The notes under the pieces: model-generated
What the model saw: the letters and a program-made list of their open reading frames with translations, nothing else
The model's database searches: none
What the model was told of the DNA's origin: nothing
Position numbers and translations under genes: made by a program
NCBI RefSeq assembly: GCF_002077945.1
Contig: NZ_LVYD01000001.1
Location: 186,001 to 250,000 of the forward strand
Direction of reading: 5' to 3'
DNA: 64,000 nucleotides
From: Niastella vici
GTDB taxonomy: Bacteria > Bacteroidota > Bacteroidia > Chitinophagales > Chitinophagaceae
Part shown: positions 1 through 64,000 of the stretch, piece by piece
Numbering within the stretch: position 1 is the first letter of the stretch
Layout of the letters: every line of letters begins with the position of its first letter

Positions 1-1
1 T

Positions 2-529
2 CCTAACGACCCGGTGGTGATCCCGAAGAACAGTACAAAAACCGATTGGGAAGTGGAGCTGGCTGTAGTGATCGGTAAAAAAGCTTCTTACGTTGACCAA
101 AAAGATGCCAACAACTATATAGCAGGTTACATGCTGCACAATGATTTCAGCGAACGTGCTTTTCAGTTGGAGCGTAATGGCCAGTGGGTAAAAGGCAAAA
201 GCTGCGACACGTTTGCACCGCTGGGACCCTGGCTGGCTACCCCCGATGAAATTGCCGATATCCATAATGTACGTTTGTGGCTTACTGTAAACGGTAAAAT
301 GATGCAGGATGGCAATACCAGCAACCTCATTTTTAACATCCCGTTCCTGATCTCTTACGTGAGCCAGTTCATGACCCTGCTTCCGGGCGATATTATCAGC
401 ACCGGTACACCCGCAGGTGTTGGCTTAGGTCAGAAGCCTGAACCGGTTTATTTAAAACCCGGCGATATTGTAGAGTTGGGTATTGACGGTTTGGGTAGCA
501 GCAAGCAGGTTGCTGTTGCTTATAAATAA
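2..529 (+). CDS. Fumarylacetoacetate hydrolase family protein, probable 2,4-diketo-3-deoxy-L-fuconate hydrolase (5' truncated)
   Basis: The reading frame is open to the left edge (PNDPVVIPK...), so this is the C-terminal part of a longer protein; the GTG at 14 is internal. The FAH fold is shown by the NDPVVIP segment, the acidic metal-ligand stretch WEVELAVVIG, a GKSCDTFAPLGP loop and the terminal STGTPAGVG motif. FAH enzymes cleave C-C bonds next to a diketo acid using Mg2+. The next five genes encode a mutarotase, a lactonase, two SDR dehydrogenases and FucP, so the likely job is the last step of non-phosphorylating L-fucose breakdown, giving pyruvate and L-lactate. The family call is firm; the substrate is inferred from context. 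A fuconate dehydratase, needed for the route, is not in view and may lie upstream. Confidence 0.85.
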   Translation, partial: PNDPVVIPKNSTKTDWEVELAVVIGKKASYVDQKDANNYIAGYMLHNDFSERAFQLERNGQWVKGKSCDTFAPLGPWLATPDEIADIHNVRLWLTVNGKMMQDGNTSNLIFNIPFLISYVSQFMTLLPGDIISTGTPAGVGLGQKPEPVYLKPGDIVELGIDGLGSSKQVAVAYK

Positions 530-631
530 GTTCTATGTTCCCGGTTCTTTGTTCCTGATAAAACGTGAGGATCGAAAAAATAGCGAATTCCGGATTGAAG
601 AACTTAGAACTAAAAACTTAAAAACTTAAAA

Positions 632-964
632 ATGCAACGATATTGTCTTGCCCTGGATCTGAAAGACGATCCGAAAATAATAGCAGACTACGAGCGCTAT
701 CACCAACAGGTATGGCCCGAGATCATACAGAGCATTCAATCGGCCGGCATTACGTTGCTGGATATCTACCGCACTGGCAACCGTTTATTCATGATCATGG
801 AAGTCAATGATCAGTATTCACATGCAGAAAAAGCAAAGGCTGATGCCGCCAATCCCAAAGTGCAGGAGTGGGAAACCCTTATGTGGAAGTTCCAGCAGGC
901 GCTTCCCTGGGCCAAACCCGGTGAAAAATGGGTATTGATGGAAAAGATCTTCGAACTGCCGTGA
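632..964 (+). CDS. L-rhamnose/L-fucose mutarotase family protein
   Basis: This 110-residue protein has the length and pattern of the RhaM mutarotase family: an N-terminal RYCLALDLKDD strand, YHQQVWPEI with the family His, then LFMIMEV and a Trp-rich C-terminal half. These small dimeric enzymes interconvert alpha and beta anomers of 6-deoxy sugars in the cytoplasm. Its place between the FAH hydrolase and the lactonase, on the same strand as FucP, points to L-fucose as substrate, so that the dehydrogenase downstream receives the right anomer. The 102-base gap upstream is A-rich with repeated aacttaaaa words and no recognisable promoter. The family is clear; fucose rather than rhamnose is inference. 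Confidence 0.85.
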   Translation: MQRYCLALDLKDDPKIIADYERYHQQVWPEIIQSIQSAGITLLDIYRTGNRLFMIMEVNDQYSHAEKAKADAANPKVQEWETLMWKFQQALPWAKPGEKWVLMEKIFELP

Positions 965-985
965 AACACGTAAATATCATTACAC

Positions 986-1882
986 ATGAATATGAAAAAA
1001 TATTACGATGCTGCCTTCTCCGATGACCCTGGTGGTTCTTCCGAGCGGCGCACTGCTGTGATCGATGCACATGCCCACTTCTGGAAATACGATAAAAAAA
1101 CCTACGACTGGATAGATAATTCCATGAAGACCTTGCAGCAGGATTATTTACCTGAGCACCTGTCGCTGGTGGCAAGAAGGAATAATGTTGATGGCGTAGT
1201 GGCGGTACAGGCAACACAAACAGAACTGGAAACCCATTTCCTGATTGAGCTGGCCAAAACACATTCCATCATCAAAGGCGTTGTAGGCTGGATCGATCTG
1301 CAGGCCGAAAATATTGAAGAACGCCTGCGCTATTTTTCGCAGTATCCCATTATTAAAGGATACCGCCACGTAGTGCAGGGCGAACCAGGTGATTTTCTGT
1401 ACCGCGAAAATTTCCGCCGCGGTGTGGCCGCTTTACAGGCATACAACTATACGTACGATATTCTCATCTATCATCACCAGTTGCAGCCGGCAATTGATTT
1501 TGTAAAGGCAATGCCTGCCGGTATGCCGTTTGTGATTGACCATTGCGCCAAACCCGATATTCGCCATAAAAACATTGACGAATGGAGAAGGCTGATGAAA
1601 GAAATAGCCACATTCCCCAATGTAAACTGTAAGCTCTCGGGCCTGTTCACCGAAGCGGCCTGGAAAGAATGGAGCGCGGCTGATTTCTATCCATACCTCG
1701 ATGTGGTGTTTGAAGCCTTTGGACCAAACAGGTTATTGTTCGGCAGCGACTGGCCCGTAATGTTGCTCAGCGGCATTTATATACAATGGAAAAGTTTGCT
1801 GGAGAAATACATGGAGAATTATACACCGGAAGACAGGGAAAAAGTATTTGGCCTTAATGCCATTCAATTTTATAATTTATAA
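986..1882 (+). CDS. Amidohydrolase family, probable L-fuconolactonase
   Basis: This is a COG3618-type amidohydrolase of about 298 residues. Visible metal-site motifs are DAHAHFW near residues 26-32, IDHCAKP near 189 and FGSDWPV near 253. Relatives hydrolyse sugar lactones; with the adjoining fucose genes, L-fucono-1,5-lactone to L-fuconate is the likely reaction. The start is uncertain. Family members usually begin a few residues before DAHxHFW, whereas the ATG at 986 (a second lies at 992) adds about 24 poorly conserved residues, and a GTG at 1058 would give the usual short N terminus. It sits 21 bases after the mutarotase and 5 bases before the next SDR gene, so co-transcription is likely. 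Confidence 0.82.
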   Translation: MNMKKYYDAAFSDDPGGSSERRTAVIDAHAHFWKYDKKTYDWIDNSMKTLQQDYLPEHLSLVARRNNVDGVVAVQATQTELETHFLIELAKTHSIIKGVVGWIDLQAENIEERLRYFSQYPIIKGYRHVVQGEPGDFLYRENFRRGVAALQAYNYTYDILIYHHQLQPAIDFVKAMPAGMPFVIDHCAKPDIRHKNIDEWRRLMKEIATFPNVNCKLSGLFTEAAWKEWSAADFYPYLDVVFEAFGPNRLLFGSDWPVMLLSGIYIQWKSLLEKYMENYTPEDREKVFGLNAIQFYNL

Positions 1883-1887
1883 CTAAC

Positions 1888-2670
1888 ATGGATTTACATC
1901 TCACCAACAAAGTATTTATTGTTACCGGAGGTGCCAAGGGAATTGGTGCGGCCATATGTAGTTCAATTGCTGCCGAGGGCGGTATTGTAGTGATTGCAGG
2001 AAGAAAGAAAGAAGATAACCAGGCCAAAGTAGATGAAATTATAAAAGCAAAAGGAAAAGCAACCAGCATAGCAGTAGAACTGGCCGAAGCCACTGCCTGT
2101 AAAGAAGTGATCGATTTTACAGTAAAAGAATTCGGCCGCATTGACGGGCTCATCAATAATGCAGGCGTAAACGACGGCGTAGGATTGGAAAGCGGTTCTC
2201 CCGAAAAATTCTTTCAGTCGCTGCAAAAGAACCTGAGCCATTTTTATAACCTGGCGCATTATGCCCTGCCTTATCTGAAACAAACAAAAGGCAATATCAT
2301 TAATATAGGTTCCAAAGTAGCCGACACGGGTCAGGGTAATACCTCGGGCTATGCAGCTTCTAAAGGAGCCATCAACGCCCTTACCCGTGAGTGGGCCGTT
2401 GAATTATTACCCCATTCTATTCGGGTAAATACCGTGATCCCTGCCGAAGTATGGACACCATTGTATGAGAACTGGATCAACTCATTACCGAACCCGAAAG
2501 AAAAACTGGCGCAGATCGTTTCCAAAATACCATTTGAGAAGCGTTTCACTACATCAGAAGAGATCGCCGATATGACGGTTTTCCTGCTGAGCAACCGCTC
2601 GAGCCATACCACCGGACAGATCATTTATGTAGATGGCGGCTACACACATCTTGACCGGTCATTGACTTAA
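1888..2670 (+). CDS. SDR oxidoreductase, probable L-fucose dehydrogenase
   Basis: A classical short-chain dehydrogenase of 260 residues: cofactor motif TGGAKGIG (13-20), the NNAG motif, catalytic Ser in INIGS, YAASK active site, and a C-terminal VDGGY. The stretch VIPAEVWTPLYENW resembles the GNIWTPLWEEL segment of human HSD17B14, an enzyme known to oxidise L-fucose, and of Xanthomonas L-fucose dehydrogenase. I therefore assign the first oxidation, L-fucose to L-fuconolactone, to this gene and the second oxidation to the SDR at 4016. The gene starts 5 bases after the lactonase stop. The SDR family is certain; the substrate split between the two SDRs is inference from these resemblances. Confidence 0.82.
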   Translation: MDLHLTNKVFIVTGGAKGIGAAICSSIAAEGGIVVIAGRKKEDNQAKVDEIIKAKGKATSIAVELAEATACKEVIDFTVKEFGRIDGLINNAGVNDGVGLESGSPEKFFQSLQKNLSHFYNLAHYALPYLKQTKGNIINIGSKVADTGQGNTSGYAASKGAINALTREWAVELLPHSIRVNTVIPAEVWTPLYENWINSLPNPKEKLAQIVSKIPFEKRFTTSEEIADMTVFLLSNRSSHTTGQIIYVDGGYTHLDRSLT

Positions 2671-2714
2671 TATTGAATAACATCCAACAACAATAAACAT
2701 AAATTCCCGATTGC

Positions 2715-3992
2715 ATGGCCCTACCAACATCGACCAACACAACCCTGAATCAAAACAAGACAAAAGGCTATCTGTTCCCTTTTATATTAGTGACCAGCCT
2801 GTTCTTCTTTTGGGGTTTCGTGCATAATCTGGACCCGATCTTAATACCGCACCTGCGAAAAGCTTTTACGCTAAGTTATTTGCAATCATCACTCGTTGAT
2901 TCAGCGGTATTCATTGCCTATTTTGCCATGGCATTGCCCGCCGGGTTTGTAATGAGAAAGTATGGTTATAAATCAGGGATCATTTTGGGATTATTGCTAT
3001 TTGGTACAGGCTCCTTATTATTTATACCTGCGGCCGATACCAGAGTGTACGCTTTATTTTTAGGTGCCCTGTTTGTCATTGCCAGCGGACTTACCTTTCT
3101 GGAAACGGCTGCCAATCCCTATGCTTCGCTGTTGGGGCCCAAAGAATCCTCCACACAACGGTTAAACCTGGCGCAATCATTTAACGGACTGGCTGTTGTA
3201 CTGGCCCCTGTAATCGGTGGCAAATTCATATTATCAGGAACCAATTTAACTGATGCTCAAAAAGCGGCCATGTCGCCACAGGCGCTTGATGCCTATCTGG
3301 CTTCAGAAGCAGCCACGGTAAAAGGACCCTATTTAATTCTGGGCGCCATCATCCTGGTGGTGGCATTGATCTTTGCATTTACAAAGCTCCCCGAAATAAA
3401 GGAAGAAGAAGGTAAGCCATCAAGCTTCGCTCATGCAACCCGCCACAAACATTTAATATGGGCCGTAGTTGCGCAATTCTTTTATGTGGGCGCACAGGTT
3501 TGTGTTACCAGCTTCTTTATCAATATAGCGGTGAAAGCTGCTCACATTGATGAAAAAACGGCTGCGAATTACCTGGGATATGGATATGGGGTCGCCTTCA
3601 TGGTTGGCCGGTTTGCAGGCACCTTCTTTATGAAATATATCAGTCCCAATAAACTGCTGGTGATTTATTCAGCAATAAATATTGTTTTAGCTGCCATTGC
3701 CATTGTGAGCACCGGCATGATAACGGTATATGCACTTATTGGTGTTGGGTTCTTTATGTCGATCATGTTCCCGACTATTTTCGCGCTGGGCATACAGGGT
3801 TTGGGCGCCGACACCAAATTAGGTTCAAGCCTTATTATTATGTCAATTGTAGGTGGCGCCTTAATACCACTTGGCATGGGCCGCATTGCCGATATTACCC
3901 ACAATATTCAAAACGGATATATCATTCCATTGATCTGTTTTATTGTGGTATTATTTTTTGGTTGGAAAGGTTATAAAGTAAAAACAGTTTAA
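2715..3992 (+). CDS. fucP: L-fucose:H+ symporter FucP, major facilitator superfamily
   Basis: A 425-residue, 12-helix MFS protein with FucP hallmarks: FFFWGFVHNLDPILIPHL in helix 1, carrying the Asp known in E. coli FucP to take part in proton coupling, and FLETAANPYASLLGP in helix 4 with the sugar-site Glu. It brings L-fucose across the inner membrane with a proton. The N-terminal 15 residues are Thr/Asn-rich and cytoplasmic. It lies between the two dehydrogenases, 44 bases after the first and 23 before the second, which supports a single fucose operon. Hexose transport by a FucP homologue (as in glucose/galactose transporters of this subfamily) is the main alternative. Confidence 0.88.
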   Translation: MALPTSTNTTLNQNKTKGYLFPFILVTSLFFFWGFVHNLDPILIPHLRKAFTLSYLQSSLVDSAVFIAYFAMALPAGFVMRKYGYKSGIILGLLLFGTGSLLFIPAADTRVYALFLGALFVIASGLTFLETAANPYASLLGPKESSTQRLNLAQSFNGLAVVLAPVIGGKFILSGTNLTDAQKAAMSPQALDAYLASEAATVKGPYLILGAIILVVALIFAFTKLPEIKEEEGKPSSFAHATRHKHLIWAVVAQFFYVGAQVCVTSFFINIAVKAAHIDEKTAANYLGYGYGVAFMVGRFAGTFFMKYISPNKLLVIYSAINIVLAAIAIVSTGMITVYALIGVGFFMSIMFPTIFALGIQGLGADTKLGSSLIIMSIVGGALIPLGMGRIADITHNIQNGYIIPLICFIVVLFFGWKGYKVKTV

Positions 3993-4015
3993 CATATCAA
4001 CTTATCTTCGCACGC

Positions 4016-4786
4016 ATGTTTAGACTCGATAATAAAACAGCCATCATTACCGGTGGCGGAAGCGGTATAGGAAAAGCTATTGCCACTGTATTTGCAAAAC
4101 AGGGCGCTGCCGTTCATATTCTCGATATGGATGAGCAGGGCGCTAACAATGTAGTAAAAGAAATTACTACAGATGGGGGCAAAGCACAGTTCTACAAATG
4201 TGATGTATCAAAACAGGCCGAAGTAAAACAAATAGTCGACGGCATTGCAGCCAGCGGTTCCATCGATATCCTCGTGAACAATGCGGGCATTGCACACATC
4301 GGCACTGCCGATACCACTGCCGAAACCGATTTCGACCGGTTAATGAGCGTGAACGTTAAAGGCGTATACAATTGTTTACATACCGTACTGCCGCATATGA
4401 AACAGAACGGCGGCTCTATTGTGAACATGGCCTCTATTGCCTCACTGGTTGGTATACCCGACCGTTTTGCTTATTCCATGACCAAGGGCGCCGTAGTAGG
4501 TATGACCTTATCAGTTGCCAAGGATTACCTGAAATACAATATTCGTTGTAACTGTATTTCACCGGCCCGTGTGCATACCCCTTTTGTAGATGGCTTCCTG
4601 GCTAAGAACTATCCGGGCAAGGAAGAGGAAATGTTTGAAAAGCTGTCGAAGACCCAGCCTATTGGCCGTATGGGCAAACCCGAAGAGATCGGGTACCTGG
4701 CGCTGTACCTGTGCTCAAATGAGGCCTCTTTTATCACCGGCTGCGATTACCCCATCGACGGTGGTTTTGTGAAATTGAACAACTAA
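4016..4786 (+). CDS. SDR oxidoreductase, probable 2-keto-3-deoxy-L-fuconate dehydrogenase
   Basis: A 256-residue classical SDR: TGGGSGIG (12-19), NNAG (about 90), Ser in VNMASIAS, YSMTK active site, and terminal IDGGF. The segments NIRCNCISPARVHTPF and the overall length resemble human BDH2/DHRS6 and the Xanthomonas 2-keto-3-deoxy-L-fuconate dehydrogenase, which oxidises the sugar acid to the 2,4-diketo form cleaved by the FAH hydrolase at the window's left edge. A TATCTTCG sequence about 10 bases upstream of the ATG resembles the Bacteroidota -7 box with one mismatch, so a secondary promoter inside the operon is possible. It is the last operon gene; a strong terminator follows at 4810. Confidence 0.82.
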   Translation: MFRLDNKTAIITGGGSGIGKAIATVFAKQGAAVHILDMDEQGANNVVKEITTDGGKAQFYKCDVSKQAEVKQIVDGIAASGSIDILVNNAGIAHIGTADTTAETDFDRLMSVNVKGVYNCLHTVLPHMKQNGGSIVNMASIASLVGIPDRFAYSMTKGAVVGMTLSVAKDYLKYNIRCNCISPARVHTPFVDGFLAKNYPGKEEEMFEKLSKTQPIGRMGKPEEIGYLALYLCSNEASFITGCDYPIDGGFVKLNN

Positions 4787-4809
4787 GTAATAATATTTCA
4801 ATACGTTAT

Positions 4810-4841
4810 AAAGCGTTCCGGGGTTTCGGAACGCTTTTTTT
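4810..4841 (+). terminator. Rho-independent terminator of the fucose operon
   Basis: AAAGCGTTCCG (4810-4820) pairs perfectly with CGGAACGCTTT (4827-4837) around a 6-base loop, followed by a run of T to 4841. It lies 24 bases after the last fucose gene. Confidence 0.92.
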
Positions 4842-4861
4842 GTTATAACAGATCTAACCGG

Positions 4862-5059
4862 TTCTTTACCTATTCTTTACCTCCTGGTTACTGCTGCGTT
4901 TCGTAACCAATTGATTTCTATGATCAACAAAATCATTTCTTTACCCCTGGTTACCTATTCTTTACCTCCCGCCTGGGTATCCTTCTCTTTTTCTTTACCC
5001 TTTCATTACCCCGTCTTCTCCTTTTCATTACCCCCTGGTTGGCTTTTCTTCTCCCTTCT
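4862..5059. repeat. Degenerate 11-bp tandem array, pyrimidine-rich on the + strand
   Basis: The 623-base gap 4787-5409 holds no gene I can support. From 4862 the sequence can be cut into 11-base units: TTCTTTACCTA, TTCTTTACCTC, CTGGTTACTGC, then, after four unlike units, CTTTACCCCTG, GTTACCTATTC, TTTACCTCCCG and eight more, with TTTACC, ATTACCCC or TTCTCCTTTTC repeatedly in the same register (4939 is exactly seven units after 4862). More ACC and ATTACC words follow to about 5190. The rest of the gap (5190-5409) looks non-repetitive; TTATTTTG at 5375-5382 is a poor match to a -7 box for the gene at 5410. Confidence 0.6.
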
Positions 5060-5409
5060 TCAGGTACCCTTTATTTTAGGGTAATATTGCCTTTACCTTT
5101 TCATTTCCTTTTTATTACCTAAGGGGTAAACAAAAGGTTAACCTAATATTACCACAATACGACCACAACCAAACCACAACCTAACCGGAGTATTGTTCAG
5201 TGACGCCAAAGTTCCCATTACTTCATCTGCCTTTTATTTAATGCCACACTTTTTTGATTACAAACTCACCGTTAGCATGCACTTATAGTTATCGACTGAT
5301 ACTGCTACTGCATTCATAACCAAAACAACAGCTAAAATATTTTGGCTTACAGCATTTTCATACCCCGAATTGTCTTATTTTGTGGTAACTCAAAGCGATT
5401 GCCTCTTAG

Positions 5410-5958
5410 ATGAAACGGGCTGCTGCCATATTGCTGCTTCTCATCTTCCTGTTTAACTGGTTTGGATATCGGCTGCTATCCGATTATCTTCAACACCGGG
5501 CCGATACCCGGCTGGAATCACAACTCGATCAGAACCAATACAATGAAGCCAACCTCATAGAGATCCGCATTCCCCTCAACATGCCTTACCAGAATGTTTC
5601 TTCCGATTTTGAACGGTACGATGGCGAAATTGAATACAACGGAATACATTATAAATATGTAAAGCGTAAAGTTGCCAATGGCGAACTGGTGCTTTTGTGT
5701 TTACCCAACGAAAACCGGATGCGGTTGCAAAACGCCCGCGATGAATTCTTCAAGCTGGTGAACGATCTGCAGAATGCGCCCACCAAAAGCCCGGCGCCTG
5801 CCCACACCGTAAAGAGCCCGGTAACTGAATACTGGCAACAACAAAATAACTGGCATTTTGAAGCATTGGCTGCACAGCAGCACCATTACACCTCCTATGC
5901 GGCGGTTATTCCCTCTTCACCACCCACTACAACACCGGCACAGCCTCCCGAGGGTTAG
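5410..5958 (+). CDS. Membrane-anchored protein of unknown function
   Basis: I do not recognise this 182-residue protein. It starts with KR followed by a hydrophobic stretch (AAAILLLLIFLFNWFGYRLL, residues 4-23) that is either a signal anchor or an uncleaved signal peptide, so the rest is probably periplasmic. The central part (40-115) reads as beta strands with charged residues, including FERYDGEIEYNGIHYKYVKRK. The C-terminal third is rich in Pro, Gln, Thr and His and is probably disordered, ending PPTTTPAQPPEG. It stands alone between a 623-base gap and the haloperoxidase cluster. The coding potential looks real (normal codon use, ATG start, no overlap). Confidence 0.65.
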   Translation: MKRAAAILLLLIFLFNWFGYRLLSDYLQHRADTRLESQLDQNQYNEANLIEIRIPLNMPYQNVSSDFERYDGEIEYNGIHYKYVKRKVANGELVLLCLPNENRMRLQNARDEFFKLVNDLQNAPTKSPAPAHTVKSPVTEYWQQQNNWHFEALAAQQHHYTSYAAVIPSSPPTTTPAQPPEG

Positions 5959-6034
5959 TTCCATCAATTTTTATGGGAAAGTTATAGCCTGTCATTCATG
6001 TAATTTTTGATTCAATCATAATTGAAACACAATC

Positions 6035-7372
6035 ATGCGTGCATTTTTGTTTGCTATCATTATGGTAGGCGCAGTCGCCTGTACACAACGCGCTGCCGAT
6101 TACCAGCAAGTACTTCATGATCCTGTTCTGTATAGTAAAATAACCGGTGAGCTCACCGATGTTATTACCTATGATATTTTTACGCCGCCCGTAGCGAGCC
6201 GCATTTATGCTTACTCACACCTGGCTGCTTTTGAAACCATGGCGCGGGGCGATAGCAGTTATACATCGCTGAAGGGTCAGCTGAAAGGTTTTGCCGAAGT
6301 GCCCAGTCCCGAAGCCGGCAAAGCGATCGATTATCCATATGCCGCCCTGCTGGCATTTATGGAAGTGGGCAGAACGCTGACCTTCTCAAAAGACATGACC
6401 GATAAAATTGTTGACTCGCTGAAAATGCTGGCCAAAGATCATGGAATGCCTGCCGACATGAAGCAAAACTCCGAAGCCTATGGCGTAGCTGTTGCCAAAG
6501 CCATACTGGCCTGGAGCAAGAAAGACAATTATGCACAAACCCGTTCGGCGGCCAAATACACAGTGCCCAACGACGAAGGCAAATGGGTGCCAACCCCACC
6601 CGGCTATTTCCAGGCCGTAGAACCGCAATGGAAAACCATTCGCACCATTGCCCTCGACAGCTGCAACCAGTTTGCCCCGCCGCCACCCTGCGCATTTGGC
6701 AAAGACTCCACCTGCCCTTTTTACAAAATGACCAAACAGGTACTGGATACCGGTATTAATTTAACTGAAGAACAAAAAGCCATCGCCAGCTTCTGGGATT
6801 GCAATGGTTTTAAACTAAACGTAGTGGGGCATACGATGTATGCTACCAAGGCTATGACACCAGGCGGCCACTGGATGGGCATTACCGGCATCATTTGCCA
6901 GAACGAGCAAGCCAACTTCAATAAAACCGTGTACACCTATACTGCAGTTTCCTTTGGGTTAATGGATGCATTTATCGCCTGCTGGGATGCCAAATACACG
7001 TTTAACCTGGTGCGCCCCGAAACAGTGATCAACAAGTACATCGATGCCAACTGGAAACCTTTTCTGCAAACACCGCCTTTTCCGGAATATACCAGCGGCC
7101 ACTCCATTATTTCAACTGCCGCTGCAACCATACTGGAACATATATATGGACAGCAAACTGCGTTCAGAGACAGTACTGAACGCCCCTGGGGCTTTCCCGA
7201 CCGAACCTTTAATTCACCCCGGCAAGCCGCTGATGAAGCCGGCATAAGCCGCTTCTATGGTGGTATTCACTACCGGCCTTCTATAATTGTAGCCCGCGAA
7301 CAGGGCGAAAAAGTGGGCAACTATGTGTTATCAAAGCTTAATATGAGAAAAGAACAGCTCGCCAGTAAATAA
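6035..7372 (+). CDS. Vanadium-dependent haloperoxidase/PAP2-family lipoprotein
   Basis: A 445-residue protein with a lipoprotein signal (AIIMVGAVAC, Cys at about 16). The C-terminal half shows the vanadate/phosphate site shared by vanadium haloperoxidases and class A acid phosphatases: K-YTFNLV-RP near residue 325, TSGHS near 357, and SRFYGGIHYRPS near 411, containing the SR-x5-H signature. The usual Asp three residues after the His is Ser here. Such proteins either oxidise halides with peroxide or remove phosphate; sequence alone does not decide. TAATTTTTG at 6001-6009 is a near-consensus -7 box. It opens a four-gene cluster with two outer-membrane barrels and a second PAP2-like protein. Confidence 0.8.
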   Translation: MRAFLFAIIMVGAVACTQRAADYQQVLHDPVLYSKITGELTDVITYDIFTPPVASRIYAYSHLAAFETMARGDSSYTSLKGQLKGFAEVPSPEAGKAIDYPYAALLAFMEVGRTLTFSKDMTDKIVDSLKMLAKDHGMPADMKQNSEAYGVAVAKAILAWSKKDNYAQTRSAAKYTVPNDEGKWVPTPPGYFQAVEPQWKTIRTIALDSCNQFAPPPPCAFGKDSTCPFYKMTKQVLDTGINLTEEQKAIASFWDCNGFKLNVVGHTMYATKAMTPGGHWMGITGIICQNEQANFNKTVYTYTAVSFGLMDAFIACWDAKYTFNLVRPETVINKYIDANWKPFLQTPPFPEYTSGHSIISTAAATILEHIYGQQTAFRDSTERPWGFPDRTFNSPRQAADEAGISRFYGGIHYRPSIIVAREQGEKVGNYVLSKLNMRKEQLASK

Positions 7373-7407
7373 CATTAAAACATCCAACCACACCAAAACA
7401 AACTATT

Positions 7408-8496
7408 ATGAAGAAGATTGTTATTGCATCGGTTCTTTACCTTTTACTGTCGCACCAGGCGCAATCACAGGGCTGTGTAGCTATAAGAAGCACTGGTGGC
7501 TTTTGCACCCGCGACCAGGCCACGCAACACGACAACAACAACTGGATGCTGTCGGTCAGCAACCGGTATTTTAAATCGTTCCGCCATTTTGTTGGAACCG
7601 AAGAACAGAAACAACGCCTCGAACAGGGCACCGAAGTAATTAACTATGCATATACGTTGGACCTTACACTTTTCCGCAATCTCAAAAATGGCTGGTCAAT
7701 CGGCCTTGACGTTCCCATTATTTCCAATACCCGCTCCTCGTTGTATGAGCATGGTGGCGGTACTGAGGAGAGCGCCCGGCATTCAACCAAGGCTTTCGGC
7801 ATCGGCGATGTACGCGTAGCAGTGTATAAATGGCTGTTCGACCAAAGCAAAATGCCCAAGGGCAACATACAGGTGGGTTTGGGTCTCAAACTGCCAACCG
7901 GCGATTACCGGTACCAGGACTATTTTATAAAAAATGATTCTACCAAAATATTAGGTCCGGTCGATCAATCGATACAGTTAGGTGATGGCGGAACCGGATT
8001 TACCTTCGAAATGAATGCTTATTATAATTTCATTCCGCAATTCGGGGTTTATACGAACTTCTATTACCTGCTTAATCCCCGCGAACAAAATGGCGTATCA
8101 ACCGCCCGGGGTGGAACCGTATCTTCCGATGCATTAAAATATGGCACCGCAGTAATGAGCGTGCCCGACCAATATATGATACGCGCCGGCGCCAGCGCCA
8201 GTATTGAAAAATTCACGCTTTCAGGCGGTATGCGCATGGAATGCCAGCCATCGAAAGACCTCGTTGGAGGCAGCAGTGGTTTCCGCCGGCCGGGTTATAT
8301 TATTTCGCTTGAACCGGGCGTGAACTATCAGTTCAAAAAAGCTACTTTATATGCCTATGTTCCATACGCTGTTAAACGGAACCGCACGCAAAGCAATGCC
8401 GATAAATTAAAAACAGCAGCCACCGGGGTTCATGCCCAGGGTGATGCCGCTTTTGCCGATTACCTGGTAAATATTGGTTGCACCTTTAAATTTTAA
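7408..8496 (+). CDS. Outer-membrane beta-barrel protein, transporter-like
   Basis: A 362-residue protein with a cleavable signal peptide (KKIVIASVLYLLLSHQAQSQ). After it come alternating amphipathic strands rich in aromatic residues and Gly (SIGLDVPIIS, IQVGLGLKLPTGDY, FGVYTNFYYLLNP) and a C-terminal Phe (TFKF), the usual signal for barrel insertion by BAM. It resembles the MetA/phenol-degradation-type outer-membrane family. It lies 35 bases after the first haloperoxidase-like gene and 26 before another barrel, so it probably works with them at the cell surface. The ligand is unknown. Confidence 0.68.
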   Translation: MKKIVIASVLYLLLSHQAQSQGCVAIRSTGGFCTRDQATQHDNNNWMLSVSNRYFKSFRHFVGTEEQKQRLEQGTEVINYAYTLDLTLFRNLKNGWSIGLDVPIISNTRSSLYEHGGGTEESARHSTKAFGIGDVRVAVYKWLFDQSKMPKGNIQVGLGLKLPTGDYRYQDYFIKNDSTKILGPVDQSIQLGDGGTGFTFEMNAYYNFIPQFGVYTNFYYLLNPREQNGVSTARGGTVSSDALKYGTAVMSVPDQYMIRAGASASIEKFTLSGGMRMECQPSKDLVGGSSGFRRPGYIISLEPGVNYQFKKATLYAYVPYAVKRNRTQSNADKLKTAATGVHAQGDAAFADYLVNIGCTFKF

Positions 8497-8522
8497 CCGC
8501 AACGCGCAAAACCAACCTGTTT

Positions 8523-9488
8523 ATGATACAATTCTGGAAGGCCTGCCGGCAATCTTGCCTGTTAATTACGTTCCTTATTCTGGTTCTGGCGCCCGCTATG
8601 GCCCAAACAGATATCGACGGCATTATGATGAAGAAAAACAACTTGTGCATTGGACCCATGTTTGGCTATAGCAGCTGGAAGCATTATTGGGAGGGAACGC
8701 TGAAAAGAGAGAACCTGAACCTCGGCACCGTTTCTACACACATGTACAGCGTGATGGGTGTTTTTGGCATAAGTGATAAATTGAATGTCCTGTTCGACGT
8801 GCCTTACGTAACTACCAAGGCATCTGCAGGCACTCTGCATGGCCAAAAGGGCATTCAGGATGCTTCGTTATGGGTAAAATACATGGCATTCGATAAAACG
8901 ATCGGTAAAGGCGATCTGTCGCTGTACGCATTGGCCGGCGCATCGGTGCCGCTTTCGAATTATGTAGCCGACTTTCTGCCACTTTCTATCGGTTTACACA
9001 GCAAAACCTTTTCATTAAGGGCCATGGGCGATTACCAGCTGGGTAAATTCTTTGTTACCGCATCGGGTACCTATATATACAGAAGCAATATAAAGATCGA
9101 CCGCGATGCCTATTACACCACCGAAATGCATTATACCAACGAGGTATCAATGCCCGATGTGCTCACTTTCAACATACGAACCGGCTATAGGCATAACAAT
9201 GTAGTTGCCGAAGCTTTTCTCGATAACCAAACCACCCTCGGTGGTTTTGATATAACGCGCAACAACATGCCGTTTCCCAGCAATAAAATGAATGCGACAA
9301 GGCTGGGTACCTGGTTGAAATATGAATTGAACGTACCGCGGGGGCTCTCTTTAATCGCTACGGGTAATTATGTTATTGCCGGGCGCAATGTGGGGCAGTC
9401 AACCAGCATAAGCGGCGGTTTGTTCTATATACTTGATTTCAATAAAAAGAAACCAGCATCTTCATCGCTTCAACAACAAACCAAATGA
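8523..9488 (+). CDS. Second outer-membrane beta-barrel protein of the haloperoxidase cluster
   Basis: A 321-residue barrel-type protein with a signal sequence (LLITFLILVLAPAMAQ, cleavage near residue 35) and repeated amphipathic strands such as LNVLFDVPYVT, GDLSLYALAGASVPLS and LSLIATGNYVIAGR. It shares the strand pattern VLFDVPYV / GLDVPII with the neighbour at 7408, which suggests an old duplication that has diverged. Unlike that neighbour it ends in a short Lys/Gln-rich tail rather than a terminal Phe. Its last four bases (ATGA, 9485-9488) are the start of the next gene, so translation of the two is probably coupled. Function unknown. Confidence 0.65.
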   Translation: MIQFWKACRQSCLLITFLILVLAPAMAQTDIDGIMMKKNNLCIGPMFGYSSWKHYWEGTLKRENLNLGTVSTHMYSVMGVFGISDKLNVLFDVPYVTTKASAGTLHGQKGIQDASLWVKYMAFDKTIGKGDLSLYALAGASVPLSNYVADFLPLSIGLHSKTFSLRAMGDYQLGKFFVTASGTYIYRSNIKIDRDAYYTTEMHYTNEVSMPDVLTFNIRTGYRHNNVVAEAFLDNQTTLGGFDITRNNMPFPSNKMNATRLGTWLKYELNVPRGLSLIATGNYVIAGRNVGQSTSISGGLFYILDFNKKKPASSSLQQQTK

Positions 9489-11041
9489 AAAAATTATTAT
9501 ACCCGGCAATTGCACTGCTGGTCATCGCCTCAGCCGTTGTACCTTTTGCCTGCTCAAAAAGCATAAGCGGCCGTACAGATGATGCGCCCGCATTGCAACC
9601 CGATAAAACCGATATTGATGCCGGCAGCTGGAAACCCATTCTGCTCACATCAGCCAGTGAATTTGCCGTCGCCGCGCCTGTTGCTACCACCACACCGGAA
9701 TATATCGCGCAAATGAATGAGATCAAAAGCTGGCAGGCTTCATTAAGTGATGATGAAAAGAACATCGTAAAATACTGGAGCGCCGGAGCCATATTGCGCT
9801 GGAACGAGATCTTGCGGCAGCTGGTTGCCAAACATAACCTGCCGCCTTACCAAAACGATGACGGCACCTATCCTTTCCCCAGCGCCAATAACCCGCTGGC
9901 TTATCCGCAATTCCCGTTTGCAAACCCGCCTTATGCCGCCCGTGCCTATGCCTATGTAAGCGCTGCACAGTACGATGCACTGGTAGCAGCGTTCTATTAT
10001 AAAAAATTATACAACCGGCCGGCGCCCTATAAAGTAGATGCAACTATCAATGTATTGATACCAACATCAGACCTGCCCTCCTATCCGTCGGAAGATGCGG
10101 TGGTTGAAGGCGCCGCTGTGGAAATGTTGAAGCTGTTGTTTCCCGGCGACCAGGATTACATTCAGCAAAAAGCCGAAGAACATAAACGGGCCCGCATTAT
10201 TGCCGGCGCCAATGTACGCAGTGATATAGAAGCCGGTGAAGCGCTGGGTAAAGCAGTGGCCCAAAAATTTGTGACCCGCGCCCGCGGCGACCGCGCTGGG
10301 GCAGCAGCAGGCACACAAACCGACTGGACCAAACTGGAAACCGATTGTATAGCCAAAGGTGAAACACCCTGGTACAGCCTGGAAACGCCCAAACGCCCAC
10401 CCATGTTGCCGATGTTCGGAAAAGTGAAAGCCTTTCTGTTCGATTCATTAACTGCCATTTCATTACGACCCGGCCCGCCACCGCTTACTGCCAGCAGCAA
10501 AATGAAAGATGAAACCGAGGAAATATATAACCTTACCAAGGACGATTCACGTGAACATTACCGTATTGTGCATTTCTGGGCCGATGGCGTAGGCACTTCT
10601 ACCCCACCCGGTCATTGGGATGCTATTGCGGCTGAAGATTTTATTAAAAAGAATTACAGCGAGGTGCGCTGGGCCCGCAATATGGCCTTGCTGAACATGT
10701 CGCTGATGGATGCCGCCATTGTATGCTGGGATACTAAATACTATTATTTCAATCCGCGGCCTTCGCAAATGAACCCTAAAATAAAAACCCTTACCGGTGT
10801 TCCCAATTTCCCATCATACGTTTCAGGCCATTCCACTTTTAGCGGTGCTGCCGCCACTATTTTGTCGTACATCGTTCCCGAGCGGGCAAGCGCCTATGCC
10901 GCCATGGCGCAGGAAGCCTCTTTATCGCGGATGCTGGCCGGTATACATTACCGCGCCGATTGTGAAACCGGTCTTGATTGTGGGAAGCATGTGGGCGATT
11001 ATGCTGTGCAACGCGCTAAAACCGATGGCGCGGGCAACTAA
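9485..11041 (+). CDS. Vanadium-dependent haloperoxidase/PAP2-family lipoprotein
   Basis: A 518-residue protein with a lipoprotein signal (IASAVVPFAC). The active-site signature is complete: K-YYYFNP-RP near residue 418, VSGHS near 446, and SRMLAGIHYRAD near 480, including the Asp missing in the paralogue at 6035. The remaining N-terminal two thirds is mostly helical and matches the two-domain layout of bacterial vanadium haloperoxidase-like proteins. The gene overlaps the upstream barrel gene by four bases and ends the cluster; a terminator follows at 11247. The metal (vanadate) and reaction are not decided by the sequence, and acid phosphatase activity is possible. Confidence 0.8.
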   Translation: MKKLLYPAIALLVIASAVVPFACSKSISGRTDDAPALQPDKTDIDAGSWKPILLTSASEFAVAAPVATTTPEYIAQMNEIKSWQASLSDDEKNIVKYWSAGAILRWNEILRQLVAKHNLPPYQNDDGTYPFPSANNPLAYPQFPFANPPYAARAYAYVSAAQYDALVAAFYYKKLYNRPAPYKVDATINVLIPTSDLPSYPSEDAVVEGAAVEMLKLLFPGDQDYIQQKAEEHKRARIIAGANVRSDIEAGEALGKAVAQKFVTRARGDRAGAAAGTQTDWTKLETDCIAKGETPWYSLETPKRPPMLPMFGKVKAFLFDSLTAISLRPGPPPLTASSKMKDETEEIYNLTKDDSREHYRIVHFWADGVGTSTPPGHWDAIAAEDFIKKNYSEVRWARNMALLNMSLMDAAIVCWDTKYYYFNPRPSQMNPKIKTLTGVPNFPSYVSGHSTFSGAAATILSYIVPERASAYAAMAQEASLSRMLAGIHYRADCETGLDCGKHVGDYAVQRAKTDGAGN

Positions 11042-11246
11042 AATATAATTAATCAAATAGCGGTAAAGTCATCTCTTTCGAGAACCAGAGCACGATAGCC
11101 AACAAACAATATTTCACTAAAAGGCCAACCTTTTACCCCGACCCCGGCATTTGGTCATCTGATGGCCGTGAAGGGTACATAACGGTGGATTGCCGGTTCT
11201 AAGGGATCACCTTTGTTTTTGAGAGCATAAATAGTAAGTCAAACGT

Positions 11247-11277
11247 ACCGTCCCGATTTCCATTGGGACGGTTTTTT
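11247..11277 (+). terminator. Terminator after the haloperoxidase cluster
   Basis: ACCGTCCC (11247-11254) pairs with GGGACGGT (11265-11272) around a 10-base loop and runs into TTTTTT. The stretch 11042-11246 between the last gene and this hairpin shows no open frame or motif I can support. Confidence 0.88.
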
Positions 11278-11294
11278 ATTTTATAACTACTTAC

Positions 11295-11302
11295 TACATT
11301 TG
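11295..11302 (+). promoter_or_regulatory. -7 promoter element for the trehalase gene
   Basis: TACATTTG matches the Bacteroidota -7 consensus TAnnTTTG and lies 39 bases before the trehalase ATG. A clear TTTG -33 box is not visible; T-rich terminator sequence occupies that position. Confidence 0.6.
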
Positions 11303-11341
11303 ATTCTGGAACAACCACAGGTAACTTAAACGAAGTAAGGA

Positions 11342-12919
11342 ATGAAAAAATTGATGCTGTGCCTGCTGATCAGCTGGCAGTTTGTTTACACGATTGCGCA
11401 GCCGCCGGCTACTCCTGATAAAATTTATGGCGAATTATTCCGTGATGTGCAGTTAAGCAAGGTATTCCCCGATGGAAAAACATTTGTTGACTGCATACCG
11501 AAAAGAAATCCCAAAAATATTGTCACCGATTACCTGCAGCAGAAAGGCACGGCCAAATTCGATCTGAAACAATTTGTTCAGAACAATTTTGAAATGCCGC
11601 CGCCCCCGCCGCAGCTCAATTACATTATGCAGGAAAAAGATGTTACCAAACACATAAAAAACCTGTGGGGCAACCTGCGCCGTGAGCCCGATACCGTTGT
11701 TATAGGAAGTTCATTACTGGCATTGCCCAACCCGTATATTGTGCCCGGTGGCCGCTTCAGGGAAGTGTACTATTGGGATTCCTATTTTACCATGCTTGGC
11801 CTGCGGGCAAGCGGTGAAGGCGAAATGATCGAAAACATGGTAAAGAACTTTGCCTGGATGATCGACATTTATGGGCACATTCCCAACGGTAACCGAACCT
11901 ATTACCTCAGCCGCTCGCAACCGCCCTTCTTTGCCCTGATGGTTGAATTACTGGCCGAGATCAAAAACGACAGTACCTACCTAACGTTTATGCCTGCGCT
12001 GGAAAAGGAATACGAATTCTGGATGGAAGGCGCCGCAAAATTAAAAACGGGCCAGGCCGTCAGGCGGGTAGTTAAATTAAACGATACCCTGGTGTTGAAC
12101 CGCTACTGGGACGATTATCCTTTTCCCCGCCAGGAAAGCTATAAAGAAGATGTGGAAACAGCCCAAAGATCGGGCCGGGATAAAAAGGAAATGTATACCA
12201 ACCTGCGCGCCGGCGCCGAAAGCGGCATCGATTACAGCAGCCGCTGGTTCAAAGACAAAAAGAACCTTACCTCCATCAACGTTACCAACATGGTGCCGGT
12301 TGACCTGAACAGTTTATTATATGTGTTGGAAACCGTGCTGGCAAAGGCCAAGTTCATAGTCCATGATGCCCAGGCTTCGGCCGACTATACACGCAAAGCC
12401 GAAAGAAGAAGAATTGCCATTGATAAATACTGCTGGAACAAGACCCTGAAATATTATACAGATTTTAATTTCAAAACCCGCAAACCATCTGATGTGGTAA
12501 CGCCCGCCGGTATGTACCCGTTCTGCGTGTTCACCAAACAGCTTGACTATATGAGCCTGCTTGCCCGCCAGGCCGCCGAACAGGTAAAAACAAAATTATT
12601 ACAGCCCGGTGGTATTACGGCTTCTCCCTTTACAACCGGACAGCAATGGGATGCCCCCAATGGCTGGGCGCCCCTTGAATGGATGACCATTTGGGGACTC
12701 GACCGCTGCGGCCAGCGCGAACTGGCACGCGATATTGCAGAACGCTGGATCAAACTGAATGTTGATGTATATAAACGCACCGGCAAACTCATGGAAAAAT
12801 ACAATGTGGTTGACCTGAACCTCGAAGCAGGCGGTGGCGAATATCCCGGTCAGGATGGTTTCGGCTGGACGAACGGGGTGCTGCTGGCCCTGATCAATAA
12901 GTTCGGGATGCCGAAGTAA
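11342..12919 (+). CDS. treA: Periplasmic alpha,alpha-trehalase, GH37
   Basis: A 525-residue GH37 trehalase with a signal peptide (LMLCLLISWQFVYTIAQ). Both family signatures are present: GGRFREVYYWDSYFT near residue 137 and QWDAPNGWAPLEW near 436. The catalytic acid Asp lies in ESGIDYSSRW and the base Glu in the GGGEYPGQDGFGW region near the C terminus. It splits trehalose into two glucose molecules outside the inner membrane. The ORF starts with ATG 39 bases after a good -7 box. Its stop codon TAA overlaps an ATG in another frame at 12919, but that is probably not the start of the next gene. Length and motifs match E. coli TreA closely. Confidence 0.93.
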   Translation: MKKLMLCLLISWQFVYTIAQPPATPDKIYGELFRDVQLSKVFPDGKTFVDCIPKRNPKNIVTDYLQQKGTAKFDLKQFVQNNFEMPPPPPQLNYIMQEKDVTKHIKNLWGNLRREPDTVVIGSSLLALPNPYIVPGGRFREVYYWDSYFTMLGLRASGEGEMIENMVKNFAWMIDIYGHIPNGNRTYYLSRSQPPFFALMVELLAEIKNDSTYLTFMPALEKEYEFWMEGAAKLKTGQAVRRVVKLNDTLVLNRYWDDYPFPRQESYKEDVETAQRSGRDKKEMYTNLRAGAESGIDYSSRWFKDKKNLTSINVTNMVPVDLNSLLYVLETVLAKAKFIVHDAQASADYTRKAERRRIAIDKYCWNKTLKYYTDFNFKTRKPSDVVTPAGMYPFCVFTKQLDYMSLLARQAAEQVKTKLLQPGGITASPFTTGQQWDAPNGWAPLEWMTIWGLDRCGQRELARDIAERWIKLNVDVYKRTGKLMEKYNVVDLNLEAGGGEYPGQDGFGWTNGVLLALINKFGMPK

Positions 12920-12986
12920 TGCAGAGGGGAAAACAGCATTTCGGGAACTTATTCACCATTGGCCATTCACCATTGACCAATTGCCT

Positions 12987-12994
12987 TACTTTTG
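12987..12994 (+). promoter_or_regulatory. -7 promoter element close to the beta-lactamase start
   Basis: TACTTTTG matches TAnnTTTG and ends 14 bases before the ATG at 13009. It would give a leader of fewer than 10 bases, and supports 13009 over the upstream ATG at 12919. The bases before it (12948-12983) carry the dispersed CATTCACCATTGACC repeat. Confidence 0.6.
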
Positions 12995-13008
12995 CGCAAA
13001 TTTCCGCT

Positions 13009-13833
13009 ATGATTAAATGGATTACAGCCGGCCTGTTAGTGACAATTGCCCTGGCCGCCTGCTCACCCAATAATGTAACAGTAGACAACAGCCTGAAAAA
13101 ATATTTCGATCAAAATAAAGTCACCGGCTGCTTTGGCCTTTTCGATAACGGTCAGGGAAGCTTTACCATTTACAACCTGCCCCGCTTTAGCGACAGCACC
13201 TATACGCCCGCTTCCACTTTCAAAATCGTAAACTCCCTCATTGGGTTAGAAGAAGGGATCGTAAATGATACCAACACAATGTTTAAATGGGACAGTGTGG
13301 CGCGCCCCCGCACCGAATGTAACCGCGATATGACCATGTGGGATGCCTTCCGCATTTCCTGTCCGCCATGGTACCAGCAACTGGCCCGCAAAATTGGCCA
13401 GCCGAAAATGCAACACTGGCTCGATACCTTAGGCTATGCCCGCCGGTACGATACCTTTAGAATAAAGAACAACCTCGATACCTTCTGGCTCGATAATACC
13501 GCCAAAGTAACCGGCGATGAACAATTGGGGTTGGTAAAGAAATTATATTTCGATCAACTGCCTTTTCAAAAAAGATCACAACGCATTGTACGCAGCATGA
13601 TGTTGTGGGAAAGCAACAGCAACTACAAACTGAGCTATAAAACCGGCTGGAACACGACAGACAAAGGCAATCAGATCGGCTGGATCATTGGCTGGATCGA
13701 AGAAAACAACCATCCCTACTTTTTTGTGCTGCAGGTTGAATCGCCCGATAAAAATGTCGATTTCAAAACCATCAGGGTCGAATTGCTGAAAACCATTCTG
13801 AAAAGTTACGGGTTCTTCGAAGGCAAGAAATAA
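13009..13833 (+). CDS. Class D (OXA-type) beta-lactamase-like lipoprotein with altered motifs
   Basis: A 274-residue serine beta-lactamase-fold protein with a lipoprotein signal (LLVTIALAAC, Cys18). The class D active site is partly standard: S69-TF-K72 nucleophile and carboxylatable Lys, YKTGW (KTG box) and DTFWLDN carrying the Trp that protects the carboxylated Lys. Two motifs deviate: SxV reads SCP within SCPPWYQQLARKIG, and YGN reads YAR. Similar proteins hydrolyse penicillins and oxacillin, but the changes could narrow or abolish activity, or signal a BlaR-like sensing domain without its membrane part. The start at ATG 13009 fits the lipoprotein signal; the upstream ATG 12919 would add 30 residues without one. 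Confidence 0.82.
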   Translation: MIKWITAGLLVTIALAACSPNNVTVDNSLKKYFDQNKVTGCFGLFDNGQGSFTIYNLPRFSDSTYTPASTFKIVNSLIGLEEGIVNDTNTMFKWDSVARPRTECNRDMTMWDAFRISCPPWYQQLARKIGQPKMQHWLDTLGYARRYDTFRIKNNLDTFWLDNTAKVTGDEQLGLVKKLYFDQLPFQKRSQRIVRSMMLWESNSNYKLSYKTGWNTTDKGNQIGWIIGWIEENNHPYFFVLQVESPDKNVDFKTIRVELLKTILKSYGFFEGKK

Positions 13834-13849
13834 TTAGCTAATTCGATAA

Positions 13850-13950
13850 TCCCGACTTTGTCGGGACAAGTTGTGATGCTGGGCGCGATCGCCGGCGCCC
13901 AGCATCATGAAAAGCCTGTTCCTGTTAATTATACGATGTATTTTAACAGG
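13850..13950. repeat. Three successive hairpins in the bla-batB gap
   Basis: TCCCGAC-TTT-GTCGGGA (13850-13866), a 13-bp perfect stem TGATGCTGGGCGC/GCGCCCAGCATCA (13874-13886 and 13895-13907), and CCTGTTAA/TTAACAGG (13921-13928 and 13943-13950) follow one another. None has a T-run, so they are not standard terminators. The words between the first two (GGACAAGTTGTG) recur at 38036 after a similar AATCCCGAC, which suggests part of a dispersed repeat. The remaining bases up to 14045 show nothing else. Confidence 0.6.
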
Positions 13951-14045
13951 AAAATACGCGCGCAAATACTTAATTTGTATGGAATTGTAATTTGGTTTAA
14001 TTCTTGCATTGCCCATAATACTTTATCGATAATCCAATTATCACA

Positions 14046-15047
14046 TTGAATTACAGGTTTCAACATATTGAGTATTTGATAGCCCTGGCCACTATTCCCC
14101 TGATAGTATTATTATACTTCCAGTTACTGTACTGGAAAAAAAATACCATCAAAAAGATTGGGGACCCAAAACTGGTTCAGGCCCTTATTGCCAATTATTC
14201 GCCCATTAATTTCCTCCTTAAATTCATGTTCTTCGCCCTGGCGCTGACCGCAGTCATTATAGCTGCCGCCAATTTGCAAAAACCGGGCGCTATGGAGAAC
14301 GTTCAACGCAAAGGGGTAGATGTAGTAATAGCCATGGATGTTAGCAAAAGCATGCTGGCTGAAGATATAAAACCCAATCGCCTCGAAAGGGCCCGGCAGC
14401 TGGTGTATAAATTAATGGACCAGTTACCGAACGACCGGGTGGGGCTGGTACTGTTTGCCGGCAGGGCTTATTTGCAAATGCCGCTCACCACCGATCATGG
14501 CGCTGCCCACATGTACATTCAACAGGCTGGCCCCGAGGTAGTGCCTACCCAGGGCACTGTAATTTCAGAAGCGTTACGCGCCAGCAATTCCGCATTCAAC
14601 AGCAAGGAAAGAAAATTTAAATCAATAGTATTGATCACCGACGGGGAAGACCATGACCCGCAGGCAGTTCCCCTGGCGCAACAACTGGCGCAGGACGGCG
14701 TTATGATCAATACAGTGGGTATTGGCTCGGCAGAAGGCGCGCCCATCATGGACCCAGCCACCAATACATACAAAAAAGACGAAACCGGTAATACCGTTGT
14801 ATCAAGACTGAACGAAACAGAATTGCAACAACTGGCCGGCGCTACCAGGGGCGTTTATGTAAAACTGAATGATGTAGACGCTACAGTAAATGCGATCACC
14901 AAACAGTTAAGCACTATTGAATCATCATCGCTTGATGATAATGCATTCAGGGATTACAAAAACTATTTTCAATGGTTTCTGGCCATTGCCTTTGTATTCC
15001 TGCTGATTGAATTCTTTTTACCTGAACGGAAATTAAAAGCAGCTTGA
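14046..15047 (+). CDS. batB: BatB-type von Willebrand A domain membrane protein
   Basis: A 333-residue protein with two N-terminal membrane helices (about 10-27 and 57-77), a VWA domain with an intact MIDAS (AMDVSKSM, MPLTTD, LITDGEDHD) and a C-terminal helix (about 307-325). This is the BatA/BatB layout of the Bacteroidota aerotolerance genes; the TPR partner BatC follows directly. The start is TTG at 14046; no in-frame ATG lies upstream before a stop, and the TTG places the first helix correctly. The four last bases TTGA overlap the TTG start of batC. moxR, DUF58, batD and batE, usual neighbours, are not in this window. A and B paralogues cannot be told apart with certainty. Confidence 0.78.
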   Translation: MNYRFQHIEYLIALATIPLIVLLYFQLLYWKKNTIKKIGDPKLVQALIANYSPINFLLKFMFFALALTAVIIAAANLQKPGAMENVQRKGVDVVIAMDVSKSMLAEDIKPNRLERARQLVYKLMDQLPNDRVGLVLFAGRAYLQMPLTTDHGAAHMYIQQAGPEVVPTQGTVISEALRASNSAFNSKERKFKSIVLITDGEDHDPQAVPLAQQLAQDGVMINTVGIGSAEGAPIMDPATNTYKKDETGNTVVSRLNETELQQLAGATRGVYVKLNDVDATVNAITKQLSTIESSSLDDNAFRDYKNYFQWFLAIAFVFLLIEFFLPERKLKAA

Positions 15048-15667
15048 AAAAATTATTCTATATAGTATGGCTCATGCCATTGTTCATTGTACTCCCTGCC
15101 TGGGTATTGGCGCAGGATGAAAACGCTGCCATCCGTGAAGGCAATAAGCTGTACAAAGAACGGCAGTATGAGAAAGCACTGCCCGCCTATCAAAAAGCTA
15201 TTGAGCAAAATCCCAACAATACAAAAGCCCGGTACAACCTGGCCAATGCCCGCTACCGCACCGGTAATTTGCCCGATGCGGAAAAGTCGTTTGATGAGCT
15301 GATCGAAAAATCGAATGAAAAGAATTATAAAGAGAAAGGCTATTATAACAAGGGCGTAACCTTAACAAAGCAGAAAAAACTGTTGGAAAGCATCGAATCC
15401 TACAAAAATGCTTTAAAGCTCGACCCCACCGATGAAGACGCCCGCTTCAACCTGCAAAAAGCGTTGACCGAGCTGAAAAAACAACAGCCACAGGAAAAAC
15501 AGCAACAGCAAAAGCAGCAGCAAAAACAAAAGCAGCAGAACAACAAGCTCGATAAAAAGAAGATGGAGCAGTATTTAAAATCGCTTGAACAAAAAGAACA
15601 GGAAGTTCAGCGAAAAATGCAGCAAAACCGCTCCCGCGCTGTAACCCAGCCCGAAAAAGACTGGTAA
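15044..15667 (+). CDS. batC: BatC-type TPR protein
   Basis: A 207-residue secreted TPR protein: signal peptide (LFYIVWLMPLFIVLPAWVLAQ), then three TPR-like units (about 29-62, 63-98, 102-135), a Gln/Lys-rich linker (about 145-175) and a conserved end NRSRAVTQPEKDW. It is the expected partner of the VWA protein upstream, probably forming a periplasmic complex at the inner membrane. The TTG start overlaps the TGA stop of batB, so re-initiation is likely. Bat proteins have been linked to oxygen tolerance in Bacteroides; the mechanism is not settled. The low-complexity Gln tract is CAG/CAA-rich and could vary in length. Confidence 0.78.
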   Translation: MKKLFYIVWLMPLFIVLPAWVLAQDENAAIREGNKLYKERQYEKALPAYQKAIEQNPNNTKARYNLANARYRTGNLPDAEKSFDELIEKSNEKNYKEKGYYNKGVTLTKQKKLLESIESYKNALKLDPTDEDARFNLQKALTELKKQQPQEKQQQQKQQQKQKQQNNKLDKKKMEQYLKSLEQKEQEVQRKMQQNRSRAVTQPEKDW

Positions 15668-15677
15668 TACCCACCAG

Positions 15678-15770
15678 CCCCCTAAAGGGGGAGTCAGAAA
15701 CCTGGCTAACAGGAACCATTCACCATTGACCATTCACCATTGACCATTGACCATTCACCATTGCCAATTA
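15678..15770. repeat. CCCCCTAAAGGGGG palindrome and CATTCACCATTGACC repeat run
   Basis: The palindrome CCCCCTaaAGGGGG is at 15678-15691. From 15716 the words CATTCACC and CATTGACC alternate several times up to about 15766. The same words occur at 12948-12983 and, on the other strand, at 35225-35280 and 36031-36047, always between genes. They look like a dispersed family of small intergenic repeats. Confidence 0.6.
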
Positions 15771-15843
15771 CCGGTAATAAGCCTGCCGCAGCATGCATTT
15801 ACCTTTACTTATTCCTTAACACCTCTTACTTCCCACTTTATCG

Positions 15844-15851
15844 TAATTTTG
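15844..15851 (+). promoter_or_regulatory. -7 promoter element for ispG
   Basis: TAATTTTG fits TAnnTTTG and lies 55 bases before the ispG ATG. No clear TTTG sits 19-21 bases upstream. Confidence 0.5.
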
Positions 15852-15906
15852 CAGACATTTTGCCGTTTTACCAACCGGCAATTACTTTTAAACCTGAAAT
15901 AATACA

Positions 15907-17904
15907 ATGCAGCTTTACTGCGACTCACTGACCGAATATAAACGCCTGGCAACCCGTGAAGTACGAGTTGGGGACCTGCTGCTGGGCAACTTCAACCCCA
16001 TTCGTGTGCAAACCATGACCACTACCGATACCATGGATACCATTGCTACCGTTGAGCAAAGTATCCGTTGTATTGAAGCGGGCGCCGAATTGGTACGCAT
16101 TACTGCGCCCAGCAAAAAAGAAGCGGAGAATTTACTGGAAATAAAAAAAGAGCTGCACCGCAGAGGGTATAAAACACCCCTTGTAGCCGATATTCATTTT
16201 ACACCCAATGCGGCCGAAATAGCTGCCCGTATCATTGAAAAAGTGCGGGTGAACCCGGGCAACTATGTCGATAAAAAGAAATTTGAACAAATCGATTATA
16301 CCGATGCGGAATATGCCGAAGAAATAGATCGCATTCGTGACCGTTTTACACCACTCGTTAAGATCTGTAAAGAATATGGTACCGCCATGCGTATTGGCAC
16401 CAATCACGGTTCACTCAGCGATCGCATCATGAGCCGCTATGGCGATACCCCCATGGGTATGGTTGAAAGCGCCATGGAATTCCTTCGCATTGCCCGCAAT
16501 GAAAGCTATCACAATATTGTATTAAGTATGAAAGCCAGCAATCCCCAGGTAATGGTACAGGCCTACCGGTTGCTGGTGAACGTGATGATGGATGAATTTG
16601 GCGAATGCTATCCCCTGCACCTCGGTGTAACAGAAGCCGGCGATGGCGAAGATGGAAGAATTAAATCGGCCATCGGTATTGGCTCTTTGCTCGAAGATGG
16701 TTTGGGCGATACCATTCGCGTTTCACTGACCGAAGACCCTGAATTTGAGATCCCGGTTTGCCGCGATCTGGTGAAGCGATATACAAGCCGGCAACTGACA
16801 ATTGAAAATCAGCAATCCGGAATTCCTGCCATTATTAAAGTTCCTTTTTCTCTCTTTGAATATACCAGAAGAAATACAAACACCGTCTCAAATATCGGCG
16901 GTAAGCAGGTGCCGGTGGTAGTGGCCGACTTTATGAAAGCAGCCACCATTCGCCACGAAGACCTGCAGGCCATTGGCTATACCTATAACACCGCCACGGA
17001 TAAATTCACCATTGCCGACGCAGCAGCCGATTACCTGTACACCGGTAAAAAGCTGCTCGACTTTGCTTTGCCCGGCACCCTGAAAGTGATCTGCGATCAC
17101 GCTACCTGGTTAAATGCGCCTGACAAAGAGAAATATTATCCGTTGTTTCAATCGACCGAATACCTGCAACGTACCGATCATTCAGGCGTCCTGAATTTTG
17201 TGTCGGCCAATGTAAACGAACCTGCCTCACAGGAACTTTTACAGAAAATTCGCAAAGATCACACAGTAGTGCTGTGCCTGTATTCTACGAATGCGCATGC
17301 CATGCCTTCGGTACGGCGTTACATCATCGAGCTCATGAACCAGGGTATTAGCTGTCCGGTAATACTGGCGGTTGAAAGCCATGATACAACTATTGATGAA
17401 CAACTGATCCATTTTTCAACCGACAGTGGCGCGTTGCTGCTCGATGGTATGGGCGATGGCATCTGGCTCATGAACGAGCCCGAAAAGATCATGAACCAGA
17501 AAGTGAGTGGCCGCACGTATCTGGAAACCAGGAACAATCACCAGTTCATCAATAACACCTCGTTCTCAATTTTACAGGCCACCCGTACACGCATTTCCAA
17601 AACAGAATATATTTCCTGCCCCTCATGCGGGCGCACCCTGTTCGATCTGCAGGAAACCACAGCGAAGATCCGCTCGGTGACCCATCACCTGAAAGGGGTG
17701 AAGATCGCCATCATGGGTTGTATTGTGAACGGCCCCGGCGAAATGGCCGATGCCGATTTTGGTTATGTAGGCAGCGGCCCCGGCAAGATCACTTTATATA
17801 AAGGCAAAGAAATCGTGAAACGCAATGTCGATAGCGCCATTGCTGTTGAAGAATTGATTAATTTGTTGAAGGAAAATGATGCCTGGATAGAAAAGACCGT
17901 TTAA
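15907..17904 (+). CDS. ispG: 4-hydroxy-3-methylbut-2-enyl diphosphate synthase IspG, long form
   Basis: A 665-residue IspG (GcpE). It makes HMBPP from the cyclic diphosphate MEcPP in the MEP isoprenoid pathway using a 4Fe-4S cluster. The N-terminal TIM barrel shows VQTMTTTDTMDT, ADIHFTPN and RVNPGNYVD; the C-terminal ferredoxin-like domain carries the cluster Cys residues in SCPSCGRTLFDLQ (about 570) and GCIVNGPGE (about 605). The roughly 250 residues between the two domains are the extra domain typical of the plant and Bacteroidota/Chlorobi form; the E. coli enzyme is much shorter. A -7 box lies at 15844. The gene is followed after 35 bases by a WYL regulator. Confidence 0.95.
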   Translation: MQLYCDSLTEYKRLATREVRVGDLLLGNFNPIRVQTMTTTDTMDTIATVEQSIRCIEAGAELVRITAPSKKEAENLLEIKKELHRRGYKTPLVADIHFTPNAAEIAARIIEKVRVNPGNYVDKKKFEQIDYTDAEYAEEIDRIRDRFTPLVKICKEYGTAMRIGTNHGSLSDRIMSRYGDTPMGMVESAMEFLRIARNESYHNIVLSMKASNPQVMVQAYRLLVNVMMDEFGECYPLHLGVTEAGDGEDGRIKSAIGIGSLLEDGLGDTIRVSLTEDPEFEIPVCRDLVKRYTSRQLTIENQQSGIPAIIKVPFSLFEYTRRNTNTVSNIGGKQVPVVVADFMKAATIRHEDLQAIGYTYNTATDKFTIADAAADYLYTGKKLLDFALPGTLKVICDHATWLNAPDKEKYYPLFQSTEYLQRTDHSGVLNFVSANVNEPASQELLQKIRKDHTVVLCLYSTNAHAMPSVRRYIIELMNQGISCPVILAVESHDTTIDEQLIHFSTDSGALLLDGMGDGIWLMNEPEKIMNQKVSGRTYLETRNNHQFINNTSFSILQATRTRISKTEYISCPSCGRTLFDLQETTAKIRSVTHHLKGVKIAIMGCIVNGPGEMADADFGYVGSGPGKITLYKGKEIVKRNVDSAIAVEELINLLKENDAWIEKTV

Positions 17905-17939
17905 GGATTTCGCTATAACAAACTAAATACTGCTTTTTC

Positions 17940-18896
17940 GTGAACCGGATCGATCGACTTCATGCCATTTTAACTCACCTGCAAAGTAAAAAAAGGGTTA
18001 CTGCGCAGGAGGTAGCCGATCGCTTTAACATCAGCTTACGCACCGTATATCGCGATGTTAAAGCATTGGAAGAAAGCGGCGTGCCGGTCATTGGCGAAGC
18101 AGGCAGCGGTTATACCATTATGGAAGGGTACCGGTTGCCACCCGTCATGTTCACCCAGGAAGAAGCCTCTGCCTTATTGCTGGGCGCTAAAATTACCGAA
18201 CACCTCACCGACGAGTCAATCAAAAAACAATTCAATTCCGCCCTATTCAAAATAAAAGCGGTACTGCGCACCTCCGACAAGGAGCATATGGACCAGCTGA
18301 ATGATAATATTGCGGTTTTGTCGCGCCTGCCGCACGACGATTCAGCAGGCCGTTACCTCGTAGAACTGCAAAAAGCGCTGGGCGATAAAAAAGAAATTCA
18401 TATCAGGTATCAATCGGGCCAGGATGCATTGACAGAACGCACCCTTGAGCCCATCGGACTTTGTCATTATGGCCAGGCCTGGCACCTGATCGGCTGGTGT
18501 CATTTACGCAACGGGTATCGCGATTTCAGGGTAAGCCGCATACAACACCTGGAAATACTCGATAAAACCTTCGAACCCGATTCACATCCCTCGCTGCAGG
18601 AGTACCTGCAAACTATGATCAGGAGCTCCGAACTGCAGGAAGTAGTGGTGCGGTTCGAAAAAAACGCCGCCCGTCACCTGGGCAGTCAAAAATATTTCTA
18701 CGGTTATGTGCGCGAAGAAGTTAAAGACGATGGCGTGTACATATATTTTGTGACCTCGCATCTTGAATACTTTGGCCGTTGGCTGTTGATGTATACACAC
18801 CATGTCAATGTTGAATCACCGGAAGCCCTGCTTACCGTCATGAAAGAACTGTCCGAAGAAGTGCGCCAGCACTATCTGCCTGTTGAACAGCCTTAA
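17940..18896 (+). CDS. YafY-type transcriptional regulator, HTH plus WYL domain
   Basis: A 318-residue regulator with a GTG start. Residues 1-60 form a DeoR/HTH_11 helix-turn-helix (VTAQEVADRFNISLRTVYRDVKALEESGVPVIGE). Residues about 145-225 are a WYL domain (YQSGQDALTERTLEPIGLCHYGQAWHLIGWC, split across strands) ending with DFRVSRI, followed by a WYL C-terminal extension to about 312. WYL domains bind nucleic acid or small ligands and often respond to DNA damage or metabolites. No obvious operator or divergently transcribed target is next to it; ispG lies upstream on the same strand. The family is clear; the regulon cannot be read from here. Confidence 0.85.
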   Translation: MNRIDRLHAILTHLQSKKRVTAQEVADRFNISLRTVYRDVKALEESGVPVIGEAGSGYTIMEGYRLPPVMFTQEEASALLLGAKITEHLTDESIKKQFNSALFKIKAVLRTSDKEHMDQLNDNIAVLSRLPHDDSAGRYLVELQKALGDKKEIHIRYQSGQDALTERTLEPIGLCHYGQAWHLIGWCHLRNGYRDFRVSRIQHLEILDKTFEPDSHPSLQEYLQTMIRSSELQEVVVRFEKNAARHLGSQKYFYGYVREEVKDDGVYIYFVTSHLEYFGRWLLMYTHHVNVESPEALLTVMKELSEEVRQHYLPVEQP

Positions 18897-18902
18897 AGGT
18901 CC

Positions 18903-19007
18903 TGAGCGCACGTATCCGCCTGCCGGCGGAAAGCCGAAGGACCAGTTGCTAAAGCATTGAGCGGGCATACCTTGAGCGCACGTGTGCCTGGTGGCAGAAA
19001 GCCGAAG
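18903..19007. repeat. Two copies of a 35-37-bp hairpin-bearing repeat
   Basis: TGAGCGCACGT starts copies at 18903 and 18973, and both end in GAAAGCCGAAG (to 18939 and 19007). The middles differ, yet each forms its own small hairpin: CCGCC-TGC-CGGCGG in the first copy and TGCC-TGGT-GGCA in the second. The rest of the gap to 19127 contains GTGTTGAAACAC (19007-19018) and a TATTTTG that partly matches a -7 box (19087-19093) for the next gene. Confidence 0.65.
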
Positions 19008-19127
19008 TGTTGAAACACGCCCCATTTCAAAAAAAATCTACAAACAACAACTTCCTACTGACATACTGTTGTCACAAACCGGCTGTTATTTTGGTCTTGT
19101 AACCTTCACATTAAAAACCAGATCAAA

Positions 19128-19616
19128 ATGATACGCACTATCCATGACTTTCTCGAACGCTGGAAAGAAGAGACCGACGCTACGCTGAAGATCTTTAAAA
19201 GCCTTACCGACGAATCGCTGCAGGTGGCTATTCCCGGCGGCCGCACCCTGGGCCGGCTTGCCAATCACATAGTTGAAACGGTTACTGAAATGCCCCACCA
19301 ATTGGGTTTACCTATTATGGAAGAAACCGTAAACTATACGACTGTACAGGAACTGGTAACACATTACAAAAAATATGCTGATCAGCTGGCAGGCGCCATT
19401 ATCAGCCACTGGAGTGATGATACGCTCGAAAAAGACACTAATATGTACGGTGCTTCGTGGAAGAATGGGTTTTCGCTGTGGGTATTGCTAACGCACCAAA
19501 CACATCACCGGGGGCAAATGACCGTGCTGATGCGCATGGCCGGATTAAAAGTTCCGGGCATATATGGACCCAGCAAGGAAGAATGGGAAGCCTGGGGCAA
19601 GGTACCGTTGGCATAG
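19128..19616 (+). CDS. DinB-family protein
   Basis: A 162-residue four-helix bundle of the DinB/YfiT superfamily. The metal-binding His residues are visible: NHIVETV near residue 47, and HQTHHRGQM near residues 125-133. Members are thiol-dependent metalloenzymes such as bacillithiol or maleylpyruvate transferases, but most Bacteroidota copies are uncharacterised. The gene is monocistronic, preceded by a weak -7-like TATTTTG and followed by a 262-base gap. No evidence ties it to the UV-inducible DNA polymerase also called DinB. Confidence 0.8.
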   Translation: MIRTIHDFLERWKEETDATLKIFKSLTDESLQVAIPGGRTLGRLANHIVETVTEMPHQLGLPIMEETVNYTTVQELVTHYKKYADQLAGAIISHWSDDTLEKDTNMYGASWKNGFSLWVLLTHQTHHRGQMTVLMRMAGLKVPGIYGPSKEEWEAWGKVPLA

Positions 19617-19878
19617 TGTGCGTTTGTAGGAAGCCATTTTGAAAGAACAAAATATTGGACCCGAAGAAGCCGAAATAGGATGTAAGAAGTAAGACATAAG
19701 AAGAAGCTGAATTTTATTGCCTGTTAAGTATTAGTCATGCCTTATTTCATACCGTCTATTTCTTATCTCATACTTCTTAATTCGTGCTTCCTACTTCTTA
19801 CTTCGTATACCTATTTTGTCTGATTTATCTTGTCTCATACGTCATGAAACATTCAAACGACATCCAAACGGCATCCAT
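19617..19878. repeat. Gap with CTTAnTTCnTA-type repeated words
   Basis: Variants of CTTATTTCATAC occur at 19741, 19762, 19776 and 19797, with a looser copy at 19829; two of the steps are exactly 21 bases. Inverse words (AAGAAGTAAGACATAAGAAG) lie at 19683-19705. I see no gene here. The TTG at 19816 in frame with the next gene is unlikely to be its start. Confidence 0.4.
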
Positions 19879-20379
19879 ATGAACATCAAAACATATCCGC
19901 CATTAACGGTTTTAAGCAGTATACATCAAACCACTATAGCCGAATTACAAAAGTTTGGTCCGGTTATGGCTGAATTATATGCAGAAGCCGGCCGCAAAAG
20001 TTTTATCAATGGCCCGCTACACTGGATCTATTATGGAATGGATGGGAACCCCGATACGGTGTTCACCCTCGAGATCGCTATTCCTGTAAGAAAAGCATTT
20101 CTTTCATCAAGATTCAGGGTAAAGGAGCTCGATTTTTTTAAAGCCATCACTTTTCCGCATGAAGGGCCCTGGGAACAATTGCCCGGCAGTCATGCCCAGA
20201 TCATGGAACGGTTGGCCGAAAATCATATACCGGTTACCAATGAGTGCCGGGAAGTATTCCTGAATATAAATTTTGCCGAACCAGAAAAGAACATGACCGA
20301 AATACAAATTGGGGTATCGCCAGGAAAAACACAAAACCGGCCGAACGCCAGAAAACGCCTGTTGCCGGTTTATATTTAA
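19879..20379 (+). CDS. GyrI-like effector-binding domain protein
   Basis: A 166-residue stand-alone GyrI-like/AraC effector-binding domain: an N-terminal KTYPPLTVLSSIHQTT strand, a mid-domain YYGMDGNPDTVFTLEIAIPV and a final strand TEIQIGV. Such domains bind hydrophobic small molecules and can act as hydrolases, drug sensors or gyrase inhibitors; nothing here tells which. I chose ATG 19879; the in-frame TTG at 19816 would add 21 non-conserved residues. It converges on galK, with a perfect bidirectional terminator between them. Confidence 0.75.
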   Translation: MNIKTYPPLTVLSSIHQTTIAELQKFGPVMAELYAEAGRKSFINGPLHWIYYGMDGNPDTVFTLEIAIPVRKAFLSSRFRVKELDFFKAITFPHEGPWEQLPGSHAQIMERLAENHIPVTNECREVFLNINFAEPEKNMTEIQIGVSPGKTQNRPNARKRLLPVYI

Positions 20380-20382
20380 TGC

Positions 20383-20410
20383 AAAACGTCCCGATGTATC
20401 GGGACGTTTT
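20383..20410. terminator. Bidirectional terminator between the GyrI-like gene and galK
   Basis: AAAACGTCCCGAT and ATCGGGACGTTTT form a perfect 13-bp inverted repeat separated by two bases, with T-rich sequence beyond it on the + strand and A-rich on the other. It can serve both converging genes. Confidence 0.88.
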
Positions 20411-20446
20411 GTTTTATATTTTCCGCAGCTGTCGCGCTTTAGCGAA

Positions 20447-21604
20447 CTAAGCGGTTTGCATATCCAATACTTTCGCGCCGTCTTCAATTTGCGTTACATA
20501 TACCTCAGGTGTTATTTTGAACAACCCGTGAAATGCCGACTGTATCTTTTGCGTAAAGGTTTCCACAGCTTCTGTTTGAACGATGTTGATGGTGCAACCG
20601 CCAAAACCGCCACCCATCATACGGGCGCCGGCAACACCGGTAATATGTTCAGCACATTCAGCCAGAAAATCAAGTTCGGTACAGCTCACCGAATATTTCT
20701 TACTTAATCCCTCATGCGTGGCAAACATGTATTTTCCGAAAGCAGTCAGGTCATTTTTTTTGAGGGCTTCGCAACCGGCGAGCAATCTTTCTTTCTCATA
20801 CACCACATACGAGCAGCGATCGAATACGATCGGTGGCAGCTCCTCTTTATGTTGCAGCAACTGCGCTGGTTCTACATCGCGTAGGGAAGAAATATCGGGA
20901 TAATGCTTTTTCAGAATAGAAATGCCTTCCTCACATTGCTGGCGGCGAACATTGTATTCGCTGCTGGCCAGTGAATGGCTAACCATGCTGTTCACCAACA
21001 CGATTTTGTAACCCGGAAAATCGAACGGAATATATTCATACTCCAGACTGCGGCAATCGAGTTTCATTACATGACCTTTTTTACCATGCAAACTGGCAAA
21101 CTGGTCCATGATACCACACTTTAAACCAACAAACGTATGTTCGGTTTTTTGACCAATGAACGCGAGGTCCATCCTGCTGAGTCCGCACTGGAACAATTCA
21201 TTCAATGCAAAGCCGTAGGCCGAGCATAAAGCAGCCGACGAGCTCATACCGGCGCCTACCGGAATATCGCCATCGATGATCAAATCAACCCCACCGATCT
21301 TTTTTCCCTGTTGCTGAATGTGATAGGTAACGCCCAGCAGGTAGTTCATCCAGCCCTTATGCGGCTCGGTGATATCTAAAGAAAATGAATATGACTCATT
21401 AAACTGGTTGGCAAATACGTTTACCGTATTGGTATTATTGGGCGCAATGGCCACATAGATCTTTTTATCAACCGCGCCCGGTAACACAAAACCGTTATTA
21501 TAATCGGTGTGTTCGCCAATGAGATTAACCCTTCCCGGTGCACCAAAGACGATTGGCTCCTTATTAAAGCGTTCGCTGAAAGCCTTTTGTAATTTTTTGA
21601 TCAT
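20447..21604 (-). CDS. galK: Galactokinase
   Basis: A 385-residue GHMP kinase that phosphorylates galactose at C1, the first Leloir step. Diagnostic motifs are GRVNLIGEHTDYNNG (residues about 24-38) for galactose binding, PVGAGMSSSAA near 118 for ATP, the catalytic Asp in KCGIMDQFAS near 170, and GGGFGGCTINIV near 340. It is transcribed away from an aldose 1-epimerase gene that starts 58 bases upstream, the classic mutarotase-kinase pairing. The intervening 58 bases are very AT-rich; no consensus promoter is visible for either direction. The epimerase, galT and galE of the pathway are not all here. Confidence 0.94.
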   Translation of the reverse strand: MIKKLQKAFSERFNKEPIVFGAPGRVNLIGEHTDYNNGFVLPGAVDKKIYVAIAPNNTNTVNVFANQFNESYSFSLDITEPHKGWMNYLLGVTYHIQQQGKKIGGVDLIIDGDIPVGAGMSSSAALCSAYGFALNELFQCGLSRMDLAFIGQKTEHTFVGLKCGIMDQFASLHGKKGHVMKLDCRSLEYEYIPFDFPGYKIVLVNSMVSHSLASSEYNVRRQQCEEGISILKKHYPDISSLRDVEPAQLLQHKEELPPIVFDRCSYVVYEKERLLAGCEALKKNDLTAFGKYMFATHEGLSKKYSVSCTELDFLAECAEHITGVAGARMMGGGFGGCTINIVQTEAVETFTQKIQSAFHGLFKITPEVYVTQIEDGAKVLDMQTA

Positions 21605-21662
21605 GCTACTATCGTTAGATAAATTAATTTTAAAAAATTTTCTTTGTACCTAAATTGATACT

Positions 21663-22625
21663 ATGAGTTTCAGAGTTTCCCGCATTACCCAAAACGGGTT
21701 ATCATTGGTAAAGCTGCAAGATAATGCAACAAATACAATCATTACCATTCTTCCTCAATATGGCGCCCTGTTACATGGTTTTGAAATACCGGTAAACGGT
21801 GAAACCCTGAATATTATCGACAATTATTCCGGTAAGGAAGATGTTGAACAAACCCTGGCGAACTCCTACAAAAGCAGCAAATTATCACCATTCGTTTGCC
21901 GGCTTCGCAATGGGAAATATACCCTCGAAGACGAAGAATTCGAGATCAGTAAAAAATTTACCGACGGAAACGCCATTCATGGTTTATTGTTCGATAAACC
22001 TTTTAAAATATCTGATGAATTTGCCGACGACAACCAGGCCAACGTAACGCTCAAATATCATTTCAAACACGAAGACGCGGGTTATCCCTACGATTACGTT
22101 TGTGAAGTGCGCTACACCCTGTTGCCGCAAAGTATTTTGCAGGTTGAAACGGTGCTGCTGAACCTCGATACCGTATCAATTCCACTGGCCGATGGCTGGC
22201 ATCCCTATTTTCAACTGGGCGGAAATATTAATGATTACGAATTTCAGATGAGCTCCGATACCATGGTTGAGTTCGATGAAGGTCTTATTCCCACCGGAAA
22301 TCTCATTCCTGATCACCGGTTTTCGAACCCCATCCGCATTGGCGACCTGCAGCTCGATAACTGTTTTGTAGTACACCCGGTGGAACAACGCCCCTGCGCA
22401 GTGTTGTACAACCCCGCCAACGGCGCTTATATTTCTATTTTCACCAATAACCGCTATCCCTATTTACAGCTGTATACACCACCGCATCGCAAAAGCATCG
22501 CCATTGAAAACCTCAGCGCCGCACCCGATTGCTTCAATAATGGCATGGGCCTGTATATGCTGGCGCCCAGCCGTTCGCAAACTTTTACAGTTTGGTACAA
22601 GGCAGGAGTGGCTGAAAACGATTAA
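21663..22625 (+). CDS. Aldose 1-epimerase (galactose mutarotase-like)
   Basis: A 320-residue GalM-fold protein. The conserved His residues lie in NAIHGLLFDKPF (about 103) and DGWHPYFQLGG (about 177), and the C-terminal IAIENLSAAPDCFNN carries the catalytic Glu. It interconverts alpha and beta anomers of galactose or a related sugar; divergent placement next to galK supports galactose. TTTCTTTG at 21639-21646 matches the -7 box with one mismatch. The gene is followed after 26 bases by a lipoprotein gene on the same strand. A non-galactose aldose specificity cannot be excluded, as many Bacteroidota have several paralogues. Confidence 0.86.
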   Translation: MSFRVSRITQNGLSLVKLQDNATNTIITILPQYGALLHGFEIPVNGETLNIIDNYSGKEDVEQTLANSYKSSKLSPFVCRLRNGKYTLEDEEFEISKKFTDGNAIHGLLFDKPFKISDEFADDNQANVTLKYHFKHEDAGYPYDYVCEVRYTLLPQSILQVETVLLNLDTVSIPLADGWHPYFQLGGNINDYEFQMSSDTMVEFDEGLIPTGNLIPDHRFSNPIRIGDLQLDNCFVVHPVEQRPCAVLYNPANGAYISIFTNNRYPYLQLYTPPHRKSIAIENLSAAPDCFNNGMGLYMLAPSRSQTFTVWYKAGVAEND

Positions 22626-22651
22626 CTTGCCGTAATAAACCACCACCTGTA

Positions 22652-23434
22652 ATGAAAAAGTATTTCAAATACGTTTTGGCCGTAGCGCTCTCTGTTTTTT
22701 TTGTAAGCTGTTATGAAGTAAATGAAGAAATTGAGATCAACTCCGATGGCAGCGGCACCTATGTTACCAAAATGGATATGGGCCAGTTGATAGATATGAT
22801 GCAAACCTTCGCCGGCGATGAAGAATTGAAAAAAGATGGCCTCGATAAAGTATACGATACCACCATTCTTTTTAAAAGCCTGCTCGATTCGGCAAAAGAT
22901 GTTACGGCTGAGCAAAAAGAGCTGATGAAAGATGGCAAAATGAAAATGCAAATGAATATCAAGGAAAAGATATTCAAAATGGATATGAATTTCCCTTTCA
23001 AAGACCAGAACAGTCTGCAACTGTTAATGAGCGGCAAAGGCGGCAGCGGAACCGGTATTTCCAGCGCATTCAAGAACATGTTCGGTAAAAAAGATGAACC
23101 GGCCGACCAACCAGGCGCACCCAAAGCACCCGATATGGGCGATTTTGCCGCCATTTATGATGTAACCATCAAGAATGGCCTCATTCAGAAAAAAGTAAAT
23201 GCAGCGAAATATAAAGAATTCATGGACCGCCCCGAAATGGCGCAAATGAAACAATTGAACAGCTCAGGTATGGAGATCCTGTACACCACTACCATTAAAT
23301 TACCCCGTGCAGCGAAAAAGACCGATAACCCGATGATCAAATTATCGGAAGACAAAAAAACAGTGACCATGAAGTACAACCTGCTTGAGTTGCTCGAAAA
23401 CCCCGATAAATTTGCTTACTCCATACAATATTGA
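22652..23434 (+). CDS. Lipoprotein of unknown function
   Basis: A 260-residue protein with a lipoprotein signal (KYVLAVALSVFFVSC, Cys at 20). The mature protein begins EVNEEIEINSDGSGTYVTKMDMGQL, a pattern often seen in Bacteroidota lipoproteins of unknown role, and is rich in Lys, Met and Asp. A Gly/Ser/Pro-rich linker (about 128-165) divides two mixed alpha/beta halves. It is 26 bases downstream of the epimerase gene and may be co-transcribed with it, but nothing in the sequence links it to sugar metabolism. A strong promoter for nadB begins right after its stop. Confidence 0.68.
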   Translation: MKKYFKYVLAVALSVFFVSCYEVNEEIEINSDGSGTYVTKMDMGQLIDMMQTFAGDEELKKDGLDKVYDTTILFKSLLDSAKDVTAEQKELMKDGKMKMQMNIKEKIFKMDMNFPFKDQNSLQLLMSGKGGSGTGISSAFKNMFGKKDEPADQPGAPKAPDMGDFAAIYDVTIKNGLIQKKVNAAKYKEFMDRPEMAQMKQLNSSGMEILYTTTIKLPRAAKKTDNPMIKLSEDKKTVTMKYNLLELLENPDKFAYSIQY

Positions 23435-23449
23435 GCCGGAAGCATAACG

Positions 23450-23480
23450 TTTGATTAATACGCATTTTTAACTAGGTTTG
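23450..23480 (+). promoter_or_regulatory. Bacteroidota-type promoter of nadB
   Basis: TTTG (23450-23453), 19 bases, then TAGGTTTG (23473-23480): both boxes match the Bacteroidota housekeeping consensus with correct spacing. The predicted transcript start is about 15 bases before the ATG at 23503. Confidence 0.75.
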
Positions 23481-23502
23481 AGGTTTTGGAACCCAATATA
23501 TT

Positions 23503-25110
23503 ATGCAAACTGATTTTCTTGTTATCGGATCCGGCATAGCCGGAATGACCTTTGCAATAAAGGCAGCTCAACGTTTTCCTGATAAAAAAGTCCTGGTAAT
23601 CACAAAAACGCAGGCCGATGAAACCAATACCAAATATGCCCAGGGCGGTATTGCCGGCGTAACCGATTTTGAAAAAGACAGCTTCGAAAAACATATTGAA
23701 GACACCCTTGTGTCTGGCGATGGCCTGTGCAATAAACAGGTGGTTGAAATTGTGGTAAAGGAAGGTGTTGACCGCATTCAGGAACTGATAGACTGGGGCG
23801 CTCAATTCGATAAAGAATCGGATGGCGATTACAAACTCGGCAAGGAAGGCGGACACAGTGAGTTTCGCATATTACATCATAAAGATGTTACCGGAAAGGA
23901 AATGGAACGGGCCCTGCTCGAAGCAGCCCAAAGCTTTCCCAATATCGAAATTGTAAAACACTGTTTTGTTGTTGACCTGCTCACACAGCACCACCTCGGG
24001 TACCTGGTCACCAAATCAACGCCCCATATTGAATGTTATGGCGTGTATGTATTAAATCTCCAGAACAACCAGATGGAAAAAATACTGGCCAAAATAACAG
24101 TGCTGGCCAGTGGTGGAAACGGGCAGGTGTACCGCTCAACCACCAATCCCAATATTGCAACCGGCGATGGCATTGCTATGGTATACCGTGCCAAGGGCCG
24201 CATCGAGAATATGGAATTCATCCAGTTTCACCCTACGGCGTTGTATGAACCGGGTGTACGCGGACAATCATTCCTTATTTCGGAAGCCGTTCGCGGCGAT
24301 GGCGGTATTTTGCGCAATGAGAACGGGGAAGCGTTTATGGAACGGTACGATCCGCGGAAAGACCTGGCGCCCCGCGATATTGTTGCCCGCGCCATCGATA
24401 GTGAAATGAAGATCACCGGTACCGAGCATGTGTACCTCGACGTTACCCATATTCCCACCGATAAATTCATTGAGCATTTTCCCAACATTTACGAAAAATG
24501 CCGCTCTATTGGAATCGATGTAAGCAAACAGCTGATACCGGTAGCCCCAGCTGCACACTATAGCTGCGGCGGCATCAAGACCGATGAATGGGGACGTACC
24601 TCAATAATTAATTTATATGCAGCCGGCGAATGCGCCAGCACTGGCCTGCATGGCGCCAACCGCCTGGCCAGTAATTCCCTGTTGGAAGCAATGGTTTTTG
24701 CCCACCGTTGTTTTGTTGATGCATCGGAGAAAATAAAATTAAAAGGGCTGGGCGAGAACGCCACCCTGGTGCCCGACTGGAAAGCTACCGGCACCACCCA
24801 GCCCAAGGAAATGATCCTTATTACCCAAAGCCTGAAAGAGCTGCAACAGGTAATGAGCGATTATGTGGGTATCGTACGAACCAACATCCGTTTAGAACGT
24901 GCCGCCAAACGCCTCGATCTGTTGTGGGAAGAAACAGAAGCCCTGTATCAAACCACTGCCCTCTCGCCCCAATTGTGCGAACTGCGTAATATGATCACCG
25001 TTGGCTACCTGATCGTAAAATGCGCCCAGTTCCGCAAAGAAAGCCGTGGATTGCATTTCAATACCGATTACCCGTACAAGAGTACGCTGGTACAGAATAT
25101 TGTTTTATAA
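23503..25110 (+). CDS. nadB: L-aspartate oxidase
   Basis: A 535-residue flavoprotein that oxidises L-aspartate to iminoaspartate, the first step of de novo NAD synthesis. The FAD motif VIGSGIAGM is at residues 6-14; substrate and active-site segments include QGGIAGVTDFEKDS, GGHSEFRILH, EFIQFHPTAL and GANRLASNSLLEA near 385. It differs from succinate dehydrogenase flavoprotein by the typical NadB C-terminal helical domain ending with SRGLHFNTDYP. A consensus promoter lies just upstream. The ORF is followed 17 bases later by a nucleotidyltransferase gene; nadA and nadC are not in view. Confidence 0.94.
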   Translation: MQTDFLVIGSGIAGMTFAIKAAQRFPDKKVLVITKTQADETNTKYAQGGIAGVTDFEKDSFEKHIEDTLVSGDGLCNKQVVEIVVKEGVDRIQELIDWGAQFDKESDGDYKLGKEGGHSEFRILHHKDVTGKEMERALLEAAQSFPNIEIVKHCFVVDLLTQHHLGYLVTKSTPHIECYGVYVLNLQNNQMEKILAKITVLASGGNGQVYRSTTNPNIATGDGIAMVYRAKGRIENMEFIQFHPTALYEPGVRGQSFLISEAVRGDGGILRNENGEAFMERYDPRKDLAPRDIVARAIDSEMKITGTEHVYLDVTHIPTDKFIEHFPNIYEKCRSIGIDVSKQLIPVAPAAHYSCGGIKTDEWGRTSIINLYAAGECASTGLHGANRLASNSLLEAMVFAHRCFVDASEKIKLKGLGENATLVPDWKATGTTQPKEMILITQSLKELQQVMSDYVGIVRTNIRLERAAKRLDLLWEETEALYQTTALSPQLCELRNMITVGYLIVKCAQFRKESRGLHFNTDYPYKSTLVQNIVL

Positions 25111-25127
25111 TCAGCAGAACAAGACCA

Positions 25128-25865
25128 ATGAATCACACTCAACAAACATTCGGGGGCATGATCTTCGCCGCGGGTTTGGGTACCCGGTTCAAACCATGGA
25201 CCGATAAACATCCCAAAGCACTGGCAGTGGTGAATGGGAAAAGCCTGCTGCAACGCAATATTGAATACCTGCAACAATATGGCATTACCAATGTAGTGGT
25301 GAACGTGCATCATTTTGCTGGTCAGATCATCGATGCACTTAAAAAAAATAATGGCTGGGGCAGCGCCATCACCATCAGCGATGAAACCGATATGGTGTTG
25401 GAAACCGGTGGCGGTATCAAAAAAGCCGAACCGCTTTTTACCACCGAAAACATTGTGGTGATCAATGTCGATATTCTTACCGACCTCGACCTCGGTAAGC
25501 TCATTGCTTATCACCAGCAGATCAATCCTGTTTCAACCATCGCCATCACCAACAGGACCACTTCCCGTTATTTTCTTTTTGATGAACTCAACAACCTCTG
25601 CGGCTGGCGCAACACCAAAACCGGCGAAGAAAAGATCGCCCGCGCAGCGGCCACTTATATACCCAGGGCGTTCAGCGGTATACATGTGATCAGTAAAAGA
25701 ATGTTGCCCCTCATAAAACAACAGGGAAAATTCTCGATCGTTGACGTATATCTTGAACTCGCCGCTACGCATACCATAAAAGGATTCGATCACAGCGGCT
25801 CGCGGTTTATCGATGTTGGCAAGCCCGATTCAGTAGCCGAAGCAGAGTTATTGTTCAGCAAATAA
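25128..25865 (+). CDS. Sugar-1-phosphate nucleotidyltransferase, MurU-like
   Basis: A 245-residue nucleotidyltransferase. The GT-A signature GMIFAAGLGTRFKPWTDKHP (residues 10-29) and LETGGGIKKA match MurU, which makes UDP-MurNAc from MurNAc 1-phosphate in cell wall recycling, as well as small mannose-1-phosphate guanylyltransferases. Metal-site Asp residues occur in NVDILTDLD and FIDVGKPDS. I chose ATG 25128, 17 bases after nadB; an in-frame ATG at 25020 lies inside nadB and would add residues before the nucleotide motif. The kinase-RapZ fusion gene at 28838 looks like the AmgK partner expected in the MurU route. Confidence 0.8.
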   Translation: MNHTQQTFGGMIFAAGLGTRFKPWTDKHPKALAVVNGKSLLQRNIEYLQQYGITNVVVNVHHFAGQIIDALKKNNGWGSAITISDETDMVLETGGGIKKAEPLFTTENIVVINVDILTDLDLGKLIAYHQQINPVSTIAITNRTTSRYFLFDELNNLCGWRNTKTGEEKIARAAATYIPRAFSGIHVISKRMLPLIKQQGKFSIVDVYLELAATHTIKGFDHSGSRFIDVGKPDSVAEAELLFSK

Positions 25866-25978
25866 ATATTGCAGGTTTTTGCAGGCTGAAAGCCCCGCCA
25901 TACGGCTATTATTAAAAAATTATTAAACAGGTTCATCAATGGGCCTATGCAGTATCTTTATCACCTTAGTTACTGCAC

Positions 25979-28426
25979 ATGATAAAGACATCCATTCCTG
26001 CCATTTTCATTTTACTGTTGACCACTTTTGTTGCTTTTGCTCAACCTACACCCTATAACAGCAATTCTTCCGAAAAAGTAAAACTGTCGAATGGCTGGTA
26101 TCTTTCGCCAACAGGCCGGTCATTACCGCTGGGCGATCTGCCCCTGAACCTGGTTGTTTCCCCTTCAAAAAAATACCTGGCCGTAACAAATAACGGGCAA
26201 AGTGTGCAGTCGCTGCAACTGATCGATGCAAAGCATGAAAAAGTATTGTACAGCGAAATCATTCCCAAAAGCTGGTACGGGCTGCGGTTCTCTGCCGATG
26301 AAAAATTCCTCTATGCTTCAGGCGGCAACGATAACTGGATATTACAATACGCCATCACCGATAATAAACTGGTATTAAAAGACAGTATTATACTGGGTAA
26401 GAAATGGCCGGCTAAAATTTCACCGGCCGGTTTGGATATTGACGATGCAAAGAAGTTATTGTACGTGGTTACCCGCGAGAACAACAGTTTGTACATCATT
26501 GACCTTTCTACCAAAAAAATAGTACAACGCATACAGTTAACTGCCGAAGCGTTTACCTGTGTGCTATCGCCCGACAAAAAAGAACTGTACATTTCATTAT
26601 GGGGCGGCGATCAACTGATTGTGGTGAATACCGATAGCCGAACTGTTACCGATTCCATTCCGGTAGGCGATAACCCCAATGAGCTTTGCCTCACAAAAAA
26701 CGGTAAATACCTGTATGTTGCCAATGCCAATGACAACTCCGTTTCAGTGATAGATGTGGCGCAACGCAAAGTGATAGAAACGTTCAATACCGCTTTATAC
26801 GCCGATGCGCCCAATGGTTCTACCACCAACGGGCTGGCATTAAGCGCCAATGAAAAAACACTGTACATCGCCAATGCCGACAATAATTGTTTGGCCGTTT
26901 TTGATGTAACCAAACCCGCAGCCAGTTCATCAAAAGGATTTATACCCACCGGCTGGTACCCTACCAGCGTAAAAGTGATCGGCCGGAAAATATATGTTGC
27001 CAATGGCAAAGGCTTTTCTTCCCTGCCCAACCCCAATGGACCCAAGCCGGTTAAAACCCAGGAAGAAGTAAATTATCAACAGGGCGATAGCAAAAAGCCC
27101 ACAAACGTGCAATACATTGCCGGTTTATTCAAAGGCACATTAAGCATCATTGACGAACCGGCTGAAAAACAAATGGGCGCTTTTTCAAAGATGGTGTATG
27201 ACAATTCGCCTTATAACAAGGAAAAAGAATTGCATACGCAGGGCGAAGCCGGTAACCCGGTGCCTATGAAAATTGGTGATCCTTCCCCCATAAAGTATGT
27301 GTTCTATGTGATCAAGGAAAACCGCACCTACGACCAGGTGCTGGGCGATATATCCGAAGGCAATGGAGATAAAAAACTCGTATTGTTCGGTGAAAAAATA
27401 ACGCCTAACCTGCATGCCATTGCACGTGAATTTGTGTTGCTCGATAATTTTTATGTCGATGGCGAAGTAAGTGCCGATGGCCATAACTGGACCATGGGCG
27501 CCTATGCAACCGATTATCTCGAAAAAACCTGGCCTACCAGTTATGGCGGCCGTGGCGGCACCTATTCGGCTGAAGGTAACCGTGCCGTTGCCAATAATAA
27601 AAAAGGCTTTTTGTGGGACCACTGCCAACGGGCCGGCGTTAGCTTTCGCACCTATGGTGAGTTTGCCGACGACTACAAACCCAATATCCCTGTTTTAAAA
27701 GGGCATTTTTGTACCAGCTATACCGGCTGGGACCTGGCAACCCGCGATACCGTTCGTTTTTATCAATGGAAAAAAGATTTTGATTCGTTACTGGCCATAA
27801 ACCAACTGCCGCAGTTTAATTCAGTGCGTTTTGGCAATGACCATACAGAAGGCCTGCGCAAAGGAAGACCTACGCCTTTTGCACATGTTGCCGATAATGA
27901 CCTGGCAGTAGGTATGTTCATCGAGTACTTAAGTAAAAGCGCTATCTGGAACCAATGCGCCGTCTTTATCATTGAAGACGATGCGCAAAATGGCGCCGAC
28001 CATGTTGACGCCCATCGCAGCACGGCGTATGTGGCCGGTGGACTGGTAAAGCGTCATTTTGTTGATCATACCATGTACTCCACCTCATCCATGTTAAGAA
28101 CAATGGAGTTGATACTGCGCATTCCGCCCATGAGTCAGTACGATGCAGCCGCCACTCCCATGTGGAATTGCTTTACCACCACGCCCAACAGCACGCCATA
28201 CACTTCGCTATCTTCGAATATTGACCTCAACGAAAAAAATACGGCGGTCAACAAATGGCAGCAAAAGTCAGAAGCCTTTAACTTATTGAAAGAAGATGCG
28301 GTGCCCGACCTCGAATTCAATATCGTATTATGGCATGGCTTAAAAGGCGATGATATTCCCTTCCCCGGCCCCCGGCGGGCAGCCTTTGTGAAGTTGAACA
28401 AGGCAGATGAGGACGACGATGATTAA
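25979..28426 (+). CDS. YncE-like beta-propeller plus phosphoesterase, secreted
   Basis: An 815-residue protein with a signal peptide (PAIFILLLTTFVAFA). Residues about 40-390 contain YVTN-type propeller blades (for example KYLYVANANDNSVSVIDVAQ and TLYIANADNNCLAVFDV). From about 435 comes an alkaline phosphatase-superfamily phosphoesterase domain: YVFYVIKENRTYDQVLGD, DNFYVDGEVSADGHNW, and later FIIEDDAQNGADHVDAHRS with metal-binding Asp and His. The domain is related to acid phosphatase/phospholipase C-type esterases. It is probably periplasmic or outer-membrane attached. The C terminus ends in an acidic Asp/Glu tail. The substrate is unknown. Confidence 0.82.
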   Translation: MIKTSIPAIFILLLTTFVAFAQPTPYNSNSSEKVKLSNGWYLSPTGRSLPLGDLPLNLVVSPSKKYLAVTNNGQSVQSLQLIDAKHEKVLYSEIIPKSWYGLRFSADEKFLYASGGNDNWILQYAITDNKLVLKDSIILGKKWPAKISPAGLDIDDAKKLLYVVTRENNSLYIIDLSTKKIVQRIQLTAEAFTCVLSPDKKELYISLWGGDQLIVVNTDSRTVTDSIPVGDNPNELCLTKNGKYLYVANANDNSVSVIDVAQRKVIETFNTALYADAPNGSTTNGLALSANEKTLYIANADNNCLAVFDVTKPAASSSKGFIPTGWYPTSVKVIGRKIYVANGKGFSSLPNPNGPKPVKTQEEVNYQQGDSKKPTNVQYIAGLFKGTLSIIDEPAEKQMGAFSKMVYDNSPYNKEKELHTQGEAGNPVPMKIGDPSPIKYVFYVIKENRTYDQVLGDISEGNGDKKLVLFGEKITPNLHAIAREFVLLDNFYVDGEVSADGHNWTMGAYATDYLEKTWPTSYGGRGGTYSAEGNRAVANNKKGFLWDHCQRAGVSFRTYGEFADDYKPNIPVLKGHFCTSYTGWDLATRDTVRFYQWKKDFDSLLAINQLPQFNSVRFGNDHTEGLRKGRPTPFAHVADNDLAVGMFIEYLSKSAIWNQCAVFIIEDDAQNGADHVDAHRSTAYVAGGLVKRHFVDHTMYSTSSMLRTMELILRIPPMSQYDAAATPMWNCFTTTPNSTPYTSLSSNIDLNEKNTAVNKWQQKSEAFNLLKEDAVPDLEFNIVLWHGLKGDDIPFPGPRRAAFVKLNKADEDDDD

Positions 28427-28500
28427 AAAAATATGGCGGGAACCCAGGGCCTGAACTATTCGAGACTTTTGAATAGTTGCACCCAATTGCCAATTACAGG

Positions 28501-28632
28501 CGACTTATAGGGGAGTTATAGGGGAGTTATAGGGAACTTATAGGGATTATACTCGCTGGCTACTCGCCTGTAACTCGCTCGTAACTCGACTGCACCTCGC
28601 CTACACTTCGCCTGCACCCCGCATGCAAAACC
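28501..28632. repeat. Tandem array of twelve 11-bp units
   Basis: The 411-base gap 28427-28837 holds an array that can be cut without slippage into 11-mers from 28501: CGACTTATAGG, GGAGTTATAGG (twice), GAACTTATAGG, GATTATACTCG, CTGGCTACTCG, CCTGTAACTCG, CTCGTAACTCG, ACTGCACCTCG, CCTACACTTCG, CCTGCACCCCG, CATGCAAAACC. The unit changes gradually from a TTATAGG end to an ACTCG end. A small hairpin AACTATTC/GAATAGTT lies before it (28454-28478). After it, TTTG (28787-28790) and TACGTTAT, 19 bases on, are a poor promoter candidate for the next gene. No gene is supported in the gap. Confidence 0.8.
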
Positions 28633-28837
28633 CCGTCAGTACCCGGAATGTCACCGGCAGGTCCACCACTTATACCCTGACCCCGGTTCTTTTAGAGCCC
28701 TTGTTATGTGCTGCCAGCACCCGTTTTTCTTCCCCCTCAATCCTTATTGCATTCCACCCTCAATGGGGAAAATTTAACTGCGTTTTTTTGCACCCGCTCA
28801 TGATTTTATTACGTTATTTTTACTGACCAATAACACT

Positions 28838-30289
28838 ATGCAATCAATAATCGACGGAATCAATAAGCTCTATGCTGAGTGGAGCGGCTCAACCTGTGAA
28901 CGAATCGAGATCTTACCTCAATCCGGCTCCGACAGGCGATATTTTCGTATCCATACTCCTACCGGGACCTGCATTGCCACCCACGGCCATAACGTTCCCG
29001 AAAATGAGGCCTTCCTTTATTTCTCAGAACACTTTTATAATCAGCAGCTTCCAGTTCCTCAGATCTATGCTTTGGGAGAAGATAAAACGATCTATCTGCA
29101 GCAGGATTTCGGCGATGTGTCATTATTGAACCGGCTCGAGGCAGAAGGGTTTACCGAAAACATTTATGCTCTTTTTAAAAAGAGCCTGCACCAGCTGGCC
29201 CAGTTACAGATAAAAGGCCACGTGGGGCTCGATTACACCCGCTGCCTTACCAACCAGGAATTTGGCAAACAGGCTATTATGGCCGATCTCCTGTATTTTA
29301 AATACTATTTCCTGGATGCATTGCGTAAGCCCTACGACAAGCAAAAACTGATCGATGATTTTGAAGCGCTGAGTAACTACCTCACGCATACAGAGTATAA
29401 ATATTTCATGTTCCGCGACTTTCAGAGCCGCAACATTCTGGTATCGCCCGATGACTCGGTACATTTTATCGATTACCAGGGTGGCATGCAGGGCGCACCC
29501 CAATACGATGTGGCCAGTATGATATGGCAGGCAAGGGCCAATTTACCCGACGAGTGGAAGGAACGCCTGCTGAACGACTATATCGATTCTTTTGAACACA
29601 TCATGAACGAACAGGTTAACCGCGACCTGTTCAAAAGCCAGTATAACGGCTATGTGCTCATCAGGTTGCTGCAGGTTTTAGGCGCATACGGTTTCCGCGG
29701 ACTGTTTGAGCGGAAGGCCCAGTTCCTGACCAGCATACCGCAGGCGTTAAAAAACCTGCGCTCGTTTATCAACGACCAAAGCATGGGCATTGCCGTACCT
29801 GAATTCAGCAAAGTATTACAGGTTTGCGTAAGTGATGAGATCGTTGACCGGTTCACCCCATTGACCGCCGATGAGGAAACCCCGCTGGTAGTACGGGTAC
29901 AAAGCTTTTCATTTAAAAAAGGCCTTCCTACCGATCCTTCAGGCAATGGCGGTGGTTACGTATTCGACTGCCGGGGTATTTTAAACCCGGGCCGCATTGA
30001 ACAATTCAAAACCCAAACCGGCCGCGATAAAGGGGTGAAGGACTACCTGGAACAACAAACCCGTATGGCTGAGTTCCTGAACAGTGTATTCGACATCGTT
30101 GACATCTCGGTTGAAGATTATATCCGCCGCGGTTTCGAGAACCTTTCCGTAAGTTTTGGCTGTACCGGCGGCCAGCACCGCAGTGTTTATGCGGCCGATG
30201 CCCTGGCCCGCCACCTGCGCAATAAGTTCAGGGTTAAGGTAGAGTTAAAGCACGTGGAGCAGGAAGCGAAAAACTGGGTGAATGGTTGA
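28838..30289 (+). CDS. AmgK-like sugar kinase fused to a RapZ C-terminal domain
   Basis: A 483-residue protein with two parts. Residues about 1-310 are an aminoglycoside phosphotransferase-type kinase: SGSDRRYFRI in the N lobe, the catalytic loop MFRDFQSRNIL near 190 and the metal Asp in HFIDYQGG near 210; the closest functional relatives are AmgK-like MurNAc/GlcNAc anomeric kinases. Residues about 350-480 match the RapZ C-terminal domain: SFSFKKGLP, YVFDCRGILNPG, TGRD, and SFGCTGGQHRSVYAADALA. In E. coli this RapZ domain binds glucosamine 6-phosphate and an sRNA. The N-terminal RapZ P-loop domain is absent. A MurU-like enzyme is encoded 3 kb upstream. Confidence 0.85.
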   Translation: MQSIIDGINKLYAEWSGSTCERIEILPQSGSDRRYFRIHTPTGTCIATHGHNVPENEAFLYFSEHFYNQQLPVPQIYALGEDKTIYLQQDFGDVSLLNRLEAEGFTENIYALFKKSLHQLAQLQIKGHVGLDYTRCLTNQEFGKQAIMADLLYFKYYFLDALRKPYDKQKLIDDFEALSNYLTHTEYKYFMFRDFQSRNILVSPDDSVHFIDYQGGMQGAPQYDVASMIWQARANLPDEWKERLLNDYIDSFEHIMNEQVNRDLFKSQYNGYVLIRLLQVLGAYGFRGLFERKAQFLTSIPQALKNLRSFINDQSMGIAVPEFSKVLQVCVSDEIVDRFTPLTADEETPLVVRVQSFSFKKGLPTDPSGNGGGYVFDCRGILNPGRIEQFKTQTGRDKGVKDYLEQQTRMAEFLNSVFDIVDISVEDYIRRGFENLSVSFGCTGGQHRSVYAADALARHLRNKFRVKVELKHVEQEAKNWVNG

Positions 30290-30364
30290 GAATCAATTAA
30301 CCACAAAGTGCGTTGGATAAACGGCAAACTTTGAGCCTGGTTCTGCGAAAAGGCAACTAACTAC

Positions 30365-30372
30365 TATCTTTG
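30365..30372 (+). promoter_or_regulatory. -7 promoter element touching the acyltransferase start
   Basis: TATCTTTG fits TAnnTTTG and ends seven bases before the ATG at 30379, so the transcript should begin at or next to the start codon. The in-frame TTG at 30370 is part of the box. TCTG at 30342-30345 is a weak -33 match 19 bases upstream. Confidence 0.6.
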
Positions 30373-30378
30373 CAGCCC

Positions 30379-31260
30379 ATGTATTACATTGTTTACGGTT
30401 TATTGTACCTGATTTCGTTATTGCCCCTGCGCGTATTGTATATTTTGTCAGATGCCTTTTATGTACTGGTCTATCGCATATTAGGTTATCGCCGCAAAGT
30501 AGTGCTCGACAACCTGCAAATCGCATTTCCAGAGAAAACCCTGGCCGAACGAAAAAAGATCGCCAGCAAATTCTACCATAATTTTATCGATTCCATTATA
30601 GAAAGCCTGAAAATGGTTTCAGCCAGTGATGCTTATATCAAAAAAAGGGTAAGCGGTAACTGGGAAGTGTTGAATGATCTTTATAAAACCGGCCGCAGCT
30701 GCCAAATACACCTGGGTCATACGTTCAACTGGGAATGGGCCAACCTGGTGGGGGCCAAAGCCATGCATTATACCTTTTTGGGTGTTTATATGCCCATTAA
30801 GAACAAAACCTTCGACCGGTTATTCAGACATCTCCGCAGCAAATCAGGCTCCGTATTATTGCCGGCCACCGAAATGCGTACGGCCATGCTTCCCTGGCGC
30901 AACAAACAATACTGTATTGGCCTGGTAGCCGATCAGTCACCCTCAGCGGCCGAAAAAAGCTTCTGGTGTAACTTTTTTGGAAAACCAACCGGCTTTGTAC
31001 CCGGCCCCGAAACAGGCGCCCGCGCAAACAATATCCCGGTTGTTTTTGCCAATATTGAAAAGCCCAGGCGGGGTTATTATAAAGTGGTGTTTACCCTGGC
31101 CGAAGACCAGCCTTCCTCGTTGAAAAGAGGCGAACTTACCCTGCGTTATGCCCGCTATCTGGAGCAAGTGATTAAACAACAACCCGATATGTGGTTGTGG
31201 AGCCATCGCCGCTGGAAAAAAGACTGGAATGAAGAATGGAGAAAAAACTGGGTTGAATAA
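30379..31260 (+). CDS. Lipid A biosynthesis-type acyltransferase (LpxL/HtrB family)
   Basis: A 293-residue membrane-associated lysophospholipid acyltransferase-fold protein. An N-terminal hydrophobic segment (YIVYGLLYLISLLPLRVLYIL) anchors it to the inner membrane. The catalytic HX4[DE] motif is HTFNWE near residue 115, followed by FLGVYMPIKN and the GLVADQSPS segment with the conserved DQ near 185. It probably transfers a secondary acyl chain to lipid A or another lipid. ATG 30379 is preferred over the TTG at 30370 because the TTG lies in the -7 box. The Trp/Lys/Arg-rich C terminus (MWLWSHRRWKKDW) is typical of the family. Confidence 0.86.
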   Translation: MYYIVYGLLYLISLLPLRVLYILSDAFYVLVYRILGYRRKVVLDNLQIAFPEKTLAERKKIASKFYHNFIDSIIESLKMVSASDAYIKKRVSGNWEVLNDLYKTGRSCQIHLGHTFNWEWANLVGAKAMHYTFLGVYMPIKNKTFDRLFRHLRSKSGSVLLPATEMRTAMLPWRNKQYCIGLVADQSPSAAEKSFWCNFFGKPTGFVPGPETGARANNIPVVFANIEKPRRGYYKVVFTLAEDQPSSLKRGELTLRYARYLEQVIKQQPDMWLWSHRRWKKDWNEEWRKNWVE

Positions 31261-31619
31261 AATAACGCCCCTCTCATCTATTTGAGTTTATAATTGTTGA
31301 GTCCCGCAAGGACCAATTTAAAGATCAGCACAACTATCTTCCTGTAAATAATTGCATTAAAACACAGCACATTTTATTTCGGTTATTCTAACCGTAGTAA
31401 ATGACTGGTTGAACATTTATATTCTCACTCAAACAGGTTACTGTTTTGTTAAGTTGATACTGATTATGATCAGCAACAGCTGTCATACTCTGCACACAGA
31501 GATGATAAAATGTTTCTTACAACTGGTAACATTTCGATTAAGAACTTAATCCTGATCAATTTCTTTTATAGGGTTACACCTAGTAACTATAACGGACATT
31601 GGAAAAGGTAGTATTACGG

Positions 31620-31651
31620 TTGTTGAATATAAATGAAAGTCCTAATTTTGA
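31620..31651 (+). promoter_or_regulatory. Promoter of the response regulator gene, in a 528-base gap
   Basis: TTTG (31620-31623), 20 bases, then TAATTTTG (31644-31651) is a full match to the Bacteroidota consensus. It predicts a leader of about 130 bases before the ATG at 31789. The rest of the gap (31261-31788) has no gene I can support, only short palindromes: CGGTTA-TTC-TAACCG (about 31379-31393), CTGATtatgATCAG and GTTACacctaGTAAC. Confidence 0.7.
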
Positions 31652-31788
31652 AAGAAGAGGGCCATCAGATCATTAGCAGACCAGGCCCTGGTACTCAATG
31701 CACGAATCAAATCTTACCAGTATCCCCCGAATAGGAACTACGTGACTCTTTTCCCTACCCTTTTTCTCACCATAAACCCTTAACCATT

Positions 31789-32448
31789 ATGCTAAAGACT
31801 AATGCCAGCGTGGCTATTGTAGATGATCACATTCTGCTACGCAACGGACTTGTAAATCTTATCCGGGGCCTCGAGACGTATGCGGTTCTTTTTGAAGCCA
31901 GTACCGGAAAAGAGATCTTCAAACAACTACGACCCAGATTACCAGGCATTGCACTACTCGACGTGAATATGCCATTGCGGGATGGATATGAAACAGCCTG
32001 GTGGCTAAAACGAAATTACCCTGGTATCAAGATCCTCGCACTATCATCATACGATAATGAGAATTCTGTGATCCGTATGATGAAAAATGGCGCCAAAGGT
32101 TTTATCCTGAAAGATGTTGACCCCCTGGAGTTTCGCCGGGCGCTCGATGCATTAACACGCAAAGGATTCTATTCCTCAGAACTGATCACCGGTAAACTCA
32201 TACACGCTGTTAGCCAGTTAGATGAACCAGATGAAGCCCTGAAAGGCCTTGTATCGCTCAATGCCAGGGAGATAGATTTTTTAAAACTGGTTTGCACCGA
32301 AATGACCTATAAGGAAATAGCAGAAAAAATGTACCTCAGCGCCCGCACTATTGATGGTTACCGCGATGCCTTATTTGAGAAACTGAATGTTAAAAGCCGG
32401 GTTGGACTTGTTTTATACGCTATCAAGAATAACATAGTGAATGTGTAG
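31789..32448 (+). CDS. NarL/FixJ-type response regulator
   Basis: A 219-residue two-domain regulator. The receiver domain (about 8-125) has the acidic pair VDDH, the phospho-acceptor Asp in ALLDVNMPLRDG (about 56) and the Lys in GFILKDVDP (about 107). The LuxR-type helix-turn-helix (about 150-215) includes LNAREIDFLKLVCTEMTYKEIA and LSARTIDGYRDALFEKL, the usual recognition helix. No histidine kinase gene is adjacent, so the partner must be encoded elsewhere. A consensus promoter and an unusually long leader precede it. A strong hairpin separates it from the converging persulfide gene. Confidence 0.9.
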   Translation: MLKTNASVAIVDDHILLRNGLVNLIRGLETYAVLFEASTGKEIFKQLRPRLPGIALLDVNMPLRDGYETAWWLKRNYPGIKILALSSYDNENSVIRMMKNGAKGFILKDVDPLEFRRALDALTRKGFYSSELITGKLIHAVSQLDEPDEALKGLVSLNAREIDFLKLVCTEMTYKEIAEKMYLSARTIDGYRDALFEKLNVKSRVGLVLYAIKNNIVNV

Positions 32449-32473
32449 CAGCAGCGAATAGTTATAGGAAAAC

Positions 32474-32524
32474 AAAAAGCCTATAAGAAATTGAGCAATT
32501 ACTCAGTTCCTTACAGGCTTTTAT
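32474..32524. terminator. Bidirectional terminator, response regulator / persulfide enzyme
   Basis: AAAAGCCTATAAGAAATTGAG and CTCAGTTCCTTACAGGCTTTT form a 21-bp stem with three imperfect positions around a 6-base loop, with T-rich flanks on both strands. It lies between two converging genes. Confidence 0.82.
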
Positions 32525-32542
32525 TTATAACCGGGTAACCCG

Positions 32543-33949
32543 TTAGTTCAACACACTGCTATCTTTCACGATCTCAATACCTTGCTGTAAACGAATGGCA
32601 TTAAAACCACCCAATACATTCCGCAGGTTGTGAATGCCCTGCCGCTTCATCAGCGAAGCAGCAATAACGCTGCGATAACCGCTGCCGCAATACAGGTACA
32701 GGTTCTGCAACTCATCAATATTGGCCATTGAACCGGGATCGGTGAGTTCATTTAAAGGAATGTTTACTGCGCCCCGCACGTGACCGTCGGCAAACTCTGC
32801 TTCACGGCGCACGTCAACTGCTACAAGATGATCATCGTAGGGCAGGTCCATGGCCAGTTCATCAACCTCAACGTCAATGATCAGGTCAATTGCTGAGCCA
32901 GCCTGGCGCCAGGCTTGTATGCCACCCGCCAGGTAACCATGTATTTGTGAGAACCCAACCCGGGCCAGGCGAACAACGCTTTCCCTTTCCTGGCCATTCT
33001 CAGTTACCAGTATGATCGGTTTATTGAAGGGTAACAGGCTACCGGCCCATTCAGCAAAACGCCCTTCAAGGCCAATGCTGATAGAACCCGGAACAAATGC
33101 TGCGGTGAAATCACCCGCACTGCGGGTATCGAGTATGATGGTATCTTCCTGTTCCATCCATTTTTTGAAATCGGCGGGGGTAAGGGGTATCAACGCCGTT
33201 TCCAGTATCTTCTCCAGGCTGTCATAGCCTTCCTTATTGATTCGCGCGTTAATGGGGAAATACGATGGGGCAGCCGGCAAATCGGCCGTAACGGCCTTTA
33301 TAAACGCTTCACGCTCCTGCGGTTGCAGGGCATAGTTGTTTGCTTTTTCTTCCCCAATTGTACTTGAGGTGGCCGGGCCAAGATTTTTGCCGCAATTACT
33401 ACCCGGACCATGGGCCGGATAAACGATCACCGCATCGGGCAGGCTGGCTAATTTCTGGTTTAATGAATCGTATAACAGAGAAGCCAGCTCTTCCTTGTCG
33501 AGATTACCACTGCTAAGGTCGGGGCGGCCTACTTCACCCACAAACAGCGTATCGCCGGTAAACACCGCATGGGGTTCACCGTTTTCGCCGCGCAGCAGGT
33601 AACAGGTGCTTTCTATGGTATGACCGGGGGTGTGTAACACTTCAATAGCCGCTTTACCCAATTGAAATGTTTCACCGTCTTTAGCCAGGTGTATGGGAAA
33701 ACTGGTTTCTGTATTGGGACCGTAAACAATGGGCGCACCGGTTGCTTTTTGCAGATCGAGGTGGCCACTTACAAAATCGGCGTGAAAATGGGTTTCGAAG
33801 ATGTATTTTATCTCAGCCTTCCGTTCCCGGGCCAGCTGTACATAACTATCTATATCTCTGAGGGGGTCAATAATTGCCGCAACTCCATCACTTTCAATGT
33901 AATAGGCTGCTTCGCTGAGGCAGCCGGTATACAATTGCTTAATAAACAT
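32543..33949 (-). CDS. CstB-like persulfide dioxygenase with pseudo-rhodanese and rhodanese domains
   Basis: A 468-residue protein. The N-terminal metallo-beta-lactamase domain (about 1-235) has ETHFHADFVSGH, which is characteristic of ETHE1-type persulfide dioxygenases, plus HTPGHT and VYPAHGPGS. Two rhodanese domains follow. The first (about 265-350) lacks the catalytic Cys (VTENGQE at that place); the second (about 370-460) has it (LYCGSGYRS). This MBL, pseudo-rhodanese, rhodanese order is that of CstB, which clears sulfide-derived persulfides to thiosulfate. I start at ATG 33949, because the in-frame TTG at 33967 lies in the -7 box. An ArsR regulator gene lies just upstream. Confidence 0.85.
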   Translation of the reverse strand: MFIKQLYTGCLSEAAYYIESDGVAAIIDPLRDIDSYVQLARERKAEIKYIFETHFHADFVSGHLDLQKATGAPIVYGPNTETSFPIHLAKDGETFQLGKAAIEVLHTPGHTIESTCYLLRGENGEPHAVFTGDTLFVGEVGRPDLSSGNLDKEELASLLYDSLNQKLASLPDAVIVYPAHGPGSNCGKNLGPATSSTIGEEKANNYALQPQEREAFIKAVTADLPAAPSYFPINARINKEGYDSLEKILETALIPLTPADFKKWMEQEDTIILDTRSAGDFTAAFVPGSISIGLEGRFAEWAGSLLPFNKPIILVTENGQERESVVRLARVGFSQIHGYLAGGIQAWRQAGSAIDLIIDVEVDELAMDLPYDDHLVAVDVRREAEFADGHVRGAVNIPLNELTDPGSMANIDELQNLYLYCGSGYRSVIAASLMKRQGIHNLRNVLGGFNAIRLQQGIEIVKDSSVLN

Positions 33950-33964
33950 GTAGTCTTTTTTGGG

Positions 33965-33972
33965 CAAAAATA
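33965..33972 (-). promoter_or_regulatory. -7 promoter element of the persulfide gene
   Basis: On the minus strand TATTTTTG fits TAnnTTTG and ends 15 bases before the ATG at 33949. Its last three bases read TTG in frame with the gene, creating a false upstream start. A TTTG lies 24 bases further up, longer than the usual spacing. Confidence 0.62.
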
Positions 33973-33983
33973 CACCATAACAA

Positions 33984-34016
33984 GTTAACCCGTAGCCAAA
34001 TGGGCTACAGGTTAAC
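33984..34016 (-). terminator. Hairpin between the ArsR and persulfide genes
   Basis: GTTAACCCGTAGCC and GGCTACAGGTTAAC form a 14-bp stem with one mismatch and a 5-base loop. It can end the ArsR transcript on the minus strand although its T-run is short; it could also be an operator for the persulfide gene, whose -7 box starts 12 bases away. Confidence 0.5.
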
Positions 34017-34050
34017 TGTTTTAAAAACTAAATTTGTCGTCTCCGTCTTA

Positions 34051-34398
34051 TCAGATGTTTAGGTCGTCCACGCATTTCATGATGTGAGCAACCCGTGAAC
34101 TGTTTACAGAATAGTAAATAAATTTACCATCCCGGTCAGTTTTCACGATACCTGCTCTACGTAAAATGGCGAGGTGTTGAGAAGCAACGGACTGTTCCAA
34201 CCGCAGGCGTACATAGATCTCCGTCACGGTAAGACGCTTGTTCTCATCGATCAGTTTAACGATCTGTTGTCGCAGCTTGTGGTTCAAGGCGCGAAGAATC
34301 ATCGCAGCCTTTTTTAGGTTCAGGAAGTCAACTTTTACCGATTCACCATCCCCACCATCTGCATTTAAGACCATGGAGTAATTGGTTGTTACGTTCAT
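34051..34398 (-). CDS. ArsR-family transcriptional repressor
   Basis: A 115-residue winged-helix protein: helical segment AMILRALNHKLRQQIVKLI, recognition helix EQSVASQHLAILRRAGIV (about 66-83) and wing TDRDGKFIYYSVN. ArsR proteins repress in the absence of an inducer such as a metal or a sulfur species. Only one Cys is visible (MKCVDD near the C terminus), so the two-Cys sulfide-sensing mechanism of BigR/SqrR is not supported. It lies 101 bases upstream of the CstB-like gene on the same strand and may control it. ATG 34398 is chosen over GTG 34404. The N-terminal 25 residues are not part of the fold. Confidence 0.82.
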   Translation of the reverse strand: MNVTTNYSMVLNADGGDGESVKVDFLNLKKAAMILRALNHKLRQQIVKLIDENKRLTVTEIYVRLRLEQSVASQHLAILRRAGIVKTDRDGKFIYYSVNSSRVAHIMKCVDDLNI

Positions 34399-34503
34399 GT
34401 GCACATCAGAGCTTTTAAGATATTTAATAGGATAACGCTAAAAATCAAATTTACAAGAAAATTGATATGCTAGGGATGAAAGGAGGATAAAAGTTTCATT
34501 TGG

Positions 34504-35193
34504 TCATTTTTTGATATAAGAGTAAAATTCTTTTAGATAAACGGGTTCAGCATACGCCAAGTTGGCAAAATTCTGCGTCAAATACAAGCCGGACGCCAGT
34601 TTAGCAAGAGATTTAGCAATATCAATTTTTTCATCTATAAATAGAACGTTAGGATACCTGCTTACATTTCTCCACTTATTACTACCGTTTCCGAAGCATA
34701 CCAACGAAAGATTATTTAACTCTTCCTTAAAAGATAATTCGTCAAGGATCATCGCTTTAGGATTTACGATCTCCTGTAAGTCCTCATTATATACCGCTGT
34801 GAACACTTCCATACGGCGGGCATCTATCATTGGGCAATAACCCAGCGGTGATTGTATACTTTCTGTCTTTGATCGCCATTGCGTAATGGCTCCGTATGCC
34901 ATTGCCTGCAGGGTATTAATTGTTATGAGTGGTATTTGCAAGGCAAAGCATAACCCTTTGGCTGTTGCCATGCCTACCCGTAAACCAGTATAGGAGCCGG
35001 GTCCTGCGGTTACAGCCACCGCTTCCAGCTGTTGCAAGGTGACCCCTTCCTTCTGCAATAAGCTGTTTATAGCAACCTGCACCCAGCCTGCATGATCTTT
35101 CTGATAATCATTTATCAATGTGTTTATTACCTCGCCATCTTTCGATAAACATACACTGGCTTGCTCGGTGGCGGTGTCTATGCTTAAGATCAT
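34504..35193 (-). CDS. tsaB: tRNA threonylcarbamoyladenosine biosynthesis protein TsaB
   Basis: A 229-residue ASKHA-fold protein with the TsaB opening ILSIDTATEQASVCLS and the core segment VAVTAGPGSYTGLRVGMATAKGLC (residues about 63-86, shown here in part). TsaB pairs with TsaD and TsaE to make the t6A modification of ANN-decoding tRNAs. The C terminus YAEPVYLKEFY is typical. It lies 161 bases downstream of the HCDH gene on the same strand. A GGCCGCC/GGCGGCC inverted repeat (35240-35268) flanked by ATGGTGAAT words lies in that gap. Confidence 0.9.
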   Translation of the reverse strand: MILSIDTATEQASVCLSKDGEVINTLINDYQKDHAGWVQVAINSLLQKEGVTLQQLEAVAVTAGPGSYTGLRVGMATAKGLCFALQIPLITINTLQAMAYGAITQWRSKTESIQSPLGYCPMIDARRMEVFTAVYNEDLQEIVNPKAMILDELSFKEELNNLSLVCFGNGSNKWRNVSRYPNVLFIDEKIDIAKSLAKLASGLYLTQNFANLAYAEPVYLKEFYSYIKK

Positions 35194-35354
35194 CTCTCTG
35201 TATAAATTGTAAGTTCCAAATTCTAAATGGTGAATACCTGGCCGCCCGTAACATCAGCAAAGGCGGCCCTAATGGTGAATGGGTATTTTTTGACTTCACC
35301 CTCTTTTTCCCTGCTTCTTATTCCTTCTGTCGTATTTCAACACCCATGATCTTA

Positions 35355-35993
35355 TTAACGCTGCAATTTTTCCACTTCTTCTTTCAGCAACCCTGCAGGC
35401 ATATAACGTTTATCAACACTGCTTAACTGTATCAATAATTCATACACCCGTTGTAAACCTATCTTCGCGCTCCATTCAAACGGTCCATAGGGGTAACTCG
35501 TGCCCAGCTTCATGGCGATATCTATTTCTTCCCTGCTGCTTACCTGAGCGCCCAGGGTATGGTACGCTTCATTGATGATGGTCGCCAGTACGCGGGCGGT
35601 TATCATACCGGGTATATCGGGCGTCAGCACATACTTCCATTGTAACTGGTCGAAGATCTCTTTTATGGCCGCTTCGCTTATTGCAGCCGGCAAAGCCAGC
35701 TCCGTTACCGAACGCTGTAGTAAACCCGGCCAGGCATTTATTCTTATAAAGTTGGCGCCTATCTCTTTGGTGGTATAGCTTACCGCATTTACCAAAACAG
35801 GTTTGGGCAATAATCTTTTTAAATGTTGGGTCCTTTCTGCATCCGGTTCAAACAACAGGTCTATATATACATCGGCTTCTGCAATGGTTAAAGCACGTAC
35901 GGAGTCGGTAAAAATCACCTCAGTACCAGCTGGCACTCCCTTACTTTTAAACTCCTGTAATAATTGTTCATCGGCTAATATGGCCACTGTCAT
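35355..35993 (-). CDS. 3-hydroxyacyl-CoA dehydrogenase C-terminal domain protein with degenerate N domain
   Basis: A 212-residue protein. The C-terminal half (about 115-212) matches the 3-HCDH helical domain: PGMITARVLATIINEAYHTL and EEIDIAMKLGTSYPYGPFEW, including the usual Asn and the G-(x)-PxGPF motif. The N-terminal part is shorter than the normal Rossmann domain, and no GxGxxG nucleotide motif is visible (AILADEQLLQEF at that place). It may therefore be a non-catalytic relative or use a partner subunit. The reading frame is intact, and similar short proteins may be typical of the phylum. The upstream minus-strand sequence has TTTCTTTG, a one-mismatch -7 box. Confidence 0.75.
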   Translation of the reverse strand: MTVAILADEQLLQEFKSKGVPAGTEVIFTDSVRALTIAEADVYIDLLFEPDAERTQHLKRLLPKPVLVNAVSYTTKEIGANFIRINAWPGLLQRSVTELALPAAISEAAIKEIFDQLQWKYVLTPDIPGMITARVLATIINEAYHTLGAQVSSREEIDIAMKLGTSYPYGPFEWSAKIGLQRVYELLIQLSSVDKRYMPAGLLKEEVEKLQR

Positions 35994-36092
35994 GTGCTGC
36001 TGAATTTATTCGCAAAGAAAGTTTATTATCGTGAATAGTCAATGGTGAATAAGTTGTCCATGTTTCCGGTTCGTGACCTGCCCCCAATGAGT

Positions 36093-36104
36093 GGGGACGT
36101 CCCC
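36093..36104. repeat. 12-bp palindrome GGGGACGTCCCC
   Basis: GGGGACGTCCCC is perfectly self-complementary and lies in the 175-base gap between the divergent HCDH and RidA genes. Nearby are an inverse copy of the CATTCACCATTGAC word (36031-36047) and the repeated word ATTATCACATT (36132-36150). It could be an operator or part of a dispersed repeat. Confidence 0.45.
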
Positions 36105-36157
36105 GTTTAACGCCCATTAACACTTTAGCAAATTATCACATTATCACATTGAGCACT

Positions 36158-36165
36158 TACCTTTG
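36158..36165 (+). promoter_or_regulatory. -7 promoter element abutting the RidA start
   Basis: TACCTTTG fits TAnnTTTG and ends three bases before the ATG at 36169. The transcript would start at about the ATG itself. The TTG at 36163, in frame with the gene, is part of the box. No clear -33 TTTG is visible. Confidence 0.58.
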
Positions 36166-36168
36166 GCT

Positions 36169-36549
36169 ATGCAAAAAAACATCATCAATACCACCCAGGC
36201 GCCAGCTCCTATTGGCCCTTACAGCCAGGCAGTACAGGCAGGTAATTTGTTATTTATTTCCGGCCAGGTACCCTTAAACCCGGCTACCGGTACTATTGAA
36301 GCTACCGATGTTGCCGGCGAAACCGAACAGGTAATGAAGAACCTGAATGCGGTATTAACAGAAGCAGGCTACGATTTCAGTCATGTTGTAAAGACCACCA
36401 TCTTCCTGAGCGATATGTCGCATTTCACCGCCGTAAATGAAGTGTATGGAAAGTATTTCAGTGGCAATTACCCGGCTCGGGAAACAGTGGCCGTTAAAGG
36501 GCTGCCGCGCAATGTGAATGTTGAAATAAGTATGATCGCAGCGAAATAA
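36169..36549 (+). CDS. ridA: RidA-family reactive intermediate deaminase
   Basis: A 126-residue YjgF/YER057c/UK114 protein that hydrolyses enamine/imine intermediates such as 2-aminoacrylate released by PLP enzymes. Conserved features: APIGPYSQAV near residue 15, LFISGQVPLNP, the Arg in NYPARETVAVKGLPRN (about 103), and the final NVEISMIA. It is a small trimer-forming cytoplasmic protein. ATG 36169 is preferred; the upstream TTG at 36163 lies in the promoter box. It converges on kbl, itself a PLP enzyme, but convergent orientation gives no proof of a link. Confidence 0.93.
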   Translation: MQKNIINTTQAPAPIGPYSQAVQAGNLLFISGQVPLNPATGTIEATDVAGETEQVMKNLNAVLTEAGYDFSHVVKTTIFLSDMSHFTAVNEVYGKYFSGNYPARETVAVKGLPRNVNVEISMIAAK

Positions 36550-36565
36550 AGTCATCATAAAAATC

Positions 36566-36604
36566 AAATGATTCATACAGGTCAATGATCTGTATGAATC
36601 ATTT
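36566..36604 (+). terminator. Terminator after ridA
   Basis: AAATGATTCATACAG (36566-36580) pairs perfectly over 15 bp with CTGTATGAATCATTT (36590-36604) around a 9-base loop. Confidence 0.85.
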
Positions 36605-36667
36605 ATTCAACCGGTTTTTCAACCGCTTTATACAAAAACGAGATGATCAGTTTCGGCAGGCCCTAAA

Positions 36668-36713
36668 TAAAAAGTCCGGCAGCCGCTTGTATTGCTACGC
36701 ACATCTACCGGAC
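36668..36713 (-). terminator. Terminator of kbl
   Basis: On the minus strand GTCCGG and CCGGAC (36708-36713 and 36674-36679) form the stem and are followed by TTTTTAT. It lies 36 bases past the kbl stop. Confidence 0.7.
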
Positions 36714-36748
36714 CCAATATCTAAACGTTGACCTGGCAGGCAGGTTTA

Positions 36749-37954
36749 TTAATTCGTCAATTTTTCAGCTTTCAGCACGCCCAGCTCCTTTCCTATTTTG
36801 GCAAAAGCAGCAATGGCTTTATCAAGATGGCGCTGTTCATGTGCGGCGCTTAACTGCACGCGAATACGGGCCTGCCCTTTAGCCACCACAGGATAAAAGA
36901 AGCCAATTACATAAATGCCTTCATCGAGCAGGCGGGCTGCAAAATTTTGGGCTATAACAGCATCATACAGCATGATGGGCACTATGGGGTGATCACCGGG
37001 CTTTATATCAAAACCGGCTTCCGTCATTTTACTGCGGAAATATTTGGTATTGAATTCGAGCTTATCGCGCAACTCGGTGGTTTCGCTTAATAGATCAAGC
37101 ACGGCAATGGAAGCGCCCACAATACCCGGCGCCAGCGTATTGGAGAACAAATAAGGCCGTGAGCGTTGCCGCAACATCTCAATCACTTCTTTTCGTCCGC
37201 TCGTAAAACCGCCCGATGCACCACCCAGGGCTTTTCCCAGCGTTCCGGTAATGATGTCAATTTTACCCATTACACCACGGTATTCATGCGTTCCACGGCC
37301 TGTTTTACCCAGGAATCCGCTTGAATGGCTTTCATCAATCATGACTGCCGCATCATATTTTTCAGCCAGTTCCACAATGGCATCCAGTTGGGCAATAGTG
37401 CCATCCATGCTAAAGCTGCCATCGGTAACGATGACGCGGTTGCGGGCCGTTTGCGACTCTTTCAGCTTCTCTTCCAGGTCGGCCATGTTATTATGCTTAT
37501 AGCGAAACCGCTGGGCCTTGCATAAACGAACGCCGTCGATGATAGAGGCATGGTTCAGCTCATCTGAAATGATGGCATCCTGCTCGTTGTACAGGGGTTC
37601 AAACACCCCGCCATTGGCATCAAAGGCAGCCACATACAGGATCGTGTCTTCAGTACCCAGGAAGGTCGATATTTTTTGTTCCAGTTCTTTGTGAATGTCC
37701 TGCGTGCCACAAATAAAACGTACGCTGCTCATGCCGTATCCCCGGTGATCAACATACTTTTTGGCAGCTTCAATTACTTTGGGGTGCGACGATAACCCGA
37801 GGTAGTTGTTGGCGCAAAAATTAAGGACTGTTTTACCATTTACCCTTATTTCAGCGCCTTGTGGCGATTCAATAATTCGTTCTGTTTTGTATAAACCAGC
37901 CGCTTTGATCTCGGCCAGTTCAGTGGCAAGGCGCTGTACAAATTTTTCGTTCAT
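36749..37954 (-). CDS. kbl: Glycine C-acetyltransferase (2-amino-3-ketobutyrate CoA ligase)
   Basis: A 401-residue PLP enzyme of the alpha-oxoamine synthase family, nearly collinear with E. coli Kbl: [55 protein letters not shown] and the PLP Lys in [14 protein letters not shown] (about 245). It splits 2-amino-3-ketobutyrate, from threonine, into glycine and acetyl-CoA. I place the start at ATG 37954, 54 codons inside the longest frame, because it matches the family N terminus and lies 25 bases after a -7 box. Threonine dehydrogenase (tdh), its usual partner, is not adjacent. Confidence 0.93.
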
Positions 37955-37979
37955 GGAGCATGTAGTTTTTGTAATGCCA

Positions 37980-37987
37980 CAAATGTA
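37980..37987 (-). promoter_or_regulatory. -7 promoter element of kbl
   Basis: TACATTTG on the minus strand fits TAnnTTTG and ends 25 bases before the kbl ATG. It would place the transcript start well inside the longest frame and so rejects the 54-codon extension. Confidence 0.62.
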
Positions 37988-38023
37988 ATAATAGTCGATG
38001 TGATATTTTGCTGATTTGCTAAT

Positions 38024-38150
38024 CCCGACAAAGTCTGGACAAGTTGTGCCTCCCCCGGATAATGATTTGCTATCAGGCACCTGTTGGGACTGGCCGTACT
38101 TTAGTCGGGATCGCACTTTTGTGCTGCTCCACTATCCGGCTGAAACCCAT
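38024..38150. repeat. Dispersed-repeat candidate in the kbl upstream gap
   Basis: In the 449-base gap 37955-38403, AATCCCGACAAAGT (38023-38036) faces ACTTTAGTCGGGAT (about 38098-38111) as an inverted repeat. The inner word GGACAAGTTGTG also follows a TCCCGAC hairpin at 13850. GGGATCGCACTTTTGTGC at the right arm resembles GGGATCACAAATTTGTG at 42375. The remaining part (38150-38403) is AT-rich with TAACTTCG (38372-38379), a one-mismatch -7 box for the small gene. No gene is supported in this stretch. Confidence 0.5.
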
Positions 38151-38403
38151 AACCAGCGCCTTGCCAGGCCGGGAGTAACTTTTAACCTCCTTCATCAGCT
38201 GATTTTCCCTGCTTATCCCGTTTTTTTCCCCTTGCTCATTTATTCCCTGTTCAAACAGCAATCCTGTAAACCATTAATATCGTATTACTTATTATTCGAA
38301 TCTTCTAAATAACCCATACGACTACCTTATAATTCTAACTTTTTATTATAAAAACTGTAACAAATTCACAATAACTTCGTCTTATAATACAAAACGACTC
38401 ATT

Positions 38404-38616
38404 ATGTGGAAGAAAACCTTTATCCGTTCAACCCTCATAATAATGGTGGCTTTGGCTGGAATATTTGTTTTTGCCACAACCCATACTTCAAAAAAGCCGG
38501 TCAATCAGGGGTGTACACCATCCTCAGAAAAAGAATGCTGTAACAAGAAAACCCAAAGTGATTTTATTATCTGGGAGTCGCTTAGCCGGGCTATTGCTGC
38601 GAACGGACAATTCTAA
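38404..38616 (+). CDS. Small membrane-anchored Cys-rich protein of unknown function
   Basis: A 70-residue protein. Residues 9-25 (TLIIMVALAGIFVFATT) form a single hydrophobic segment after a KK start, so it is exported or membrane-anchored. The outer part contains CTPSSEKECCNKK with three Cys in a short space, then IIWESLSRAIAANGQF. I do not recognise the family. It has its own terminator 27 bases after the stop, which supports a real short gene. It lies 137 bases before the ECF sigma gene. Confidence 0.6.
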   Translation: MWKKTFIRSTLIIMVALAGIFVFATTHTSKKPVNQGCTPSSEKECCNKKTQSDFIIWESLSRAIAANGQF

Positions 38617-38642
38617 CTTTATGACAATCAACATTTCATTAT

Positions 38643-38672
38643 AAAAGATCCCGCCAGGCGGGGTCTTTTTTT
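38643..38672 (+). terminator. Terminator after the small membrane protein
   Basis: AAAAGATCCCGCC pairs with GGCGGGGTCTTTT with a very small loop and is followed by a run of seven T. Confidence 0.85.
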
Positions 38673-38753
38673 ATTTTTATTGAAAATCATTGTAACTATT
38701 CAATACCCTGGTGCGTATCACTCTTAAATTAGAATAACAGACAGGTCCTGCTT

Positions 38754-39239
38754 ATGACCGAGAAAGAATATAATCAATGCGTGGCTGAGTATGCAGACAA
38801 CGTGTACCGGTTCATCCTAAAAAACCTTCGTCATGAAGAGGATGCCCGGGATGTTGTTCAGGCGGCCTTTGAAAAAATGTGGCGCAACAGATCGGATGTA
38901 GATAATACCAAATGTAAAAGTTACCTGTTTACGGTTGCCTATAACCAAATGATCGATCACCTGCGTAAAGCCAAACGTGTGCAATTACGCGATGAGTTCC
39001 GGGAAGAAACAACGGTTTACGATAAACCCATGTACAATACCCGGAAGATCCTTGAAGAAGCATTAAGCCGGTTAAACGAAACCCAGCGTTCGCTGGTGCT
39101 GTTGAAAGATTATGAGGGGTATTCGTATGAAGAGATCGGACAAATTACCGGACTTAACGAAAGCCAGGTAAAAGTGTATCTTCACCGGGCCCGTATTCAA
39201 TTAAAAAACTATCTGGTAAAACCTGAGAATGTCATTTAA
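38754..39239 (+). CDS. ECF-type RNA polymerase sigma factor
   Basis: A 161-residue ECF sigma factor. Region 2 (about 20-80) includes DVVQAAFEKMWRNRSD and YLFTVAYNQMIDHLRKAKR; region 4 (about 100-155) includes LSRLNETQRSLVLLKDYEGY and SYEEIGQITGLNESQVKVYLHRAR, the helix-turn-helix that reads the -35 side. The last 11 bases overlap the next gene, which encodes a membrane protein with the shape of an anti-sigma factor. A closely packed barrel-protein gene follows. The trigger is unknown, and no promoter matching its own specificity could be recognised. Confidence 0.9.
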   Translation: MTEKEYNQCVAEYADNVYRFILKNLRHEEDARDVVQAAFEKMWRNRSDVDNTKCKSYLFTVAYNQMIDHLRKAKRVQLRDEFREETTVYDKPMYNTRKILEEALSRLNETQRSLVLLKDYEGYSYEEIGQITGLNESQVKVYLHRARIQLKNYLVKPENVI

Positions 39240-40425
39240 CTACTACTATATTATCAGAACCGATGATTTCTTTGCTTCTGCCGGCGGCAGCCAGGGAGCC
39301 ATCATCACCCGTGATAATTACGAAATGTATTTCGTAATGTATGTAGATAATGAACTGAGCGCTGCTGACCGTAAAGCCGTTGAGCGGTTTGTACAACAAA
39401 ACCCCGATCTCGAAGAAGAAATGGTCATGTTGCAGCAATCGGTATTACGGGCCGATGACAATATCATATTTGAACAAAAAGAACTCCTGTTTAAAGATGC
39501 GGCGGCAGCACTGCTGATAAACGAGTTGAACTATGAAGAATATTTTGTGTTGTATGGCGATGATGAATTAACGAATGAAGAGAAAGATAAAGTTGAACAG
39601 TTCGTTTATAAACACCCCCAATACCAGGCAGAATTTGAACTCATACAACAGGTAAAGCTGGTACCCGATAAAGCGCTCACTTTTCCTGATAAAACCTATC
39701 TGTACCGCACAGAGGAAGATGATTCAAGAGTGATCGCATTTCCCTGGTGGCGGCTTTCAGCAGCAGCTATTGCCTTACTGGTGATCGGCAGCCTGGCCTG
39801 GTATATTTCAGCGCAACATACCGGTACAGATGTAGCTGGCAGGTTTCCTGAAAGATCAGGTAACGAAAAAAATACCCAGCCGCCCGTTGTCCATAATAAT
39901 AAGGATAACGATACAGCACCTGTTAAAGACGCTGTTGCCGATAACAGCAATGCTGTTATTAAAACACCCCAGGCTGTGCCCCCTGTAGCCGCGGCCAACC
40001 AAACTGATAATACAACTGCCCAAAACAAGCTGAAAAAAAATATTCCAAAAGAGAGTAACATTCAGCAACCCACATACGTAAAACAAGCAAGCAAACAACC
40101 GGAAACACCTGCAGGTGGGGAAGAAAAAACGTTTGCACCCAAACCGGTTTATGCAGTTCTTAACAATACGAATGAAACACCAGTTGTTAAAAGCGGGCTC
40201 ATTAAACGTACTATCAATGAGCCATTAGCGGTTAACACAGTAGCAGAAAAACCCGGCGATGAAAATGATCAATCGCAGCAAGCTATTCTCACTGCTTCGA
40301 TCAATAAAACACCGTTACGGGGTTTCTTCCGCAAAGTTTCGCGGGTGGTTGATAAGGTTACCAACTCCGACGATAATGGCAAAGGGGCCATACGTATAGC
40401 CAACCTTGAATTTGCTTTGAAATAA
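39229..40425 (+). CDS. Putative membrane anti-sigma factor with duplicated N-terminal domain
   Basis: A 398-residue protein overlapping the sigma gene by 11 bases. Residues about 32-90 (YEMYFVMYVDNELSAADRKAVERF) and 102-165 (YEEYFVLYGDDELTNEEKDKVEQF, each quoted in part) are two copies of the same roughly 65-residue cytoplasmic unit, each ending with a KELLF/KTYLY-type segment. A single membrane helix follows (WWRLSAAAIALLVIGSLAWY, about 173-192), then a long Asn/Pro/Lys-rich periplasmic tail. The topology and position fit an anti-sigma factor that holds the ECF factor at the membrane. The start could instead be ATG 39325, just before the first unit. Confidence 0.72.
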   Translation: MSFNYYYIIRTDDFFASAGGSQGAIITRDNYEMYFVMYVDNELSAADRKAVERFVQQNPDLEEEMVMLQQSVLRADDNIIFEQKELLFKDAAAALLINELNYEEYFVLYGDDELTNEEKDKVEQFVYKHPQYQAEFELIQQVKLVPDKALTFPDKTYLYRTEEDDSRVIAFPWWRLSAAAIALLVIGSLAWYISAQHTGTDVAGRFPERSGNEKNTQPPVVHNNKDNDTAPVKDAVADNSNAVIKTPQAVPPVAAANQTDNTTAQNKLKKNIPKESNIQQPTYVKQASKQPETPAGGEEKTFAPKPVYAVLNNTNETPVVKSGLIKRTINEPLAVNTVAEKPGDENDQSQQAILTASINKTPLRGFFRKVSRVVDKVTNSDDNGKGAIRIANLEFALK

Positions 40426-40450
40426 TACCATTAAAGTTAAAATCAGAAAC

Positions 40451-41284
40451 ATGAAACAGGTAATTACACTCCTGGCGGGGATTAGTATGTACATCACTGG
40501 CCTGGCCCAAACCGATTCAACAGAACATGAGCAAAATGATACCATTCGGGTAGGTGGTATGATCATTATTAAAAAACATGGCCACGATAAAGACAATGAT
40601 AATAATGAAGCCAAATCCTACCATCGTAAAAATAAATCAGGCCGCATAAGCACCAACTGGTGGATCGTTGACCTTGGTTTTACCAACTATACCGATAATA
40701 CAGATTACACCAGTGCAGCCATACAAAATCCGGTTACCGGTTTTGCCCCCGGTCTCAATAAAGATGATTTTAAATTACGCACCGGCAAATCAGTGAACGT
40801 AAACATTTGGGTGTTCATGCAAAAACTGAACATCACCCACAATGTAGTGAACCTGAAATACGGCCTGGGTGTTGAACTGAATAATTACCGGTACAGGCAA
40901 CCGATAAAATTCCTGACCAATCCTACACAGGTAGTCTTTGACAATGTAAAAAGTTATTCAAAAAATAAACTGGCCGCAGATTACATAACCGTTCCCTTAT
41001 TGCTGAACTTTAATTTTACCCCGCATAAAAAGCATGGATTCGGGTTCAGCGCAGGCGCCAGTGCGGGATACCTGTATTCGAGCCGGCAAAAAACCATTAC
41101 CAATACAGATGGCAAGGAAAAAGAACACGATGATTTTGACCTGCGCCCATGGAAAATTTCCTATATCGGAGAATTAACGCTGGGCTACGTAAAATTATAT
41201 GCTTCCATTGCCTCACAAAGCATGTTCGAAAAAGGACTCGATCAAACACCTTATAGTTTTGGATTGCGCCTAAGTAATTGGTAG
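40451..41284 (+). CDS. Outer-membrane beta-barrel protein
   Basis: A 277-residue protein with a signal peptide (QVITLLAGISMYITGLAQ), then a polar linker rich in His, Asp, Asn and Lys (about 40-65), then a strand-rich barrel (NWWIVDLGFTNY, VNLKYGLGVELNNYRYR, PHKKHGFGFSAGASAGYLY) and an end SFGLRLSNW. It is 25 bases after the anti-sigma gene, so the three genes probably form one unit, with the barrel or the envelope state it reports as the signal or target. The family resembles small porin-like outer-membrane proteins. A terminator follows at 41311. Confidence 0.7.
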   Translation: MKQVITLLAGISMYITGLAQTDSTEHEQNDTIRVGGMIIIKKHGHDKDNDNNEAKSYHRKNKSGRISTNWWIVDLGFTNYTDNTDYTSAAIQNPVTGFAPGLNKDDFKLRTGKSVNVNIWVFMQKLNITHNVVNLKYGLGVELNNYRYRQPIKFLTNPTQVVFDNVKSYSKNKLAADYITVPLLLNFNFTPHKKHGFGFSAGASAGYLYSSRQKTITNTDGKEKEHDDFDLRPWKISYIGELTLGYVKLYASIASQSMFEKGLDQTPYSFGLRLSNW

Positions 41285-41310
41285 AATTAAGTAACATAGC
41301 CATGAATAAA

Positions 41311-41337
41311 AACCAGTGTTGCCAGCACTGGTTTTTT
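41311..41337 (+). terminator. Terminator of the sigma/anti-sigma/barrel operon
   Basis: AACCAGTG (41311-41318) pairs with CACTGGTT (41326-41333) around a 7-base loop and is followed by T residues. The rest of the gap to 41570 is AT-rich and shows no gene. Confidence 0.9.
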
Positions 41338-41570
41338 GTTTTTACCACTATCTTGCGCCCCATTGATTTTCAATGGTATTTATTTTTTTATATTAATCAC
41401 AAACAAAAAAATTGTTAATGCCCTTTGCGCAAAAAATAAATGGCGGCCGGTTGCGTTTTGTCGAGTGGACTGTTCCATTATCCACATATTGCAACAGGAA
41501 AACTTTTTTTATATATTTTTAAACCCATTAATCATTTGCTTGGTCTTTACGCTTAAAACCAGGTTTACTT

Positions 41571-42128
41571 ATGAAATCTAAATGGCTCTTTGCAGGTCTT
41601 ATTATTCTTGCTGTTACCGGATTAGCGGCTTTTAAAACCATTGAAAGAAGGGTTATTAAAAAGAATATTTTCAGATCTAAACCTGCAGGTGAGGTGTATG
41701 TCGTTGTAGATAAGTCTGATTATGAACTACAGGTGTTTGACGAAGATGGCTGGTATGCTACTTATCCCGTTGTATTCGGCAACAAGGACCTTTCTGACAA
41801 ACTCACAGAAGGCGATCGCCGCACCCCGGAAGGCACTTTCAAGATCATCTCCAAAAAACCCCATCAGAAATGGCATAAAATGCTGATGCTGGACTTTCCT
41901 ACCCAGGAAAGCTGGGCTAAATTCAAAGAACGCAAAGCCAAAGGCCTTATACCTCAAGGCGCTAAAATTGGCGGTGGTATTGCCATTCACGGCACCTGGC
42001 CGCACGACGACCTGGTGGTTGATGATTTTACCAACTGGACCAATGGCTGCGTTGCCTTAAAGAACGAAGACCTTGATGAACTGGACGACATATTGCCGGT
42101 TGGCACCAGGGTGATCATCAAAAGATAA
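41571..42128 (+). CDS. L,D-transpeptidase (YkuD domain)
   Basis: A 185-residue protein with an N-terminal membrane/signal segment (WLFAGLIILAVTGLAAF). The YkuD domain (about 45-185) shows VVDKSDYELQVF, RRTPEGTFKI and the active site IAIHGTWP...NWTNGCVAL, with His near 141 and the nucleophilic Cys near 158. These enzymes make 3-3 cross-links in peptidoglycan or attach proteins to it, acting in the periplasm and resisting most beta-lactams. The gene has its own long, unexplained 3' region, with a terminator at 42456. The family is certain; the acceptor is not. Confidence 0.9.
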   Translation: MKSKWLFAGLIILAVTGLAAFKTIERRVIKKNIFRSKPAGEVYVVVDKSDYELQVFDEDGWYATYPVVFGNKDLSDKLTEGDRRTPEGTFKIISKKPHQKWHKMLMLDFPTQESWAKFKERKAKGLIPQGAKIGGGIAIHGTWPHDDLVVDDFTNWTNGCVALKNEDLDELDDILPVGTRVIIKR

Positions 42129-42377
42129 CTTCGCTTTTATTATTATAACCCCCAAACCACACTGTGTAAAACCTGCACCGGGTGTATTCACGCATACGCC
42201 GGTAAGGCTTTTACGTTTATACATATAGTACAATTACTAATTCGCCCTGTATTTTTAGGATAGCAGCAACTTTCCAGGGTATTTTATTGTCATGTTGATA
42301 TTTATTAGCAGGTACAGGCCAACCTGTTTTGCCATTTCACCCGTATATTGCAATGGCATATTTCCCGTAAAGCGGGA

Positions 42378-42391
42378 TCACAAATTTGTGA
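42378..42391. repeat. 14-bp palindrome TCACAAATTTGTGA beside a CCCG/CGGG hairpin
   Basis: TCACAAATTTGTGA is perfectly self-complementary. CCCG-TAAAG-CGGG precedes it at 42364-42376. The sequence GGGATCACAAATTTGTG resembles GGGATCGCACTTTTGTG near 38107. It lies in the 434-base gap 42129-42562, which has no gene I can support. Confidence 0.5.
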
Positions 42392-42455
42392 GACAAAACA
42401 ATCCATACACGAGCATTGGCTTTAGAAAACGGTCAATGTTTCCGTCTCTATGAAG

Positions 42456-42484
42456 ACCCCACAATCTCCAGCCAGTGGGGTTTT
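42456..42484 (+). terminator. Terminator downstream of the L,D-transpeptidase gap
   Basis: ACCCCAC (42456-42462) and GTGGGGT (42475-42481) form a 7-bp stem followed by TTTT. It is 328 bases past the transpeptidase stop, so the stretch between may be a long 3' UTR or contain an unrecognised RNA. Confidence 0.8.
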
Positions 42485-42562
42485 CTCTTTTACCACCACC
42501 AACGAATTTTCTTTCTGAATAAATAAGTAATAAAATTAACCGGGGGAAACGGGGAGTTGCGA

Positions 42563-42724
42563 TCAGGCTTCTTTCAGCAATTTCATGAACAGGTCAGCCT
42601 GCTCTTTGGTTTTGATCACTTTATGCAAAGAAGAACTTACGGGTGCCTTGGCATCCGCTTTCCGGCCATTCTCTTTGGCCTTTTTTGTAAGCGCCGCTAG
42701 TTTACGTTCTATCGACTTGTTCAT
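42563..42724 (-). CDS. 53-residue basic protein, partner of the DUF6934-like gene
   Basis: A short frame read from ATG 42724 to TGA 42563: it begins MNKSIERKLAALTKKAKENG, continues with a Lys/Ala-rich stretch, and ends KEQADLFMKLLKEA. It starts 11 bases after the stop of the gene at 42736, on the same strand. The sequence is strongly helical and highly basic (KK and KAK clusters) and looks like a real protein. Small basic partners next to one larger gene are common in toxin-antitoxin pairs, but no known antitoxin fold is visible. It may also be a DNA- or RNA-binding accessory. I have not recognised a family. Confidence 0.62.
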   Translation of the reverse strand: MNKSIERKLAALTKKAKENGRKADAKAPVSSSLHKVIKTKEQADLFMKLLKEA

Positions 42725-42735
42725 TGTGACCAAAT

Positions 42736-43329
42736 TTACAATGTTTTTTTGATCTTTTTATTCGCAGGATATTCCTTAAGGTTAAAAATAAAATAATTGT
42801 ACATCTGGTCCTGCGATATTCTTGACCCTTTTTCAATCCTGAACGGGTAAGGCATAATATCCTCAAAATCAAAGGGGTTATCGTACTGCGTTTTTCCAAA
42901 CCGGGTAATTCTGACAAAATACTTGATACCAAACATGCGAAAATGCTGATCGAGGTACCTGAAATTCCTTTGAATGGCCCGGTAATAAAAGTATGCCCGG
43001 GCATTATCTGAACCGTCGATTCCCAGGTAATGACCGGGGTTGTTTTTTAAATAGGCAAACGCCGAGAATAATATGGTCGAAAACACTTTCGAATAATCTT
43101 CATGCTTTAGCTCTGCCTTATCATCGATCTTGCCTTTCGGGTTCAATGGCCCAAATGCCAGGTTATATACATTGGGAAGCAGGGCATGTGTTTCATTACT
43201 TATTTTAACAACAAGCGGTATTTCCTTTCCATTATTCAGATTGCTTTTAAAACTGCTGTATCGCAGATCAGTTGAAATATTATCTATTTCATACAGGTTA
43301 TTAAAATCAATATTGAATGCAACTGACAT
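42736..43329 (-). CDS. DUF6934-type protein
   Basis: A 197-residue protein whose middle resembles the DUF6934 family as I remember it: VYNLAFGPLNPKGKIDDKA, then KVFSTILFSAFAYLKNNPGH, then GSDNARAYFYYRAIQRNFRYL. The order (YNLAFGD-like strand, helix ending in xxTVxxF, then SxxARxRxY) is the family pattern. The function of DUF6934 is unknown; members tend to sit in small accessory loci with tiny partner genes, as here. The C terminus is rich in Lys. No signal peptide or membrane helix is seen, so it is probably cytoplasmic. Family memory is moderately sure; the function is not known. Confidence 0.68.
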   Translation of the reverse strand: MSVAFNIDFNNLYEIDNISTDLRYSSFKSNLNNGKEIPLVVKISNETHALLPNVYNLAFGPLNPKGKIDDKAELKHEDYSKVFSTILFSAFAYLKNNPGHYLGIDGSDNARAYFYYRAIQRNFRYLDQHFRMFGIKYFVRITRFGKTQYDNPFDFEDIMPYPFRIEKGSRISQDQMYNYFIFNLKEYPANKKIKKTL

Positions 43330-43384
43330 AATCCACGATTTTGCGGCTAAAAACTAACACGCCTTCATACCCTGTACCAAAAAC

Positions 43385-43407
43385 AAACCCTGCCGGTGGC
43401 AGGGTTT
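43385..43407 (-). terminator. Terminator of acs
   Basis: AAACCCTGCC (43385-43394) and GGCAGGGTTT (43398-43407) form a perfect 10-bp stem with a 3-base loop. On the minus strand it is followed by a run of T, 16 bases after the acs stop. Confidence 0.88.
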
Positions 43408-43423
43408 AAAAAATTGTGTGCAA

Positions 43424-45337
43424 TTATAATCTTCCGTTGGCAATTTCATTTACTACAGCAGGATCAAGCAATGTACTGGTATCACCCAGTTTATCGATCT
43501 CACCTTCGGCGATCTTACGTAATATTCTGCGCATGATCTTACCGCTTCTTGTTTTGGGCAGTCCGCTTACAAATTGAATTTTATCGGGTTTGGCAATGGC
43601 GCCAATGATACGCGATACCGTTTTGGTAATATCCTGACGGGCCAAAGTATCGTCACCATGCGTACCCTGATAGATCACAAATGCATAAATGCCCTGTCCT
43701 TTAATATCATGCGGATAACCCACCACGGCGCTTTCAACCACGCCCGCATGCATGTTAATGGCATTTTCCACTTCGGCCGTACCAATACGGTGGCCGCTCA
43801 CATTCAGCACATCATCAACCCGGCCGGTTATACGATAATTGCCCACTTCATCGCGCAAACAACCATCACCGGTAAAATATAAATTATCGTAAGTGGCAAA
43901 ATAGTTCTGGCGGCAACGTTCATGATCGCCATATGTAGTGCGCAGCATGCCGGGCCAGGGGAATTTGATACAAAGATTACCGCTTACCGAATTGCCCGTA
44001 ACCTCTTTGCCGTTCTCATCTACCAGTATGGGTTGAACGCCCGGTAAAGGCAAAGTGGCGTGGGCCGGTTTGGCTGGTGTAACACCCGCCAAATTGGATA
44101 TAAGAATTCCACCGGTTTCTGTTTGCCACCAGGTATCAACAATGGGACATTTCTTTTTACCAATGTGCTCATCGTACCAATGCCATGCTTCTTCATTGAT
44201 GGGTTCACCCACAGTGCCCAGTACTTTTAAAGAATCAAGCTTATGGTCTTTTACCGGATCGAGGCCAAAGCCCATCAGTGACCTGATGGCAGTTGGCGCC
44301 GTATACAGCACATTTACCTTGTACTTATCAACGATATCCCAAAACCTGCCGGCATTGGGCCAGGTGGGAATACCTTCGAACATCAGCGAGGTAGCGCCAG
44401 CGCTCAATGGGCCATATACAATATAACTATGACCGGTTATCCAGCCAATATCGGCTGTGCAAAAATGAACATCGCCAGGCTGGTACTGGAACACATTTAC
44501 AAAACTATAATTGGTATACACCATATAACCACCACAGGTATGCACTACTCCTTTGGGTTTACCGGTTGAACCGGAGGTGTATAATATAAACAGCATATCT
44601 TCTGCATCCATTTCCTCGGCCGGGCAATCGGGATTGCCTTGCGTTTCAACGATCCTGATCTCATCTTCCCACCACACATCGCGGCCCTTGATCATGGAAA
44701 CAGCTGTACGCGTTCTTGTTAAAACGATCACCCGTTTTACAAAGGGGCATTGTACAAGCGCATCATCAATTACACTTTTAAGTGGAATTTCTTTATTGCC
44801 ACGGAAAGCACCATCCATGGTAACTACAAATTCTGCCTTTGCATCCTGCAAACGGTCGGCAATGCTTTGCGCGCTAAAACCGCCGAAAACGACTGAGTGA
44901 ATAGCACCAATGCGGGCGCAGGCCAGCACGGCAATAGCCAGCTCAGGCACCATGCCCATATAAATACAAACGCGGTCGCCTTTCTTTACACCGTTGTTCT
45001 TAAGAACATTGGCAAATTGTACCACTTTGGCGTGCAGATCGCGGTAAGTTAATACACGATGATGTTCTTCAGGATCATTCGACTCCCAAATGATAGCAGG
45101 CGTATTGCCTAATGTATCGAGGTGACGATCGATACAGTTTTCGGTAATATTCAACTTACCACCGCCAAACCATTTTATGGTTGGTTTTTTGAAATTCCAC
45201 TCCAGTACTTTATCCCATTTTTTACGCCAGTAAAAGTTGGCAGCTACTTCACCCCAGAAGCCTTCAGGGTCTTTGACACTTTTTTCATACGCTGCATTGT
45301 ATTGGTCTACTGATTTTATCTGATAAGGATATGACAT
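43424..45337 (-). CDS. acs: Acetyl-CoA synthetase
   Basis: A 637-residue AMP-forming acyl-CoA synthetase with motifs YTSGSTGKPKGVVHT for ATP (about 262), WWQTETGG (about 410), YFTGDGCLRD and YRITGRVDDVLNVSGHRIGT (about 510). The C-terminal PKTRSGKIMRR carries the Lys that is acetylated in other Acs proteins to switch the enzyme off. It activates acetate to acetyl-CoA in the cytoplasm. The 111-base intergenic region to the divergent transporter gene must hold both promoters, but no consensus box stands out. Confidence 0.94.
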   Translation of the reverse strand: MSYPYQIKSVDQYNAAYEKSVKDPEGFWGEVAANFYWRKKWDKVLEWNFKKPTIKWFGGGKLNITENCIDRHLDTLGNTPAIIWESNDPEEHHRVLTYRDLHAKVVQFANVLKNNGVKKGDRVCIYMGMVPELAIAVLACARIGAIHSVVFGGFSAQSIADRLQDAKAEFVVTMDGAFRGNKEIPLKSVIDDALVQCPFVKRVIVLTRTRTAVSMIKGRDVWWEDEIRIVETQGNPDCPAEEMDAEDMLFILYTSGSTGKPKGVVHTCGGYMVYTNYSFVNVFQYQPGDVHFCTADIGWITGHSYIVYGPLSAGATSLMFEGIPTWPNAGRFWDIVDKYKVNVLYTAPTAIRSLMGFGLDPVKDHKLDSLKVLGTVGEPINEEAWHWYDEHIGKKKCPIVDTWWQTETGGILISNLAGVTPAKPAHATLPLPGVQPILVDENGKEVTGNSVSGNLCIKFPWPGMLRTTYGDHERCRQNYFATYDNLYFTGDGCLRDEVGNYRITGRVDDVLNVSGHRIGTAEVENAINMHAGVVESAVVGYPHDIKGQGIYAFVIYQGTHGDDTLARQDITKTVSRIIGAIAKPDKIQFVSGLPKTRSGKIMRRILRKIAEGEIDKLGDTSTLLDPAVVNEIANGRL

Positions 45338-45448
45338 ATCAATCTGTTTAAATCCTCTTTTTAAAATTAGGGCGGTAAAATACGAAGAAAAAGGTTACTG
45401 TCCCTTATATTTATAGCTTAATCAGTAGTTAAACCCGCATCTTCCCAT

Positions 45449-46999
45449 ATGACGCACCAATCTGAAAAAAAAACAATCTGGCAGGTGATTGCAGCCTCTT
45501 CATTAGGAACCTTAATTGAATGGTACGACTTTTATATTTTCGGTAGTCTGGCAACAGTTATTGCAAGCCAGTTCTTCCCAAAAACAAATCCCACTGCAGC
45601 GTTGCTATCAACGCTGGCCACCTTTGCAGCCGGGTTTATCGTACGCCCGTTCGGCGCATTGGTCTTTGGCCGCCTCGGTGATCTCATTGGCAGAAAATAT
45701 ACTTTCCTGCTTACCCTGGTGCTTATGGGTGGTTCTACCTTCGCAATAGGGTTGGTACCGGGTTATGCTACCATTGGGTTTGCAGCCCCGCTCATTGTAT
45801 TGCTGCTTCGTTTATTGCAGGGGTTGGCCCTGGGCGGTGAATATGGTGGCGCCGCTACTTATGTAGCAGAACATGCACCGCCGCACCGGCGCGGGTATTT
45901 TACAAGCTGGATACAAACAACCGCTACACTGGGTTTATTCATTTCGCTTGGTGTAATATTGATCACCCGCCACATGCTGGCGCCCGATCTACCTACCTCC
46001 ATTCAACGCTTTAACGACTGGGGCTGGCGCATTCCCTTCCTGGTTTCTATATTATTGGTAGTTGTGTCAATATACATTCGATTGCGCATGAATGAGTCGC
46101 CGCTGTTTGCCAAACTGAAAACAGAAGGCAAGACCGCAGTGAACCCGTTGAAGGAAAGTTTTGGTCATAAAGCCAATTTGAAAATGGTATTACTGGCCCT
46201 GTTCGGCGCTACCATGGGGCAGGGTGTTGTATGGTATACCGGTCAGTTTTATGCGCAATCTTTCCTCGAAAACGTTTGCAGTATAGATTTCGATCAGTCG
46301 CGCACCATACTCATTTGGGGTATTTTGTTTGCCACGCCTTTCTTTGTGGTCTTTGGCGGCTGGAGCGATAAAATAGGCCGCAAATGGATCATGCTGGCCG
46401 GTATGTTGTTGGCCATATGCACCTATCAATACATTTTCAAACAATTCATGATATTAACTGATCCTGCAGGAAAAACAGAGCTCACCGGTCAAAGAAAACT
46501 GCTCGAGAACAAAACGATCGTTAGTGAAAAGAACCCGGCCGATAGCATTCACCTGGTTACTACAGAAGTGCATTACAACGATGGCGCTGTGTTTAAAGAA
46601 GTAAAGGCCGATACTTTATTTGCCGACGCAGCCCGTGCCGCTGTTACCAAAACATCAATCAAGTATAAAGAAAAAAAGCTCAGTACGGTGGCCTACCGAA
46701 AGATCGTAGGCTGGGTATTTATATTAATACTTTATGTGACCATGGTGTATGGGCCTATTGCCGCCTTCCTGGTTGAATTGTTCCCTACCCGCATCAGGTA
46801 CACATCCATGTCGTTGCCCTATCATATTGGCAATGGCGTATTCGGAGGCTTAACACCCTTCATCGCTACTTTACTGACCACTATTTATGTAACTGATAAA
46901 TTATCGGGTTTGTGGTATACGATCATAGTTGGCGCAGTTTGCCTGTTCATTGGCGCTATCTATATTTCGAACCGCATTGACCCCGATGTTAACGATTAA
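45449..46999 (+). CDS. MFS transporter of the metabolite:H+ symporter (MHS) family
   Basis: A 516-residue transporter with the MHS opening GTLIEWYDFYIFGSLA and motif FGRLGDLIGRKY in loop 2-3, GGEYGGAATYVAEHAP in helix 4, and GGWSDKIGRKW at loop 8-9. A hydrophilic insert of about 75 residues (roughly 335-410, from TDPAGKTELTGQ to KEKKLSTVAYRK) separates helices 9 and 10; most MHS proteins have a short loop here. The substrate may be proline, betaine, shikimate or an organic acid such as acetate, suggested only weakly by the divergent acs. The small two-helix protein downstream is probably co-transcribed. Confidence 0.86.
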   Translation: MTHQSEKKTIWQVIAASSLGTLIEWYDFYIFGSLATVIASQFFPKTNPTAALLSTLATFAAGFIVRPFGALVFGRLGDLIGRKYTFLLTLVLMGGSTFAIGLVPGYATIGFAAPLIVLLLRLLQGLALGGEYGGAATYVAEHAPPHRRGYFTSWIQTTATLGLFISLGVILITRHMLAPDLPTSIQRFNDWGWRIPFLVSILLVVVSIYIRLRMNESPLFAKLKTEGKTAVNPLKESFGHKANLKMVLLALFGATMGQGVVWYTGQFYAQSFLENVCSIDFDQSRTILIWGILFATPFFVVFGGWSDKIGRKWIMLAGMLLAICTYQYIFKQFMILTDPAGKTELTGQRKLLENKTIVSEKNPADSIHLVTTEVHYNDGAVFKEVKADTLFADAARAAVTKTSIKYKEKKLSTVAYRKIVGWVFILILYVTMVYGPIAAFLVELFPTRIRYTSMSLPYHIGNGVFGGLTPFIATLLTTIYVTDKLSGLWYTIIVGAVCLFIGAIYISNRIDPDVND

Positions 47000-47022
47000 A
47001 TAATAATAAAAGAGAATCCATC

Positions 47023-47262
47023 ATGAATGCAATAAAAAAATACCTCGGCGTGATCTGGATGATCCTGGGTCCCGTTGCTATATATTACCTGGTTAAAACG
47101 GCAGCTGCTGAAATTGCCAAAAAACCCGTTATTGATACCAAAATTCAATGGGCTGTATTTGTAATAGTATTTATTCCCATTGCCATTGGCATCACCATTT
47201 TTGGGTATTATGCTTTTAAGGGCGAATACGACCATTTACCCGAAAGCTCCCGCGAAATATAA
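47023..47262 (+). CDS. Small two-helix membrane protein
   Basis: A 79-residue protein with two membrane helices (YLGVIWMILGPVAIYYLV, residues 7-24, and AVFVIVFIPIAIGITIFGYYAF, 44-65) joined by a short Lys-rich loop. It ends KGEYDHLPESSREI. The gene begins 23 bases after the MHS transporter stop on the same strand. Such tiny proteins are found beside MHS transporters in related bacteria as far as I recall, so an accessory role in transporter stability is plausible; function is unknown. Confidence 0.68.
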   Translation: MNAIKKYLGVIWMILGPVAIYYLVKTAAAEIAKKPVIDTKIQWAVFVIVFIPIAIGITIFGYYAFKGEYDHLPESSREI

Positions 47263-47286
47263 AAGATAGTTGGGTCAACTTAATTT

Positions 47287-47325
47287 AACCCCGCTTGTAA
47301 AACATTAATGGGTGCAGGCGGGGTT
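47287..47325 (+). terminator. Terminator after the MHS transporter pair
   Basis: AACCCCGC (47287-47294) and GCGGGGTT (47318-47325) form an 8-bp stem with a long 23-base loop, followed by T-rich sequence. Confidence 0.65.
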
Positions 47326-47428
47326 TATTATTATATAGTTTGAACATAGATATATAAGCGGTAGGTAGTTCTACATTTATTGCATAATTTTAGTGGACTA
47401 TTATCACAATTGTTAATAAAATTTAACG

Positions 47429-47460
47429 TTTGTCACCTGAGGTTTGAAACCTTATTTTTG
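47429..47460 (+). promoter_or_regulatory. Consensus promoter for the 124-residue protein gene
   Basis: TTTG (47429-47432), 20 bases, then TATTTTTG (47453-47460), exact matches to both boxes. The transcript would start about 12 bases before ATG 47478. Confidence 0.75.
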
Positions 47461-47477
47461 CATCGTTAATTGCACGC

Positions 47478-47852
47478 ATGAATAAATCAATACAAAGAGT
47501 ATATACCGCTTCTGTTGCGAAAAGGATCGTGGCCTGCGCCATGATGCTTTTACTGCTCTGGATCACCGGTATTAATTTTTTGTATTTATCGAAAGATCCT
47601 GGTTCGGCCCTCGTTACCTGTATTGATACTAATGGCGATGATGACAGCGGTTCCGATTGCAACAGCAATCCTGCTGGTCCCGACGAAAAATCGCCCGATG
47701 CGCCCATCACCATTTCCGAAGAATTTCTGCATGAATATCACAATCCGGTAAGTCCCGATTGGATCAATACTTTCTTTCAGCACAAAGTGCATGAAACAGA
47801 GAAACTCTGCATATTTCATCCTGAATCTTTTTCACCTCCTCCGGAAGCTTAA
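47478..47852 (+). CDS. Membrane protein of unknown function upstream of sulP
   Basis: A 124-residue protein with one membrane helix (IVACAMMLLLLWITGINFLYL, about 17-37), followed by an Asp/Ser/Asn-rich loop (DTNGDDDSGSDCNSNPAGPD) and a short C-terminal region with HEYHNPVSPDW and FFQHKVHE. I do not recognise the family. A full promoter precedes it. It is the first gene on the strand before SulP and carbonic anhydrase, 200 bases upstream of SulP, but a hairpin (47899) lies between, so co-transcription is unsure. Confidence 0.65.
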   Translation: MNKSIQRVYTASVAKRIVACAMMLLLLWITGINFLYLSKDPGSALVTCIDTNGDDDSGSDCNSNPAGPDEKSPDAPITISEEFLHEYHNPVSPDWINTFFQHKVHETEKLCIFHPESFSPPPEA

Positions 47853-47898
47853 TAGTTTTCCCTCATTTACCCTATCGTTCATTTGATCTTTTCATTGC

Positions 47899-47917
47899 AT
47901 CCCGCACGAGCCGGGAT
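47899..47917 (+). terminator. Weak hairpin between the small membrane gene and sulP
   Basis: ATCCCG (47899-47904) and CGGGAT (47912-47917) form a 6-bp stem. There is no long T-run, so termination is uncertain. The rest of 47853-48052 contains AACCC-CTGC-GGGTT (47957-47970) and nothing else recognisable. Confidence 0.4.
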
Positions 47918-48052
47918 CTCTATTGCTTGTTGATATGAATTGTACATCAGGCTGTAACCCCTGCGGGTTTACTGTGTGCAACAGGATTTCAACCAGGTAT
48001 CTTATTGTTTAAAACCGGGCAAGCCATGTGCTTCTCATAAAAACATTTATTT

Positions 48053-49669
48053 ATGGTTCAGAAAGTAAAACAATACGCAAGCGCTTTGCGATATGATTTA
48101 CCATCCGCTGTAGTTGTATTCCTGGTAGCGCTTCCCCTGTGTTTGGGCATAGCCCTGGCATCAGGCGCTCCGTTGTTTTCAGGCATTATAGCCGGTATGA
48201 TAGGCGGTATTGTCATTGGTTCATTGAGTGGTTCGCAATTAAGTGTGAGCGGACCGGCCGCCGGTTTAACCGCCATAGTGGTGGTAGCTATTGGCAAATT
48301 ACAGGTATACGAAGCCTTTTTACTGGCCGTGGTGCTGGGAGGTATTATTCAGATCATCCTGGGCTTTTTAAAAGCCGGTATTCTCGGCGATTACATTCCT
48401 TCGAGTGTTATCAAAGGCATGCTGGCTGCCATAGGACTTATACTGATCCTGAAACAATTTCCTCACCTGGTAGGCTATGATGCCGATTTCCCCGGCGATG
48501 AAAGCTTTTCGCAGGCCGATGGCAAAAATACGTTCAGCGGCCTGTTTGGCGCCCTGGGTCATTTGATACCTGCGGCTTTACTGATAGGCGTGGTTTCGCT
48601 GCTTATACAGATCGTTTGGGAAAAATTTGTAGCGCCCAAAGCGAGGATACTGCAACTGATACCTGCGCCATTGATAGTGGTTCTGGTGGCTGTAGCCATA
48701 AATGAATCATTAAAAGCCTCATCGCCTGCCCTGGCTATAAAAGAATCGCACCTGGTAAAAATGCCGGTGGCTGATTCTATCAACTCCTTTATCTCGTTCT
48801 TTACATTCCCCGATTTCAGCCATATACTGAACCCGGTGGTATGGACAACCGCTATAACCATCGCCATTGTAGCCAGCCTCGAAACCTTATTGAATATTGA
48901 AGCGGCCGATGACCTTGACCCCTATCAACGCGTTACGCCTACCAACCGCGAGTTAATGGCCCAGGGAGCCGGTAATATGTTTTCAGGATTGATTGGCGGC
49001 CTGCCCATCACCTCAGTGGTAGTGCGCACCTCGGCCAACATCAATGCCGGCGCAAAAACGAAAATGTCGGCTATTCTTCATGGTATATTTTTGCTGCTTT
49101 CGGTAGCGTTTATCCCCTCCCTGCTTAACCTTATACCGTTATCAGCATTGGCAGCCATTCTTATATATACAGGTTTCAAACTGGCCAAACCCTCCCTGTT
49201 CATTAAGTTCTACAAAAAAGGATGGGACCAGTTTTTACCCTTTGCCATAACTATTGTGGCTATTTTGCTCACCGATCTGTTAAAAGGTATTTTGGTTGGT
49301 TGCTTTGTAGGACTGTTCTTTGTGATCCGAAGCAACTTTAAATCGGCTGTGCTGGTTGTAAATGATGCCAACCGGTACCTGTTCCGTTTACGCAAAGATG
49401 TATCGTTCCTGAATAAACCCATCGTCAAGAACAGATTGGAAAAAGTTCCGGAAAATTCATACGTGCTCATCGATGCAACCCGGGCCGATTTCATTGACAA
49501 GGACATTATAGAGGTGATCGAAGATTTTTTAAAGCATGCGCCATTGAAAGGCATCACTGTTGAATTGAAAAAGAGTGCAAATAGAGAGCAGGGATTTTCG
49601 GCCAATGGAGGCAAGATCCTGATACAGGGCAAACCCGTTGTTAAGAAAGAAGAAATGGCAGCAATATAA
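48053..49669 (+). CDS. SulP-family inorganic anion transporter
   Basis: A 538-residue SulP/SLC26 protein. The membrane part (about 15-430) has the signature GIALASGAPLFSGIIAGMIGG, SVSGPAAGLTAIVV and, further on, GLIGGLPITSVVVRTSANIN, which is typical of the bacterial BicA/SulP group. A C-terminal STAS domain follows (about 455-530: YVLIDATRADFIDKDIIEVI). The next gene on the strand encodes carbonic anhydrase, so bicarbonate is the most likely substrate, with sulfate as the alternative. A 95-base gap separates the two genes. Confidence 0.88.
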   Translation: MVQKVKQYASALRYDLPSAVVVFLVALPLCLGIALASGAPLFSGIIAGMIGGIVIGSLSGSQLSVSGPAAGLTAIVVVAIGKLQVYEAFLLAVVLGGIIQIILGFLKAGILGDYIPSSVIKGMLAAIGLILILKQFPHLVGYDADFPGDESFSQADGKNTFSGLFGALGHLIPAALLIGVVSLLIQIVWEKFVAPKARILQLIPAPLIVVLVAVAINESLKASSPALAIKESHLVKMPVADSINSFISFFTFPDFSHILNPVVWTTAITIAIVASLETLLNIEAADDLDPYQRVTPTNRELMAQGAGNMFSGLIGGLPITSVVVRTSANINAGAKTKMSAILHGIFLLLSVAFIPSLLNLIPLSALAAILIYTGFKLAKPSLFIKFYKKGWDQFLPFAITIVAILLTDLLKGILVGCFVGLFFVIRSNFKSAVLVVNDANRYLFRLRKDVSFLNKPIVKNRLEKVPENSYVLIDATRADFIDKDIIEVIEDFLKHAPLKGITVELKKSANREQGFSANGGKILIQGKPVVKKEEMAAI

Positions 49670-49764
49670 AAAAGCCAACCGCCGATAGCCTGTGCTGTTA
49701 ACGAAACCACAACCGGGCCATTAAAAGCAGGTTGTTTAATTTTACCACAACAAAAAGACTGAAC

Positions 49765-50400
49765 ATGCAATCATACGAAAAATTATTACTGGAGAATAAA
49801 GCCTGGGCCTCAGAAAAAGTAACTGACGACCCGGAGTATTTTAACCGCCTGGCCCATATTCAAACACCCGAATTTTTATGGATCGGTTGCAGCGATAGCC
49901 GTGTACCAGCCAATGAAATTACAGGTACCCAGCCCGGAGAGATCTTTGTACACCGCAACATTGCCAACATGGTGGTGAACACCGATGTGAATTTGCTGAG
50001 CGTACTCGATTATGCAGTTACCCACCTGAAAGTAAAGCACGTGATCGTTTGCGGCCATTATGGTTGCGGCGGCGTAAAAGCTGCGGCTACCCAAAATGAT
50101 TTCAAGGCTGTATTAAATATGTGGCTGCGCAATATAAAAGATGTTTACCGCCTGCACCGCGAAGAACTGGAATCAATTAAGGATGAAGAAAGACGTACCG
50201 ACAGGCTGGTTGAGCTAAACGTTCGTGAACAGGTAAATAACCTGGCCAAAACATCCATTATTCAGCGTGCCTGGAAAGAAAAAAATGCACCCGACTTACA
50301 TGGATGGGTATACGGATTAAAAGACGGCCTTATAAAACCGGTTTTTGAAATGAAGGCCGGCACCCACATTGACCCTCTATACGAGTATGATGATCTTTAA
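49765..50400 (+). CDS. can: Beta-class carbonic anhydrase
   Basis: A 211-residue beta-carbonic anhydrase converting CO2 and water to bicarbonate. Zinc ligands: Cys in WIGCSDSRVPANEI (about 42, with catalytic Asp-Arg) and HYGCGGVKAA (His and Cys near 98-101). ATG 49765 gives the standard N terminus QSYEKLLLENKAW; a TTG at 49732 would add 11 unrelated residues. It follows the SulP gene on the same strand, suggesting coupled bicarbonate uptake and interconversion. A strong terminator follows at 50438. Confidence 0.94.
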   Translation: MQSYEKLLLENKAWASEKVTDDPEYFNRLAHIQTPEFLWIGCSDSRVPANEITGTQPGEIFVHRNIANMVVNTDVNLLSVLDYAVTHLKVKHVIVCGHYGCGGVKAAATQNDFKAVLNMWLRNIKDVYRLHREELESIKDEERRTDRLVELNVREQVNNLAKTSIIQRAWKEKNAPDLHGWVYGLKDGLIKPVFEMKAGTHIDPLYEYDDL

Positions 50401-50437
50401 AGATTGTGCTCACCTTTAATACGATTACGCTAACTAT

Positions 50438-50471
50438 AGTCCTCCCGATTCATCGGGAGGACTTTTTTTTT
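50438..50471 (+). terminator. Terminator after carbonic anhydrase
   Basis: AGTCCTCCCGAT (50438-50449) and ATCGGGAGGACT (50452-50463) form a perfect 12-bp stem followed by a run of T. Confidence 0.93.
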
Positions 50472-50527
50472 GTAAATTACTGTACAAACTGCCATTAGCG
50501 CCCTTGCTGCCATTTAATAACATACAT

Positions 50528-51718
50528 ATGCCGGTTCTGCCAATAAAAAATACAATTGCCCTTTTCAACAGCCTGGCAGCCATTGTTGCCTGTTTGTTGG
50601 CCTGTCAACAACCGGAAGCTAAAAAACAACAAGCCACAACAGCTGCTACTGACAGCCACTGGATGCTGCTGCCTTTTGTAAAAATTGATTCCGTTAACCC
50701 CATACTGCAGCCAGGCCATGGAACTTTTAATTGCCCCATACGAAAGCAGCGGGTTAACTGGGAAGAAAAAGATGTGTTCAACCCCGCCGCCATTATAAAA
50801 GATGGAAAGGTTTACCTGCTGTACCGCGCTGAAGATTCCATTGGTAAATATGCCGGAACCTCACGCATAGGGCTGGCCCAAAGTACCGATGGATTGCATT
50901 TCACCCGGTTTGCCCAACCGGTACTGTTTCCGGCGCCCGACGAACAGAAAAAATATGAATGGGAAGGCGGCTGTGAAGATCCCCGGGTTGTGCAGGACAG
51001 CGCGGGCACTTACATTATGACCTATACGGCCTACGACGGACAAACCGCCCGGTTAATGGTGGCTTCTTCAAAAAATTTATTGCAATGGCACAAACACGGG
51101 CCTGCATTTGCCAAAGCGTTTAATGGCAAATACCTCAATACCTGGTCAAAGTCGGGTTCCATAGTTTCAAAATATGTAAATGGCGATATCATTGCCGTAA
51201 AGATCAATGGTAAATACTGGATGTACTGGGGTGATGTAAACATTTGGGCGGCTACCAGTGATGACCTTATAAACTGGACACCCGTATTGTACACGCCGGG
51301 AGAAAAACCTGCTATTCCCCTACGCCATTACGCGAAGGATATGCCCGAAATAAAGATCGTATTTGGCCCAAGACCCAAAAAATTCGATAGTGATCTGGTA
51401 GAACCCGGTCCACCGGCGATGTTAACAGATGATGGTATTGTACTTCTTTATAACAGCCGCAACATACCCGCTATTGGCGACAGCAGTTTACCCGAAGGCA
51501 CGTACGCAGCTGCGCAGATCTTACTGAATAAAAATGACCCAACGCAGGTGGTACAGCGAATGGATACCTGTTTTATAAAACCCGATAAACCATACGAGGT
51601 CACCGGGCAGGTGAACCGGGTTTGTTTTATAGAAGGCCTGGTGAAGGTCAATAACAAATGGTTGCTGTATTACGGCACTGCCGACTCTAAAATAGCAGTT
51701 TGCCAGTTAAGCAATTAA
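50528..51718 (+). CDS. GH130-like glycoside phosphorylase/hydrolase lipoprotein
   Basis: A 396-residue protein with a lipoprotein signal (SLAAIVACLLAC, Cys near 25). The mature part is a five-bladed beta-propeller of the GH43/GH130 type: DVFNPAAIIKDGKVYLLYRA, SRIGLAQSTDGLHF, WEGGCEDPRVVQDSAG and LVEPGPPAMLTDDGIVLLYN. GH130 members phosphorolyse or hydrolyse beta-mannosides; a lipoprotein location favours hydrolysis of glycans outside the cytoplasm, since phosphorylases are mostly intracellular. ATG 50528 is chosen; a TTG at 50504 would spoil the signal. No other glycan gene is adjacent, so substrate is unknown. Confidence 0.82.
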   Translation: MPVLPIKNTIALFNSLAAIVACLLACQQPEAKKQQATTAATDSHWMLLPFVKIDSVNPILQPGHGTFNCPIRKQRVNWEEKDVFNPAAIIKDGKVYLLYRAEDSIGKYAGTSRIGLAQSTDGLHFTRFAQPVLFPAPDEQKKYEWEGGCEDPRVVQDSAGTYIMTYTAYDGQTARLMVASSKNLLQWHKHGPAFAKAFNGKYLNTWSKSGSIVSKYVNGDIIAVKINGKYWMYWGDVNIWAATSDDLINWTPVLYTPGEKPAIPLRHYAKDMPEIKIVFGPRPKKFDSDLVEPGPPAMLTDDGIVLLYNSRNIPAIGDSSLPEGTYAAAQILLNKNDPTQVVQRMDTCFIKPDKPYEVTGQVNRVCFIEGLVKVNNKWLLYYGTADSKIAVCQLSN

Positions 51719-51823
51719 CATATCCATAAAAAACGAACAGTTGTTCATTGCATACTTTGCAGGCCGGGAATCCGTTTTACAAACCGCCGGGTAATTTCAA
51801 ATTCGCTAATTTGCGCAGTAATT

Positions 51824-52747
51824 ATGTCAATTGAAGTAAACAATCTTACCAAAGTATATGGCGAGCAAAAGGCTATCGACAATATAACCTTTACTGTAAA
51901 TAAAGGTGAGATTGTTGGCTTTTTGGGGCCCAATGGAGCCGGTAAATCCACCACTATGAAGATCATCACCGGCTACCTGCAGCCCGATAAAGGGGAAGCC
52001 GTTGTATCGGGCATTTCTGTAAAAAAACAACCGCTCGATGCCAAGGCCACTATCGGGTATTTGCCCGAAGCCAATCCCCTGTACTACGATCAGTTTGTAC
52101 GCGAATACCTCGGCTTTATTGCAGATGTGCACCGGGTTCCGGCCAAAACAAAAAAAGAACGCATAGAGGCGGTGATCCAAACTGTTGGGTTAAGCCTGGA
52201 AAGCAATAAAAAGATCGGCCAGCTGTCGAAAGGATATAAACAGCGTGTAGGCCTGGCCGCGGCCCTCATACACGATCCGGAAGTATTGATACTCGACGAG
52301 CCTACCACCGGTTTAGACCCTAACCAGATCATTGAGATCAGGGAAGTGATAAAAAACCTGGGGCAGAACAAGACCGTATTATTTTCATCGCACATTTTAC
52401 AGGAAGTGGAAGCCATTTGCGACCGGGTGATCATTATTAACCGGGGTAAACTGGTGGCCAATGATAAATTAAGCAATCTGCGCCAGCAGGTCGATAATAA
52501 CAATTTATTAAAAGTAACCTTCAAGGAACCCCTGGAAGCTGCCTGGCTCGAACGGTTGAGCGCAGTGCAAAAGGTAAACAAGATCAGTACCTATGAATGG
52601 GAACTGGTTTGCAGGGAAGCCACAGAAGCCAAACGGCAATTGCTTGAGCTGGCCCTTCAGCACAACCTTAATATCGTTTCCTTACAATCGGGCGGACAAA
52701 GTTTGGAAGATGTGTTCAGAAGTTTGACCACAACAGAAAAATTATAA
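51824..52747 (+). CDS. gldA: ABC transporter ATP-binding subunit GldA (gliding motility)
   Basis: A 307-residue ATPase with Walker A GPNGAGKST (about 38), signature LSKGYKQRVGLAAAL (about 137), Walker B VLILDEPTTGLDP (about 156) and the H-loop SSHIL. The C-terminal 80 residues (NNNLLKVTFKEPLEAAW onward) follow the GldA/NosF-type pattern. In Flavobacterium GldA works with GldF and GldG, neither of which is in view here, so this gene may be separated from its permease. Naming as GldA rests on length and overall pattern; a different DrrA-type exporter is possible. Confidence 0.78.
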   Translation: MSIEVNNLTKVYGEQKAIDNITFTVNKGEIVGFLGPNGAGKSTTMKIITGYLQPDKGEAVVSGISVKKQPLDAKATIGYLPEANPLYYDQFVREYLGFIADVHRVPAKTKKERIEAVIQTVGLSLESNKKIGQLSKGYKQRVGLAAALIHDPEVLILDEPTTGLDPNQIIEIREVIKNLGQNKTVLFSSHILQEVEAICDRVIIINRGKLVANDKLSNLRQQVDNNNLLKVTFKEPLEAAWLERLSAVQKVNKISTYEWELVCREATEAKRQLLELALQHNLNIVSLQSGGQSLEDVFRSLTTTEKL

Positions 52748-52861
52748 CACAAACTTTGTTTCTTTGCACGTCCTTTGAGCCTTTGGCCCCGATCAACGGC
52801 AGGGGTTCTGCCCAGGACTAAAAATTGAAAAACCGAGCGTTTAAATTCAAAAAACTAATAA

Positions 52862-54157
<1,296 letters not shown>

Positions 54158-54166
54158 TTATATTAC

Positions 54167-54195
54167 ATGGGGTTGATCAATAAGGTCAACCCCAT
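54167..54195 (+). terminator. Hairpin after eno
   Basis: ATGGGGTTGA (54167-54176) and TCAACCCCAT (54186-54195) form a perfect 10-bp stem followed by AATTTG, a short T-run. It may reduce rather than stop transcription into the FtsB-like gene. Confidence 0.68.
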
Positions 54196-54212
54196 AATTT
54201 GAATATAGAGGC

Positions 54213-54509
54213 TTGAAAGTTTTAAAGAACATACCACCCTGGCTTAAAAACAAATACTTTCTCACCCTGCTGGTGTTTTCAGTGTGGTTACTGTTCTTCG
54301 ACGACCGCGATATAATTACCACCCATTTTAAGTACCGCAACGAACTCAGGCAGCTGGAACAAACCCGGGATTATTACCTGCAGCAGATCGATACCACCCA
54401 AAAAGAGCTGGAAGGCCTGAAGCAGAACCCCGAAATGCTGGAAAAATACGCCCGCGAGAAATATTTGATGAAAAAAGACAACGAAGATTTGTTTATAACA
54501 CCTGAATAA
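54213..54509 (+). CDS. FtsB/DivIC-like cell division protein
   Basis: A 98-residue septum-formation initiator-type protein: short cytoplasmic N terminus, one membrane helix (YFLTLLVFSVWLLFF, about 15-29), a coiled coil (about 40-75, LEQTRDYYLQQIDTTQKELE) and the end YAREKYLMKKDNEDLF, which has the YARExYxM signature of the family. It probably bridges FtsL and FtsQ in the divisome. The start is TTG 54213; no in-frame ATG lies closer. Placement after eno agrees with the family. Confidence 0.86.
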   Translation: MKVLKNIPPWLKNKYFLTLLVFSVWLLFFDDRDIITTHFKYRNELRQLEQTRDYYLQQIDTTQKELEGLKQNPEMLEKYAREKYLMKKDNEDLFITPE

Positions 54510-54683
54510 GTTGTTTTGATGCGCCCTATTGCATCATTCACCGCCTTTTTTTATCTTTCCACCGAATTACAACTCTCCCATCCAATTTCCTGCACAATAA
54601 GAGAAACCTAATATCGTTTTAAACACGGACGGACTCCGAAATTGACTCTTTCGGAATTTTATAAGGACATAAATGGTTTGCCT

Positions 54684-54917
54684 ATGACTATTCTCTTTAC
54701 ACCGGAGGACCTTTTACGCTATTTGTATAAAGAAACCTCGCCGGCGATGAATGCCGCTATTGAAGCTGCATTAGAGGAAGACTGGACGCTTCGCGAAAAA
54801 TTAGAGGTATTGAAAGCCTCTGCCCGTAACCTGGACAAGATCGTTGAATCTCCCAGAACAGAAGTTATTATGAACATTTTGCAATACGCCCGTGAATCGG
54901 TGATTGCAACTGCTTAA
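54684..54917 (+). CDS. Small helical protein of unknown function
   Basis: A 77-residue acidic helical protein: TILFTPEDLLRYLYKETSPA, then AAIEAALEEDWTLREKLEVL, then ILQYARESV. The pattern, an N-terminal RYLY-ETS segment followed by LEEDWxLREK, resembles a short protein found in many Bacteroidota as I recall it, but I know no function. It looks like the cytoplasmic head of the anti-sigma protein at 39229 (helix, acidic EALxxDWxL). I chose ATG 54684; a TTG at 54642 in frame would add 14 residues and sits in a small hairpin. A four-codon frame at 54673 overlaps the ATG. Confidence 0.65.
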   Translation: MTILFTPEDLLRYLYKETSPAMNAAIEAALEEDWTLREKLEVLKASARNLDKIVESPRTEVIMNILQYARESVIATA

Positions 54918-54960
54918 AAGCTTCAGGCAGAACAGTAGACCCCCAATAATTTAACAATCA

Positions 54961-54992
54961 TTGGGCTACATTAATCCACTCCCTTAATTTCG
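54961..54992 (+). promoter_or_regulatory. Near-consensus promoter of nth
   Basis: TTG (54961-54963), 21 bases, then TAATTTCG (54985-54992), which has one mismatch to TAnnTTTG. It ends 20 bases before the nth ATG. Confidence 0.52.
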
Positions 54993-55012
54993 CAGTCATT
55001 CTACGTAAAAGA

Positions 55013-55663
55013 ATGACCAAAAAACAACGTTACCAGTTTGTAATCGACTATTTTCTGCATCACGCACCCGATGCAGAAACTGAATTGTTGTATGATAATC
55101 CCTACCAGTTACTGGTGGCAGTGATCCTGTCGGCACAATGTACCGACAAGCGGGTTAATATGACCACACCGGCTATTTTTGAAAAATATCCGGACGCGGA
55201 CAGTTTGTCAAAAGCCACTTTTGATGAACTGTTCCCGCTGATCAAAAGCATTTCATACCCCAACAACAAAACAAAACACCTGATTGGCATGGCCCAAAAG
55301 CTGCGGGAGCAGTTTAATGGCCAGGTTCCCCTTACCGTAGATGAGCTGGTGACCCTGCCTGGTGTTGGTCGCAAAACAGCCAATGTAATTACTTCAGTGG
55401 TTGATCAGCAGCCCAATATGGCGGTTGACACCCATGTTTTCAGGGTAGCCGCCCGAATTGGCCTTACCGTAAACGCCAAAACTCCACTGGCCACAGAAAA
55501 ACAACTTATTCAACACATTCCGCGTGAGCTCATCCATATAGCCCACCACTGGCTCATTTTGCATGGCCGGTATGTTTGTGTTGCCCGTAACCCAAAGTGC
55601 GACAAATGCGGTATAACAGAAGTCTGTAAATATTATCAAAAAGAGGTTAAGCCTAAAAAGTAA
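55013..55663 (+). CDS. nth: Endonuclease III
   Basis: A 216-residue DNA glycosylase/AP lyase of base excision repair that removes oxidised pyrimidines. The helix-hairpin-helix LPGVGRKTANVI (about 118-129) carries the catalytic Lys, VDTHVFRVAARIGL (about 141) the catalytic Asp, and CVARNPKCDKCGITEVC near the C terminus gives the 4Fe-4S ligands with C-x6-C-x2-C-x5-C spacing. Length and motifs match E. coli Nth. It is monocistronic; a 21-bp tandem array follows its stop. Confidence 0.95.
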   Translation: MTKKQRYQFVIDYFLHHAPDAETELLYDNPYQLLVAVILSAQCTDKRVNMTTPAIFEKYPDADSLSKATFDELFPLIKSISYPNNKTKHLIGMAQKLREQFNGQVPLTVDELVTLPGVGRKTANVITSVVDQQPNMAVDTHVFRVAARIGLTVNAKTPLATEKQLIQHIPRELIHIAHHWLILHGRYVCVARNPKCDKCGITEVCKYYQKEVKPKK

Positions 55664-55666
55664 TTG

Positions 55667-55960
55667 AATTGGAAGAACCTTTCAATTGGAAGGGCTTTCG
55701 ATTAATTTAGCGGGGCGTGCAATTTAATTTGCAGACCGTTTAATTCAATTGGCGGGCTGTGTAATTTAATTACAAGGGCTTTCAATTAAATTAGCAGACC
55801 GTGTAATTTAATTAGAAGACCGTTTAATTCAATTGGCGGGCCGTGTAATTTAATTACAAGGGCTTTCAATTGAATTAGCGGACCGTGTAATTGAATTAGC
55901 AGGCCGTTTAATTCAATTACAAGAGCGTTCAATTCAATTGAAAGGCCGCCAATTAAATTG
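55667..55960. repeat. Tandem array of 21-bp units built on AATTnAATT
   Basis: The gap 55664-56242 (579 bases) begins with an array in which AATT(T/C/A/G)AATT words start at 55721, 55742, 55763, 55784, 55805, 55826, 55847, 55868, 55889 and 55910, exactly every 21 bases, followed by units at 55931 and 55951 (20-base step) and preceded by shorter ones at 55667, 55684 and 55701. The 12 bases between AATT words are GC-richer and vary (GCAGACCGTTT, GGCGGGCTGTGT and the like). GCCGCC/GGCGGC at its right end can form a hairpin. From about 55975 to 56242 the gap is non-repetitive and shows no gene. Also see the findings on the minus-strand frame. Confidence 0.82.
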
Positions 55961-56242
55961 AAAAAAGGCGGCTTAACACAAAATATATTGATTATCAATA
56001 CCATAACAAATAACACATCTCTTCTGTGACTCTCACTCAACTTTCAACTTATCAACTATAGGCTAATTCCCGGCTTTTCAACTCATCGATCGTTCAACTC
56101 CCATTGTAGACCTTTTTCTACACATATAACAGAACCTGTTATTATTAAGGCAGTAAATCATAATACAGCAGCATAAAAAGTTCAATGGCTATAGGTATGG
56201 CACCAGATTTTGACATATAACCTATGTCCCATTACATTTTTT

Positions 56243-57100
56243 ATGCTTTGCAGATACCAATGCTTCATATTCCTTTTTGTTGTTTTTATTAATAGCCGCT
56301 GCACTTCATCAGCAGATAATAGCCATACCTATAGAAGTCCTGCCGGTTACGATCTTAATAAACCTTTCTTTTTAAAGCTACCCGTTGAGCTCGATGAGAT
56401 CTCGGGCGTGGCCTTTTATGCGCGCGACAGCAGCGTTTTTGCCATCGGCGATGAATTCGGCTGGTTGTACAAAATTCCCTTAACGGCCGGCAAACCCATA
56501 CGCAAATGGAAATTTTCAAATGAGGGCGATTATGAAGACCTGGTTATGGTTGACAAAGTCTTTTATGTGTTGCAAAGCAATGGCAATATAACAGCCTTTA
56601 CCTTTGATGAACACAACCAGATACACGCCCAGCAACAACAATTCCCCGCTTCGGGCAACGAATTCGAGATCCTGTATTACGACTCGTACATGTTCAAACT
56701 TATTTTGCTTTGTAAAGATTGTGAAACAGATAAAAAGAAAGCCCTCACCGCTTTCTGGTTCGATTTGCTTCACAAACGTTTCGACGATTCTTCTTCCATA
56801 AACGTAACCACCATCGCCAACATGATCGGTGAAAAAAAGATCAAATTCAAACCTTCAGCCGCAGCCATAAACCCGGTTACCGATGAATTATACATTTTAT
56901 CATCGGTAAATAAACTGCTGGTAATAACTGACCGTAATGGTAATCCGAAACAAACCTTTCCTATTGATGGCAGCCTTTTTAAACAACCGGAAGGAATTAC
57001 TTTTACACCGGAAGGAGATATGATCATTTCAAACGAATCGGCCGACCGGGGCGTGGCGAATCTCTTATTTTTTAAATATAACAAGAAAACAAGATCATGA
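56243..57100 (+). CDS. SdiA-regulated-like beta-propeller lipoprotein
   Basis: A 285-residue protein. The N terminus has a hydrophobic signal (CFIFLFVVFINSRC, a weak lipobox), then the propeller-type segments LDEISGVAFYARDSSVFAIGDEFGWLY, FSNEGDYEDLVMVDKVFYVLQSNG, FPASGNEFEILYY and FKQPEGITFTPEGDMIISNE, quoted in part. This matches the SdiA-regulated domain family, which includes phytase-like propellers with unknown function. I prefer ATG 56243; the TTG at 56210 adds 11 residues without improving the signal. It overlaps the next gene by ATGA, so the proteins are probably made together. It is the first gene of a four-gene unit. Confidence 0.72.
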   Translation: MLCRYQCFIFLFVVFINSRCTSSADNSHTYRSPAGYDLNKPFFLKLPVELDEISGVAFYARDSSVFAIGDEFGWLYKIPLTAGKPIRKWKFSNEGDYEDLVMVDKVFYVLQSNGNITAFTFDEHNQIHAQQQQFPASGNEFEILYYDSYMFKLILLCKDCETDKKKALTAFWFDLLHKRFDDSSSINVTTIANMIGEKKIKFKPSAAAINPVTDELYILSSVNKLLVITDRNGNPKQTFPIDGSLFKQPEGITFTPEGDMIISNESADRGVANLLFFKYNKKTRS

Positions 57101-60100
57101 AATACCTGTTTGCCTTTTATCTGTTACTGGCTGGCCATGCAATATTTGCCCAAACAGATGATTCAGTAACTGCGCGGATCATTTTAATTGGCGATGGCGG
57201 CGCATTGGTAAACGGCAAACATCCCGTTGCTTCAGCAGTAAAACACTACCTGCATCCCGATAAAAAAACAACCATTGTTTACCTCGGCGATAACCTGTAT
57301 CAGTTTGGCCTGCCCGATGAAGGCAACAGAAATTATGTATTATCAAGAACAGTACTCGATTCGCAAATGGCGGTAGCAGCCAATACCCCTGCCCATGTTT
57401 ATTTGATCCCGGGCAACCACGACTGGGCCAACGGCCGAACTTATGGCTGGGAAACCCTATTGCGCCAGGAAGCTTATGTAAACCTGATGAAGGAAAAAAA
57501 CGTTGAGTTTATTCCCAAAGAAGGGTGTCCCGGACCGGTAGAAGTTCCCATTGGAAACGATATAGTCATGATCGTATTCGACAGCCAGTGGTTTTTACAA
57601 CAAAACGATAAGCCCGGTGTTGAATGGGATTGCCCCTGCAAAACAATAAGTGAATTCATGTTACAGCTTTCGGAGTTGCTACGTAAAAACTACAATAAGC
57701 TGGTGATTATGGCCTGCCATCACCCTTTTATGAGCAATGGTATACATGGAGGGTATTTTGGCTTAAAACAACATATCTTTCCCTTTACCGACATGAAAAA
57801 GAATCTATACATTCCCCTGCCGGTATTAGGTTCAATTTATCCCATCAGCAGAAGCGTATTTGGCAGCCCCCAGGATATCAGCTATCCCGCCTATACCAAC
57901 ATGGTGAACACCATAAGGTCAGAAACCCGGTTACACCCCAACATAATTTATGCCACCGGCCATGATCACAGTTTGCAATTGCTGAAAGATACCAGTCATT
58001 TCTATATTGTAAGTGGCAGCGGTTGCCATACCAGCCGGGTTGAAAAAAGTAAGAACTCGCTGTATGTTAATGGCGACTCATTGGGCTTTGCCGTACTGGA
58101 AGTATCAAAAAATAAAAACGTACGGGTTAAATTTTATACTGTAGATATTGACTCGGCTTCAGCCAAAGAAGCCTTCTCAAAAAATATCCTGAATTTTTCA
58201 AAGCCACCAGCCCTGGCACAAGACACAGCCAAATTAAAGATACCAGCCTACAAAGAGTATTATGAAACAGCTGCCGGCGCCCATTATAAAAAAAATGCAT
58301 CGGCTTTAAAACGATTGGTGCTGGGAAACAACTACCGCAATATCTGGGCACAACCGGTGAACTTTAAAGTATTCAGGCTGAAAGAAGAACATGGCGGGTT
58401 TAAGATCAAGAGCATGGGCGGTGGTAAACAAACCAAGTCGCTGACTCTCGAAGATAAAAACGGCAAGGAATGGTCATTACGCACTATTGATAAAGATCCC
58501 GAACTCGCATTGCCCGAAAACCTGCGCAATACGGTGGCTTCAGAAATTGTGCAGGATATGATCTCCGCCGCACATCCCTATGCCCCATTGCCCGTTGCAT
58601 CATTAGCTACCTCACTGCATATCCCCCATGCCACTCCGAAGTTTTACCTGGTGCCCGATGATCTGGCATTTGGCATTTACCGGCCAATGTTCGCCAATAA
58701 AGTATGTATGCTCGAGGAAAAAGATGCTTCCTGGGATGGCACCGATACCAAAAGCTCGGTAACTGTATTCAATAATATGATTGAAGACAACGACAAACGC
58801 ATAGAACAAACTGAAGTATTAAAAGCCCGCCTGCTCGATATACTGATCGCCGATTGGGACCGGCACATGGACCAATGGAAATGGGGCGTACAGGATACAG
58901 GACGCGGCAAGATCTATTATCCCATTCCCAAAGACCGCGATCAGGCATTCTTCAAATCAGATGGTTTGTTATTGGCGTATGTATCGCGTAAACGGCTGCC
59001 TTTTTTAAAAGGATTTAAACATAACATTCCCGACGTAGATCATTTATCGGCTATTTCAAAAGACTTCGACCGCCTGTTCCTGAATGAGATCGACAAAAAA
59101 GAATGGGATTCGGTAACAACGGTGTTCCGGCAGCAGTTGCCCGATACGGCTATTATTCGTGCAGTAAAACAAATGCCGCCCGAAATATTTGCCATTAATG
59201 GCAAACAAACCATCAGCCGGCTCATCAGCCGCAGAAATGAACTGCAAAAACAATCAATAAAGTATTATGATTTTCTGTCAAAACGCGTAACCATCCTGGG
59301 TAGTAATAAAACTGAATACTTCAAGGTGTTCAATGAGGGCAAAAGCATTCGCGTACAGGTGCTGGCGCGCGAAGAGAAAGATACAAGCTTTGTTAAGTAC
59401 GACCGGTTGTTCGACCCTAAAATAACCAAGGAAATAAGGCTGTACGGTTTTCGTGGTAACGATAAGTTTGATATAAAAGCAAATACCAGCAGCCATACCT
59501 TCCTTCGTATTATTGGCGGAAAGGGTGACGACACATTTAATATAAATGGCAATATCAAAAACTATGTGTACGACCTCTCCAGCGAAAAGAATTTCCTGGA
59601 AAAAAGCGCTCACACAAAAACAATTAATCGCCTTAGCCAAAACACCCAGGTGAATGATTACGATTTCACCGGTGAATATCAGTACAACATTTTCCATTTT
59701 CCCCGTATAAATATTGGCTGGAATGCCGATGATGGATTTATGCTTGGCTTTGGTTTATGGTACCGGCATAATGCCTGGCGAAAATCACCATTCGCATCAG
59801 AACAACGGTTCTCGGCCCTGTTCTCTGTTTCGCAGCGGGCATTTCAGTTCATGTATCACGGATTGTTTGTTGACGTTTTCCCCAAAACAGATATTGTGGT
59901 CAATGCAGCAATGAAAGACCCGGCCCTGAATAACTTTTTTGGCTTTGGCAACGAAACAAAGGTCAATAATGATTCAACTATTAAGTATTACCGGGCCCGG
60001 TTTAAAAACATAGAAAGCGATTTTCTCTTCCGCAGAAAGATCGTTTCGGTACTAAGCGTGTTTGCAGGCCCCTCTTACTACCGTTACTGGAATAAACCCG

Positions 60101-60753
60101 CCACCAATAAAGATTATATCCTCGGCAAGCCTTCGCTTATTGGACTTGACTCAAACAATATTTACTCTGTAAAAGAATATTTGGGTGGCAAATTGGGCAT
60201 ACAACTCAATAACCTGAATAACGAGCTGTTCCCCACCCGGGGTATATACTGGTTAACCACCTTTACCCAATTGCAACCACTTAATAAAAACAGTTCATCG
60301 CTCACAAAACTGGAATCCGACATGACGGTGTATGCCAGCCTGAGCTTTCCCGCAAAATGGGTAACCGTGCTGCGATTAGGGGCCGGAAAGATCTACAGCG
60401 ATAGCCTTGAATATTTTCAGGCCATGACATTGGGAGCAAATAACTACCTGCGCGGATTCAGGAAGAACCGGTTTACAGGAAACTCCCTTGCCTATGCCAG
60501 CCTGGAATTTCGCATAAAGCTGTTCGATAGCAAATCGTATGTATTCCCTGGCCAGGTAGGGCTGGTAGCCTTTAATGATATTGGCCGGGTATGGTTAAAA
60601 GGCGAAAACAGCAATAAATGGCATTATGCCTATGGCGGCGGTTTTTATTATGTGCCTTATAATATGGTGCTGGTATCGGCCACCGTTGCCTTATCGCGCG
60701 AAGAAAGCCTGGTGAACTTTACACTGGGCACAAAGTTGAACTTAACATTTTAA
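57097..60753 (+). CDS. Secreted three-part protein: metallophosphoesterase, kinase-like region, BamA-type barrel
   Basis: A 1,218-residue protein with a signal peptide (KYLFAFYLLLAGHAIFAQ). Part 1 (about 25-350): calcineurin-type phosphoesterase with IGDGG, YLGDNLYQFG, IPGNHDWANG, MACHHPFMSNG and ATGHDHS, metal ligands complete. Part 2 (about 390-800): SLRTIDKDPE, then LDILIADWDRHMDQWKWG and PIPKDRDQAFF, resembling the DRHxxN and D of HipA/PI4-kinase-like folds. A GGKGDDTFNI segment near 810 looks like an RTX calcium loop. Part 3 (about 850-1218): a BamA/TamA-type barrel ending NFTLGTKLNLTF. It is probably in the outer membrane with its first parts in the periplasm or outside. Confidence 0.78.
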   Translation: MKYLFAFYLLLAGHAIFAQTDDSVTARIILIGDGGALVNGKHPVASAVKHYLHPDKKTTIVYLGDNLYQFGLPDEGNRNYVLSRTVLDSQMAVAANTPAHVYLIPGNHDWANGRTYGWETLLRQEAYVNLMKEKNVEFIPKEGCPGPVEVPIGNDIVMIVFDSQWFLQQNDKPGVEWDCPCKTISEFMLQLSELLRKNYNKLVIMACHHPFMSNGIHGGYFGLKQHIFPFTDMKKNLYIPLPVLGSIYPISRSVFGSPQDISYPAYTNMVNTIRSETRLHPNIIYATGHDHSLQLLKDTSHFYIVSGSGCHTSRVEKSKNSLYVNGDSLGFAVLEVSKNKNVRVKFYTVDIDSASAKEAFSKNILNFSKPPALAQDTAKLKIPAYKEYYETAAGAHYKKNASALKRLVLGNNYRNIWAQPVNFKVFRLKEEHGGFKIKSMGGGKQTKSLTLEDKNGKEWSLRTIDKDPELALPENLRNTVASEIVQDMISAAHPYAPLPVASLATSLHIPHATPKFYLVPDDLAFGIYRPMFANKVCMLEEKDASWDGTDTKSSVTVFNNMIEDNDKRIEQTEVLKARLLDILIADWDRHMDQWKWGVQDTGRGKIYYPIPKDRDQAFFKSDGLLLAYVSRKRLPFLKGFKHNIPDVDHLSAISKDFDRLFLNEIDKKEWDSVTTVFRQQLPDTAIIRAVKQMPPEIFAINGKQTISRLISRRNELQKQSIKYYDFLSKRVTILGSNKTEYFKVFNEGKSIRVQVLAREEKDTSFVKYDRLFDPKITKEIRLYGFRGNDKFDIKANTSSHTFLRIIGGKGDDTFNINGNIKNYVYDLSSEKNFLEKSAHTKTINRLSQNTQVNDYDFTGEYQYNIFHFPRINIGWNADDGFMLGFGLWYRHNAWRKSPFASEQRFSALFSVSQRAFQFMYHGLFVDVFPKTDIVVNAAMKDPALNNFFGFGNETKVNNDSTIKYYRARFKNIESDFLFRRKIVSVLSVFAGPSYYRYWNKPATNKDYILGKPSLIGLDSNNIYSVKEYLGGKLGIQLNNLNNELFPTRGIYWLTTFTQLQPLNKNSSSLTKLESDMTVYASLSFPAKWVTVLRLGAGKIYSDSLEYFQAMTLGANNYLRGFRKNRFTGNSLAYASLEFRIKLFDSKSYVFPGQVGLVAFNDIGRVWLKGENSNKWHYAYGGGFYYVPYNMVLVSATVALSREESLVNFTLGTKLNLTF

Positions 60754-60763
60754 TTGAATTCAC

Positions 60764-62017
60764 ATGTCAACATATAACGCCCTTTTAATTGACACAGAAA
60801 GCTATGTAAGGGAATTATTTAAACAGCATAACAACCCCAACCTGATTTTTCATAATCTTGACCACACGATAAAAGTGGCAGACCGGGTGTATGAAATTGC
60901 CGCGCATTACCAGGTACCCGATAAAGACCTGCTTGAACTATCAATAGCCGCCTGGTTTCATGATACGGGCCACCTCATAACTGACCCACCCGACCATGAG
61001 GAAAAAAGCGTTGAGCTCATGCTGGCATATATGAAAACTAAAACCAATGATGAGGGGTTGGTAAATAATATTGCCAAATTGATACGCATAACCAAATTTC
61101 CACCATCGCCGCAATCTTTGCCCGAAATGATCATTTGCGATGCCGATACCTATCATTTCGGGCTGCCCGACTTCAAGCAAACCAATAAAGCCATGAAGAA
61201 GGAACTGATCCTGCGTAATATGAACACTATGGTGTTGGATTGGGAAAAGAACAGCCTTGAACTCCTGAAAAAACACCAGTTCTTTACTTCCTATTGTATT
61301 GGCACATTGCAGCGGGGTAAAGAAAAGAACATTCGCAGGCTGACTAAAAAAATAACCGGGCGCGAACTGGAGGGTATAAATGTGAGTGAAACGCTGCTGC
61401 TTCCTGAGGATGGGAAAGGGAATGCCAACAAAAGAAAAAACTCGCTCGTTGCCAGAGGCATACAAACCATGTTGCGGTTAATCTCCGAAAACCATGTGGA
61501 ACTAAGTAACATGGCCGATGGAAAAGCAAGCATCCTCATTAGTGTGAATGCCATCATCATCTCGGTCATTCTTTCGGTATTGATCCGCCGTATTGAAGTA
61601 GAAACGCATTTGACCATTCCCACATTTGTATTCCTGGCATCATCATTGACCACCATAATTATCGCCATTATGGCCACCCGGCCAAAGGTATCACAAGGTA
61701 ACTTCAGCCGGGAAGATATCCTTAACAGGAATACCAATCTGTTGTTCTTTGGCAATTTTTACAGATCAAAGGTTAGCGAATACCAGTGGGCCATGCATAC
61801 CATGATGCGTGATCCCGACTATTTGTACAGCTCATTGATAATGGATATACATCAGCTGGGTGTTGTGCTGGCAAGAAAATACAAACTCATCAGGCTGGCC
61901 TATACCGTATTTATGATCGGATTGTTCGTTTCGGTAATTGCGTTTATAGTTGCCATCATGGTGCATACTCCGCAACAACCGGTTATCAATTCATCGTCTG
62001 TTTCGCCATACAGTTAA
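60764..62017 (+). CDS. HD phosphohydrolase fused to a Pycsar-type membrane effector domain
   Basis: A 417-residue protein. Residues about 1-200 are an HD domain with complete metal ligands: H34 (NLDHT), H66-D67 (WFHDTGH) and D126/D128 (CDADTYHF). Residues about 235-400 match DUF5706/PycTM, the Pycsar effector family: NHVELSNMADGKASILISVN, two membrane helices (IIISVILSVLIRR and VFLASSLTTIIIAIM), a middle soluble stretch with YRSKVSEYQWAMH, and a last helix (AYTVFMIGLFVSVIAFIVAI). The cyclase gene begins 5 bases after its stop, and the large phosphoesterase gene ends 10 bases before its start. HD could cleave cyclic nucleotides, while the membrane part may respond to them. Confidence 0.83.
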   Translation: MSTYNALLIDTESYVRELFKQHNNPNLIFHNLDHTIKVADRVYEIAAHYQVPDKDLLELSIAAWFHDTGHLITDPPDHEEKSVELMLAYMKTKTNDEGLVNNIAKLIRITKFPPSPQSLPEMIICDADTYHFGLPDFKQTNKAMKKELILRNMNTMVLDWEKNSLELLKKHQFFTSYCIGTLQRGKEKNIRRLTKKITGRELEGINVSETLLLPEDGKGNANKRKNSLVARGIQTMLRLISENHVELSNMADGKASILISVNAIIISVILSVLIRRIEVETHLTIPTFVFLASSLTTIIIAIMATRPKVSQGNFSREDILNRNTNLLFFGNFYRSKVSEYQWAMHTMMRDPDYLYSSLIMDIHQLGVVLARKYKLIRLAYTVFMIGLFVSVIAFIVAIMVHTPQQPVINSSSVSPYS

Positions 62018-62022
62018 TATAT

Positions 62023-63129
62023 ATGAAAAGCGATCGCCGTAAAATATTGAGTAAGGGTGTCATCAACAAATACCGCGCAAAAGAGATGGTGATGATCGCA
62101 TTATTCTGGACGATCATTGACACAGCTGTTTATTTATACAAATTTTACCGCGATCGCATTAACCTGGCAGAACATCCGTTCGATATGCATTCATCGGTGG
62201 TATTGGCGCTGCGGTCGGGGCTTATATTTGTTATTTGCCTGGCCATGGCGTATCTGTTGATCTATCAGCTAAAACATTTGGTGCGTAATTTACCATTATG
62301 GTTTGGGCTCATCATAAAAAGCATCATTCTGGTGGCAGCGGCTTTCTTACTGAACTATATCTTACACTTCACCTACATTTGGCTTATTGAACGGGAGCCC
62401 CTCACCACCGAGCTGGGGCATAACTATTACAAGATATTTCAAACCTCTTTGTTTGTAAGTCAAATGATCCGTTGGTTGATCACGTTCTTAATTACGATAT
62501 TGTTGATAGAGGTAAATGAAAAATATTCGCCCGGCGTTTTTTTCGACATCCTGGTCGGTCGCTATATAAGCCCAAAGATCGAGAAAAGGACCGTCATGTT
62601 TATCGACCTCGTTGATTCCACCACCATAGCAGAACACCTGGGCCATAAAAAATACTTCCGCTTCATTCGTGATTTTATTTACTTTATTTCTTTGGCGTTG
62701 CTCGAAAATGAGGGACAGATATACCAGTATGTAGGAGATGAAGTAGTTGTATCGTGGATCGTAAAAAAGCCAAACGCCAACAGAAAATGCCTGCAGGCCC
62801 TGCTGGACTGTAAACGAATATTAGCACGCAATAAAAATTACTTTAAAAGACAATACGGCGTTGTACCTGAATTCAGAGCAGGTATTCATACCGGTGAAAT
62901 CACCATTGGCGAAATAGGTGTTATAAAAAAAGACCTCGCCATGAGTGGCGATACCATGAACACGGCCGCCCGCCTGCGTTCCGCCACCAGCGAACTGAAC
63001 CAGACAGTGATCATTTCAAAAGACTTCGCAACGCAAACCAATTTAAAGAACTGGGAATCAATAAACCTTGGTTTGGTTGACCTGAAAGGAAAAGAATCGG
63101 CCATGGAGTTATTTGCCTTAAAGTTCTGA
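62023..63129 (+). CDS. Membrane class III nucleotide cyclase
   Basis: A 368-residue protein. The N-terminal half has four membrane helices (about 22-42, 64-84, 95-117 and 145-163). The C-terminal cyclase homology domain starts near 188: metal ligands D195 (MFIDLVDST) and D239 (YVGDE), and the transition-state pair N313/R317 (MNTAARL). The base-reading positions differ from adenylate cyclases: the Lys three before GD is Gln235 in IYQYVGD, and the Asp before the second motif is Ala in DLAMSGD. The product may therefore be neither cAMP nor cGMP in a predictable way. It is the last gene of the unit with the HD-effector protein. Confidence 0.83.
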   Translation: MKSDRRKILSKGVINKYRAKEMVMIALFWTIIDTAVYLYKFYRDRINLAEHPFDMHSSVVLALRSGLIFVICLAMAYLLIYQLKHLVRNLPLWFGLIIKSIILVAAAFLLNYILHFTYIWLIEREPLTTELGHNYYKIFQTSLFVSQMIRWLITFLITILLIEVNEKYSPGVFFDILVGRYISPKIEKRTVMFIDLVDSTTIAEHLGHKKYFRFIRDFIYFISLALLENEGQIYQYVGDEVVVSWIVKKPNANRKCLQALLDCKRILARNKNYFKRQYGVVPEFRAGIHTGEITIGEIGVIKKDLAMSGDTMNTAARLRSATSELNQTVIISKDFATQTNLKNWESINLGLVDLKGKESAMELFALKF

Positions 63130-63229
63130 GTTATTTACAAAGCGTTGCTGTTTTTCCCCATCGTTAGCAATAATGTTACCATTTACCATCGCATAATAAT
63201 TGCTTGTAATATCATAAATTAAATCCTTT

Positions 63230-63766
63230 ATGAACACCATTACAAAACTTCTGGCAATTACGGGAAGTGCGCTGATAATTGCAAGTTGCCAGGATATCAA
63301 CAATGAAAGTGATGTTGCCGCTAAAGAACATTCTGCGGTTGATACTGTGCCAAAGGGCAGAACTGATACTATGATGAATAATGCTGATACTGTGATATCA
63401 GGCATGGCCGCACCCAGATATATTGATCTGAATACCGGTCAGGTGGTTGATCTTTATTATGACGCAAAGAAGAACAGGGTTTATTCAACCGTCACCAATG
63501 AACCTGTTGATTTTTATGTAGACATGAGTACCGGTGACACCATTTATGGAATGGGCAGATATGTGGTGAACAATTATATCATCAAAACGCCCGAAGGCCC
63601 GTATAAGCTGGACATGAAAAAGGTAAAGCTGGAAAAAAATGAATTGAAAATGAAAGACGGGAATAAAAAATTTAAAATGGATAATAATGAAATGAAGATG
63701 AAAAGTGCAGATATGAAGATGAAAGGAGATTCAACGCACATGAAGATGAAACCCGGAAAATATTAA
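63230..63766 (+). CDS. Lipoprotein with a Met/Lys-rich tail
   Basis: A 178-residue protein with a lipoprotein signal (AITGSALIIASC, Cys near 20). The middle (about 60-115) has YIDLNTGQVVDLYYDAKKNRVYST and VDFYVDMSTGDTIYGMGRYV, two related segments that look like beta-hairpin repeats. The last 50 residues are highly charged and Met-rich, with KMK repeated (ELKMKDG, EMKMKS, DMKMKG, HMKMKPGKY). The function is not known. It is followed by a bidirectional terminator. The repeated MK(M) tail could bind metal or the cell wall, but this is a guess. Confidence 0.68.
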   Translation: MNTITKLLAITGSALIIASCQDINNESDVAAKEHSAVDTVPKGRTDTMMNNADTVISGMAAPRYIDLNTGQVVDLYYDAKKNRVYSTVTNEPVDFYVDMSTGDTIYGMGRYVVNNYIIKTPEGPYKLDMKKVKLEKNELKMKDGNKKFKMDNNEMKMKSADMKMKGDSTHMKMKPGKY

Positions 63767-63850
63767 GATGATGAATGCAGAACAGCGTAAGCACAAATGA
63801 TTAACTACCTGTTCTTGCCCATGAAAATGATGTTGGTTTGTTTAAATAAA

Positions 63851-63878
63851 AATCCCTCCCGGTATACCAGGAGGGATT
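63851..63878. terminator. Bidirectional terminator between converging genes
   Basis: AATCCCTCC (63851-63859) and GGAGGGATT (63870-63878) form a perfect 9-bp stem with a 10-base loop that itself contains GGTATACC. T-rich sequence follows on the + strand and A-rich precedes it for the other strand. Confidence 0.88.
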
Positions 63879-63903
63879 ACATTTTTATTCAGTTGTTAGT
63901 ATC

Positions 63904-63999
63904 TTAATTTACCCTGCCCAGCATTTCCTGCAACTTCATCACTAATTCTGTTTTGGTAATGGGCACACCCATTATCTTATTGTATCCCTTTGCATCTAC
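63904..63999 (-). CDS. C terminus of a probable response-regulator receiver protein (truncated by the window)
   Basis: Reading the minus strand from the right edge gives 31 residues, VDAKGYNKIMGVPITKTELV and then MKLQEMLGRVN, ending with TAA at 63906-63904. The pattern, Gly-hydrophobic, then G-V-P-I for the usual K-P-I and TxxELxxKLQxML, fits the last helix of a receiver domain. The Lys is replaced by Val. Only the end is visible, so the call is tentative. Confidence 0.5.
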   Translation of the reverse strand, partial: VDAKGYNKIMGVPITKTELVMKLQEMLGRVN

Positions 64000-64000
64000 A

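Follow-up and report, generated by a model that had tools for sequence, protein, structure and literature searches.

The gene at 28838–30289 on the forward strand of the window, the whole 64-kb stretch of Niastella vici DNA that was analysed, encodes an AmgK-like kinase fused to the C-terminal domain of RapZ, and it very probably forms part of a MurNAc salvage module of Bacteroidota made up of an AmgK-like kinase, the RapZ domain and a MurU-like nucleotidyltransferase. As an overall explanation we tentatively suggest that the RapZ domain would be the MurNAc-6-phosphate phosphatase of this three-part module, a reading with a little less than an even chance of holding. In enteric bacteria RapZ acts as an RNA adapter; its C-terminal domain occurs far beyond them, and the Bacteroidota module would supply that domain with an enzyme partner and a pathway. 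The features concerned are as follows.

28838–30289, forward strand: fusion of an AmgK-like kinase with the RapZ C-terminal domain, 483 residues (single open frame with an ATG start; PF01636 and PF22740 over cut-off)
28838–29827, forward strand: kinase part, residues 1–330 (PF01636; the model is matched best by structures of APH-type kinases)
29888–30256, forward strand: RapZ C-terminal domain, residues 351–473 (PF22740; phmmer; match of the model to 5o5s)
30161–30184, forward strand: C-x5-R-S loop, C442 to S449, equivalent to C247–S254 of E. coli RapZ (alignment of 131 rows)
25128–25865, forward strand: MurU-like nucleotidyltransferase (NF045761 the best model at 126.4 bits, under its cut-off of 250)
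25979–28426, forward strand: 815-residue beta-propeller/phosphoesterase gene between the murU-like gene and the fusion (Pfam/NCBIfam; comparison of loci)

The fusion is real. Pfam places PF01636 (APH) at residues 27–249 (54.2 bits, cut-off 23.2) and PF22740 (PapZ_C) at residues 351–473 (118.7 bits, cut-off 27), in agreement with the first-pass annotation, which had read an APH/AmgK-like kinase and the RapZ C-terminal domain in a single frame, and phmmer matches residues 27–327 to the putative APH 3csv (E 7e-10) and residues 340–472 to structures of E. coli RapZ (E ~9e-15). The same annotation was right that the RapZ P-loop domain is missing: PF03668 has no match in the protein or elsewhere in the Niastella genome, and it was found in none of the 80 genomes searched, as against 6 of 14 control genomes. 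The only PapZ_C domain in the 10.06-Mb genome is that of the fusion. Against the full-length RapZ equivalog NF003828 the protein scores 109.5 bits, below the cut-off of 244, matching only the C-terminal half of the model. The scores with the AmgK equivalogs NF045759 (48.7 bits, cut-off 550) and NF045698 (40.4 bits, cut-off 500) are also below cut-off, and the names AmgK and MurU are used here by resemblance, for proteins that score far under the NCBIfam curated cut-offs. D194, N199 and D212, which we take to be the catalytic residues of APH kinases, are at least 99% conserved among 117 aligned fusions. A model of the full-length protein (pLDDT 87.8, pTM 0.71) has APH-type kinases as its best structural matches, with 3csv first, while the model of residues 340–483 (pLDDT 93.9) matches the C-terminal domain of E. 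coli RapZ (5o5s) with a Z score of 19.4 and 1.6 Å over 123 residues, followed by phosphofructokinase at Z 5.7 and then many unrelated folds. Among the matches listed, the closest titled relatives are Niastella and Longitalea proteins with 90–93% identity. Since the kinase and PapZ_C share a frame in 118 of 131 Bacteroidota rows, including 80 that come from other titled records, the arrangement is not an accident of assembly.

PapZ_C is present in 49 of the 395 sampled Bacteroidota genomes, with one match in each. By the length of the open frame 37 are fused (476–524 residues) and 12 stand alone (134–169 residues), and none of the 49 genomes has one of canonical RapZ length, about 285 residues. 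The matches to the kinase and to PapZ_C lie in one frame in all 37 fused loci (L001–L019, L021–L030 and L123–L130). In a midpoint-rooted tree of 58 kinases, taking every sixth titled-record locus and leaving out L001, L020 and matches of 250 residues or fewer, a clade of seven unfused members (support 1.0) and the unfused kinase of L122 are nested among the fused kinases. There have been two or more switches between the fused and the unfused state, in a direction that depends on the root. A 95-kb Bacteroides finegoldii record labelled as a plasmid carries a 476-residue fusion (L133, 3990–5420) with a murU-like gene adjoining; its kinase part is 42% and its RapZ part 54% identical to the Niastella protein. 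The label ‘RNase adapter RapZ’, which at least one RefSeq record, this one, gives to such a kinase fusion, looks wrong and would be corrected by the module. On a small Streptomyces plasmid (L134, 2995–3393) a short gene with the same label is the C-terminal domain alone; of 87 plasmid records in which the domain was matched, 32 are from Streptomyces. Among the open-licence papers listed, judged largely by titles and the openings of abstracts, none described a kinase–RapZ fusion, so that its absence from print is unproven; the arrangement itself is real and widespread, and the domains combined in it are known ones.

The link to MurU and the recycling of cell-wall sugars, drawn in the first-pass annotation from one neighbouring gene, is borne out across the phylum, and the same fusion is indeed found next to murU in other Bacteroidota: 37 of the 395 genomes carry it, and a murU-like gene lies within 5 kb at 75 of 80 fused loci, these being the best 80 of 184 confirmed titled records. 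On the same strand, the murU-like gene is less than 1 kb downstream at 64 loci, less than 1 kb upstream at 6 and 1–5 kb upstream at 5. No murU-like gene (E < 1e-20) was found at the other five; at four of these the contig ends within 3 kb to one side or to both, and the fifth, L094, has 10 kb of sequence on both sides. In Niastella the murU-like gene is some 3 kb upstream of the fusion, and the 815-residue gene lies between the two. That 815-residue gene is near the fusion in L031–L034 and missing there in L035 and L036, where murU is 124 and 154 bases upstream of the fusion; it therefore appears to be a local insertion, and it probably stands outside the module. After the Niastella fusion, in the slot occupied by murU in other loci, there is a lipid A acyltransferase-like gene (30370–31260), also present in several close relatives, and the gap upstream of the fusion (28500–28625) contains short imperfect direct repeats in the raw sequence.

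Where PapZ_C stands alone (L111–L122), amgK-like, PapZ_C and murU-like genes are immediate neighbours on the same strand at 8 of the 12 loci (L115–L122). At L114 PapZ_C adjoins the murU-like gene and the kinase is elsewhere in the genome, and at L111–L113 both of the other genes are elsewhere. All 49 PapZ_C genomes have AmgK-like and MurU-like genes. An MFS transporter gene, possibly for a sugar importer, adjoins the stand-alone PapZ_C on the same strand at L111 (4627–5907) and L113 (4773–6050), in two genomes of one genus.

Searches over all 395 genomes found a relative of the kinase (E ≤ 1e-12) in 122 and MurQ (E ≤ 1e-60) in 277, with both present in 21, the kinase only in 101, MurQ only in 256 and neither in 17. 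The AmgK-like kinase and MurQ are anti-correlated in this set, as published for proteobacteria: in the available text of PMC5371407, MurQ and AmgK–MurU are alternatives in Beta- and Gammaproteobacteria, and this exclusion was used to find MupP. The same paper reports that E. coli deleted for murQ builds up MurNAc-6-phosphate. Because the exclusion in Bacteroidota matches that pattern, we favour a role in MurNAc salvage in spite of the weak model scores. For Tannerella, itself a member of the Bacteroidota, PMC7670621 describes the use of AmgK together with MurU. The genome of Niastella vici has AnmK and MurQ in addition to the module. As the genomes are related by descent, Fisher p-values were not taken as evidence. 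Of the 122 genomes with a kinase relative, 50 form a close group (E < 1e-39) made up of G009 and every one of the 49 with PapZ_C; the other 72 (E 8e-23 to 1e-12) are more distant, belong without exception to family f18 and have no PapZ_C. The f18 kinases, from two genera, have about 25% identity, and the family also lacks AnmK and, as read off the MurQ listing for the 395 genomes, MurQ.

What the analysis shows is the architecture of the module, its co-occurrence, its synteny and the conservation of its residues; the substrate, the catalysis and the hand-over between domains are inferred. AnmK or another sugar kinase would make MurNAc-6-phosphate; the RapZ domain, as a cysteine-dependent phosphatase, would use its C-x5-R-S loop to strip off the 6-phosphate; the fused kinase would then phosphorylate the free sugar at C1, and the MurU-like protein would go on to make UDP-MurNAc. 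The RapZ domain would in this way take the place that MupP, an unrelated phosphatase of the HAD type, has in Pseudomonas and, in Bacteroidota, would serve RNA no longer. C-x5-R-[ST] is the loop motif of cysteine-dependent phosphatases. Residues were counted in an alignment to E. coli RapZ of 131 Bacteroidota rows (118 fused and 13 unfused), which include at least three duplicate pairs (the window and L001, L020 and L122, and apparently L023 and L037). In E. coli numbering C247, T248, G249, G250, H252, R253 and S254 are invariant in all 131 rows, and K251, the fourth x of the loop, is Gln in 129, that is in every fused and 11 of the 13 unfused rows, and Arg in the other two. According to the accessible portion of PMC9841335, C247A and C247S abolish the activity of E. 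coli RapZ, for which the authors suggest a catalytic thiol, and a crystal of the C-terminal domain with GlcN6P showed density of a likely transformed product. All the C247 variants tested there also lost GlmZ binding, so the cysteine may matter for binding only. The pocket of RapZ has been noted to resemble the loops of cysteine phosphatases, with hydrolysis of GlcN6P considered possible (PMC7199280), and papers that cite Luciano 2009 and Cui 2018 ascribe phosphatase activity to the homologues YvcJ and HpaP. That the loop may be catalytic, which the first-pass annotation did not consider, has been raised before for RapZ of E. coli (PMC7199280) and fits the pathway at least as well as sensing would; MurNAc-6-phosphate as the target beside AmgK in Bacteroidota is a proposal of this analysis.

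If the domain were a phosphatase, PapZ_C would be expected where AnmK is present and MurQ absent, and AnmK would be expected to be missing where the kinase occurs without PapZ_C. AnmK was searched for in a set of 80 genomes, made up of the 49 PapZ_C carriers and 31 hand-picked from the 346 non-carriers, and in a second set of 74, made up of the 73 kinase genomes without PapZ_C and one other; because of the hand-picking, rates among the non-carriers of the 80 are not a fair sample. Among the 80, AnmK occurs without MurQ in 15 genomes, and all 15 carry PapZ_C. AnmK was found in none of the 73 kinase genomes without PapZ_C (the 72 of f18 and G009), a result that amounts to about two independent cases as 72 of the 73 are from one family. 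It was also missing from one further genome of the 74 searched; 20 of the 74 are less than 90% complete or more than 5% contaminated, and none of the remaining 54 has it. The idea that AnmK is commoner alongside PapZ_C was ruled out, as it is present in 32 of the 49 carriers (in G216 as a fragment at a contig edge) and in 28 of the 31 non-carriers.

Against a phosphatase stand the 17 of 49 PapZ_C genomes that lack AnmK, 13 of which also lack MurQ while the C-x5-R-S loop is unchanged. A BcrAD_BadFG frame (296–331 residues, E < 1e-20) is listed for 11 of these 13 and was not found in G351 or G394; such frames are also present in genomes having AnmK or MurQ, and a BadF-type kinase as the source of the 6-phosphate where AnmK is missing is suggestive only. 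HAD proteins weakly resembling MupP, which could carry out the MupP step, are present in 78 of the 80 genomes. The MupP model NF009696 was exceeded at its curated cut-off in none of the 80 genomes and in none of 14 control genomes either, which makes its absence uninformative. No general acid was identified in the RapZ domain, and the H190 equivalent is lost. A search of structures for a tyrosine-phosphatase fold gave DUSP14 only at the level of noise and tied with unrelated folds (Z 4.9, rmsd 3.4 Å over 90 residues). The ends of the aligned ranges would put Cys111 of DUSP14, presumably its catalytic residue, within about one residue of the cysteine of the model; with no residue alignment behind it, this was not counted.

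Alternatively the domain may be a sensor, binding an amino-sugar 6-phosphate without turnover and switching the kinase, so as to match salvage to de novo supply; this reading is possible, though somewhat less likely than the phosphatase. The first-pass annotation had proposed that the domain could sense hexosamine phosphates and gate the kinase. Sensing of GlcN6P with gating of the kinase is not established: the phosphate-cradling residues are invariant (T248, G249, H252 and R253 in all rows), yet H190, essential in E. coli RapZ according to the available part of PMC9841335, is Gly in all 131 rows, followed by Arg or in some by Lys. A Gly-rich insert precedes this Gly in the Bacteroidota domains, and the Bacteroides fusion has NPGK plus the insert in this region. 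As read from the sequences, canonical RapZ has His at the position in Priestia, Aerococcus, Paracoccus and Azospirillum, Tyr in Fusobacterium and Phe in Microbacterium, and the Streptomyces plasmid protein has Phe; none of these seven sequences has the insert. Because of the Gly and the insert before it, the ligand may differ from GlcN6P. Sensing is in keeping with the E. coli domain, for which bound GlcN6P serves as a signal (PMC7073468, in the text available), with the retention of the domain in genomes without AnmK or MurQ and with the fusion to a kinase, which suits regulation. It leaves the absence of AnmK from the kinase genomes without PapZ_C unexplained, and a lineage effect may account for that. 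Taken together the evidence tilts towards an enzyme without deciding the matter, with a gating sensor as a close rival, and on the sequence comparisons we modestly prefer a phosphatase that stands in for MupP. The catalytic role of the RapZ domain is a testable proposal with a real, if limited, chance of being correct. It is conceivable, with somewhat more doubt, that the RapZ C-terminal domain was at root an amino-sugar 6-phosphate phosphatase, which in Bacteroidota would have replaced MupP and been fused to the downstream kinase, and whose site in E. coli would have become a sensor of GlcN6P and RNA.

A role in assembly, in which the domain would dimerise or tether the kinase, for example to MurU, with a pocket that is vestigial or holds an anion for structural reasons, seems improbable. 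F181 and D182, needed for dimerisation of the E. coli domain according to the part of PMC5737377 available, are invariant in all 131 rows, and both the fused and unfused forms occur near murU; however, the most conserved stretch of the domain is the pocket loop, conservation not being confined to the dimer residues, and the domain is unfused in 12 of the 49 genomes, in 4 of them away from the kinase. Slightly less probable still is that the genes serve another sugar pathway, such as activation of a heptose or hexose 1-phosphate, and that the names AmgK and MurU are wrong. Both proteins are far under the curated cut-offs, and the nucleotidyltransferase also has lower scores to heptose- and hexose-type models, but among sugar-kinase and nucleotidyltransferase models the two proteins match AmgK and MurU best, and the exclusion with MurQ points to MurNAc. 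A role as an RNA adapter like E. coli RapZ, bringing an RNase to a bound sRNA, was rejected as very unlikely despite the homology to an RNA-binding domain, given that the basic tail is lost (V466, A477, K478 and N479 in the fusion for K270, K281, R282 and K283, the K270 and K281–K283 region not being kept as a basic set in the 131 rows), the N-domain is missing, no Rfam family reaches its gathering score within the 64-kb window, and PMC7073468, in the text available, confines the RNA-binding part to Enterobacteriaceae; RNA binding by the Bacteroidota domain is accordingly unlikely.

Should the phosphatase reading be true, the phosphatase step of MurNAc recycling might be filled in a large phylum that includes the gut Bacteroides. 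With the cysteine-dependent tyrosine and dual-specificity phosphatases the RapZ domain has the C-x5-R-[ST] loop in common, and the likeness of the pocket is stated in PMC7199280; the overall structural match is weak, as noted above for DUSP14, and lacks an identified general acid. With RapZ of E. coli, YvcJ of Bacillus and HpaP of Xanthomonas it shares the fold, the C-x5-R-S loop, T248, G249, H252 and R253 and F181 and D182, whereas the Bacteroidota form has no P-loop N-domain, the kinase being in that place or in the next gene, has Gly and then Arg or Lys at H190 together with the Gly-rich insert, and is without the basic RNA-binding tail. Compared with MupP, the domain is PapZ_C and not HAD, and would be a functional stand-in at best. 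The Bacteroidota kinase, fused or adjacent to PapZ_C, and its MurU-like partner have low scores with the AmgK and MurU models, unlike the proteins of the AmgK–MurU–MupP recycling route of Pseudomonas; with that route, as given in the available text of PMC5371407, the module shares the same types of kinase and uridylyltransferase, their adjacency and the exclusion with MurQ.
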